In this document: positions 1 to 31,549 of the stretch, piece after piece
Layout: every line of letters begins with the position of its first letter
How positions within the stretch are numbered: the first letter of the stretch is position 1
The notes under the pieces: generated by a model
What the model saw: only the letters and a program-made list of their open reading frames with translations
Databases searched by the model: none
Told to the model about the DNA's origin: nothing
IMG/VR virus record: IMGVR_UViG_3300010396_000082
Location: 1-31,549 of that record
Reading direction: 5' to 3' (one strand)
DNA length: 31,549 nucleotides
Source: a virus
Translations under genes and position numbers: made by a program

Positions 1-630
1 GGGCGTCGCGGCAGAACCGCCTAGGCCAGAGCTTGCGACGGTCACAGTTCCCGCCTGCCGGTTAACTGCGATCACATAGCCAAGGGCCGCGCGCGGGGAT
101 CCGCCGCCATCCGTAGCGTTTGCTTGCAAGGTCATATTGACTTCGAATTGCACGACGTCGTTCGCATTAGCGAGCGTGATGACGCCGGTCGAAATCGAGC
201 CAATGCTTGAAATCGAGCCCGTGCCGGAGCGAAATTCAGCGGCGCAAAGGCTGTTTGTGGCCGAGCGGATCGCGCCATCGATTAAGACCTTCGATCCATT
301 CAGGAAGGTCATTTTGTCGGTTTTCGATGCCAGCATCGTTTGATTGTCGATTTGCGCAATCGAGTAGTCAGAAACGCGGGTCAAGAAAAAGCTATCGATA
401 ACAGCGGCCGTTTGGTTAGCCTGAGCGGTCGCAAACACAGCGCTGCGCCCTTGGCTCACGCCGACTTGAATCGGAACCGGCTTATATTTTCCGCCGAAAT
501 CCGTGTTCTTTTTCAGCATCGCGTGAAATGGGTTATTGCGGTAAACGAGGTTTTCTACAGTTTGACCGTCATAGAGCTCTTTCAGAGCCGCGTTCATGGC
601 GGTTAAGTTTAAAGTCGTAGGAGTAGACAT
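1..630 (-). CDS. Major capsid protein, partial (C-terminus beyond left edge)
   Basis: The frame is open from an ATG at 630 to the left edge (210 codons), so only the N-terminal part is present. The start has a clear SD (GGAG) upstream. The N-terminus contains LNLTAMNAALKELYDG and then NPFHAMLKKNTDFGGKYKPV, followed by a region rich in Q, T, S and A; this opening pattern is common in tailed-phage coat proteins of the HK97 fold that lack a cleaved delta domain. The gene follows a coiled-coil scaffold gene and a portal gene on the same strand, which is the usual order portal, scaffold, coat. The assignment rests on position and N-terminal style; the missing C-terminus prevents a full check. Confidence 0.75.
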   Translation of the reverse strand, partial: MSTPTTLNLTAMNAALKELYDGQTVENLVYRNNPFHAMLKKNTDFGGKYKPVPIQVGVSQGRSAVFATAQANQTAAVIDSFFLTRVSDYSIAQIDNQTMLASKTDKMTFLNGSKVLIDGAIRSATNSLCAAEFRSGTGSISSIGSISTGVITLANANDVVQFEVNMTLQANATDGGGSPRAALGYVIAVNRQAGTVTVASSGLGGSAATP

Positions 631-755
631 TTTTTAGTCTCCAAAGAAAAAATTTGATGTTTTCCCCGTGAGACTGCTAAACGGGCTCGTTTGGCCTGCA
701 TGGATGAGCCAGCGTGCTCAAAAAAGACAGCTATATTGACTTGTAAAATGTCCCA

Positions 756-774
756 GGCCCTCTACTCGAGGGCC
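756..774 (-). terminator. Perfect 7-bp hairpin overlapping scaffold stop codon
   Basis: GGCCCTC and GAGGGCC form a 7-bp stem around a 5-nt loop that contains the scaffold stop codon. On the minus strand it is followed by a weak T-containing stretch (ACATTTTAC) rather than a proper T tract. It may be a leaky terminator, an RNA stability element that adjusts coat versus scaffold expression, or chance. Confidence 0.3.
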
Positions 775-1622
775 TTAAGTGCGCGCTGAATGCGGTCATA
801 CTCGCTTTGCGCCGGTAAACTTGAGGGCGCAAGGCCCTGGACCATTGAGTTTGTCAGCGTGACCGATTCTTTACCCTCTTTTGCGGGCTCGCCGGACTTC
901 GCGTCTTTTCCATCGCCAGATGTAACGCCTGCGATTTTCGCCCATTTCTTGGCTTTCTTGGCTTTTTCAACGAGCTCTTCCATGTATTTTTCGACCTGCT
1001 CGGCGGCCTCTTTAGCGGAAAGCACTTTGGGATTTTCTACGCCGTCCGCAACTTGTTTTTCCCAGTGCTTATTGATGGTGTCGAAAACTAGATCGTATTG
1101 CTCATAAAGATTGGTCAGCTCATATTCTTCAGGACGCTCAGACACAAACTCCTGCAGGTCTGATTTGAACTTCTGCACAGCCTCTGATTTTTGCGCCTCA
1201 AGCCTTTCCTGCTCTTCTTTTTTTCTTTGCTCTTCGCGCTCGGTTTGCGTCTTTTTATATTGCTCAAGCTCATCCCTGACGCGCTTGACTTCAATATCGG
1301 GAGTCGTCTGATTGCCGTTTAAAACGAAATTAGTCGCATCTTGATAGGAATAGCCAAAGCGTTGAAGAAGAGCGATTGGATCCGGCTTGTTCGTTTCGAG
1401 CTCGTCATATTTTTTATATTTCTCAAGCCTGCGGCTGAAATCCTCTTCTTGTCGCTTACGCTCATCGGCCCACTTCTGTTTTTCCCGAGTGAGCGCTGCC
1501 TCTTTTTTCGCAAGCATCTCTAGGCGCGGAGATATTGAATCGTCTGGCTTTGGCACCTCAGCCGCGGGGGGTGTAGCTGGCGGGGTTTGCGTGGGCGCTT
1601 GAGGCTGAACTGCTTCCGGCAT
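762..1622 (-). CDS. Capsid scaffolding protein
   Basis: The 286-residue product is highly charged and mostly helical. It has a Pro/Ala/Gln-rich N-terminus (about 1-30), long heptad-like Glu/Lys/Arg helices (about 35-70 and 110-160), another Lys/Glu/Ala helix (about 200-230), a linker rich in Gly, Lys and Glu, and a C-terminal helix ending in IQRALKALE. This build, with no Cys and no transmembrane segment, fits scaffolding proteins, which guide coat assembly and leave the prohead; the basic C-terminal helix is where known scaffolds bind coat. It lies directly upstream of the coat gene. The ATG has an excellent SD (AAGGAG). The function is inferred from composition and position. Confidence 0.75.
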   Translation of the reverse strand: MPEAVQPQAPTQTPPATPPAAEVPKPDDSISPRLEMLAKKEAALTREKQKWADERKRQEEDFSRRLEKYKKYDELETNKPDPIALLQRFGYSYQDATNFVLNGNQTTPDIEVKRVRDELEQYKKTQTEREEQRKKEEQERLEAQKSEAVQKFKSDLQEFVSERPEEYELTNLYEQYDLVFDTINKHWEKQVADGVENPKVLSAKEAAEQVEKYMEELVEKAKKAKKWAKIAGVTSGDGKDAKSGEPAKEGKESVTLTNSMVQGLAPSSLPAQSEYDRIQRALKALE

Positions 1623-1639
1623 TGATTACTCCTTAAGTT

Positions 1640-1713
1640 TGGCTGGGAAGGAAAGAATCGAACTTTCGCCTGACGGTTAACAGCCGCCTGCACGACCTTC
1701 GTGCTACTTCCCA
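1640..1713 (-). tRNA. tRNA-Asn (anticodon GTT), 3' CCA encoded
   Basis: On the minus strand the sequence folds as a cloverleaf: acceptor TGGGAAG/CTTCCCA (7 bp), D stem GCAC/GTGC with a GG-containing loop, anticodon stem GGCGG/CCGTC with loop CTGTTAA (anticodon GTT at 1679-1681), short 4-nt variable loop AGGC, T stem GAAAG/CTTTC with loop TTCGATT, discriminator G, then CCA at 1640-1642. Both the T loop and the T33 position are canonical. It sits between the scaffold gene and a small gene inside the head operon, so it would have to be released from a long late transcript. Confidence 0.85.
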
Positions 1714-1718
1714 ATTGG

Positions 1719-2012
1719 TCAACGTTTTGCTTTTCGCCACTTCTTCAGATATTCGCGGTTGGCCTTCGTGCACTCTTCACAACGACATCCGCTCGCATAC
1801 ATGCTGCGCGTTCCACATTGCTTGGTCTTCTGCTGTGAAAGCCAAAAATTTAGCGCATCACTATCGATAAAAACGCTTCGGCCTTCGCGCTTAACGACGG
1901 CGTTAAACGTGTCTTTTGGGTTTCTTTTTGCGCGAACGATCTTATCTCTTAGCGAGGCTTCGCTAAATCCGAAACAAATTGCCACTGTTTCCTTAACTGT
2001 TAAAAGACTCAT
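1719..2012 (-). CDS. Small protein: HTH-like N-terminus plus GCRCxxC cysteine motif
   Basis: The 97-residue protein has two parts. Residues 1-60 (LTVKETVAICFGFSEASLRDKI ... GRSVFIDSDALNFWL) resemble a short MerR/excisionase-type winged helix in which a start motif is followed by a wing and a final helix. Residues about 66-97 carry CGTRSMYASGCRCEECTKA followed by a basic helix (YLKKWRKAKR). The same GCRCExC plus basic-helix arrangement is seen in the gene at 12975-13157. Three or four Cys residues suggest metal binding. Start and upstream stop overlap as ATGA. A DNA-binding role is inferred; no named family is certain. Confidence 0.6.
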   Translation of the reverse strand: MSLLTVKETVAICFGFSEASLRDKIVRAKRNPKDTFNAVVKREGRSVFIDSDALNFWLSQQKTKQCGTRSMYASGCRCEECTKANREYLKKWRKAKR

Positions 2013-2338
2013 TTAACCCTAAAGACTTGCCCACGGCGCCTGCGCTCGCGGCGATTGATCGTTTTGGCTAGCCGAGTGCCCCACCTGCGCTCACGCTTAA
2101 CGCTCTCGATTTTCACGTGATGCTCAACCGAGTTGTTATCGGTCCACCAAGTCTCGCCTTTTGTGAGCAGGTCGTTTAGCTTTTTCACGTCGAGAGCGAA
2201 AACGCTCTGCTGAAGCTCAAATTCTAACTCATGCACAAAGGGCTCTTGATCGATCCATTCCTCGCCGTCCGGAAAGCGCAAGAAGTAAGTGAAATAGCGA
2301 ATTTCGCCTACGGTTTTACTCTTTGGCCTAAGCGCCAT
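2009..2338 (-). CDS. Hypothetical protein in head operon
   Basis: This 109-residue protein is not recognised. It begins with a Lys/Ser/Thr stretch, has mixed beta-like sequence (IRYFTYFLRFPDGEEW, then VHELEFELQQSVFALDVKKLN), a segment with WWTDNNSVEHHVKIESV, and a strongly basic tail (RRERRRRGQVFRVK) that could touch nucleic acid. There is no signal peptide or membrane segment. It overlaps its upstream neighbour by about 11 nt and its downstream neighbour by ATGA, so it is co-translated with portal-operon genes. Confidence 0.65.
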   Translation of the reverse strand: MALRPKSKTVGEIRYFTYFLRFPDGEEWIDQEPFVHELEFELQQSVFALDVKKLNDLLTKGETWWTDNNSVEHHVKIESVKRERRWGTRLAKTINRRERRRRGQVFRVK

Positions 2339-2543
2339 GCTGCTCTCCGTCCGCGATTTGCGCTTTCAGGCGCTTTGCAGCGTCGATCATAGTTAAGACT
2401 TCATGGTCACAGCTCATATGCGCTGGGTTTGCCGGATAAGAATGAATTATGCCAAGGCGGCAAAGAAACCTCTGAAACTTCCAAATCCAGAAATAGAAAA
2501 CTTCCGGCGGATTGAGCTGCATTCTAAAACCGCCGTAATACAC
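2328..2543 (-). CDS. Hypothetical small protein after portal
   Basis: The product is up to 71 residues. The longest frame starts with GTG overlapping the portal stop codon (TAGTG), which suggests coupling; an ATG seven codons later (2522) is an alternative and would give 64 residues starting MQLNPPEVF. The first half is aromatic-rich (FYFWIWKFQRFL), perhaps amphipathic; the second half is a soluble helix with CDHEVLTMIDAAKRL. No family is recognised. The tight packing between portal and the next gene supports that it is real. Confidence 0.6.
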   Translation of the reverse strand: MYYGGFRMQLNPPEVFYFWIWKFQRFLCRLGIIHSYPANPAHMSCDHEVLTMIDAAKRLKAQIADGEQHGA

Positions 2544-4420
2544 TATGCCGCCCCCTGTCCTGCGCCATTCGGGATCAAATCACTCTGTGGCGTGGGCATC
2601 GGCTGTGCGGTCGGCTGAGCGGCCATCGGCGGGAGTGGCGGCATCGCTTTTTGTGTTAGCACGTCGAGCTGGGTGTTAAACTGCCTGAGCATGTCGAGCT
2701 TCTTTGGCTCCAACCCTTGCGTTTGCCCTTGCGCATAGTACTGAAGCACTAACTCTTTTGCGAGCTGAATATCCATGCCCGGATCAGGAGCGGTGTAAAC
2801 GCCGTCGTCGACTATCTTTTCTAGCGTTTCGTGGAGCCAGTCTTCTTGCGCGTCGCCTAGAGAGTCGATTTGCTCTAAGTCTGGAAAATCCATTAAGCGC
2901 TTAGCCTGCCGCTGGTTATACCAGCCGGCTTGCGTAAACTCGGTGACGGTCTGAAGTCTTGCGGCTGGCTCTTTCGGCAAAGAAGAGACTGGAAACATCT
3001 TCATGATGTATTCATCGTTTTCTAAATCGATATCTTTCCAATCGATTGTTTCAATGAATTTTTTGCCGGGCGTTTTGACTTCAAAACTGCCCTCTTCTTC
3101 GGCGATTTCTTTTGCCTCGTCGATCGAAAGTCTTGTTAGCTGAAGCGCTAAGTCCTCGTATGCTTGTCCGATCGATTGAAAGCGGTCACTTTCTATGTCG
3201 TTAAATTCGCGAAGTGCTTTTCCGCTATTGAGGCCGGCAGGCTTTTCCGACGCCGCAGAAAGCTGACTTACGCCAATTTGCTCAAGCGCTTCGCCCTTAA
3301 GTTCCTTAAGCCGCTCGTAAAGCTCCGGCTGAACGACTGGCGGTAAAAGATACCGAGGCATCTCGTCTGAATTAATGATCGTGCCGAGATTGTTATTAAT
3401 ATGCTCTTTAATGATCTTAGAGCCGTTTTTAACCCATACCTTGAATGTGCCACCCAAGTGGAGCGAGCGCTGAATAACCCAGCAAATTTTGTTGATTTCA
3501 AGCTGTGTCGCCTGAATTTGCTCAGGTATGCCTTGCCCCCAATATCCGTAAAGCCTTGGCGTCCAGGTAAGTTTTGCGAACGGAAAATAGGGCCGCTTCC
3601 ATTCCTCTTCGAACAAAGTATCAGAGCCAATCGTGATCACGTGCGCGCCGTCTTTGGCGTCCGGCCCGCTTGGCAAATGCCAACTCTCAGATACCGTCAC
3701 TTGGTCAGAGACGTTTTGATATTGGCCTGTGATATCGATTTTTGCGCCCTCAACGTTTGTGATGGCGTCCTTCTTTTTCGGGAAAAGATCGAGTAAGACT
3801 TCGCGGTCGATGTTTTTAACCCGGTGGAGCTGGCGGGGTTTACCGTAAAACGCTTCAACGGGATCGACAAACATTTCAGAGGCAAGGGCTGGCTCCCACT
3901 TAATGCGCCCATGCTCCCTAAAGACGTGGATGAGCCCATCACCCAAGACTTCGGCGTGCATCAAACAAAGCGGCATGAGCTTATGCGCTTCTTGCTCGTA
4001 AAAGATGCCGTCGGCGAATTTGTCTAATTTCTTCGCCTTTCGCTGAAGTTTATAGTCACCGCCAGAAGTGAGAAACGTCGGACGCGGCTTATTTTTGATC
4101 ATTTTCGCCTGCACAGTGTCGCAAGCCATTTGCACAACGTTATATGTGACGCGATCTTTGACGCTCGATTGCGTCGAGTTTATTTTCGCAAAACTCAAGC
4201 CATTTACGCCCATCATTGTGATGTTGCCGTAAAGACGCGCGGACATTTGATACTGCGTCTGGCGCTTAGAATCATTTTCGCTTAAGAAGTTTACGATGCG
4301 CGTGATATTTTGCGCTTTTTCAACGGGGTCGCTGATCGTCCACCATTTTCTGGTGATTGGACCATCTGACTCTTTCTTGGCTTCGCCTGGTTTTCTAAAT
4401 TTCGTATGATCGACGGCCAT
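2543..4420 (-). CDS. Portal protein
   Basis: This 625-residue protein forms the dodecameric vertex ring through which DNA enters and leaves the head. It has the composition and layout of podovirus portals: an N-terminal helical region (ITRIVNFLSENDSKRQTQY), a central alpha/beta core with SEMFVDPVEAFYGKPRQLHRVK, a wing and clip segment (about 250-330), a long C-terminal helical stem and crown, and a Gln/Pro/Ala-rich tail. The ATG overlaps the stop of the upstream gene by one base (TAATG). Terminase lies upstream and scaffold/coat downstream, the standard packaging order. P22-like portals are about 100 residues longer, mostly at the C-terminus. Confidence 0.88.
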   Translation of the reverse strand: MAVDHTKFRKPGEAKKESDGPITRKWWTISDPVEKAQNITRIVNFLSENDSKRQTQYQMSARLYGNITMMGVNGLSFAKINSTQSSVKDRVTYNVVQMACDTVQAKMIKNKPRPTFLTSGGDYKLQRKAKKLDKFADGIFYEQEAHKLMPLCLMHAEVLGDGLIHVFREHGRIKWEPALASEMFVDPVEAFYGKPRQLHRVKNIDREVLLDLFPKKKDAITNVEGAKIDITGQYQNVSDQVTVSESWHLPSGPDAKDGAHVITIGSDTLFEEEWKRPYFPFAKLTWTPRLYGYWGQGIPEQIQATQLEINKICWVIQRSLHLGGTFKVWVKNGSKIIKEHINNNLGTIINSDEMPRYLLPPVVQPELYERLKELKGEALEQIGVSQLSAASEKPAGLNSGKALREFNDIESDRFQSIGQAYEDLALQLTRLSIDEAKEIAEEEGSFEVKTPGKKFIETIDWKDIDLENDEYIMKMFPVSSLPKEPAARLQTVTEFTQAGWYNQRQAKRLMDFPDLEQIDSLGDAQEDWLHETLEKIVDDGVYTAPDPGMDIQLAKELVLQYYAQGQTQGLEPKKLDMLRQFNTQLDVLTQKAMPPLPPMAAQPTAQPMPTPQSDLIPNGAGQGAA

Positions 4421-4695
4421 TAGTTATGCTCCGTTTCGCTGGCCGAACGCTCGGCTCTCATTTCGTCAAAGGAATCAGTTGCCCACATAAGCATTTCGTC
4501 CTCAGACGGCATGACCGCGCTCGGATCGATCGTCGAATCTGTTTTGATAACGACTCGGGGCGGTTTTTCTTTGGTTTTTCTCTCAGCTTGCTCGTAAGGG
4601 AAAAACTGAAGCTCAAATTCAGGGGTTTTTAGTGAAGAAAGGCCATTTTTCTTGGCCAAACGAATTAGTTTTTGTAAGTTTTTAGTATTTACCAC
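4420..4695 (-). CDS. Hypothetical protein between terminase and portal
   Basis: This 91-residue protein is not recognised. It has a basic N-terminal helix (KNLQKLIRLAKKNGLSSL), a short beta-like part (EFELQFFPYEQ), a Lys/Pro linker and an acidic C-terminal half (SEDEMLMWATDSFDEM). Small genes in this place between large terminase and portal are frequent in podovirus-like phages and their products are usually of unknown role. The stop overlaps the portal ATG by one base, so translation is coupled to portal. It has no Cys and no membrane segment. Confidence 0.65.
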   Translation of the reverse strand: MVNTKNLQKLIRLAKKNGLSSLKTPEFELQFFPYEQAERKTKEKPPRVVIKTDSTIDPSAVMPSEDEMLMWATDSFDEMRAERSASETEHN

Positions 4696-4719
4696 TCAGA
4701 AACTAGGGAAAATGTCCCG

Positions 4720-6150
4720 CTAGAGCTCATCCCACTCAAATGGATCCGCGATTTGTCGCTCTAAGCGCTCTTCTTCGAGTTCCTCTTCCAAGCGCTCAAT
4801 GATTTCATCTTCTTGTGCTTTATAGTGCTCAGGGGTTCCGACCTTTGGCGCTTTCGCCTCTGGCTCAAATGTCCAGTGAAGAGAGTCGCGAAACGCGTAA
4901 AGGACCGCGTCGCATATGTCTGAGTGAAAAACGTCGGAGATCGCAAGCTTATCGGGCGTTGATTTCTCGTAATCCCACTTCACTCTTGCTGCGTCCGAGG
5001 CGAAGAGCGAATTCTTTTTAGCGAAGAACTTTCCCGTCCTCATCGCGTCATTTAAAAGCTCAATGTATTCTAATTTTCTTGATTTCTCAGCGGCTAAGAT
5101 GGGAAGCTGATAGCGCCTTCTGATTTCTTCTGCGATCTTCTTCCCAAGCCCGCCGTAATCCATAACGATCCGCTCAGGGTTATACTTCTTAATCAGCCGC
5201 TCAATGCTTAAGGCAAGCTCCGTTATTCCCTGCTCTCTCTCAAGCACCTCTTCGACAAGATAGGCCGCTTGAAGTTTATCTGACCATGCGATGACGGCTA
5301 TCGCGTCAGCGTCGTTAAAGCCTAAATCAACGCCGATCACATAGCGCCACTCGCCTCTCACCTCAGGTAAAGCGTCAAAATGATTGCGCTCAGCTTGATA
5401 TTTGAAAACGAGCGCGTCTAGATCGAAAACCCATTCGTTGAAATACTCGCGCCTTAGTGTGGCGTTATTATCGTCCCAACCCTTTTTCTTCTTTAAATCT
5501 AAAACGAAGGCCTTCGGGTTTGGCAGATAGGGATTTTGAAATAAGCTCCACTGATGAATCGAAAAGCCGTACTTTTTAAGCTCCGAGGCCTCGTAAAAAA
5601 AGCCGTGCGGCACGGGCCCAGGAGTTCCAGCCAAGCCCAGCCAGCCATCCTCGTAGTCTAAGATCGCAGGCCCAAACACATCGTTAACGAGGCTCTCTAA
5701 GTGTGGGCCGAAATCTTGCGCCTCGTCGATCCCGGCGCCAGGCGTTTTGATTCCCTTAAGCCTGCGAATGAAGTTTTTCATGTCAGCGCCAAAGAGCTGA
5801 AGCCTAGAGCCGTTTGGTAGCTCCATCGTGAGGTTTGAGACTTGAAACTTAGCACCTATCTTGAACTTCTCGTCTTGCTCTTGCAAAACACCCCACATGA
5901 TATTCTTGGCCGATTCGCGCGTTAGCGCCGTGTAAGGGCAAAAGCAGCCCGGATGCTTCAGCATCGTTCTAAAAAAACGCATCCCAAATCCGTTTGATTT
6001 GCCAGCACGTCTAGTGCAGCGAGCTAGAGGATAGCGGGAGCTATCCAGCACGAAAGCGTTTTGCTCAGGGAACTTTAGGTCCTGAATGTCCGAAAACTTA
6101 AGTTCATTTTTTCGGACCGATTGTAAGTATTGCTCCAGAACTTTGGACAA
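4720..6150 (-). CDS. terL: Terminase large subunit (ATPase and nuclease)
   Basis: The 476-residue motor pumps DNA into the prohead and cuts concatemers. Visible motifs in order are a Walker A variant CTRRAGKS (45-52), a Walker B with catalytic Glu, IDEAQ (141-145), a coupling-type segment GLAGTPGP (172-179), and an RNase H-like nuclease with acidic residues in VIGVDLG (D275), IVMDYGG (D331) and HSDICDA (D411, D414). Length and order are normal. The C-terminus is acidic (EEELEEERLERQ). The start overlaps the upstream terS-like gene by 47 nt. The next downstream ATG lies well inside the protein, so the start is taken at 6150. Confidence 0.95.
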   Translation of the reverse strand: MSKVLEQYLQSVRKNELKFSDIQDLKFPEQNAFVLDSSRYPLARCTRRAGKSNGFGMRFFRTMLKHPGCFCPYTALTRESAKNIMWGVLQEQDEKFKIGAKFQVSNLTMELPNGSRLQLFGADMKNFIRRLKGIKTPGAGIDEAQDFGPHLESLVNDVFGPAILDYEDGWLGLAGTPGPVPHGFFYEASELKKYGFSIHQWSLFQNPYLPNPKAFVLDLKKKKGWDDNNATLRREYFNEWVFDLDALVFKYQAERNHFDALPEVRGEWRYVIGVDLGFNDADAIAVIAWSDKLQAAYLVEEVLEREQGITELALSIERLIKKYNPERIVMDYGGLGKKIAEEIRRRYQLPILAAEKSRKLEYIELLNDAMRTGKFFAKKNSLFASDAARVKWDYEKSTPDKLAISDVFHSDICDAVLYAFRDSLHWTFEPEAKAPKVGTPEHYKAQEDEIIERLEEELEEERLERQIADPFEWDEL

Positions 6151-6427
6151 GCTTTAACCGCCTCTCGGCCTCTTTCTCAAAAACCTCATCCGGAATATCC
6201 TCGATTGTGATTTCGACCGCTTTGCGCTTCGGATAAATGAACTCTAAGAGCTTCAAATAAACGTCGGCCTGCTTTTCGGGCTCCAAGGTCGGAAGAAGTC
6301 GTTTTAGGTTTTCAACCGGCTCAAGCCCGCTCGCGAGCAAAAGCTCGTGAAGAGCTTCTGTCTTTTTGTTCGGTTTTCCTTTTTTGCGGCCAGAGTTGGG
6401 GGGCCTTGGATCGCCTGGCTTGAACAT
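6104..6427 (-). CDS. terS: Putative terminase small subunit
   Basis: The 107-residue protein opens with a basic Gly/Pro-rich arm (FKPGDPRPPNSGRKKGKPNKKT) often seen at the start of phage small terminases and related DNA-binding proteins. A helical part follows (ALHELLLASGLEPVENLKRLL, then YLKLLEFIYPKRKAVEI). It lies directly upstream of and overlaps terL, the normal place for the DNA-recognition subunit. No classical helix-turn-helix is obvious by eye, so the assignment rests on the N-terminal arm, size and gene order. Confidence 0.7.
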   Translation of the reverse strand: MFKPGDPRPPNSGRKKGKPNKKTEALHELLLASGLEPVENLKRLLPTLEPEKQADVYLKLLEFIYPKRKAVEITIEDIPDEVFEKEAERRLKLVQSSGAILTIGPKK

Positions 6428-6430
6428 GTT

Positions 6431-6655
6431 TTATGCTTGCTCCGGCACCATTTCCAAATAGTGGATATTGGAATAGGGCACGATCAGCTCTTTGACCTGC
6501 TTCGTCCCTTGCGCTTCGATCAGCACGTGAACGCCCATTGGCATAAGCTCCATTTCGGCTTTGTGTTTCTCGCGGTCCATTGACGTCATGACGTTTCCGC
6601 CGACCTGGACGCCCACGTGAAAGCGCATGTGCGAGACGTCGATATTCTTTTTCAT
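6431..6655 (-). CDS. Hypothetical protein, beta-rich, upstream of terS
   Basis: This 74-residue protein starts at the ATG at 6655, which has a strong SD (AAGGAG, 6 nt away); a GTG two codons upstream lies too close to that SD. The sequence alternates short strands (MRFHVGVQVGG, MPMGVHVLIEA, ELIVPYSNIHYLEMV) and may form a small beta barrel. It has many Met residues and no Cys. No family is recognised. It is in the same operon as GNAT and terminase. Confidence 0.65.
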   Translation of the reverse strand: MKKNIDVSHMRFHVGVQVGGNVMTSMDREKHKAEMELMPMGVHVLIEAQGTKQVKELIVPYSNIHYLEMVPEQA

Positions 6656-6664
6656 GCCCACTCC

Positions 6665-7078
6665 TTAAAGTGCATAGGGGTTATAAACGAGTTTCACTTG
6701 ATCAATTTCAAAGGTCTCATCAAAGGGCTTTGTCCAATGAGTGAACTGAAAGCCTTGCGATTTGTTAAAGCCCATGTCCTCAAGCAAGCGCTTTGCGATG
6801 TGCATATTGCGCCAGGGATCTTTGACGAAAATGTAGTGCACGGTTTTGGGCGGTTCCGCGCAGATATAGCCTAAGATCACGTCCTCTTCGTCAGGCAGGT
6901 GCGCCACGCGAGTTATGCATTTAGCGAGCAAGTGTTCGGCTATTTTTCGATGGTGCGGGAAAAAGACTGAGTTCTTAATTCGGTGCGCGAATGGCGATTT
7001 GCGGTAACTTTCAAGCCATGTGGAAAGAATGAAAGCCAAATCTAGATTTTTTAGGCCCCTAATGCCGATTTCGTTCAA
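6665..7078 (-). CDS. GNAT-like acetyltransferase family protein
   Basis: The 137-residue protein has the layout of small phage GNAT proteins: an N-terminal segment with LAFILSTWLESYRKSPFA, a central strand pair (VILGYICAEPPKTVHYIFVKDPWRNMHIA) that matches the motif A region where acetyl-CoA binds (R/Q-x-x-G/A is replaced by WRNMHIA), and a C-terminal beta/alpha part (GFQFTHWTKPF). Substrate is unknown; such genes often sit next to phage terminase genes. The start is TTG, overlapping the upstream stop as TTGA with SD AAGGGG. The poor pyrophosphate loop leaves open that it is a structural relative without activity. Confidence 0.65.
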   Translation of the reverse strand: MNEIGIRGLKNLDLAFILSTWLESYRKSPFAHRIKNSVFFPHHRKIAEHLLAKCITRVAHLPDEEDVILGYICAEPPKTVHYIFVKDPWRNMHIAKRLLEDMGFNKSQGFQFTHWTKPFDETFEIDQVKLVYNPYAL

Positions 7079-7431
7079 GCTTTCCCCTTGAGATAGGCCG
7101 CTTTTCTTAAAAACGTGATCGTTCGTTGCACGCTGCTCTTTGAGCGATCAATTTCGATCGCGATTTCCCTGACCGAAACACCGTCGACGTGAAGCTCCCA
7201 GATCGTTTGCTCGGTCTCTGATTGAAAGTTAAATGTGTGCAAAAAATCAGACGCCCTGTTCCTGTATTCTTCGCGCTGCTTTTGGTCGGCGAGCGCTCTT
7301 GCTACGGTCCTATGATCGGTTTCGCGTAAAGCCCCGCTTGGAAGCTCGATATCTTGAAAACCCGACGCCTCGAGCACTTGGTACCAATAGGTTTGAAGCG
7401 CTTTAAAGTCGGACGCCAACCATAGCTCCAC
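7075..7431 (-). CDS. HTH protein with sigma region-4-like C-terminus
   Basis: The 118-residue product has an N-terminal part with WYQVLEASGFQDIE, a Tyr/Arg segment (REEYRNRASDFLHTFNF) and then a clear helix-turn-helix, SETEQTIWELHVDGVSVREIA followed by IDRSKSSVQRTITFLRK, which reads like a sigma-70 region 4 or LuxR-type recognition unit. It lacks sigma region 2. Similar short proteins occur just before terminase genes in many phages and may regulate late or packaging genes. The start is taken as GTG at 7431; the divergent promoter region lies immediately upstream. Confidence 0.65.
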   Translation of the reverse strand: MELWLASDFKALQTYWYQVLEASGFQDIELPSGALRETDHRTVARALADQKQREEYRNRASDFLHTFNFQSETEQTIWELHVDGVSVREIAIEIDRSKSSVQRTITFLRKAAYLKGKA

Positions 7432-7456
7432 AAACCAAGGCTAGAGCCCATCTCAG

Positions 7457-7484
7457 AATATTTCAGAAGTATGTTGGAAATATT
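7457..7484. promoter_or_regulatory. Inverted repeat, likely operator of the ribbon-helix-helix gene
   Basis: AATATTTC (7457-7464) and GAAATATT (7477-7484) are perfect 8-bp inverted arms 12 nt apart. The site lies between divergent genes and covers the putative -35 box of the plus-strand gene. Spaced arms of this kind suit a regulator that binds as two dimers, so the small protein encoded immediately downstream may control itself here. Confidence 0.45.
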
Positions 7485-7503
7485 AAAATGCTCTGGATAT
7501 TAT
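7474..7503 (+). promoter_or_regulatory. Candidate sigma-70-type promoter
   Basis: TTGGAA at 7474-7479 and TATTAT at 7498-7503 are separated by 18 nt. The expected transcript start falls at or next to the ATG at 7510, so the mRNA could be leaderless unless the later ATG at 7525 is used. Confidence 0.4.
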
Positions 7504-7509
7504 TTATGC

Positions 7510-7692
7510 ATGTCGAACGTCCCAATGAAGCGCACAAAGAAATATCCTGCCCAATCGATTGTAAATCTCGCGACGGAAACTGATAAAAAGATGCGCGAAC
7601 TAAAGGGACTTGGAGTTGACACCGGCGAACTTCGAAGGCTTGCCGTCACGGAAGCCATAGAAAGGGCCTACAGCAAGATGGTCGCATCCTAA
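7510..7692 (+). CDS. Small ribbon-helix-helix-like regulator
   Basis: The 60-residue protein (from the ATG at 7510; an ATG at 7525 is also possible) has a basic N-terminus, a strand-like segment KYPAQSIVNL, helix A (TETDKKMRELKGLG) and helix B (DTGELRRLAVTEAIERAYSKM). This strand-helix-helix order and size fit Arc/CopG-type DNA-binding dimers, though the match is by eye only. It reads on the plus strand, opposite to the packaging operon, with a promoter and an inverted repeat directly upstream. The in-frame extension to 7471 would run through the promoter and is unlikely. Probable role: repressor of one or both divergent transcripts. Confidence 0.6.
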   Translation: MSNVPMKRTKKYPAQSIVNLATETDKKMRELKGLGVDTGELRRLAVTEAIERAYSKMVAS

Positions 7693-7782
7693 AATATTTA
7701 GTCCAGCCTAGCCGCAGATTAGAGCCAAATAGTTTAGCCTTTAGGCATCGGACAGAATGCCAGGATACTTCTCATACCTGAC

Positions 7783-8451
7783 ATGCATATGCCTTACTGT
7801 CATCCAGACACGTGGGCATTTCTATCCGCGATCAAAGAAAAATACCGCCCCGACAGAGTGGTCTGCCTTGGCGATGAGGTCGATCACCACGCCCTTTCAT
7901 ACCATGAATCGGATCCAGACTTAGATTCCGCCGGCCCCGAGCTTGAAAAGGCCATTCATTTCCTAAAGCCCATCTACAAAGTATTTCCGCAAGTGGACGT
8001 GCTCGAGAGCAATCACGGCTCGCTCGTCTACAGGAAAGCCATGACCGCAGGCATCCCGCGTAGGGCGCTTAAGTCTTATCGCGAAACGCTCGAGGCGCCG
8101 ATCGGCTGGCGCTGGCACTTTGACTTGCGCCTTCAGATGTCAAACGGCGTTGATCTTTACTTACATCACGGCAAATCGGCGAAGGCTGGCGAGCTGTCGC
8201 GTGAAGAGGGCTGCTGCTCAGCGGAAGGGCATTTCCATACAAGGTTTGACGCGACCTTTTGGCGAAACTCTAAGGGCATCTTTTGGGGCCTCCACTGCGG
8301 TTATCTCGCCGATCACAACTCGCTCGCGCAAGCTTACGCGAAAAACAATCTCAAACGCGGCATCGTGGGAGCGGCCATGATTTTAAACGGCCAACCCTTA
8401 CTTGTTCCAATGGCGCTCAAGGCCGGCGGAAGGTGGGCTGGAAAGTTATGA
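7783..8451 (+). CDS. Calcineurin-like metallophosphoesterase, 5' end apparently frameshifted
   Basis: The frame encodes the metal-binding motifs of the calcineurin-type phosphoesterase superfamily: GDEVDHH near residue 30, ESNHG (in place of GNHD) near 75, HHGKS near 128 and GHFHTRF near 149. Substrate could be a nucleotide, RNA or phosphoprotein. The first ATG in frame (7783) lies inside the first motif and leaves out its Asp. Reading in frame upstream gives RILLIPDMHMPY, the missing D-x-H strand, but there is no ATG, GTG or TTG before the stop at 7735. An ATG at 7757 would supply MP-RILLIPDMH if one base were restored after ATGCC. So either one base is missing, or a rare start is used. Confidence 0.75.
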   Translation: MHMPYCHPDTWAFLSAIKEKYRPDRVVCLGDEVDHHALSYHESDPDLDSAGPELEKAIHFLKPIYKVFPQVDVLESNHGSLVYRKAMTAGIPRRALKSYRETLEAPIGWRWHFDLRLQMSNGVDLYLHHGKSAKAGELSREEGCCSAEGHFHTRFDATFWRNSKGIFWGLHCGYLADHNSLAQAYAKNNLKRGIVGAAMILNGQPLLVPMALKAGGRWAGKL

Positions 8452-8708
8452 CTCATCTCAAGATCGTTTACGTGGAATGGGCAGATTCAGAAACCTTAAA
8501 CGGCTGGGAGCCGATCAATTCACGCGACGAAGAACTGCCGCTAGCTTACAGCGTGGGCGTTTATCTAAACGAGACCGAAGAATTTTTAGAGCTCGCGCAT
8601 TCGGTCGATCCAAAAAACGAAGCGGCCAATGGCCGAATCAAAATCCCGCTCTCGGCGATCAAAAAGTGCAGGACGCTATGTCAGGTTCAGCTGAAGACGA
8701 AGAAATAG
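8448..8708 (+). CDS. Conserved phage-type hypothetical protein
   Basis: This 86-residue protein starts at an ATG overlapping the phosphoesterase stop (ATGA), which is preferred to the longer open frame that lies inside that gene. The sequence has the pattern of a small beta protein often met in phage genomes: VYVEWADSETLNGW, a SVGVYLNETEEFLELAHSV core and a final NGRIKIPLSAIKKC. That family has no known function. Coupling to the phosphoesterase suggests shared expression. Confidence 0.7.
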   Translation: MTHLKIVYVEWADSETLNGWEPINSRDEELPLAYSVGVYLNETEEFLELAHSVDPKNEAANGRIKIPLSAIKKCRTLCQVQLKTKK

Positions 8709-8899
8709 ACGAATATGAACTGTTCGACATTTCAGACATCACGGTCGACCTAATCCCGCGTAAAACCAGACGCGAGGCCATTTTGCAAATCAAAGGCAAG
8801 CGTGAGCTTGGCGTTATGAGATACTATCTCGCCTTAAGAGCGCACCTTCATAAAATAGAACTTGAGCTCGGCATAATGGAGGAAAGCGATCAGAGCTGA
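8678..8899 (+). CDS. Hypothetical small acidic protein
   Basis: The 73-residue product starts at an ATG with an AGGA SD, 31 nt inside the end of the previous gene. The N-terminal half is acidic (GSAEDEEIDEYELFDISD), the rest is a helical region with RKTRREAILQIKGKREL and MRYYLALRAHLHKIELELG. Not recognised. It ends the plus-strand island, and its last 10 nt overlap the end of the convergent minus-strand gene. Confidence 0.6.
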   Translation: MSGSAEDEEIDEYELFDISDITVDLIPRKTRREAILQIKGKRELGVMRYYLALRAHLHKIELELGIMEESDQS

Positions 8900-9183
8900 G
8901 AATCGGGTAGGGAGCGTGACACCATTGGTTCGGCGAGCTCATAGGTCGCATGAAATATGTCAGGCTTGCACGGATAGAACTCGCCCTTGATGCCGCAAAT
9001 GATCCAGTCGCCCGCAGTCGCGAAGTGCGTGCCCTCGAGCGTTTTGATTTCGAGCGGCTTTCGCCAGTCGGGGATCGGGATCGGTTCCGAGCCGCGGTCC
9101 TGCATCCATTTGTCCACTTCGGCGCCGTTATCGCCGCGGTATTGGATCGCCTCAATTACGACGGGCTTCTTTCTGAATTTCAT
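8890..9183 (-). CDS. Conserved phage protein (MKFRKKPVVIEA family)
   Basis: The 97-residue protein begins MKFRKKPVVIEAIQYRG and contains LEIKTLEGTHFATAGDWIICGIKGEFYPCKPDIF, a pattern found in a very widespread phage protein of unknown role, predicted to be a small beta-rich fold. The start overlaps the upstream zinc-ribbon gene stop as ATGA. The C-terminus (about ten residues) overlaps the end of the convergent plus-strand gene. Confidence 0.8.
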   Translation of the reverse strand: MKFRKKPVVIEAIQYRGDNGAEVDKWMQDRGSEPIPIPDWRKPLEIKTLEGTHFATAGDWIICGIKGEFYPCKPDIFHATYELAEPMVSRSLPDSQL

Positions 9184-9410
9184 TTTTGATCATCCCGTAG
9201 AGTTTCTGCGCGGCGGTTCCATGCTTTGGCCACGACAAGATTTTTTGCATGATACGACCTAGCGCGCTTCCAGGCTTTGCGTTCATCCATTGTGAGGTAT
9301 GGTCCGCGCGCTCCACACTTCGGGCATTCCATCGGATCGGCGTGATACTCGCTGGCGATAAACTTGCCGCGATATATGTTGCCGCAGAATGGGCATGGCT
9401 TAAGTTTCAT
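9180..9410 (-). CDS. Zinc-ribbon protein, Lar-like
   Basis: The 76-residue protein has two CxxC knuckles (KPCPFCGN near 5-11 and ECPKCGARGP near 29-37) and the closing KAWNRRAE segment typical of the Lar (restriction alleviation) style zinc ribbons in phages. Lar of the Rac prophage modulates a type I restriction enzyme, but most relatives are only similar in the zinc ribbon, so a protective role against host restriction is a guess. It is coupled by ATGA to the next gene. Confidence 0.65.
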   Translation of the reverse strand: MKLKPCPFCGNIYRGKFIASEYHADPMECPKCGARGPYLTMDERKAWKRARSYHAKNLVVAKAWNRRAETLRDDQK

Positions 9411-9444
9411 CTTCGCTAATCCTCGCCATCGGGTAGAGATTGTG

Positions 9445-9618
9445 TCATTGCAGGTCCTTCCATACCGATGCAGTGAAAATCGCTGTGAAAAGCGTGCTGG
9501 CGATCAGCATTGCGAAAAGTGTATTGATGTTGCCGATTGCGTAATTGTAAGCGAGCACCGATAGCTGAAAGCCGATACAGCCCAGCAGCATCCATTTCAC
9601 GCTCTTAGGTGTCATCAT
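9445..9618 (-). CDS. Small two-helix membrane protein
   Basis: The product (about 57 residues) starts at tandem ATG codons (9618 or 9615) preceded by a GAGG-type SD; the longer frame would run through the tRNA-like gene and is rejected. Two hydrophobic stretches are visible: KWMLLGCIGFQLSVLAYNYA and LFAMLIASTLFTAIFTASVW, separated by a short turn (IGNINT). It looks like a tiny inner-membrane hairpin protein, similar in size to phage holins or superinfection-exclusion proteins, but it is not in the lysis region, so no function is assigned. Confidence 0.6.
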   Translation of the reverse strand: MMTPKSVKWMLLGCIGFQLSVLAYNYAIGNINTLFAMLIASTLFTAIFTASVWKDLQ

Positions 9619-9647
9619 CGCCCATCCTCGCCATAGAATTCTAAAGC

Positions 9648-9764
9648 ACCGCATGGAGGGACTTGAACCCCCGGCCTCCAGCACAAGCGGGATATCACTC
9701 GCTTGTCGGCAACTTGTACATCATCGCCTATGTACTGACACTCTACCAACTGAGCTACATGCGG
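9648..9764 (-). tRNA. tRNA-like gene with expanded, non-canonical anticodon region
   Basis: The outer parts are those of a tRNA: acceptor CCGCATG/CATGCGG (7 bp), TA, D arm GCTC-AGTTGGTA-GAGT, T arm GGGGG-TTCAAGT-CCCTC. Between D and T arms lie 66 nt instead of about 22. A weak anticodon stem TCAGT/GCTGG (two G-T pairs) and an AGGCC variable loop can be drawn, leaving 51 nt where 7 are expected. Inside are the hairpins GTACAT/ATGTAC and ACAAGCG/CGCTTGT. No ordinary anticodon loop with T33 could be found and no 3' CCA is encoded. It may be a tRNA with a small insertion or intron, a decayed tRNA, or a tRNA mimic. Confidence 0.5.
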
Positions 9765-9772
9765 ATTCTGAT

Positions 9773-9925
9773 TCATTTGTCGTCTTCCCCATTACACGAC
9801 GACACATGTTTCCATGTTTCGCCGTCAACGCATTTCTTCATTGTTGCCCAAGCGACTCCGTACTCTTTGCACATTTCATAATCTGCTTCCCAGCCAAAGA
9901 CCGGAACCCATCTTTCATTTTTCAT
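9773..9925 (-). CDS. Small hypothetical protein, 50 residues
   Basis: The product contains ERWVPVFGWEADYEM, a CKEYGVAWATMKKCVDGETW segment with two Cys, and an acidic end (NGEDDK). The start ATG overlaps the preceding gene by 11 nt, and the stop lies 8 nt before the tRNA-like gene. The regular composition and tight spacing support a real gene. Not recognised. Confidence 0.55.
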   Translation of the reverse strand: MKNERWVPVFGWEADYEMCKEYGVAWATMKKCVDGETWKHVSSCNGEDDK

Positions 9926-10334
9926 GGTCGTCTTTCTTTGTCGAAGCTGACAGCGCCTCGCGTGCGATTTTTATTGCACCATACGCCGGGCCAGATGGGT
10001 CCATATTCTTACTTTGAATCAGCTCCAGCGCCGCCCTGAGCCGCTCGGCTTCTTGCTGCCATTTATAACCCTTTTCATTTATCTCATTTACCCAATTAGT
10101 CAGCCGCTGGTTCTGGGCAAATATTTCTTCATAGGCGGCTTTGCGGACGTATGCCTCGGTTTTCCATTGCTCGTTCTCGGCGCGGAGCTGGTCGCGCTCC
10201 ATCGCGAACTTTAGCGCAATTTGGTGCTCCCTCTCGTATTTCTTTTCAAGCTCGTGCACGGCGCCGATTTCGACGAATTCAATTGGCTCAAATCCAGTGC
10301 CGTCATGATTTTTTATCGTCCGCCAGTTGCTCAT
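9915..10334 (-). CDS. Coiled-coil hypothetical protein
   Basis: This 139-residue protein has a globular-looking N-terminus (NWRTIKNHDGTGFEPIEFVEIG) followed by nearly continuous helices rich in Glu, Lys, Gln and Arg (about 27-110, for example LEKKYEREHQIALKFAME and INEKGYKWQQEAERLRAAL) and a short C-terminal helix. No Cys motif or membrane segment is seen. It is coupled to the upstream gene by ATGA. Such proteins are common in early phage operons and may be structural helpers or anti-host factors; no specific role is assigned. Confidence 0.65.
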   Translation of the reverse strand: MSNWRTIKNHDGTGFEPIEFVEIGAVHELEKKYEREHQIALKFAMERDQLRAENEQWKTEAYVRKAAYEEIFAQNQRLTNWVNEINEKGYKWQQEAERLRAALELIQSKNMDPSGPAYGAIKIAREALSASTKKDDHEK

Positions 10335-10495
10335 GGATGCACCAAACTGTTCTTAAGCTGCTCTATCGCGCTAGCTTTCTGCATCTGGAGAAACTCCATC
10401 TTGTCTCCATCGAATTCAGCCAAGACGGAGCGCAGGGCCGCGACCTCCATTTCAAGTAGATGTATCCAGAATTTCAAGCGCTCTAATTCGCTCAT
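10331..10495 (-). CDS. Small helical hypothetical protein
   Basis: The 54-residue product starts at MSELERLKFW, chosen because this ATG overlaps the upstream stop (ATGA); a longer frame to 10540 lies entirely in the upstream gene. The sequence is one long amphipathic helix with a short loop (EFDGDKM), compatible with a coiled-coil hairpin. Not recognised. Confidence 0.6.
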   Translation of the reverse strand: MSELERLKFWIHLLEMEVAALRSVLAEFDGDKMEFLQMQKASAIEQLKNSLVHP

Positions 10496-10791
10496 TTCTC
10501 GTCTCCAGTTTCTATCCGGGAATATTTTTCCCATGCACATTTCGGGCAGTCCGCAACACAGGGACTATGGTTAGCGCCGCCCCAGCCAGCTTCATGTCTC
10601 GTTGGAATATGTGGAATATAGCGGGCAGCCTTTTCCAAAATCACTAATAGGTGTTCATTCTGCCCGCGAAGTCGGTCGATTTCGGCGAACAATCCCATCG
10701 GTGTTGCTTTGTTATCGGTCGTCGTTTGCTGACAAGACGGGCATGGTTTGAGTAAATGCTGCCAGCCGTGAACGCCGCATGAGTAGCTCAT
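10492..10791 (-). CDS. Double zinc-knuckle hypothetical protein
   Basis: The 99-residue protein has Cys/His pairs at both ends: SCGVHGWQHLLKPCPSC near 4-19 and NHSPCVADCPKCAWEKY near 74-90, joined by a helix (GLFAEIDRLRGQNEHLLVIL). Two separate CxxC groups suggest it binds zinc. It starts with an ATG overlapping the upstream stop (ATGA). No family name can be given; nucleic-acid or protein binding is likely. Confidence 0.6.
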   Translation of the reverse strand: MSYSCGVHGWQHLLKPCPSCQQTTTDNKATPMGLFAEIDRLRGQNEHLLVILEKAARYIPHIPTRHEAGWGGANHSPCVADCPKCAWEKYSRIETGDEK

Positions 10792-11147
10792 TTCTCCTCC
10801 GGATCTTCGTGATTGGAGTCTGCAAAATCCTTGGCCGGATCAAACCAATCGTCTTTTACAATATGCCCGATAGCGTGCACCTTGTGATGTTCGCAACGGA
10901 CGCGAACAGTTTTCCCGACTATCTGGTCCCATCGTTCAACGCCCGAGATTTCAATGCAGCGAAAAATCCAATGCCCAGCATGTGACATTAGCGAGTGGTG
11001 CTTGAATGACTTGGGCAGGTAAAGCGAGTAACCGCCAAAGCCTTGGCCAGATCCGCCGTAGTCGAGCGTCAGCCAGGCTGAAAGAAGTCCGTGGTCCTCA
11101 ATGGTCAACATGGCCTTCGTGATAATTGCGTTTTTGACCTCGATCAT
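10788..11147 (-). CDS. Conserved phage hypothetical (DYGGSGQGFGGY motif)
   Basis: The 119-residue protein contains the marked motif LTLDYGGSGQGFGGYSLYLP, then HAGHWIFRCIEISGVERWDQIVGKTVRV and the conserved HHKVHAIGHIVKDDWFDP near the C-terminus. I recognise this combination as a widespread phage protein of unknown function; the Gly-rich loop and conserved His/Asp residues hint at ligand or metal binding. SD GGGGGAG lies ahead of the ATG. Transcribed with the flanking small genes. Confidence 0.7.
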   Translation of the reverse strand: MIEVKNAIITKAMLTIEDHGLLSAWLTLDYGGSGQGFGGYSLYLPKSFKHHSLMSHAGHWIFRCIEISGVERWDQIVGKTVRVRCEHHKVHAIGHIVKDDWFDPAKDFADSNHEDPEEK

Positions 11148-11173
11148 TTCTCCCCCGCAGATTCGGACTTGGA

Positions 11174-11371
11174 TTATAATTTTTTAGTCGGAATCTCATC
11201 CACTTCATCTAAGCAATGCCTGACCATAGATTCGACAACCATTTGGGCCGACAGCCCACTCAATCGAACGGCTTGATTAAATGGCGCGATCATTTCCAGA
11301 GGAAGTCGAAACATCACCGATTTTATGCGTCCGTCAGGCTTATCCTTAGTTTTCGGTAATTTATACTTCAT
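11174..11371 (-). CDS. Small RHH/Arc-like protein
   Basis: The 65-residue protein has a basic N-terminus, a strand-like SVMFRLPLEMIAPFNQAV and two helices (AVRLSGLSAQMVVESMVRHCLDEV), close to the beta-alpha-alpha pattern of Arc-type repressors. It begins at an ATG coupled (ATGA) to the upstream gene. A DNA-binding role is suggested by fold pattern only. Confidence 0.5.
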   Translation of the reverse strand: MKYKLPKTKDKPDGRIKSVMFRLPLEMIAPFNQAVRLSGLSAQMVVESMVRHCLDEVDEIPTKKL

Positions 11372-11565
11372 TCAGTCGGGTCCTCATTTGGAGTTAAATC
11401 GTATATCTGTCTTTGTAGTTTGCCGATTCTGGCTATGGCGGCTTGATGTTTATCGTATTCTTGATAATAAAGCCGCTCCCACCGCCAACAGGCTTCGCGC
11501 AATGCGCGGTTCGCCCGGCGCCGCCAAATTAGCTTTTTCAGAAGCCTAATAATTACACAATTCAT
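11368..11565 (-). CDS. Small basic hypothetical protein
   Basis: The 65-residue product begins with a hydrophobic/basic stretch (NCVIIRLLKKLIWRRRANRAL) and continues as an amphipathic helix rich in Tyr, Arg and Gln (ERLYYQEYDKHQAAIARIGKLQRQIYDL). It could associate with membranes through the first 15 residues. It is coupled at both ends by ATGA. Not recognised. Confidence 0.55.
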   Translation of the reverse strand: MNCVIIRLLKKLIWRRRANRALREACWRWERLYYQEYDKHQAAIARIGKLQRQIYDLTPNEDPTE

Positions 11566-12182
11566 TCAGCTTCCGTTCTGGATTCTGAAACTAAACTCAA
11601 GAGCAAGTCACGAAAGGCCTCTGGCGTAGCAAGATTTTCTTGCGGCTTGGTTCGCGTTCGCTTCATCTGTGCAGAATCTCTTTCGCCCTTCGAGTGAAAT
11701 CCCTCATCCAGACGGGTTTTGCCGGGGCATAAGCCCCAGTGTAGTTCTTTGAAATCAATCTGACGCCCATAGAGCCATGTGAGCTTCTGAGCTCGGTGCC
11801 CGTAATGCCCTTGAGCCACACAGCATGAACGGCCACCGTATTTGTCTGGCTCAGTCCAGCCACCGGCTTGCGCAGGGATTGGGAGGCCGTAAAACCTAAA
11901 GGCGTGCGAGGCCTCTGGATGCTCAAGAACGCCGCCGAATGTCCTAACGGCCCAGAGCGCGTGCGCGAAACAGCCGGCGTCATCGCCTAGTAGCTTTTGG
12001 CGCTCGGTCCCGTGAAGCATCGGGCCTCCTCCCCAATAGCGTCCCCAGCGTTCGCAAGGTGGGTGCGCGATCACTTTATGAGGGCCTTTGTATTGGCGGG
12101 CGTCTCGGCTCTCTGGCCAGAGCTCAATCCCATCAACTCTTGAATAAGGCCCGTCAGGGAGAATATAAAGCGCAGCCGTCAC
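11562..12182 (-). CDS. Phage protein with PPC and EHPE motifs, distantly methylase-like
   Basis: The 206-residue product carries VIAHPPCERWGRYWGGGP (about 37-54), LGDDAGCFAHAL, GGVLEHPEASHAF (about 83-95) and CCVAQGHYGHRAQKLTWLY (about 120-138). I know this combination from many phage genomes. The PPC loop and the later EHP resemble the catalytic Pro-Cys and ENV motifs of C5-cytosine methyltransferases, but no SAM-binding FxGxG motif is visible, so methylation is only a suggestion. It starts with GTG overlapping the upstream stop (GTGA). Its place in the string of small early genes suits an anti-restriction or nucleotide-modifying role. Confidence 0.6.
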   Translation of the reverse strand: MTAALYILPDGPYSRVDGIELWPESRDARQYKGPHKVIAHPPCERWGRYWGGGPMLHGTERQKLLGDDAGCFAHALWAVRTFGGVLEHPEASHAFRFYGLPIPAQAGGWTEPDKYGGRSCCVAQGHYGHRAQKLTWLYGRQIDFKELHWGLCPGKTRLDEGFHSKGERDSAQMKRTRTKPQENLATPEAFRDLLLSLVSESRTEAE

Positions 12183-12373
12183 TTAGAATCCTGTTTAGAC
12201 AATTTGTTTAGTTCATCAAATGCCGCCAATGCGCCAGACACAAAAGACGAAATGCTGAAGTTTGACGGTGCTTTACGAAAGCCGCCTGGCTGCGCGTGGT
12301 TTTGTCTGCGAGCTGTGTATAAGCATGCCGCCTTTTTCCTCGCCCATTTTTCCAATTCGCCGCGATCCATCAC
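12179..12373 (-). CDS. Small hypothetical protein
   Basis: The product is 64 residues from GTG (12373, GTGA overlap) or 63 from the adjacent ATG (12370). It contains RGELEKWARKKAACLYTARRQNH, a Pro/Gly turn and a helical end (SGALAAFDELNKLSKQDSK). Not recognised. The overlap at both ends fits the coupled chain of genes here. Confidence 0.55.
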   Translation of the reverse strand: MMDRGELEKWARKKAACLYTARRQNHAQPGGFRKAPSNFSISSFVSGALAAFDELNKLSKQDSK

Positions 12374-12570
12374 TCGCTCCGATCTTCTGCCTGAGATTCT
12401 CGACGATTTAGTTCCTCAACAATTTTCCAAAGTACAACCTTGCGTTCGCTGAAGGTCGTCGGCATTGGGGTTACTTTGACGCCATCTTCGATCAGCATCT
12501 CGAGCAGTGCGTGCGAGGTGATTGGATGTTCGATTATCTTTTTTAAGATTATGTGCTCGTTTCCGATCAT
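12370..12570 (-). CDS. Small hypothetical protein
   Basis: The 66-residue product has helices with HIILKKIIEHPITSHALLEML, a strand-like VKVTPMPTTF and a charged helix (SERKVVLWKIVEELNRRES). The pattern could be a small winged fold, but no signature is clear. Coupled by ATGA to the upstream membrane-protein gene and by GTGA to the downstream gene. Confidence 0.55.
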   Translation of the reverse strand: MIGNEHIILKKIIEHPITSHALLEMLIEDGVKVTPMPTTFSERKVVLWKIVEELNRRESQAEDRSE

Positions 12571-12734
12571 TTCTGCTCCTTAGGTTCTGTTTGGGACGAT
12601 TGCTGCATTTTTTCGGGGATATGGTTCCATTGATCGCATGAGTAAATGAAAAAGAACGCGACCGCCAGGGCGACTAAGGCGACCGGTCCCCAAATCAAAT
12701 CGCTAAATTCACGGTTCTCTAGTTCTAATTTCAC
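12567..12734 (-). CDS. Single-pass membrane microprotein
   Basis: The 55-residue product starts with GTG overlapping the upstream stop (GTGA). A charged N-terminus (KLELENREFSD) leads into one membrane span (LIWGPVALVALAVAFFFIYSC) and a polar C-terminal tail (DQWNHIPEKMQQSSQ). The size and order match small phage inner-membrane proteins. No holin or exclusion family can be named. Its stop overlaps the next ATG by ATGA. Confidence 0.55.
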   Translation of the reverse strand: MKLELENREFSDLIWGPVALVALAVAFFFIYSCDQWNHIPEKMQQSSQTEPKEQK

Positions 12735-12850
12735 TGCCCACCATCCGATGACGATTCTTTAAGCTCCCCGCACCTGCGACACCCGCGCGTGCAAAGGAGC
12801 GCGTAAGTGTGCCAGCGGTGGCCGAAGAGTTTGCAAAAGAGCTTTCTCAT
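12731..12850 (-). CDS. Tiny zinc-binding-type protein (LFGHRW...CxxC)
   Basis: The 39-residue product starts MRKLFCKLFGHRWHTY and has a CTRGCRRCGE cluster; LFGHRW plus CxRCG is the signature of very small zinc-ribbon-like proteins found in bacteria and phages. One His and four to five Cys can make a site. The ATG overlaps the upstream stop (ATGA), and its stop overlaps the next GTG (GTGA). Confidence 0.55.
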   Translation of the reverse strand: MRKLFCKLFGHRWHTYALLCTRGCRRCGELKESSSDGGQ

Positions 12851-12978
12851 GCGCCACCGTCCGGCACGCATTCACATTGCCCACCACTCTCAGTTCCGAT
12901 CGTGCCACTCGAGCACGCTTTATGCGTCCCGCAGGTGCAGACGAAGAGTGCGAATATCAGAGCGATTGAGAATTTCAC
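12847..12978 (-). CDS. Tiny secreted or membrane Cys-rich peptide
   Basis: The 43-residue product starts with GTG overlapping the upstream stop (GTGA) and is preceded by a strong SD (GGAGGT). Residues 1-15 (KFSIALIFALFVCTCG) form a signal-like hydrophobic stretch with an ill-fitting lipobox (LFVC), and the remainder holds more Cys (KACSSGTIG, QCECVPDGGA). Probably exported or membrane-anchored. No family is recognised. Confidence 0.55.
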   Translation of the reverse strand: MKFSIALIFALFVCTCGTHKACSSGTIGTESGGQCECVPDGGA

Positions 12979-13157
12979 TTTTCACCTCCGGCTTTCCCAT
13001 AATGACTCTTCCGCTCGGATTGCGGTCCTAAAAAGCTTTCCTCGCCGTAAAGCGCGTTAAGCCGGGCGCGCTTTCTTGCTTTATAGTCTTTACGGTGTTT
13101 TCTAACCCGCTCGCAACTCTCGCATCTACAGCCAGCCATTTGATGAGCGCTAGGCAT
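12975..13157 (-). CDS. Small basic protein with GCRCxxC motif
   Basis: The 60-residue product starts at the ATG with SD GGAGG (7 nt away); the longer frame to 13253 runs inside RusA. It begins PSAHQMAGCRCESCERVRK and continues as a basic helix (HRKDYKARKRARLNALYG) and a Gly/Ser tail. The GCRCExC plus basic helix repeats the C-terminal half of the 97-residue protein at 1719-2012, which suggests a shared nucleic-acid-binding or metal-binding unit. The start overlaps the RusA-like gene by 8 nt. Confidence 0.6.
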   Translation of the reverse strand: MPSAHQMAGCRCESCERVRKHRKDYKARKRARLNALYGEESFLGPQSERKSHYGKAGGEK

Positions 13158-13566
13158 TTTGGGCCTCCACTTCCACGCGAATAAGACCTCGCCCGGGCCT
13201 GGCGCGCTCATGTTTGTATGTGGGCTGGCCAATGACCGCCGGTGTATCGTCAACGATCACGCCGCACTTAACGAGCGCGTCGACGACGGGCTTAAAGCTG
13301 AGCGCAAGGTTATCGAAGTCAGGAGACCTAGCGCTACACCTGGTTAAAACTAACGAGGCTTTGATTAGCGGCGTGTTAGGCTTCAGATGCCAGCACTTTG
13401 CCCAAACCGCCCGCTCCCAGCGCTTGGCGTGGCCTGCGCGCACTCGCCAGTGGGCGCCGAGGAGCTCGTTTGGCACTTTAGGGAGGCCTAAGAGCTCAAA
13501 CGCGAGCGTGTATGGCTTTGTACTATCTTGTGCGACTTTAGTGGCGGGGGTGGGGGTCATGCTCAA
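13150..13566 (-). CDS. rusA: RusA-like Holliday junction resolvase
   Basis: The 138-residue protein has the RusA signature: SPDFDNLALSFKPVVDAL (D83, D85, N86, K92, D96), followed by GVIVDDTPAVIG (D106, D107), where the acidic residues bind Mg and the Lys completes the active site. A basic stretch (HERARPGRGLIRVEV) ends the domain. RusA resolves branched recombination and replication intermediates and allows packaging of unbranched DNA. It is coupled by ATGA to the upstream gene. Length is normal for the family (about 120-140). Confidence 0.85.
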   Translation of the reverse strand: MSMTPTPATKVAQDSTKPYTLAFELLGLPKVPNELLGAHWRVRAGHAKRWERAVWAKCWHLKPNTPLIKASLVLTRCSARSPDFDNLALSFKPVVDALVKCGVIVDDTPAVIGQPTYKHERARPGRGLIRVEVEAQNA

Positions 13567-13847
13567 AAGCCCTCTTTCTTCATCTCAAAATTCAGCCGCA
13601 GGATTTTATAAATCTGCGCGGCGGCGTTACAACTTGCGTTCACGGTCTCAGGAGTCACGCCGTCTTTGTTCACGTCTCTAATCAAGCCCATCAATGATCC
13701 GGCTAAGTCTTTCGAGAGCTGAATTGATGGCGACTGGATCTTTTGAACTTCTGATCGTTTTCCAGAGTCCGAAGAATGGATCGCGGCGACGGGCGGCTCT
13801 ACCCTCTGCTCGTTTTCGTTCTTTAACTCTTTCGCGGTTGTTCGCAT
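13563..13847 (-). CDS. Small phage hypothetical protein
   Basis: The 94-residue product begins at an ATG with SD AGGAG. The N-terminal half is low in pattern (Glu, Asn, Ser, Lys); residues 45-94 form the conserved-looking part, LSKDLAGSLMGLIRDVNKDGVTPETVNASCNAAAQIYKI (helix-loop-helix with a TPETVNA turn) as in small phage proteins of unknown role. An internal ATG (13691) gives a 42-residue version. It overlaps another open frame (13678-14130) in its first half; see findings. Coupled to RusA by ATGA. Confidence 0.6.
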   Translation of the reverse strand: MRTTAKELKNENEQRVEPPVAAIHSSDSGKRSEVQKIQSPSIQLSKDLAGSLMGLIRDVNKDGVTPETVNASCNAAAQIYKILRLNFEMKKEGF

Positions 13848-14130
13848 AAAATCTCCTGTGAAGTCCGTTTTCAGAAGCTCTTTTCATCAAAGCTTTCCAC
13901 GCCGAAGGATTGGCCTGTCTCCATTCTTTCAAACGTGATTTCGCCCATTCCCCACAACTGTCTTTCTGCTTCCGGGCGTAATACGCGCGCCATTTCGCCC
14001 TCTCTTTCGCTCGGTATTCCGGCCCTTTTCTCAGCCTGTATTCTCGCTGATAGGCGCATCTGAACTCGCGCGAGCCGCTGCGAAGCCCTCGATTCGCTAA
14101 AGCCAAAGAGATTTCCGATCTCAGCTTCAC
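13678..14130 (-). CDS. Uncertain overlapping ORF: basic helical HNH-associated-like protein
   Basis: The frame (GTG start at 14130) encodes 150 residues with AYQREYRLRKGPEYRAKERAKW, YYARKQKDSCGEW and FYANNRERVKERKRAEGRAARRR. Such Tyr/Arg/Lys/Glu repeats resemble basic helical regions seen in HNH-type or related DNA-binding proteins. However it overlaps 260 nt of the sigma-like gene's C-terminus and 170 nt of the 94-residue gene, each in another frame. Directly upstream the same frame is open to 14544 except for one TAA at 14131-14133. It may be a real overlapping gene, a broken gene, or a coincidental frame. Confidence 0.4.
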   Translation of the reverse strand: MKLRSEISLALANRGLRSGSREFRCAYQREYRLRKGPEYRAKERAKWRAYYARKQKDSCGEWAKSRLKEWRQANPSAWKALMKRASENGLHRRFYANNRERVKERKRAEGRAARRRDPFFGLWKTIRSSKDPVAINSALERLSRIIDGLD

Positions 14131-14527
14131 TTAAGCCCCATCCGTATCTGAGCTTAAAGCAGACGCGATCTTGCCAGGGGTGGGCTCTGAGCATTCGCTC
14201 AAAATCCACTCCGTCAGCCAAATCTCGTCCAAGATCCACCGGCAGTACTCGCTCCAAATCTCCCGGTCCAAAACTATCGGCGCGCTCGAGATTTTGTCTT
14301 GCAGTATAGCTGCCCATCCCTTTTCGACCTGTGATTGTCCGTAGATAGTCGATAACAGCTTGGTCAATGGTTTGGTGCAGACATTTGCCTTCGCACATTC
14401 TGAGTAAAATTTCTTGAACGCAGTCGTCTGCATTTCCAATTCCTTTTGACAGTTTTTGGAAAGAGCTTCGAATGCGTTGAGAGATTTTTTCGATGTCTTT
14501 TTTCTTTTCAAAATCAAATCGTGCCAT
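13871..14527 (-). CDS. Sigma-70-like transcription factor
   Basis: The 218-residue protein has a region-2-like N-terminal part, FQKLSKGIGNADDCVQEILL (about 23-42) and QAVIDYLRTITGRKG (about 56-70), the core-binding and -10-reading unit of group IV-type sigma factors. A region-4-like helix-turn-helix follows, VCFKLRYGWGLSEAEIGNLF then SESRASQRLARVQMRL (about 122-159), which reads -35 elements. A 50-residue tail follows. The ATG has an AGGA SD. Position beside RusA and HNH genes suggests an early-to-late switch. The tail overlaps another frame. Confidence 0.75.
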   Translation of the reverse strand: MARFDFEKKKDIEKISQRIRSSFQKLSKGIGNADDCVQEILLRMCEGKCLHQTIDQAVIDYLRTITGRKGMGSYTARQNLERADSFGPGDLERVLPVDLGRDLADGVDFERMLRAHPWQDRVCFKLRYGWGLSEAEIGNLFGFSESRASQRLARVQMRLSARIQAEKRAGIPSEREGEMARVLRPEAERQLWGMGEITFERMETGQSFGVESFDEKSF

Positions 14528-14540
14528 GTTTTATTTTCCT

Positions 14541-14741
14541 TCATGCCGGTTTCTCCGGCTCGGGCTGCATGTTCGCTTTCCTGTTTAAGTCCTCAACGTC
14601 AAACGAGTGCAGCATGCCTTTGGCCGCTAAGATGATCGTGTCCGCTGGCATCTGAAGCTCGTAGCGCATATAGCGCAAGACTGAGCGCAAGTTCTGACAC
14701 GCGCATTCGAATGCTGAGCGGGCAGGATTCGGCGCGGTCAA
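14541..14741 (-). CDS. Small hypothetical protein
   Basis: The 66-residue product probably starts at TTG (14741), which overlaps the upstream HNH stop as TTGA, in line with the coupled style here; the longer frame to 14780 would lie in the HNH gene. The sequence has SAFECACQNLRSVLRYMRYE, a MPADTIILAAKGMLHSFDVEDLN segment and a Pro/Glu tail. Not recognised. It is followed by the sigma-like gene. Confidence 0.5.
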   Translation of the reverse strand: MTAPNPARSAFECACQNLRSVLRYMRYELQMPADTIILAAKGMLHSFDVEDLNRKANMQPEPEKPA

Positions 14742-15250
14742 GTGTTGTCCTCCCCGAACGTCTGGCTCGCTTCGTCGCATTTGCGCCGGTGAAGATGAAT
14801 GTTCATGATTTGCTCAAGCGCGAGCGATGGATCTCTGTAGTGCCCGACCGCTCGAGTGAGTTCTCGCGCCTTTCGTTTCAAGTAAAACACCTTTGCGTCG
14901 CGCTCTAAAATTTTCTTCAATCGCGCCGCTTTATCTGGAGGAAAGGCTTTTTCGCGAGCGTATTCGTCAAAGCGCTCTAGCTGAAGTTTCGCTTTCTTTT
15001 CCTGTTCGCTGAGATCATCGACGACAAATGAGTCCTCAAATTTGTTTGATTTACCTAAATTACAGTCCTCGCAAAGGACTTGCAGATTATTTTCGCAATA
15101 TTCAAGCCCGGGATATTTTGACCTAGGCTTAATGTGGTCAACGTGAATGCGTTCGCGCGATCCGCATGCCATGCATTTGAAGCCGTGTTTGCGCAAAATC
15201 CTGTATCGCAATTCGCGCCATCTCTGGGTTTGGTAAAACTTGTCACTCAT
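14738..15250 (-). CDS. HNH endonuclease
   Basis: The 170-residue protein starts MSDKFYQTQRWRELRY at an ATG that overlaps the upstream stop (ATGA); the longer frame to 15484 lies inside the upstream gene. The HNH domain spans about 9-70: zinc ligands C26, C29, C60, C63, catalytic HVDHIKP (H36, D38, H39), NNLQVLC (N54, N55) and a final DCNLGKSNK. A basic helical C-terminus follows (about 75-165). Such enzymes nick or cut DNA; in phages of this layout they may assist packaging or recombination, or act as homing enzymes. No split host gene is seen nearby. Confidence 0.85.
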   Translation of the reverse strand: MSDKFYQTQRWRELRYRILRKHGFKCMACGSRERIHVDHIKPRSKYPGLEYCENNLQVLCEDCNLGKSNKFEDSFVVDDLSEQEKKAKLQLERFDEYAREKAFPPDKAARLKKILERDAKVFYLKRKARELTRAVGHYRDPSLALEQIMNIHLHRRKCDEASQTFGEDNT

Positions 15251-15756
15251 GCGCCCTCCCCGCCGCCCGTCCAAGGCGAAATGATCCGATAGCTCTTCGT
15301 CCAGTGGTCGCCATACTGCCCGCCAAGATCGAACGGCGAAGGCCTCATGCGCCTTCCTGCCTCGATGAGTTCGCGCCCTCTTGCGCAGTGGCAAGGCGCT
15401 GATCCGTGCGACCATTTCGCCCAAGCATCCGCGCCATCTTTCCTCACGACGCGCGCAAAGCCTGAGTCGGCGCATGAGCGGCATCTTGCGATTTCCTTAG
15501 GCCTGTTTTCGCCTAAGCGATAAAGCTTTGCGCCGTGCTTTTCCGCCTTCGCGATTGCCTCTGAGAAGTCCGCAGGGAGTGGCGCTTGTTTTGCGCCGCG
15601 GATAAAGCTATCGACGATCGCGATCACGAAATCGTAATCGAGCCCTTGCACCATTTCCCAGATCATCGTCTCGCGCTGATCGGAAAAAGCTCTCTCGCCG
15701 AACGTATCCACCAGGCGGTCAACCTGAAGGCGAAACTGCGCATGGTTGATCGTCAT
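15247..15756 (-). CDS. Probable replication accessory / helicase-loader-like protein with zinc knuckle
   Basis: The 169-residue protein has an N-terminal helical domain (about 1-75) with QVDRLVDTFGERAFSDQRETMI and FIRGAKQAPLPADFSEAIAK, whose pattern follows small helicase loader or inhibitor proteins of the G39P kind, and a C-terminal Cys cluster, CRSCADSGFARVV (C92, C95) and CHCARG, that could hold zinc. It lies just after the initiator-like gene and is linked to it by ATGA. A role in loading the replicative helicase is an inference from size, order and composition. Confidence 0.6.
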   Translation of the reverse strand: MTINHAQFRLQVDRLVDTFGERAFSDQRETMIWEMVQGLDYDFVIAIVDSFIRGAKQAPLPADFSEAIAKAEKHGAKLYRLGENRPKEIARCRSCADSGFARVVRKDGADAWAKWSHGSAPCHCARGRELIEAGRRMRPSPFDLGGQYGDHWTKSYRIISPWTGGGEGA

Positions 15757-16583
15757 GCAGGCTCCTCCTTTCTCGCCTCAAGGAGCATTTGCTTTCGCTC
15801 TTGTTCCAGCTGCTCGAGCGACTTTCTCGGCCGGCGGTTCGTGCCCTGGGCCTTGTCGATGATTTCCTCGGCGTGCTCGATCACTTTGCGGGTGACGACT
15901 TTGCCGGTCGCGAGGAACCTTCCGATTTCGTTAACCTTGGTCACGAGGACTTCGACCGGGTGAGACCTGGCTACGGCCCAAGAGTCCGGCATCTGCAGGT
16001 ATCCGCGGATCAGCTCCTCCCAGCGGTCAGGATGGTTCTTGGCGAAGGTTGAAAGAATCTTTCCTTCCCGCGGACCGAATTCTGGCCGATGCCCGTATTT
16101 CTCCTGGTATGCCGAAACGTAAACACCAGCCGGAGTTTCTTTCGCCACGGCCGGGACCGAAGGAACCGGCACCAGATTCGAAGAATCTGAATTACTTGAG
16201 CTTGAGGAAGAGGAAGAGGAAGAGGAAGAGGGTTCCGTTTGCTTTGTTTTTCGTGGTTTGCTTTCGTTTGCTTTCGTTTGCTTAGCTTTGCTTCCGCCTT
16301 TTCGCCCAGCCTCAGCACGCTTTTCCAGCCAGCCAAAGTGTTTCTCGTAGCCAGCCGCCTGGATACCGCGCTCGGTCCTGACCGCGAACATCGGGAAAAG
16401 CGCTTCGGAAAACCCATGCGCGCGGAAGTCATCCTCACTTAAAAATGAGCCCGATTTTGCTTTCTCTTGCGCGATGCGGAAAAAGCGAATAGCATTCCCT
16501 ATCGCCCGGTCCTGATCGCCTAAAGCGACCGCGGTGGAAACGATTTCCAACCAAAATTTGTCCTCAATATTGAGTCTTGCCAA
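15753..16583 (-). CDS. Replication initiator / DnaD-like protein with poly-Ser linker
   Basis: The 276-residue product starts with TTG (16583) behind a good SD (GAGGGGGG). The N-terminal third (about 1-92) is a winged-helix-like region (LNIEDKFWLEIVSTAVAL, SFLSEDDFRAHGFSEALFP). A low-complexity linker follows (AGRKGGSKAKQTKANES, then twelve Ser). The C-terminal part (about 150-276) has a helix-rich DnaD-like look: YQEKYGHRPEFGPREGKIL, HPDRWEELIRGYL, ending in long charged helices. This matches temperate-phage initiators lying before a helicase loader. Specific origin recognition is inferred, not seen. Confidence 0.65.
   Translation of the reverse strand: MARLNIEDKFWLEIVSTAVALGDQDRAIGNAIRFFRIAQEKAKSGSFLSEDDFRAHGFSEALFPMFAVRTERGIQAAGYEKHFGWLEKRAEAGRKGGSKAKQTKANESKPRKTKQTEPSSSSSSSSSSSSNSDSSNLVPVPSVPAVAKETPAGVYVSAYQEKYGHRPEFGPREGKILSTFAKNHPDRWEELIRGYLQMPDSWAVARSHPVEVLVTKVNEIGRFLATGKVVTRKVIEHAEEIIDKAQGTNRRPRKSLEQLEQERKQMLLEARKEEPA
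16204..16230. repeat. Hexanucleotide tandem repeat (GAGGAA) in the initiator linker
   Basis: Four and a half copies of GAGGAA encode alternating TCT/TCC serine codons on the minus strand. Just beside it (about 16250-16285) a 10-nt unit close to TTTGCTTTCG is repeated and encodes the Lys/Gln/Thr/Asn part of the linker. Confidence 0.9.
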
Positions 16584-16704
16584 GCGCCCCCCTCAGGCTA
16601 TCTATCCGCAACGTTTTCGCAACCAGCCTCACGCGGCTTTTGCGTCTAAATGCGTCCTATTGGATTTGAGGAAGTGCCAGAAACTATTAGTTTTATCTGA
16701 GCTG
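16584..16704. other. Intergenic region between integrase and initiator gene
   Basis: No gene is seen in these 121 nt. Short repeats stand out: CGCAAC twice around 16610-16625, and GCGTC twice in TTTGCGTCTAAATGCGTCC near 16636-16654. Since the region touches the 3' end of the integrase gene, an attP site is likely in or near it, but no core could be identified without a host att sequence. Confidence 0.3.
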
Positions 16705-17901
16705 TTAAGTAGTCTCGGAGAGGCCACCATGTTGCAATCCTTTCGTATGTTTATCACTCGCCCGTAACGAAGTCTCAACCGGGCCTATGCTTAATTCAAT
16801 CGCGTTTCTCATCCGCTCAATACCCTCTTCGGTCGGATGAATGTATGTGTCCATAGCGACCGCGAAGCTCACGCGGTAGAGCTTGCAAACGAGCGCCTGA
16901 GGGTTTCGCTCATCGCTAAAGAGGTTCGATAAGCACGTGTGGCGAAACGTGTGGCTCGTCCAGTGCCAGCCAAGATTCGCGCGCGTCCGCCAGTCGTGCC
17001 AATCGATCATTTGAGGCTTCAGCGCCTTCCGGCGATCGAACTTTTGCGGGAAAATATAATCGCCATCTTTCGCGTCGAGTAGGCGCTGGCGAGCGGCGAA
17101 CGTTTCAGCCAGACGGTCAGACAAGCGATGCTTTCCAAAGAGGTCAGCCTTGTTCTGCCCAATCTCCCATTGATACCGTGGGCGCTCGTCTAATATAATT
17201 TCGCGGCCAAAGCGCAAGTTAAGCGTCTCATCGATCCGCGCGGCCATCGTATACATGAACATGGCGACAACGCGTTCAACTTCATTCGCGACAGAGTAGA
17301 CCGACTTAAACTCATCCGCCGTAAAAATGCGCTCTTTCTTCTTGCGGCGCTTTGCCTTTACCGTCTTGTAGTCCGGATCCGCGATCCGCGGGACGGCCGG
17401 CAGGAGGGGATGGCCGTTATACGTTTTCTCGCCCAAATAGCGCGAGAAGTTCCGCAAATATTTGATCGGCTTTTCCTTCAGCTGGCCGGGATAGTTCTCC
17501 TCCAGCCAGCGAAACCATTTGGCGATATTGTCCCGGTTGATTTCGTGGGGAAGCATTGAGCCCCAAAAGCCATCGATCCGCTTGATCGCCTGGTCGATGT
17601 TTTTCATCGTCGAGGCGTCCAGGTTTTCCGAGACTTTGACTTCGCGCCAAAGCGGAAGCTGGTCCTTAATGAGAGCCCCGCTCGCCTGCTTAGCTTTTGC
17701 GGCCTTTAACTTGAGTCGGCGAAACGCTTCGCGCTTTGCTTTCGCGATCGCGGCCGAGTCGGCGCACTTTATGCCAGAGGAGATTTTCTCTTTCTTTCCG
17801 GCCATCGATTTCAAATAGTAAATGACTCGAGTTTTCTCGTCGAAAAAGAAGTCAGACACTCGCCTGTCGCCGTCAAAGAGCGGCCGAAGAATCTGACTCA
17901 T
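16705..17901 (-). CDS. int: Tyrosine recombinase integrase
   Basis: The 398-residue enzyme integrates and excises phage DNA. It has an arm-binding-like N-terminus (about 1-75, Lys/Ala-rich), a core-binding domain (about 80-160), and a catalytic domain with Arg in AARIDETLNL (R222), HTFRH (H317, R320) and the nucleophile in AMDTYIHP (Y353). The usual second His or Trp ten residues ahead of the Tyr is not obvious (KLYRVSFAV instead of LGH-type). An extra C-terminal tail of about 45 residues is present. Start and upstream stop overlap. No excised gene fragment is visible. Confidence 0.92.
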   Translation of the reverse strand: MSQILRPLFDGDRRVSDFFFDEKTRVIYYLKSMAGKKEKISSGIKCADSAAIAKAKREAFRRLKLKAAKAKQASGALIKDQLPLWREVKVSENLDASTMKNIDQAIKRIDGFWGSMLPHEINRDNIAKWFRWLEENYPGQLKEKPIKYLRNFSRYLGEKTYNGHPLLPAVPRIADPDYKTVKAKRRKKKERIFTADEFKSVYSVANEVERVVAMFMYTMAARIDETLNLRFGREIILDERPRYQWEIGQNKADLFGKHRLSDRLAETFAARQRLLDAKDGDYIFPQKFDRRKALKPQMIDWHDWRTRANLGWHWTSHTFRHTCLSNLFSDERNPQALVCKLYRVSFAVAMDTYIHPTEEGIERMRNAIELSIGPVETSLRASDKHTKGLQHGGLSETT

Positions 17902-18092
17902 CCCGCTTTGATTCCTCTACGTTTAAACCAATCCAAAACCTCTTGCGTCGGAAAAATGAACTGGCGCCCGTCTCTTTGGGCGGGCATCGCCTCGTCATGA
18001 ATGCGGCGACGAATTGTATCATCCGACCAATTGATGATCGCCTCGCGGAACTGTTTCATCGTCAAAAATTTTGGGAGTTTTCTCTCATCCAT
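17898..18092 (-). CDS. Excisionase-like HTH protein
   Basis: The 64-residue protein starts at the ATG with SD GGAG (8 nt); an upstream TTG frame is less likely. It reads ERKLPKFLTMKQFREAIINW, then SDDTIRRRIHDEAMPAQRDG (recognition helix), then a wing RQFIFPTQEVLDWFKRR, which is the pattern of MerR/AlpA-type winged-helix excisionases. It lies directly upstream of int on the same strand, overlapping its start. It would bend att DNA and control directionality. Confidence 0.75.
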   Translation of the reverse strand: MDERKLPKFLTMKQFREAIINWSDDTIRRRIHDEAMPAQRDGRQFIFPTQEVLDWFKRRGIKAG

Positions 18093-18194
18093 TTGATGCT
18101 CCAAGTGTTCCAAATATTTTTTCTTCGATCAAGCAAAAGCCGCTCTTCGCCGCGCCCATACTGAATCTCGCGTCATGTAAACAAAAATAGAGAA

Positions 18195-18211
18195 GCTGCC
18201 AAAAAGGCAGC
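18195..18211 (-). terminator. Hairpin after small membrane ORFs, weak terminator
   Basis: GCTGCC and GGCAGC pair with a 5-nt loop. On the minus strand the stem follows the stop at 18215-18217 by 3 nt and is trailed by TTCTCTATTTTTG. The 6-bp stem and broken T tract make it a weak candidate separating the early operon from excisionase and integrase. Confidence 0.45.
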
Positions 18212-18214
18212 AGC

Positions 18215-18322
18215 TCACTTTCTAAACCACTCAGCAATCAATATTCCCCCAGCTACCGCCAAAGCTCCAAACACCATCATGATCGCGCCGACGCAGGCGA
18301 CAAGTACGTAAAAATCAAGCAA
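18215..18322 (-). CDS. Tiny hydrophobic peptide ORF (35 residues)
   Basis: A TTG start overlaps the stop of the previous ORF by 8 nt. The product starts with DFYVLVACVGAIMMVFGALA, continues with VAGGILIAEWFRK, and is one to two membrane helices with a basic end. A start without ATG makes it less certain, but composition and packing are gene-like. Confidence 0.4.
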   Translation of the reverse strand: MLDFYVLVACVGAIMMVFGALAVAGGILIAEWFRK

Positions 18323-18404
18323 GCCCGGCCGCCCGCGCTAGCATGATCGTTAAGCCCACAATTATCACGCCCACAATCAGCGCCCCCACGTCCCCCGCAG
18401 TCAT
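18315..18404 (-). CDS. Tiny membrane peptide ORF (29 residues)
   Basis: The ATG at 18404 has an SD (AAGGA). The product, beginning TAGDVGALIVGVIIVGLTIM, is nearly one hydrophobic helix with Arg and Ala at the end. It may be a membrane microprotein or leader; no family is recognised. Confidence 0.4.
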   Translation of the reverse strand: MTAGDVGALIVGVIIVGLTIMLARAAGLA

Positions 18405-18407
18405 TCG

Positions 18408-18629
18408 CTAATCCTTCCCCGCGTCCTCGTCGACCGCGTATGCGCTAGCGCCGCAGCAATTTGAAATGAGGTCGCCGTCCTCTGTGTCGATGTATTCGCA
18501 CCATTCCTTGCAATCGCTACAGCGCTCAGCTGGCGGAACGCTCGCCAAACGCCGATCAGGGCGCCCCAGGTCAGCGTCGGTCGCGATGCGCGGGAACCAG
18601 CGTACGCTTTTTGTCGGAGGCCCCATCAT
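18408..18629 (-). CDS. Small Cys-rich, likely zinc-binding protein
   Basis: The 73-residue product starts at an ATG overlapping the upstream stop (ATGA). The C-terminal half has CSDCKEWCEYIDTEDG and NCCGASAYAVDEDAG: five Cys in a pattern that suits a zinc ribbon, with acidic surroundings. The N-terminus is basic and Pro-rich. Not recognised; similar zinc ribbons follow SSB in phage early operons. Confidence 0.6.
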   Translation of the reverse strand: MMGPPTKSVRWFPRIATDADLGRPDRRLASVPPAERCSDCKEWCEYIDTEDGDLISNCCGASAYAVDEDAGKD

Positions 18630-18919
18630 ACGCACTCCCTCTCGTCCTCACGTTCTCGCGCTTTCAAATAATCCCTCGTAATCGCAAGCTGCCACTTGAG
18701 CATCTCGCCCGCATCCGCTTGCAGCTTAGGCAAAAGATCGATCAGCTGCGCGTGCCGGCCAAACGTGGCAAGGATTTGCGCGGCCGTGATCGTCACAAGT
18801 GGCCTCGTTTCAGCGTCCAGGTATCTGACCCAGGCCGTAAATTGCACCGGATGCTCACCTAGTTCGCCGCAGTCGTAATAGTCGTCAGGCTGAAAGAAGT
18901 AGGGCTTGCGTTCGATCAT
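18626..18919 (-). CDS. Hypothetical protein downstream of SSB
   Basis: The 97-residue product has an aromatic N-terminus (ERKPYFFQPDDYYDCGELGEHP), beta-like segments (VQFTAWVRYLDAETRPLVTI), then helices (TAAQILATFGRHAQLIDLLPKL). No membrane segment is seen. It is transcribed with ssb (spacing 3 nt; SD GAGGG) and may take part in recombination, but no motif shows how. Confidence 0.6.
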   Translation of the reverse strand: MIERKPYFFQPDDYYDCGELGEHPVQFTAWVRYLDAETRPLVTITAAQILATFGRHAQLIDLLPKLQADAGEMLKWQLAITRDYLKAREREDERECV

Positions 18920-18922
18920 GCC

Positions 18923-19300
18923 TTAACCCTCTTCCAGGTCCCATGAGCCAGACGGCGTGGAGGACTCTTCTCGTCGCGAATCTAAGAATTGAACGCTATC
19001 GGCTATAATTTCAGTCACATACTTTTTTTCGCCTGCGGTTGATTCATAAGAACGGGTTTGAATCTTTCCTTCAAAAAGAGCTTGGCTTCCCTTTTTTAGA
19101 TATTTCCCACAAAGTTCGGCGAGCTTTCCCCAAACTACAATCGTGTGCCAGTCTGTGCGCTCTTGTTTTTGTCCATCCTTAATCCAGGTTTCGCTAGTGG
19201 CGACCACTATTCGCGCGACGTTCTTTCCGCCAGTGACGCTTTTGACTTCCGGATCTTTTCCGAGACGCCCCAAAATGTAGACTTTATTCAATCCTGCCAT
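18923..19300 (-). CDS. ssb: Single-stranded DNA-binding protein
   Basis: The 125-residue protein matches the SSB OB-fold: NKVYILGRLGKDPEV at the start, ARIVVATSETW, ERTDWHTIVVWGKLAELCGKYL (the conserved DWH core) and ALFEGKIQTRSYES. The C-terminal tail is short and acidic (SGSWDLEEG) and lacks the usual DDDIPF-type end, so contact to host partners may differ. It coats ssDNA for the exonuclease and Erf pair. The start overlaps the erf stop by 13 nt. Confidence 0.9.
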   Translation of the reverse strand: MAGLNKVYILGRLGKDPEVKSVTGGKNVARIVVATSETWIKDGQKQERTDWHTIVVWGKLAELCGKYLKKGSQALFEGKIQTRSYESTAGEKKYVTEIIADSVQFLDSRREESSTPSGSWDLEEG

Positions 19301-19890
19301 TGAGGCACCTCATTCAAGAAGTCTGCGAGCTTTTTCTTTCCACCCTTGATCGCCAAATAAACCGATTTCAAAGATTCCATGTCCGAGATAGTGAAATGTT
19401 CCGCGTCTTGCTGAACAACCGACTCAACTTCACTTTTGGATACGTTCAGCGCCGCAAACGCCCTTAGCATCTTTTCTACTTCGGATTTTCTAGCTGATTT
19501 CGATGGGCCGCCAGCTGGAGTTACCGCGTTCGCATCGTCGTCCGAATCGACCAATTTAAAGATTCCCTTGAGCGAATATCTCCGAGCATAAGTTTCAGCT
19601 GATCCGAGCGACTGCATAGGTGTTTTAGTTTCAAGTCCCAGCAGCGGATGAAAATATTCTTTGTGTTCGTCCCCGGCCGTGAGTTTTGTGCAATAAACCC
19701 ATCCGAGCCCGTCTTGAAATGTAGGATATTGCTCGACCAAGACGCCGTGTTCAGTGAAGTAAGGGTTAAGCAACTCGAGCACGTCCTCAAGATCGGCGTA
19801 TTTGCTTTTCAGATGGTCGTTTTCTTGCGTACGCTTGACCTTGCAGACAGACTTTTGCACAAGAAGAACGAATTCTTCGATCTTATTCAT
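19288..19890 (-). CDS. erf: ERF-family single-strand annealing protein
   Basis: The 200-residue protein (start at the ATG overlapping the upstream stop, ATGA) has the ERF signature: SKYADLEDVLELLNPYFTEHG and MQSLGSAETYARRYSLKGIFKLVDSDDDAN. ERF proteins form rings on single strands and anneal complementary DNA, promoting phage recombination and circularisation. A Ser/Lys linker and a C-terminal helical region (about 130-200) follow; residues VSKSEVESVVQQDAEHF could contact partners. The neighbours, exonuclease upstream and SSB downstream, complete a Red-like set. Confidence 0.88.
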   Translation of the reverse strand: MNKIEEFVLLVQKSVCKVKRTQENDHLKSKYADLEDVLELLNPYFTEHGVLVEQYPTFQDGLGWVYCTKLTAGDEHKEYFHPLLGLETKTPMQSLGSAETYARRYSLKGIFKLVDSDDDANAVTPAGGPSKSARKSEVEKMLRAFAALNVSKSEVESVVQQDAEHFTISDMESLKSVYLAIKGGKKKLADFLNEVPQWQD

Positions 19891-20744
19891 GCGGCACTCC
19901 AATCCTCATCAATTTCTTCGAACTCATAGGCCCATGGCGGAAACACGAGGGCGCCGCGCTTTTTATATCCGGGCCAACTATTTTCTTTGATTGCAATCGC
20001 GAGTCGATTGAGAAGTTCTCTGTAATTAAGACGGCAGTTTTCAAAATCCATTTCCGAAAGTTCGTGAACTTCAGTGTAGTGGGGCGCCTTGAACTCCTGA
20101 GCGATGAATTCGAATTTCTTCATTTGAACGCCCGTAGCAAGCTCGATCACGTAAGCGTAGTGGCCGATTTGAATCGGCCACTTAGCCCTCGCGGCCATTC
20201 GTCCAACTCCGAACTCGGAGGCGTCTGGACAGCCTTTAGCGTCGCCAAAGCGCTCTTCTTGAAGGTTAACGAGATCGGCCTGGCATTTGAGCCAAAGCCC
20301 GGTGATTGGGTCTTGAGCACAAAAGGCTACTTCAGCCGAACAGCCCTTCATTGTTTTCACTACGTCCGGACAAGTCCAAAACGCCGCGCGCTTTTCACAG
20401 AGGTCCTTGAACTCGTCTTTTGTGACCACGACATGATTCGGGTTAGCCTCGATCATTTCTTTAAAGGGATTACTCTGGCGTGGAGATGAGTATTCGGTCC
20501 CATCTTTCTTGAGAACGTCGAAAATTTTGACTTTTGAGATATCGTTTTCAAGGTTAATCGAATGGGAAAGGGCGCCCAAATCCCAGCCTTTTTGCTGGTT
20601 TGCAGTTATCGTCCGATTGCCCTTCCGATATTCATTGAAGTGATATAGAGATTTCGCGGCCATCTTTAGTTCGGTCGCGCGGACGGCCTCAATAGCATCG
20701 TATTGAGCCCTTGGAATGTGCAGCCCTTTTAAAACTTCAGCCAT
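19887..20744 (-). CDS. PD-(D/E)XK exonuclease (RecE/YqaJ-like)
   Basis: The 285-residue protein is a recombination exonuclease partner for Erf. Visible catalytic features: LGALSH (H61, typical of this family), E138 with KCQADLVN (D157) and FGDAKGCPD (D168, K170), giving the metal-binding PD-DxK core; a Q/H segment near PIQIGHYAYVIEL completes the fold. The enzyme resects double-strand ends to 3' overhangs. It is the first gene of the minus-strand recombination operon after the switch. SD GAGGG lies ahead of the ATG. Confidence 0.85.
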   Translation of the reverse strand: MAEVLKGLHIPRAQYDAIEAVRATELKMAAKSLYHFNEYRKGNRTITANQQKGWDLGALSHSINLENDISKVKIFDVLKKDGTEYSSPRQSNPFKEMIEANPNHVVVTKDEFKDLCEKRAAFWTCPDVVKTMKGCSAEVAFCAQDPITGLWLKCQADLVNLQEERFGDAKGCPDASEFGVGRMAARAKWPIQIGHYAYVIELATGVQMKKFEFIAQEFKAPHYTEVHELSEMDFENCRLNYRELLNRLAIAIKENSWPGYKKRGALVFPPWAYEFEEIDEDWSAA

Positions 20745-20808
20745 AGATATCCCTCACTTTTTTTCACGTGGCTCGACGCCATCAAAAATCCTCTGGACCT
20801 TTGTCGTT

Positions 20809-20825
20809 TGCTCAATTATTGAGCA
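20809..20825. promoter_or_regulatory. Inverted repeat upstream of recombination operon
   Basis: TGCTCAA and TTGAGCA are perfect 7-bp arms around TTA, between the Cro-like stop and the exonuclease start. There is no T tract, so an operator or RNA stem is more likely than a terminator. Confidence 0.45.
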
Positions 20826-20837
20826 CATAAATTTGAT

Positions 20838-21068
20838 TTAGGAAGCTCGGCTTTTGCCCGCTGTAACGGGGAAAAGCTCAGATTCCTCTACGTCTAAAGC
20901 TTGGGCCAGCGCACGTCTTGTTAAGGGGCGCACTGGAACCCGACCAGTTCTGATTTTGCTAATCATGCTCGAGGACACGCCAGAGGCTGCGGCCAACTTG
21001 GCTACACCGTCCGGCCCATTCTCCAAAACCCACCAGTCTATTACCGCTCTATTTACCCTACGTATCAT
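20838..21068 (-). CDS. Cro-like XRE-family repressor
   Basis: The product (about 76 residues from the ATG at 21068; a longer frame to 21104 extends into the operators) has a helix-turn-helix: PDGVAKLAAASGVSSSMISKI and the second helix RTGRVPVRPLTRRALAQAL, then a short end DVEESELFPVTAGK. It reads opposite to the repressor-like gene at 21152 and heads the early operon, the position of Cro. No SD is seen at the chosen ATG. It should repress the opposite gene or itself early in lytic growth. Confidence 0.7.
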   Translation of the reverse strand: MIRRVNRAVIDWWVLENGPDGVAKLAAASGVSSSMISKIRTGRVPVRPLTRRALAQALDVEESELFPVTAGKSRAS

Positions 21069-21077
21069 CAATATGAA

Positions 21078-21122
21078 TTTAGCACTAGTGATACCGAAAT
21101 GCAAACACTATTTAGCACTAAA
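21078..21122. promoter_or_regulatory. Divergent operator region with repeated TTTAGCACTA
   Basis: The element TTTAGCACTA occurs at 21078-21087 and 21111-21120. Each copy is part of a small palindrome: CACTAGTG at 21083-21090 and TTTAG-CA-CTAAA at 21111-21122. The pair lies between two divergent HTH genes, as expected for a genetic switch. Confidence 0.6.
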
Positions 21123-21151
21123 GTAGCAGAAGTGAAATAGCGTACAAGAAC

Positions 21152-21595
21152 ATGGAAAGAGGCGGTTTTTTTCAAGCCAACCTGAGTCGTCTCATATCGG
21201 AGCGGGGCTGGTCATTAAAGCAGTTAGCCAAAGAATCGGGGGCTAGCTATCATACTTGCTTTCGCGCGGTAAGCTTAGGCATCCTTCCGCGTGGGGGGAA
21301 TCAAAAAAAGCTGGCTGATGCTCTTGGCGTATCTATATCAGACTTACATTCAGATCCGGAAAAGCTCGCTGCGTCGTCGTCGCGCGGCTCCGTCGATATT
21401 TTTAGCCCCGAAATCCGCCAGCTGATTTTGTCGTGGAAGGGCGCCAAAGAGGAGTGGCAGCGACATTTTGCGCTTTTTGTTCTGACGGGAAAATATGAGC
21501 ATCTAATGAAGGTCTCGCCCGAAGTTCGCAAGCGACTCGAGAAAGCGCTACGTCTTTTTGGTCTATCACCCCCAAGTCAGCCATCAAAGAAATAA
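21152..21595 (+). CDS. Repressor-like XRE-family protein
   Basis: The 147-residue protein has an N-terminal HTH (about 8-62): ANLSRLISERGWSLKQLAK, ESGASYHTCFRAVSLG and KKLADALGVSISDL. A Ser-rich linker and a helical C-terminal part (SPEIRQLILSWKGAKEEWQ to RLEKALRLFGL) follow. No LexA-type serine protease motif is visible, so induction may be RecA-independent or the repressor may be of the short type. It faces the Cro-like gene across two palindromic repeats and is the likely lysogeny repressor. Confidence 0.7.
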   Translation: MERGGFFQANLSRLISERGWSLKQLAKESGASYHTCFRAVSLGILPRGGNQKKLADALGVSISDLHSDPEKLAASSSRGSVDIFSPEIRQLILSWKGAKEEWQRHFALFVLTGKYEHLMKVSPEVRKRLEKALRLFGLSPPSQPSKK

Positions 21596-21691
21596 AATAC
21601 CGCTCGAAAACCCATTCGATTTGATCCATGAGCCGCCAATCGGTTGTTTTTGTCTAAATAAACTTAGTCTCTTTAGTTTTTCAATAGAAAT

Positions 21692-21709
21692 TATGCCAAT
21701 ATTGGCATA
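21692..21709. promoter_or_regulatory. 18-bp perfect palindrome, operator
   Basis: TATGCCAAT and ATTGGCATA are perfect 9-bp inverted arms with no spacer. The site lies 34 nt before the ATG of an XRE-type gene at 21743, in the promoter position, which suggests autoregulation. Confidence 0.7.
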
Positions 21710-21742
21710 CTACTCCTCTTCAAATTCAAGAAATATTAATCC

Positions 21743-21976
21743 ATGGGAAAGCCCAGGCTTAAGCCTGAAAAAGTTTACAAGGCTATTGGCCTTAAAGTGC
21801 GTGCACTCCGTGAGGCGCGGGGCTGGACATTAGAAGAGACTGAGGAGCACGGCTGGCATGAGTGGACGCAGCTTCAAAAGATTGAAGCCGGACGGCGAGG
21901 CATTACTGTCCGGACTTTGATCAACCTATCGAACTTATTCGGCGTTCATCCGTCTGTGTTTTTTCAGGATATCTAA
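21743..21976 (+). CDS. Small XRE-family regulator
   Basis: This 77-residue protein is a single HTH domain: KAIGLKVRALREARGWTLEE, EWTQLQKIEAGRRGITVRTL and INLSNLFGVHPSVFF at the end. The sequence fits short stand-alone Cro/C1-type regulators. It is transcribed with the same polarity as the upstream repressor, with an 18-bp perfect palindrome just ahead, and the lipoprotein gene follows. It could regulate that lipoprotein, itself or both. Confidence 0.7.
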   Translation: MGKPRLKPEKVYKAIGLKVRALREARGWTLEETEEHGWHEWTQLQKIEAGRRGITVRTLINLSNLFGVHPSVFFQDI

Positions 21977-21977
21977 A

Positions 21978-21987
21978 GTAAATTTAC
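21978..21987. promoter_or_regulatory. Short palindrome before lipoprotein gene
   Basis: GTAAATTTAC is a perfect 10-bp palindrome in the 32-nt gap between the XRE gene and the lipoprotein. It may be a promoter-associated operator or chance in AT-rich DNA. Confidence 0.3.
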
Positions 21988-22008
21988 ATTACTGACGATA
22001 GGCCTAGT

Positions 22009-22431
22009 ATGGGAACAATCATCATTACGTTTTCGTTAGCAATGACTTTGTCGGCATGCGCTGGATCAAGCTCTTCATCTGATTCAAGCGTTTCAATTAA
22101 GAACGCAATTCAAAAGACATGGCGCTCAACAGATCCTGCGTGGACGCTGAGCCTCGATGATTTCAATGCGACCGGGACATCGCAAGCTGCGTGGACCGAA
22201 CCGTTTGGAACTGTTTGTACATGTACCGTGATCGCATCAGAGACCACGCCAGGCTCAATTGCGGCGGGCTCAGCGGTCTTGAGTACTTGCGCAGCTACGA
22301 CTTCCGCCAGTTGCGGGACGTGTGATCCGGGCTGCTCAATGTATAATGGCAATTGGACATGGACGCTTTCTGGTGCGGTACTCTCGTTTTGCCAGCAGGG
22401 CTCGGCCGCTGGATGCGTAGATTTAAACTAG
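22009..22431 (+). CDS. Cys-rich lipoprotein, probable lysogenic cargo
   Basis: The 140-residue product has a lipoprotein signal (GTIIITFSLAMTLSAC, lipidated Cys at 17) and a Ser-rich spacer. The mature part has two Trp-containing beta-like units and several more Cys (FGTVCTCTV, STCAATTSASCGTCDPGC, SFCQQGSAAGC), which could form disulfides outside the inner membrane. It lies downstream of the repressor on the plus strand, as expected for a gene expressed in the lysogen and able to change the cell surface or block superinfection. Family not recognised; function is inferred from context. Confidence 0.65.
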   Translation: MGTIIITFSLAMTLSACAGSSSSSDSSVSIKNAIQKTWRSTDPAWTLSLDDFNATGTSQAAWTEPFGTVCTCTVIASETTPGSIAAGSAVLSTCAATTSASCGTCDPGCSMYNGNWTWTLSGAVLSFCQQGSAAGCVDLN

Positions 22432-22444
22432 ATAATCAATCAAT

Positions 22445-23179
22445 TTAAACCAGCGTCAAAAGCCTTTGCGCTCTTGCTTCCCAACCCTTTAAGTAACGCC
22501 CATACTTTTCCGGATCGATCGCGACAATGGCGAGATAACCAGCCATGTCCAAGCCTTCCAGTGTTCTGACCATTTGTGAAGGTTTCGCCATGTTGACCGC
22601 CGCAATCGTGTTCGGGCCCATTACGCCATCGACCGCAACGCTTAAGCCCAACGTCTTACACGCCCGCTGCGCATACTTGGCGCTAGTGCTGACCCCGCGA
22701 TTAACGCCGATGTCGAAAATAGCGGTCGCCACGTTTTGCGCTGCCACCTGATCGAGCGAAAGCTTTTGCCAGTAGAGCTCGCGGTAAATTTCGCAGGCTT
22801 CCATCTTGGGGAGGTTTTTCATGTCCTCAATCGTAATTGAGCTCTCTGGGACTTTTCGATACTGGGCTACGTCCGGGATTGTTATGCCCCACATGGTAGG
22901 TCCCCCGTCGTCGATCGTAAAGCCTCCCTCGTTTTCCAAAACATAGTCAATCGAGCCTTCAATTTTTGCCATCGATCCCCCACCCTCGAATTCAAAATCA
23001 TGAATGCGAATATTTTCAGCGGCCTTGCAGTTCCGACAGCGCTTGACCACGCCGTTGACCTTGATAAAGCGCTGCTTCGCCCAGCGCGGGCGCGGGGCAG
23101 CCGCCCTCCCCTTTACACTCCAGAGATGGCCGCAAGCAGGGCAGTTAAGCCTTGTCGACTTAACTTTACGCAAGCTCAA
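22445..23179 (-). CDS. GH108-type muramidase endolysin with N-terminal zinc ribbon
   Basis: The open frame gives 244 residues. Residues about 12-55 are a zinc ribbon (LNCPACGHLW, then RCRNCKAAENIR). From the ATG at 22972 the muramidase domain follows: IDYVLENEGGFTIDDGGPTMWGITI, with the catalytic Glu in ENEGG, and a C-terminal substrate-binding part with LGLSVAVDGVMGPNTIAAVN (peptidoglycan-binding style). A good SD (GGGGG) lies before the internal ATG, so a 175-residue lysin may be made separately. The fusion starts at a TTG (23179 or 23173). No signal or membrane anchor is seen, so a holin is needed. Confidence 0.8.
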   Translation of the reverse strand: MSLRKVKSTRLNCPACGHLWSVKGRAAAPRPRWAKQRFIKVNGVVKRCRNCKAAENIRIHDFEFEGGGSMAKIEGSIDYVLENEGGFTIDDGGPTMWGITIPDVAQYRKVPESSITIEDMKNLPKMEACEIYRELYWQKLSLDQVAAQNVATAIFDIGVNRGVSTSAKYAQRACKTLGLSVAVDGVMGPNTIAAVNMAKPSQMVRTLEGLDMAGYLAIVAIDPEKYGRYLKGWEARAQRLLTLV

Positions 23180-23588
23180 TGTGGACGGACATTCCCATCA
23201 CCGTGCCGTCCACCACGACTGAATCAACCGAAATATCTTTTTGCGATAAATCAAGGACCGCAAGTCCGTTACCGATTGCGTTTCCGTTGTTGATTGCGAC
23301 CTTGCAGCTCGCCTTTTTGTCAGCGACCGACACCACTTCAATCTCAACGCCAGGGAAGTTTAGCTTTTTTCCTGGAACAACGTTTGCGCTCAAAAGGAGT
23401 GAGGGGTCAATGACCGTCGTCCCTTGCGCTGGAAAGGTCTTTGAAACAAACAGAAAGTGCACGCCCACTTCGCCGTTATATTCGACAATGCCTGACGAAT
23501 CGTCGGCGTTATATTGTAGGTATCCGCCAGTGATCATGCCGGAAGCGGTGAGATTGAGGCGCTTGAAAACTAAAGCTTTTGCGTTCAT
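23166..23588 (-). CDS. Hypothetical beta-rich protein in lysis/tail region
   Basis: This 140-residue protein shows alternating strands: ALVFKRLNLTASGMITGGYL, GVHFLFVSKTFPAQGTTVI, NFPGVEIEVVSVADKKASCKVAI and VVDGTVMGMSVHIELA. It lacks membrane segments and Cys clusters and looks like a small beta-sandwich virion or accessory protein. It overlaps the upstream membrane-protein gene by ATGA and the endolysin by 14 nt, so it belongs to the same transcript. No family name is given. Confidence 0.6.
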   Translation of the reverse strand: MNAKALVFKRLNLTASGMITGGYLQYNADDSSGIVEYNGEVGVHFLFVSKTFPAQGTTVIDPSLLLSANVVPGKKLNFPGVEIEVVSVADKKASCKVAINNGNAIGNGLAVLDLSQKDISVDSVVVDGTVMGMSVHIELA

Positions 23589-23920
23589 GGTTTTGTCTCC
23601 TTTAAAGCTGGTTGTCGTAGTTTCGCTTGAGCGGCTTGATTTTGCGCGGCCTGCTGATCGATCGCAGCCAGCTGCTGATTAAGGTCTGCGTCTTGCGCTT
23701 GAATGCTCTGCCGATCGCCGACAGAGATCGCGCCGTCAGACGCGTGTGCGTCCTCGTCTTGCGCCATCGTGGTGATCGCGTTTTGCTGCCGCTGTTTATG
23801 CTGCTGATATTGGTTCCAGAAATAGCCAAAGAGCGTCCCCGCAACGCCCGTAATTAGCGGAGCGTAAGGCGATACCATCGAAAACGCGGCCGTGATGAAT
23901 GTCCAAATCGTCGAAAACAT
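23585..23920 (-). CDS. Membrane protein with coiled-coil tail, spanin- or holin-like
   Basis: The 111-residue protein has an N-terminal hydrophobic half, FSTIWTFITAAFSMVSPYAP and LITGVAGTLFGYFWNQY, followed by a polar Gln/Ala/Asp helix (about 45-105). This shape resembles an inner-membrane spanin or small holin. It lies between a lipoprotein gene and the endolysin, and starts by TAATG overlap with the lipoprotein stop. An i-spanin/o-spanin pair with the 248-residue lipoprotein is possible but the lipoprotein is long for an o-spanin. Confidence 0.5.
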   Translation of the reverse strand: MFSTIWTFITAAFSMVSPYAPLITGVAGTLFGYFWNQYQQHKQRQQNAITTMAQDEDAHASDGAISVGDRQSIQAQDADLNQQLAAIDQQAAQNQAAQAKLRQPALKETKP

Positions 23921-24666
23921 TATTCACTTCCTCTGTAAAAAATCTTGTTAAACCCGTAAGCAAAATGTAGAGCAAACCTGTGGGGAGCTTTCGTGCTCGC
24001 AAACTCAATCGCACATTCGCCCGTTGGCATTACATATTCGAACGTTTCGGCGTCGATGAATTTTCCCTGGCAGGGCTTTGGCATTCCGTCTGGAATATTG
24101 GCGGGGTTCGCGGCGATCACTTGCTCGCTAAACTTCACACGCTCAACAAGGCCCGCCATCGACTGGCAAACGCTCGTTCCGGTTGAACCGCCGTCAGCGC
24201 CGTTACAGATATTTTCGGCCGGCAAGGTGTAGTGGGAGTTTTTGAAGATCAAAATTCCAAACGCACTTCCAACCGGATTTCCATCTTTGTCGAGTTGTTT
24301 GGAGTACGCCTGAAGCCGAATCGGACATTGTCCAGTATCCTCAATCCCGGGGGCCAAGCTGAGCGTGAATTCATATCCGCGATTGGGACGAAACCAGCCA
24401 GTTTGGATCACGTCCTCAAATTTCAAAAACCTATGGCAAGAAATAACTCTGAATTCGTTTACGTCAGTTTTGCTAACGATCGTAATATCGTGAGTGGGAG
24501 CGCTTGAGCCAATCGAAAGGCCGTCCCAGGCCACGCCGTCTATCTGGCCGGAAAGATCGAGCGCATAAATGGGAGCTGGCGCTTGACTCGGCAAAGCTAT
24601 ACCAGAGCCCGTGCACGCAGCAAAAAGAAAGGGCGCGAAAAGCGCCCTTAGCCATTTGCGAAACAC
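23920..24666 (-). CDS. Lipoprotein of the lysis region
   Basis: The 248-residue product begins with GTG (TAAGTG after the upstream stop) and has a signal peptide with a lipobox, FRKWLRALFAPFLFAACTGSG (Cys at 18). The mature part is beta-like with several Cys (SCHRF, QCPIRL, NICNGADGGSTGTSVCQS, CQGKFIDAETF, GECAIEF), suggesting disulfides. It could be a phage outer-membrane lipoprotein that takes part in lysis or blocks superinfection. No named family is recognised. Confidence 0.6.
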   Translation of the reverse strand: MFRKWLRALFAPFLFAACTGSGIALPSQAPAPIYALDLSGQIDGVAWDGLSIGSSAPTHDITIVSKTDVNEFRVISCHRFLKFEDVIQTGWFRPNRGYEFTLSLAPGIEDTGQCPIRLQAYSKQLDKDGNPVGSAFGILIFKNSHYTLPAENICNGADGGSTGTSVCQSMAGLVERVKFSEQVIAANPANIPDGMPKPCQGKFIDAETFEYVMPTGECAIEFASTKAPHRFALHFAYGFNKIFYRGSE

Positions 24667-24903
24667 TTAGGCCGCCGGCAAAACGGCAGCGGAAATGCAC
24701 TTAACCAAATAGGCAATATCGTCTGGCTGTTTGATATCGGCGGGCAAAGCTTGATAGCTTCCGGCCAAAGAGACAAGCGCCGGCATCAGGTCAGAGACGT
24801 AAACCGCGACGCCCTTTTTCGCCTTGATGTCTGCGACTTCAACGCCAATCGCATCGCCCAAAGCCTTTACTTCGTCTGCGACGTTCAATGTAACTTGCTG
24901 CAT
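24667..24903 (-). CDS. Hypothetical helical protein
   Basis: The 78-residue protein has the SD AAGGAG and reads VTLNVADEVKALGDAIGVEV, a Lys/Ala-rich bend, then VYVSDLMPALVSLAGSYQAL and a final helix. It is mildly hydrophobic without a true membrane span. It lies between tiny membrane proteins and the lipoprotein in the lysis region. Not recognised. Confidence 0.6.
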   Translation of the reverse strand: MQQVTLNVADEVKALGDAIGVEVADIKAKKGVAVYVSDLMPALVSLAGSYQALPADIKQPDDIAYLVKCISAAVLPAA

Positions 24904-24906
24904 GTT

Positions 24907-25065
24907 TTACTCCTTTTGAAAAAATGGTTTGATCGTAAAAAACAAAACTGTAAAAAATAAAATTACGAGCCCAATCGTAGAGGACGCCTTGATAAATTTC
25001 TGGTGTCCTAGCCACCACTCCCAAATAAGCAGACACACGCAAGCCTCGTGCGCCGGATGGAGCAT
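24907..25065 (-). CDS. Small membrane protein in lysis region
   Basis: The 52-residue product has an N-terminal part (LHPAHEACVCLLIWEWWLGH) and a strong membrane span (STIGLVILFFTVLFFTI) with a basic end (KPFFQKE). It directly follows the 59-residue membrane-protein gene. It could be an antiholin or a pinholin partner; this is only an inference. The stop overlaps the SD of the next gene. Confidence 0.55.
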   Translation of the reverse strand: MLHPAHEACVCLLIWEWWLGHQKFIKASSTIGLVILFFTVLFFTIKPFFQKE

Positions 25066-25066
25066 T

Positions 25067-25246
25067 TTAATGCCTCATCCAAATCGCAAAAGCGTTGATC
25101 GCAAAAGTGATCAAAGCGCAAAGGACAGTCACGCCGCCAGCAATGCGCCACTTAAATTCGCTTAAGCGCTTAACATCCGTTTTAATCTCTTGAATGTCGT
25201 CATCCATTCGACTCAAGAGCTCTTTCAGCCATCCGTTGGCTTCCAT
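25067..25246 (-). CDS. XhlA-like small membrane protein, possible holin
   Basis: The 59-residue product has a charged helical half (EANGWLKELLSRMDDDIQEI then KTDVKRLSEFK) followed by one membrane span (WRIAGGVTVLCALITFAINAFAIWM) and a basic end. This charged coiled coil plus C-terminal single span is the pattern of XhlA-type proteins and small phage holin partners. It is in the same transcript as the endolysin, about 1.9 kb upstream. Function is inferred. Confidence 0.65.
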   Translation of the reverse strand: MEANGWLKELLSRMDDDIQEIKTDVKRLSEFKWRIAGGVTVLCALITFAINAFAIWMRH

Positions 25247-25252
25247 TTTTTT

Positions 25253-25612
25253 CTAAAACCCTAACGCGTTCAAGTTTACGTTAATCGTTGAACTTCCGCC
25301 GCTCGCATAAGTGAAGGCAACCCTGAGCCAGCGATAACTCAACTGGCTAAGTGTGATCAAAATCGCGCCGCCCGAAGTAACGTTCGTCGAAGTGTTCGGG
25401 ATATCAACCCAGTTTGTGGGCGTGAAGTTGACCGCATCGTTACCGAAAGCGCACGGATCATTTGAGGCTTGAATTTTGACTGAGCCCGTACAACCTGAAT
25501 CGCCAAAATAGGCGTGAAAGCTTGCCGAATAGAGTTGAGAGGCGTCGATTTTTCCGCCTGTTTGAGAAGCGGTGTCGACGGCTGAGAGAACGTTTTGATT
25601 TATGTTTCGCAT
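25253..25612 (-). CDS. Beta-rich virion protein, paralogue of the 27348-27722 gene
   Basis: The 119-residue product starts best at the ATG at 25612 (SD GGGGA); an ATG at 25621 lies too close. The body is beta-like: SVKIQASNDPCAFGNDAV, NWVDIPNTSTNVTSG, and ILITLSQLSYRWLRVAFTYASGGSSTI ending NVNLNALGF. The run IQ-SND, W-x-I/L, QL-Y-W/I-R-x-x-Y/FT-SG-NL is repeated in the protein at 27348-27722, so the two are likely relatives by duplication. Such small beta sandwiches often decorate tails or heads. Confidence 0.6.
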   Translation of the reverse strand: MRNINQNVLSAVDTASQTGGKIDASQLYSASFHAYFGDSGCTGSVKIQASNDPCAFGNDAVNFTPTNWVDIPNTSTNVTSGGAILITLSQLSYRWLRVAFTYASGGSSTINVNLNALGF

Positions 25613-25624
25613 ATTACACATCCC

Positions 25625-26302
25625 CTAAACGTAAAACTCTTCAACAATAATCAATCCACTACCGCCCGCAGCCCCCGCTTGCGCGGACGAGCTGGCGCCA
25701 ACTTGCCCCCCCCCGCCCCCATCGCCGTATCCACCAGCCGATGCCCCGGCACCGCCGCCACCTTGACGGGCGGGACCACCGGGTCCAAAAGTTGATTCGG
25801 CGCCTCCGCCTCCGTAAAATTGACCAGAAGCTAACGCCCATACCGGCTGACCTGAGCCCCCAGAAATATTGATGTCGCCCCCGCTTGCCGTCGCGACCGT
25901 AGTCGTCGAACCACTAGCGAAAACGGGAAATCCACCAACGGCCCCGCCACCAGCGCCGCCCGAACCGCCGCCCGCTGTTATCGTGCTAAACGTCGTATTG
26001 CCACCAGAACCGCCAGAGTTATTTCCGGCCGTCGGTGCTGCGCCAGCCGCCCCAACGGAATAGGTGTATGTGGCCGCAGGGTTCGCAATCCATTTGATGG
26101 CCGTAGCTCCAGAGTTCCCGCCCGCGCCGCCCGCGACTTGGGCTGTACTCGTAGCCGCGCATCCACCGCCGGCGCCGCCGCCCCCAACGCATGTTACTTT
26201 GAGCAAAATGCATCCCGCTGGAGTCGTGTACGTTTGCGAAGTTCCGGACGTGAATATTTGTTTCGTGGGCGCCGCAGCCAACGGCGAAACCGTTAGACCC
26301 AT
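25625..26302 (-). CDS. Glycine-rich tail adhesin-like protein
   Basis: The 225-residue protein starts with a beta-type head (IFTSGTSQTYTTPAGCILLK) that leads into a long Gly-rich region (GGGGAGGG, GGSGGNTTF, GGGAGASAGG, GGGGQVGASS) ending in GSGLIIVEEFYV. The start TSGTSQTYTTPAG followed by Gly repeats and the IIVEEFY end are typical of phage tail-fibre or adhesin tips that bind host surfaces; the Gly parts can stack as polyglycine helices. It lies among virion genes. It may be the main receptor-binding protein. Confidence 0.65.
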   Translation of the reverse strand: MGLTVSPLAAAPTKQIFTSGTSQTYTTPAGCILLKVTCVGGGGAGGGCAATSTAQVAGGAGGNSGATAIKWIANPAATYTYSVGAAGAAPTAGNNSGGSGGNTTFSTITAGGGSGGAGGGAVGGFPVFASGSTTTVATASGGDINISGGSGQPVWALASGQFYGGGGAESTFGPGGPARQGGGGAGASAGGYGDGGGGGQVGASSSAQAGAAGGSGLIIVEEFYV

Positions 26303-27346
26303 TTATAAATACTCCGCGTTGAACCAGCAGTTAGCGGAGCCAATCGTTTTTGTTGCCGCAGTCGAGGAGTTTGAAACGGCTATCCCGGTTGAAAAATAGC
26401 GGCCAATATCGCCAAAATCCCAGCTGAAATTAGCGCCACCAGGGACATAGGCCAAAAGCACAGGCACCGTCGTATCTGCCGGAACCGTTGCCGAGTTGAA
26501 AACTTGAATATATTGCGCCGAGGCCGAAGTGTTTACTCCAGTCAGCTGAAACAATCGCCCAGCACTTGCCTTAATCACATGCGATGCTTCAAGTGCGGTG
26601 GATGCAACGGACGAATTCGCATTCGTCGAGCCCGATTGCGGAATGACTTGCGCGTTCGTCAGCCACGCGGTCGTGTTTGCCGTGTTTCCCGGTTGAACTG
26701 TCCAAGTTCCAGATTGCGCGACGGTGGCATTGAGGTTGGAGGCCGTCGCTTGGGCCACCGTGAAAGAACCAGTCCCGGCGTTTGCGGTCACTGTGCCGCT
26801 CACAGGCTGGGTTACGCCGGATCCATCGACCTTCAAAGCGGTCATCGACGATACGCCTTGGACAGTGATCACGTCAGCTGACGGTGTACCAGCGGCGCCA
26901 AGCGCCGGCTGTTTTGCTGCAGTTGCGGCGCCCGTAGGCAAGGGTAAGCTCGCAGCAGAAATAGGCTGAGTTACAGCAGACCCATCAACCTTTAAAGCGC
27001 TTGAGGCCGTAACCGAAACCGTATTTGTGCCATCTGTGATTTTCTCGAAACGTGCCCGCGAGGCGACGTCGCCAGAGGGCTGAACGTTTCCAGAGCCATC
27101 GACGACTTGCGTTTTTTGCGAGCCATTTGTTTGATTAGCACTCGTCGAAGCGCCGCTCGGAAGCGCAGACGCCTGTACGTTCGTCATTAAATTTTTACTT
27201 GCGTCAACCTGAAGCGGCTGTAGGTTGAGCGAGCTATCAAGCCCCGCAACCTCAATCGCAGTCGTTGGCGCTGTTTGCCCGGTCGTTCCGATTGCCGAGA
27301 TTGTAATGGTCGCACTTGAGGGTGGCGGCCAGTAGAAGTCAGCCAA
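26303..27346 (-). CDS. Repetitive tail or virion surface protein
   Basis: The 347-residue protein starts with TTG (27346) behind SD AGGGGG. It is Ser/Thr/Ala/Val-rich with repeated turns: ALKVDGSAVTQPISAASLPL and ALKVDGSGVTQPVSGTVTAN, and NTANTTAW/TNANSSVAS segments. The C-terminal part (about 250-347) looks like a beta-sandwich with FQLTGVNTSASAQYIQVFNS and GANFSWDFGDIGRYF. Such build is common in phage tail fibres, decoration or head proteins that are trimeric. It has no catalytic motif. Confidence 0.65.
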   Translation of the reverse strand: MADFYWPPPSSATITISAIGTTGQTAPTTAIEVAGLDSSLNLQPLQVDASKNLMTNVQASALPSGASTSANQTNGSQKTQVVDGSGNVQPSGDVASRARFEKITDGTNTVSVTASSALKVDGSAVTQPISAASLPLPTGAATAAKQPALGAAGTPSADVITVQGVSSMTALKVDGSGVTQPVSGTVTANAGTGSFTVAQATASNLNATVAQSGTWTVQPGNTANTTAWLTNAQVIPQSGSTNANSSVASTALEASHVIKASAGRLFQLTGVNTSASAQYIQVFNSATVPADTTVPVLLAYVPGGANFSWDFGDIGRYFSTGIAVSNSSTAATKTIGSANCWFNAEYL

Positions 27347-27347
27347 A

Positions 27348-27722
27348 TTAACCCCCTAACCTTTTTCCAGTCAGATTGGCGAATAAAGTACCCGAGCCAG
27401 AAACTTTTGTGTAAACAGCGCGAATATAAGCGTACGGAAGCTGCGCGATCGAAACGTCAAACGATCCAGAGTTACCGGAAATAGAAAGAGCTGAGCCGAA
27501 ACTTAACGCAATCCAAGTGCCAGCGCTTCCGGTCAAAGCATTATAGTCATTTGAGACTTGAATCTGAAGAGAGCCAGATGGGCTCGACCCCGTCCAGCTG
27601 ACTAAGATTCCTAAATTGTCCTCGTATCTAACATCGGTGACGGTTGAAGTTACCGTGCTTTGAGATAAGTCGGCGCCAGAGGCGCCAAACATTGGAAAAT
27701 TGACAAGATTCGTCTTGGCCAA
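27348..27722 (-). CDS. Beta-rich virion protein (paralogue of 25253-25612)
   Basis: The 124-residue product starts with TTG (27722), SD AGGGGG. It reads VRYEDNLGILVSWTGSSPSG, LQIQVSNDYNALTG, GTWIALSFG and VSIAQLPYAYIRAVYTKVSG, ending in NLTGKRLGG. It shares the order IQ-SND, W-I, QL-Y-IR-YT-SG-NL with the gene at 25253-25612, although overall identity looks low. A beta-sandwich attached to the tail or head is likely. Confidence 0.6.
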   Translation of the reverse strand: MAKTNLVNFPMFGASGADLSQSTVTSTVTDVRYEDNLGILVSWTGSSPSGSLQIQVSNDYNALTGSAGTWIALSFGSALSISGNSGSFDVSIAQLPYAYIRAVYTKVSGSGTLFANLTGKRLGG

Positions 27723-27731
27723 AAGTTACCC

Positions 27732-27769
27732 CCTCTGTACAGGCTAAGCGTGGGATCGCCACGCAGAGG
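27732..27769 (-). promoter_or_regulatory. Nested RNA hairpin in 56-nt gap
   Basis: An outer stem CCTCT/AGAGG encloses an inner stem GCGTGG/CCACGC with loop GATCG (27748-27764). It lies between the end of the 884-residue gene's operon partner and the TTG-started gene. The lack of a T tract speaks against a simple terminator; it may control mRNA stability. Confidence 0.4.
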
Positions 27770-27778
27770 CTTCAATAC

Positions 27779-30433
27779 TTAGGAGTTTGTCCCGCGATTC
27801 GTCGTCTGCTGAAAGGGCGTCTGGGCAGTATCGGCCGCTGAAACTTTAGCAAGTGCCGCGGGCCCTGGGTTTCCGGCTTGGTTTTGCGCTTGCGTAGCGA
27901 CCCCTTGCATAAGCGTCATTTGATTGGACGCGATTGCCGATTGCTGAATGGTGTCGTCCAAATCCTCGCCTAAGAAAATCGAAAGCCCAAGTTTTGTCTG
28001 GTAAGGAATACTCTCAGCACCCTTTTTTCCGACATAATTGGTGAGCTCATTCAAAATAGACTTGCTCATTTCTTGATAAAGCTTAGGGTAAACGGCCTGA
28101 AGGGCCTCGATTTGTTCAGGCATTATCGTGCAGTTTTTGATGTTTCCAAGAACGCCAATCGGATTTTCGACTGTATCAAAATAGCGATTGAAGATTGAAA
28201 CTTCGGCCTCGGACGGTTGAAGCTTTGCCGATAACGGCCGCTGATTCGGCTGAGCGGGGAGCTTGGATTGCAAGAACTGGGCGGCCCTTGCCGCTGTCAT
28301 CTGAAGCCCCTGCGCTGTATTTGGCGCCGCCTGATGCAGTTCTTCGGTGTTATCAGAGAGCATGTCAATCATGCGCTTTGGGTCGCCGTTGATATCATTC
28401 AAATGGTTCGCGATTTGCTCGTGTTCGCTTTTTTGTTTCCCGGCCGCTTTGGGCACGTCTTCGCCCACGCCTTCAGCCCACCTCGCGCCCTCATAGCCGG
28501 AAAAAGCGTCTTGCGCGGCCGTGGCTTTTTTAAAGATCGCCTTTGCCGAGCGCTCGATAAAAGCATTGGTCTTTTTAACCATGCCCTCGATTTTAGTCAG
28601 GCGCTGAATTGCAAGTCCTGGATTGCGGAGCATGTTAAACGATTCAATCGCAGCACCTAAAGCCGGGTTATGCAGCGATTCGAGTGCTGCAAAGCCTTCG
28701 CCGAGATAGGTGTTATGGGCACCACTTCCAAGCATGCCTAAGTTCTTTTGCAAATCCGCTTGCGACTGAGCGCGGGCCGCAGTCATTTCGTTTTTCGCCA
28801 TCAAATCTTTGATCGCGGCTTTATCGAACGATTTTCCGGGGGCGTTTTTATAAGTCTTTTCGATTTCTGAAACTAGATTTTTGCTCGAATCAAAGAAATC
28901 CTGAAGCGCTTCAGCCTTTGCGCCGCCCCGGAGATTACCGACTTGCTGTAAAAAGGTTTGCACTTTCCCGGGCGAGATTTTCGCGACAATCTGGCCCTTA
29001 TTCGTGACCGCTTTTTCTAAAAACGATTTCGCAAAGCCGTTTTTCTTATTGATCAGAGTTAAGAATTGGTTTTGCGCATCGTTAAAGGCCGATTGCCTCG
29101 CCGCCGCCTGCCCCCAAATCGATTCGTTTTCGAGGTTGTTTTTGATTTCAGAGCGAAGGCCGAGCAGCTGTGATTTAGCATCACTCCATTCGGGGCCGGC
29201 CATTTTATCAAACAGCGGAAAATTATCGCTGATTTTTCCCTTTAGCCAATCAAGAGCATTGTAAACGTCGCCTGCAGAGTCAGCATCGCCAGCCATTTTG
29301 ACAAACTCATCGCGAAGGCCTTGAAGCTTATAAGGCACACTCGCCGGATAAAGCGGAGCATGGTTTTGCATTTCCTGCACAGTCTGATCGAGCTTCGTCC
29401 AAACGCCCGCACTCTCTCTTTGCGCGATATCGACTGGCATAGATTTAAGCGTATATTGAATCTCATCAGGCCTCGCATCGCGATTTGCGGCCTTGAGCGC
29501 ATCATTAATTTGGCTGAAATGATCTTGCATTGAATCAGAGAAGTTCTGAGCGATTTGCTCTCTTGTATCCGGGTTTTCGATTAAATCTTGACGTCTTTGC
29601 AGGCCCTCTAAGATCGACTCCTCAGGCTTTCCCGAAACAAAACTCGAGGCTTTGGCATAAAGCTTCCCGAGCGGCCCCACTTCGTCGTCTGCGCCTAAAA
29701 GAGCGTTTTTCGCTTTTTCGAGCGTCTCTTGGGCTTTTCCGACTGCGGCCGGCACCGCAATTTCGCCAACGCCAAGCGCAGAGCCAAGAGCTCCCCCAAA
29801 GAGCGCGCCGTAACCGACATTGCTCATGACCTTTTCAGCGTTCAAATCGGGATCGCCAAGCGCTTGCTCTGTGACTGATTGCCCAAGCCCATAGGCCGCG
29901 CCCTCGACAGCGGAGCCTGCGCCCGTGGAAAGCGCGCGTGACGCAAGTTGAGATGCGATCGATTGGCCTTCAGGTATTGCGCTCGAAACAGCCGCGGAAG
30001 TCTTTGCGCCAGCTTTGGCGATTGCGCCAATGGGATTAGCAAGGTCGGCCGCTTCAAAGGGCGCCTCTGCTAGCCCCTCAGCGCCGCCCGTCATGGCGAT
30101 GCCAGCGCCGATTCCTGCGACATCGCCGGCCGTGCGCGAGACGGGGTTATACTTCGCCCTTGCGGCCTGCGCTTCAGGCGTCGTTACGCCCATGGCGTTT
30201 TCTAAAACGCGGGAGCCACCCAAAGTAAGCGAGCCCAAGGCGGCCTCGCCAAAGGTTTTTGCGGCGTTGCCGACGCCAGTGCCATATTCTTGCTGATCGT
30301 TATACGACTGGATTTCATCATCAGATGGGATTTGAAAGCCCTGCTTGACCGCGGCCTGAAGGCTCGTCTTTGGAATAACTCCAAGCTGTCCATAGGGCGA
30401 TTTGACTGTGACCTGATCGGCGCTGTCTGCCAT
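27779..30433 (-). CDS. Large helical internal virion / DNA-ejection protein
   Basis: The 884-residue product is Ala/Glu/Lys/Gln-rich and almost all helical. Residues 1-55 carry a VKSPYGQLGVIPKTSLQAAV start; about 60-230 has Gly/Ala-rich stretches that could enter membranes (AGIGAGIAMTGGAEGLA, GYGALFGGALGSALG); the rest is long helices (about 250-780); the C-terminus is Gln/Thr/Ala-rich. This size and layout match podovirus ejection proteins that leave the head with the DNA and form a conduit. No lysozyme or transglycosylase motif is visible. SD AGGTG precedes the ATG. Confidence 0.7.
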   Translation of the reverse strand: MADSADQVTVKSPYGQLGVIPKTSLQAAVKQGFQIPSDDEIQSYNDQQEYGTGVGNAAKTFGEAALGSLTLGGSRVLENAMGVTTPEAQAARAKYNPVSRTAGDVAGIGAGIAMTGGAEGLAEAPFEAADLANPIGAIAKAGAKTSAAVSSAIPEGQSIASQLASRALSTGAGSAVEGAAYGLGQSVTEQALGDPDLNAEKVMSNVGYGALFGGALGSALGVGEIAVPAAVGKAQETLEKAKNALLGADDEVGPLGKLYAKASSFVSGKPEESILEGLQRRQDLIENPDTREQIAQNFSDSMQDHFSQINDALKAANRDARPDEIQYTLKSMPVDIAQRESAGVWTKLDQTVQEMQNHAPLYPASVPYKLQGLRDEFVKMAGDADSAGDVYNALDWLKGKISDNFPLFDKMAGPEWSDAKSQLLGLRSEIKNNLENESIWGQAAARQSAFNDAQNQFLTLINKKNGFAKSFLEKAVTNKGQIVAKISPGKVQTFLQQVGNLRGGAKAEALQDFFDSSKNLVSEIEKTYKNAPGKSFDKAAIKDLMAKNEMTAARAQSQADLQKNLGMLGSGAHNTYLGEGFAALESLHNPALGAAIESFNMLRNPGLAIQRLTKIEGMVKKTNAFIERSAKAIFKKATAAQDAFSGYEGARWAEGVGEDVPKAAGKQKSEHEQIANHLNDINGDPKRMIDMLSDNTEELHQAAPNTAQGLQMTAARAAQFLQSKLPAQPNQRPLSAKLQPSEAEVSIFNRYFDTVENPIGVLGNIKNCTIMPEQIEALQAVYPKLYQEMSKSILNELTNYVGKKGAESIPYQTKLGLSIFLGEDLDDTIQQSAIASNQMTLMQGVATQAQNQAGNPGPAALAKVSAADTAQTPFQQTTNRGTNS

Positions 30434-30436
30434 TTA

Positions 30437-31393
30437 TCACCTATTGTTAAGCGGCAATTTTCCGCCAGTCGGAAGCGCGTTAAATCCCAAGCCGCTCATT
30501 CCCTTATAGCCGATGAGATTATTTTTTCTGAGCGATTCCATTTCATTTTGAATCGAGTTGTAAAACTCATTCGTTTTTGAATCGCCTAGATAGTTTGAAA
30601 ACTTCGATGGATCTCTAATCCGATCGAGTTGGTATTTGATTTCCTCAGAGTTGATGCGTTTGGCTCCGATCGTATTTCCGGACATGCCAGTGAGTTTGAT
30701 CGCAAGATCGCCGCGGATCGCGTGGGCTTTATTCCATGCATCCGAGCCTGGCACCATTGCGCCGGGCCCAAGCTCTTTTAGCGTCTGAATGTCCTGCATA
30801 ACGGGGCCCGCGAGTGTTTCAGCCGTCCTCACCTTGCCGGCAGAATCTTTGTCATTGGCGTAATACATTTTCCCGCCAATATTGACCATTTGCTCTTGTT
30901 GTTTCGGATCACTCAAGATCGAGTACGGCACTTGGGCGACCGGAACGCCGCCGTCGCCAGAGCCAAGGCCCAGCATTTTCGCCTTCGCCATTGCGCCGCC
31001 AAATTGGGTGAGCATTTGAAACTGCTGATTTTTGAGCTGTCCAAGCATCATCATGCCTTGAGCCGCAGCTTGCTGAGAGCCAGCCCGTGCGACCGCCTGC
31101 TGAATCTGCGCCTGTGCGGCAGCGTTTAACTGAAGCCTTGTCGCGTTGTCAGCTAGGGTTTGATCGCGGTATTTCTGCAGATTCATCGAATAAAGCGTTT
31201 GTTTTTTGCCCAAATCCTGCTTTTGCGCTTCGATATCTTTATCGGCGGCATCGTGCAGCACCTGCAAGGCGGCGTTTGGCGTGTGCGTGAGGCCTGAGCC
31301 GATACCTGCGAGTATGATCCCAATGCCTGCGCCGATTTTGTTTGCGGTGCCCATGTTATGCCAAAGGCGATTGGGGTCGATCTTTTGGTTCAT
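30437..31393 (-). CDS. Internal virion-type protein with N-terminal Gly-rich hydrophobic segment
   Basis: From the ATG at 31393 the product has about 318 residues: NQKIDPNRLWHNMGTANKIG, a hydrophobic Gly-rich stretch (AGIGIILAGIGSGLTHTPN), a helical Gln/Ala-rich region (about 45-140, QIQQAVARAGSQQAAAQG) and a mixed C-terminal half (PYSILSDPKQQEQMVNIG, IGAKRINSEEIKYQL, SKFSNYLGD). The start motif IDPNRLWxNMGT and hydrophobic Gly repeat are seen in phage ejection-type proteins beside an 800-900-residue partner. The frame is open upstream to the window edge, so a longer N-terminus cannot be excluded. Confidence 0.6.
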   Translation of the reverse strand: MNQKIDPNRLWHNMGTANKIGAGIGIILAGIGSGLTHTPNAALQVLHDAADKDIEAQKQDLGKKQTLYSMNLQKYRDQTLADNATRLQLNAAAQAQIQQAVARAGSQQAAAQGMMMLGQLKNQQFQMLTQFGGAMAKAKMLGLGSGDGGVPVAQVPYSILSDPKQQEQMVNIGGKMYYANDKDSAGKVRTAETLAGPVMQDIQTLKELGPGAMVPGSDAWNKAHAIRGDLAIKLTGMSGNTIGAKRINSEEIKYQLDRIRDPSKFSNYLGDSKTNEFYNSIQNEMESLRKNNLIGYKGMSGLGFNALPTGGKLPLNNR

Positions 31394-31408
31394 GATTTGT
31401 TCTTGTAA

Positions 31409-31424
31409 ATTATCAAGTGATAAT
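31409..31424. promoter_or_regulatory. Palindrome with candidate minus-strand promoter
   Basis: ATTATCA and TGATAAT are perfect 7-bp arms around AG. On the minus strand GATAAT can serve as a -10 box with a poor -35 (TTTTTG, 17 nt away), placing the start just before the ATG at 31393. It may be an operator-controlled late promoter; the evidence is weak. Confidence 0.35.
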
Positions 31425-31452
31425 GTTTTACCAAAAAACAGAAGTTCTTTTT

Positions 31453-31549
31453 TTAGGTTTGCAATGCAACAAGACCGAATTTGGGCCATGGCCTGAATTC
31501 GAGGTAAAGAAAGTCGTTGTCGCCGTTTTCCATATAACCAACCCAATGA
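31453..31549 (-). CDS. Possible 3' end of upstream gene (partial at right edge)
   Basis: The frame from the right edge encodes 32 residues ending at TAA (31453-31455): HWVGYMENGDNDFLYLEF then RPWPKFGLVALQT. This acidic and aromatic string looks more gene-like than the overlapping frame, which is Arg-rich with clustered Cys. If right, the preceding gene continues beyond the window. Confidence 0.35.
   Translation of the reverse strand, partial: HWVGYMENGDNDFLYLEFRPWPKFGLVALQT

Follow-up and report, generated by a model that had tools for sequence, protein, structure and literature searches.

What kind of RNA would be made from a phage gene that retains the frame of a tRNA and carries 51 nt where its 7-nt anticodon loop belongs? 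Bacterial and phage tRNA introns are usually regarded as large self-splicing group I elements, and the locus considered here raises the question of whether a far more compact insert represents an intron, part of a non-decoding RNA, or the result of a recent disruption. The window, that is, the whole stretch of DNA that was analyzed, is an entire IMG/VR virus record, 31,549 bases long. A protein scan identified it as a temperate tailed phage encoding a terminase, a portal protein, a tyrosine integrase, an SSB, an ERF recombinase, and a lysozyme. A first-pass annotation made from the sequence had described a tRNA-like gene at 9648-9764 with a perfect 7-bp acceptor stem and intact D and T arms; the coordinates are right, the strand is minus, and all of these parts are present. 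The Rfam tRNA model matched the gene well above its curated threshold of 29 bits (E 1.6e-7), and the same model assigned 57.8 bits to a second tRNA of this phage, a tRNA-Asn at 1713-1640. ARAGORN drew a CCA tail on the tRNA-Asn, whereas none is encoded in the tRNA-like gene, which was not called by this program under default settings. When introns were allowed, ARAGORN proposed a tRNA-Leu(tag) with a 42-nt intron, which was rejected owing to an A where U33 is expected. The components of the gene, in 5' to 3' order except for the hairpins nested within the replaced loop, are as follows:

9648..9764, minus strand: whole tRNA-like gene, 117 nt (Rfam RF00005, 48.1 bits)
9758..9764, minus strand: 5' strand of the acceptor stem, CCGCATG, 7/7 Watson-Crick pairs with 9655-9649
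9740..9755, minus strand: D arm, GCTC AGTTGGTA GAGT, 4 bp, with G18, G19, A14, G15, and A21 kept
9734..9738, minus strand: 5' strand of the anticodon stem, TCAGT, positions 27-31, 5/5 pairs with GCTGG
9683..9733, minus strand: segment of 51 nt replacing the 7-nt anticodon loop, as read from the sequence
9716..9735, minus strand: hairpin 1, GTACAT-AGGCGATG-ATGTAC, 6 bp with an 8-nt loop, two bases in common with the anticodon stem
9683..9706, minus strand: hairpin 2, ACAAGCG-AGTGATATCC-CGCTTGT, 7 bp with a 10-nt loop, stacking directly on the anticodon stem
9678..9682, minus strand: 3' strand of the anticodon stem, GCTGG, positions 39-43, pairing with TCAGT
9656..9672, minus strand: T arm, GGGGG TTCAAGT CCCTC, 5 bp, with T54, T55, C56, R57, and A58 kept
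9649..9655, minus strand: 3' strand of the acceptor stem, CATGCGG, pairing with CCGCATG
9648, minus strand: discriminator T, no CCA encoded

Read from 5' to 3', the gene is CCGCATG TA GCTC AGTTGGTA GAGT G TCAGT (51 nt) GCTGG AGGCC GGGGG TTCAAGT CCCTC CATGCGG T, in which the D arm has the letters GCTCAGTTGGTAGAGT and the T arm the letters GGGGGTTCAAGTCCCTC. All 21 base pairs of the frame are formed, with a single G-U pair in each of the D and T stems. Outside the anticodon loop, the 15 conserved positions that were checked (T8, A14, G15, G18, G19, A21, C48, G53, T54, T55, C56, A57, A58, T60, and C61) are all present. With its stems and tertiary positions in place, 9764-9648 is a genuine tRNA body.

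The departure from a normal tRNA is confined to one place. The D and T stems are separated by 67 nt, close to the 66 nt first reported, against 23 in a class I tRNA. The first-pass annotation had seen no anticodon arm in this interval; it was right that the loop has been replaced, but it overlooked the 5-bp stem formed by TCAGT and GCTGG, which includes two G-U pairs, lies at the standard distance from the D and T arms, and closed completely in just 34 of 5000 shuffled versions of this region. The variable region, AGGCC, also has its standard length of 5 nt. Because the anticodon stem and the variable region are both kept, the anomaly is restricted to the loop, with 51 nt instead of 7. Searching the gene for a 7-nt anticodon loop with U33 and a purine at position 37 gave no strict solution. 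Similarly, no single excision yielded a canonical loop with U33 and no mismatches, since position 33 is C or G for every cut; the possibility that a normal tRNA might be obtained by correcting an error, raised at the outset, thus did not materialize in its simplest form. Lacking an anticodon loop, the 117-nt RNA cannot decode as written, and the lack of an excision that leaves a canonical U33 loop makes a decoding product unlikely.

The replacing segment is itself structured. Its two perfect hairpins of 6 and 7 bp, which had been noticed from the letters alone, occurred together as disjoint elements in 1 of 4000 dinucleotide shuffles (0.025%). The minimum free energy was less striking than the hairpins, with z-scores of -1.9 for the whole RNA and -1.5 for the insert region. 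A cloverleaf with the full hairpin 1 was computed at -35.3 kcal/mol versus -31.9 kcal/mol with the full anticodon stem, a slight preference for the former, and both folds may exist. An origin of the insert by local duplication was rejected, as no match longer than 13 nt was found within the record. A 9-codon open reading frame inside the insert, MMYKLPTSE, is probably due to chance.

The genomic setting is compact, with reading frames on the same strand at both sides of the RNA gene:

9773..9925, minus strand: upstream ORF of 50 aa, its end 8 nt ahead of the RNA gene
9445..9618, minus strand: downstream ORF, start at 9618 or 9615 behind GAGG, roughly 30 nt past the end of the RNA gene

Given these distances, the RNA gene nearly fills the intergenic gap. 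It showed neither a clear promoter nor a clear terminator of its own, the downstream ORF had no PHROG match, and the record proteins scanned, which are a subset of the ORFs, included no RNA ligase or splicing gene. The leader before the ORF starting at 9618 (9613-9622) resembles a leader near 9399-9429 over 31 nt at 84% identity. It has GGCGATGATG in common with hairpin 1, probably as a repeated gene-start sequence.

The first-pass annotation had suggested looking for the same RNA in related phages, and no homologue was found in the collections searched. Exact patterns (the hairpin, the D and T arms together, the variable and T region, and an acceptor without insert) retrieved only one contig, L005, from 2.9 million viral contigs, and the D-to-T pattern retrieved nothing from bacterial and archaeal genomes representing 84,980 species; as exact-match searches, these could miss diverged relatives. 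BLAST against INPHARED phages and PLSDB plasmids returned only ordinary D- and T-arm words. Contig L005, whose integrase is of the Bacteroidetes type as judged from its ORFs, has CAAGTTRC between two hairpins, as in the tRNA-like gene, and its anticodon stem is also closed. It was rejected as a second family member, as a match of 7-8 letters in a different element is probably due to chance. Relatives of the phage itself were identified by terminase, namely L003, at 62% identity, and three more distant ones. The tRNA-like gene was absent from the three viral ones among these four, which were scanned for tRNAs. The nearest of them, L003, carries a normal tRNA, a tRNA-Gln by its loop, and the records of two more distant viral relatives contain no tRNAs.

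To place the gene among phage tRNAs with compact inserts, IMG/VR was scanned for viral-contig tRNAs whose D arm is separated by 53-83 nt from the GGTTC of the T arm. The scan yielded at least 119 contigs; after removal of tandem-tRNA artefacts and with an acceptor stem of at least 6 bp, at least 73 distinct genes were kept, the 9764-9648 gene included. Among the matches listed, 37 of 73 genes regain a strict anticodon arm (5 bp, U33, and a purine at 37) after one excision, compared with a mean of 1.34 and a maximum of 7 in 100 rounds of shuffling. In 26 genes among the matches listed, the cut falls after position 28 or 29, where 0.12 would be expected. It follows that compact, intron-like inserts do exist in phage tRNAs and are common there, and the "small-insertion tRNA" that the first-pass annotation had listed as one option turns out to be a populated category. 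Splicing of these inserts is inferred. Most of the interpretable inserts look intron-like and not scaffold-like. Some other phage tRNA-like genes have intact arms and an anticodon arm that cannot be recovered.

A recurrent type of insert, defined here as class A, consists of a hairpin of 6-8 bp followed by 2-3 nt and then CAGCAA. In most cases, it follows tRNA position 28 or 29; its exact removal restores a canonical tRNA, although some class A genes do not give a strictly canonical excision. In an alignment of 22 members, compensatory changes were found at 7/7 predicted pairs. A covariance model built on this class, R1, detected further copies, mostly within tRNA genes and often several per phage. 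Taken together, class A looks like an undescribed family of small tRNA introns. Examples include L107:935-976 (Serratia phage BF), L006, L007, L017, L034, L090, L117, and others. Among isolated jumbo phages, class A occurs in Serratia BF, the Erwinia SNUABM series, Cronobacter GAP32, and Pectobacterium CBB, in which the genes are annotated plainly as tRNA-Lys, tRNA-Phe, or tRNA-OTHER. The homologues in GAP32 (L131) and CBB (L132) occupy the same syntenic place and are labeled tRNA-Lys and tRNA-Phe, respectively, a mismatch that reflects either a different anticodon or an annotation misled by the insert.

Further types were observed in the survey. In class B (L004, L012, L016, L092, L086, L113, L114, L109, L024, and L037), the insert is a longer hairpin; its 3' strand runs into GTTAYY (GTTACTT or GTTATC, for instance), and this motif lies directly before the anticodon arm. 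Class C (L015, L053, L060, L070, L072, L079, L089, L091, L096, and L105) has intact acceptor, D, and T arms and no anticodon arm; its center is a stem around GGTgAAGGACC followed by GTAAA, and it is probably a family of non-decoding tRNA-like RNAs. In L018, L019, and L062 (with the near-identical L118 and L120), the acceptor, D, and T arms are intact and the anticodon arm appears to be replaced by one long hairpin. The 9764-9648 gene belongs to the broad insert set by its architecture and lies outside the intron-like members by their defining tests; R1, run on it with filters off, reached at best 0.6 bits on the wrong strand.

The best reading of these results is an orphan RNA of tRNA fold, non-decoding as written, that is either a scaffold non-coding RNA or the carrier of an unclassified intron. 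Chance does not account for it, and long decay is at odds with the intact frame; the earlier interpretation is partly supported, in that the frame, the anticodon stem, and the tertiary-contact positions argue against long random decay. The tRNA mimic or decoy that it named is conjectural. That the gene is either a natural tRNA-scaffold RNA, with a two-hairpin head closed by the anticodon stem, or a further type of tiny intron in phage tRNAs, distinct from group I and bulge-helix-bulge introns and leaving a mature tRNA without U33, has in our judgment not quite an even chance. As a tentative preference, we regard it as a temperate-phage tRNA gene whose anticodon loop has become a 51-nt two-hairpin segment and whose product is a tRNA-scaffold non-coding RNA. 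This preference draws on the complete set of conserved positions (15/15) and frame pairs (21/21), on an insert structured beyond chance (1/4000) and closed by an intact anticodon stem (34/5000), on the fit of the gene between two same-strand ORFs, and on the other phage tRNA-like genes whose arms are intact and from which no anticodon arm can be recovered. It is weakened by the absence of a homologue from every collection searched and by the intron-like character of most interpretable inserts. Under the scaffold reading, the gene would be transcribed with its operon, and its ends would be cut by host tRNA enzymes (RNase P and RNase Z or exonucleases) with addition of CCA, giving a stable, tRNA-shaped RNA of 117 nt. 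The tRNA body might ensure processing and stability and be bound by proteins that handle tRNAs, and the specific function might reside in the two-hairpin head, which could, for example, occupy a tRNA-cutting defense nuclease or a tRNA-binding protein of the host.

An unclassified small intron of about 44 nt in the anticodon loop, whose removal would leave a class I tRNA with the TCAGT/GCTGG stem and a loop without U33, is a serious but rather unlikely alternative. Hairpin 1 would then be a structure of the precursor only, competing with the anticodon stem. The closed stem and standard variable region are what such an intron predicts, excisable compact inserts are common in phages (37/73 among the matches listed versus 1.3 expected), and some class A genes likewise lack a strictly canonical excision. 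Nevertheless, position 33 is C or G whatever the cut, the insert matches neither class A nor an Rfam group I model and has no bulge-helix-bulge, and the proteins scanned include no ligase or splicing gene. We consider it unlikely that the locus is a recently disrupted phage tRNA gene, with an insertion into or replacement of its loop, or an assembly error, in either case without function; its status as a singleton without homologue in a metagenomic record and its only mildly unusual folding energy (z -1.9) would fit such an event, whereas the intactness of all frame positions, the retained anticodon stem, the two perfect hairpins, and the lack of a copy of the insert elsewhere in the record do not. 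The minimum free energy fold draws yet another shape, that of a class II tRNA in which hairpin 2 is lengthened at its base. An atypical decoding tRNA of this shape, its anticodon arm being hairpin 1 (6 bp, 8-nt loop) and its long variable arm hairpin 2, is very improbable, given that the loop AGGCGATG has no U33 and no credible anticodon, that the linkers (4 nt before hairpin 1 and 9-10 nt around hairpin 2) are unlike those of known class II tRNAs, and that the standard-position stem TCAGT/GCTGG would have to be ignored.

These findings indicate that compact inserts are frequent in phage tRNAs, that exact excision of the insert leaves a canonical tRNA in about half of the surveyed genes among the matches listed, and that the inserts comprise at least one type that is a recurrent, covarying RNA element. 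Against this background, the 9764-9648 gene is an informative exception, in which the frame and the anticodon stem are intact, the insert is structured, and the anticodon is not recoverable. If the scaffold reading is true, phages would also use the tRNA frame to carry non-decoding RNAs.

Several known systems bear comparison with this gene. The tRNA cluster of phage T4 yields the stable RNAs C and D, which are non-decoding, approximately 120-140 nt long, and made alongside tRNAs; they are not known to keep a full tRNA frame, and the comparison with the present gene extends to the Rfam scan. A tmRNA was rejected, as neither ARAGORN nor Rfam gave a tmRNA match, and so was an archaeal-type tRNA intron, as no bulge-helix-bulge of 3-4-3 geometry occurs at the insert borders. 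Group I introns are ribozymes of about 200 nt and more. They occupy the anticodon loops of bacterial and phage tRNAs (review PMC3984707), the same site as the present insert, which has 51 nt and no Rfam group I match; only tRNA matches reached the gathering threshold, and a group I intron was rejected. A search of the open-access literature, with subscription papers and preprints outside its scope, found no mechanism for compact phage tRNA inserts. Phage tRNAs with "enigmatic introns" are already known and poorly understood, the tRNAs of Lak megaphages carrying short inserts that fell into none of the Rfam intron classes (Devoto et al. 2019, PMC6784885). The Lak tRNAs and the tRNA-like gene are both enlarged by a short insert, yet the inserts of two expanded Lak-A1 tRNAs (101 and 104 nt) differ from that of the 9764-9648 gene, which cannot be trimmed to a canonical tRNA and has no known sequence relative. 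Class A was also considered as the published Lak introns and rejected, as R1 matches no Lak-A1 tRNA. Class A is marked by a covarying hairpin followed by CAGCAA, both absent from the tRNA-like gene; what the two have in common is a structured insert (approximately 40-57 nt in class A) that sits in the anticodon arm, the rest of the phage tRNA being intact.
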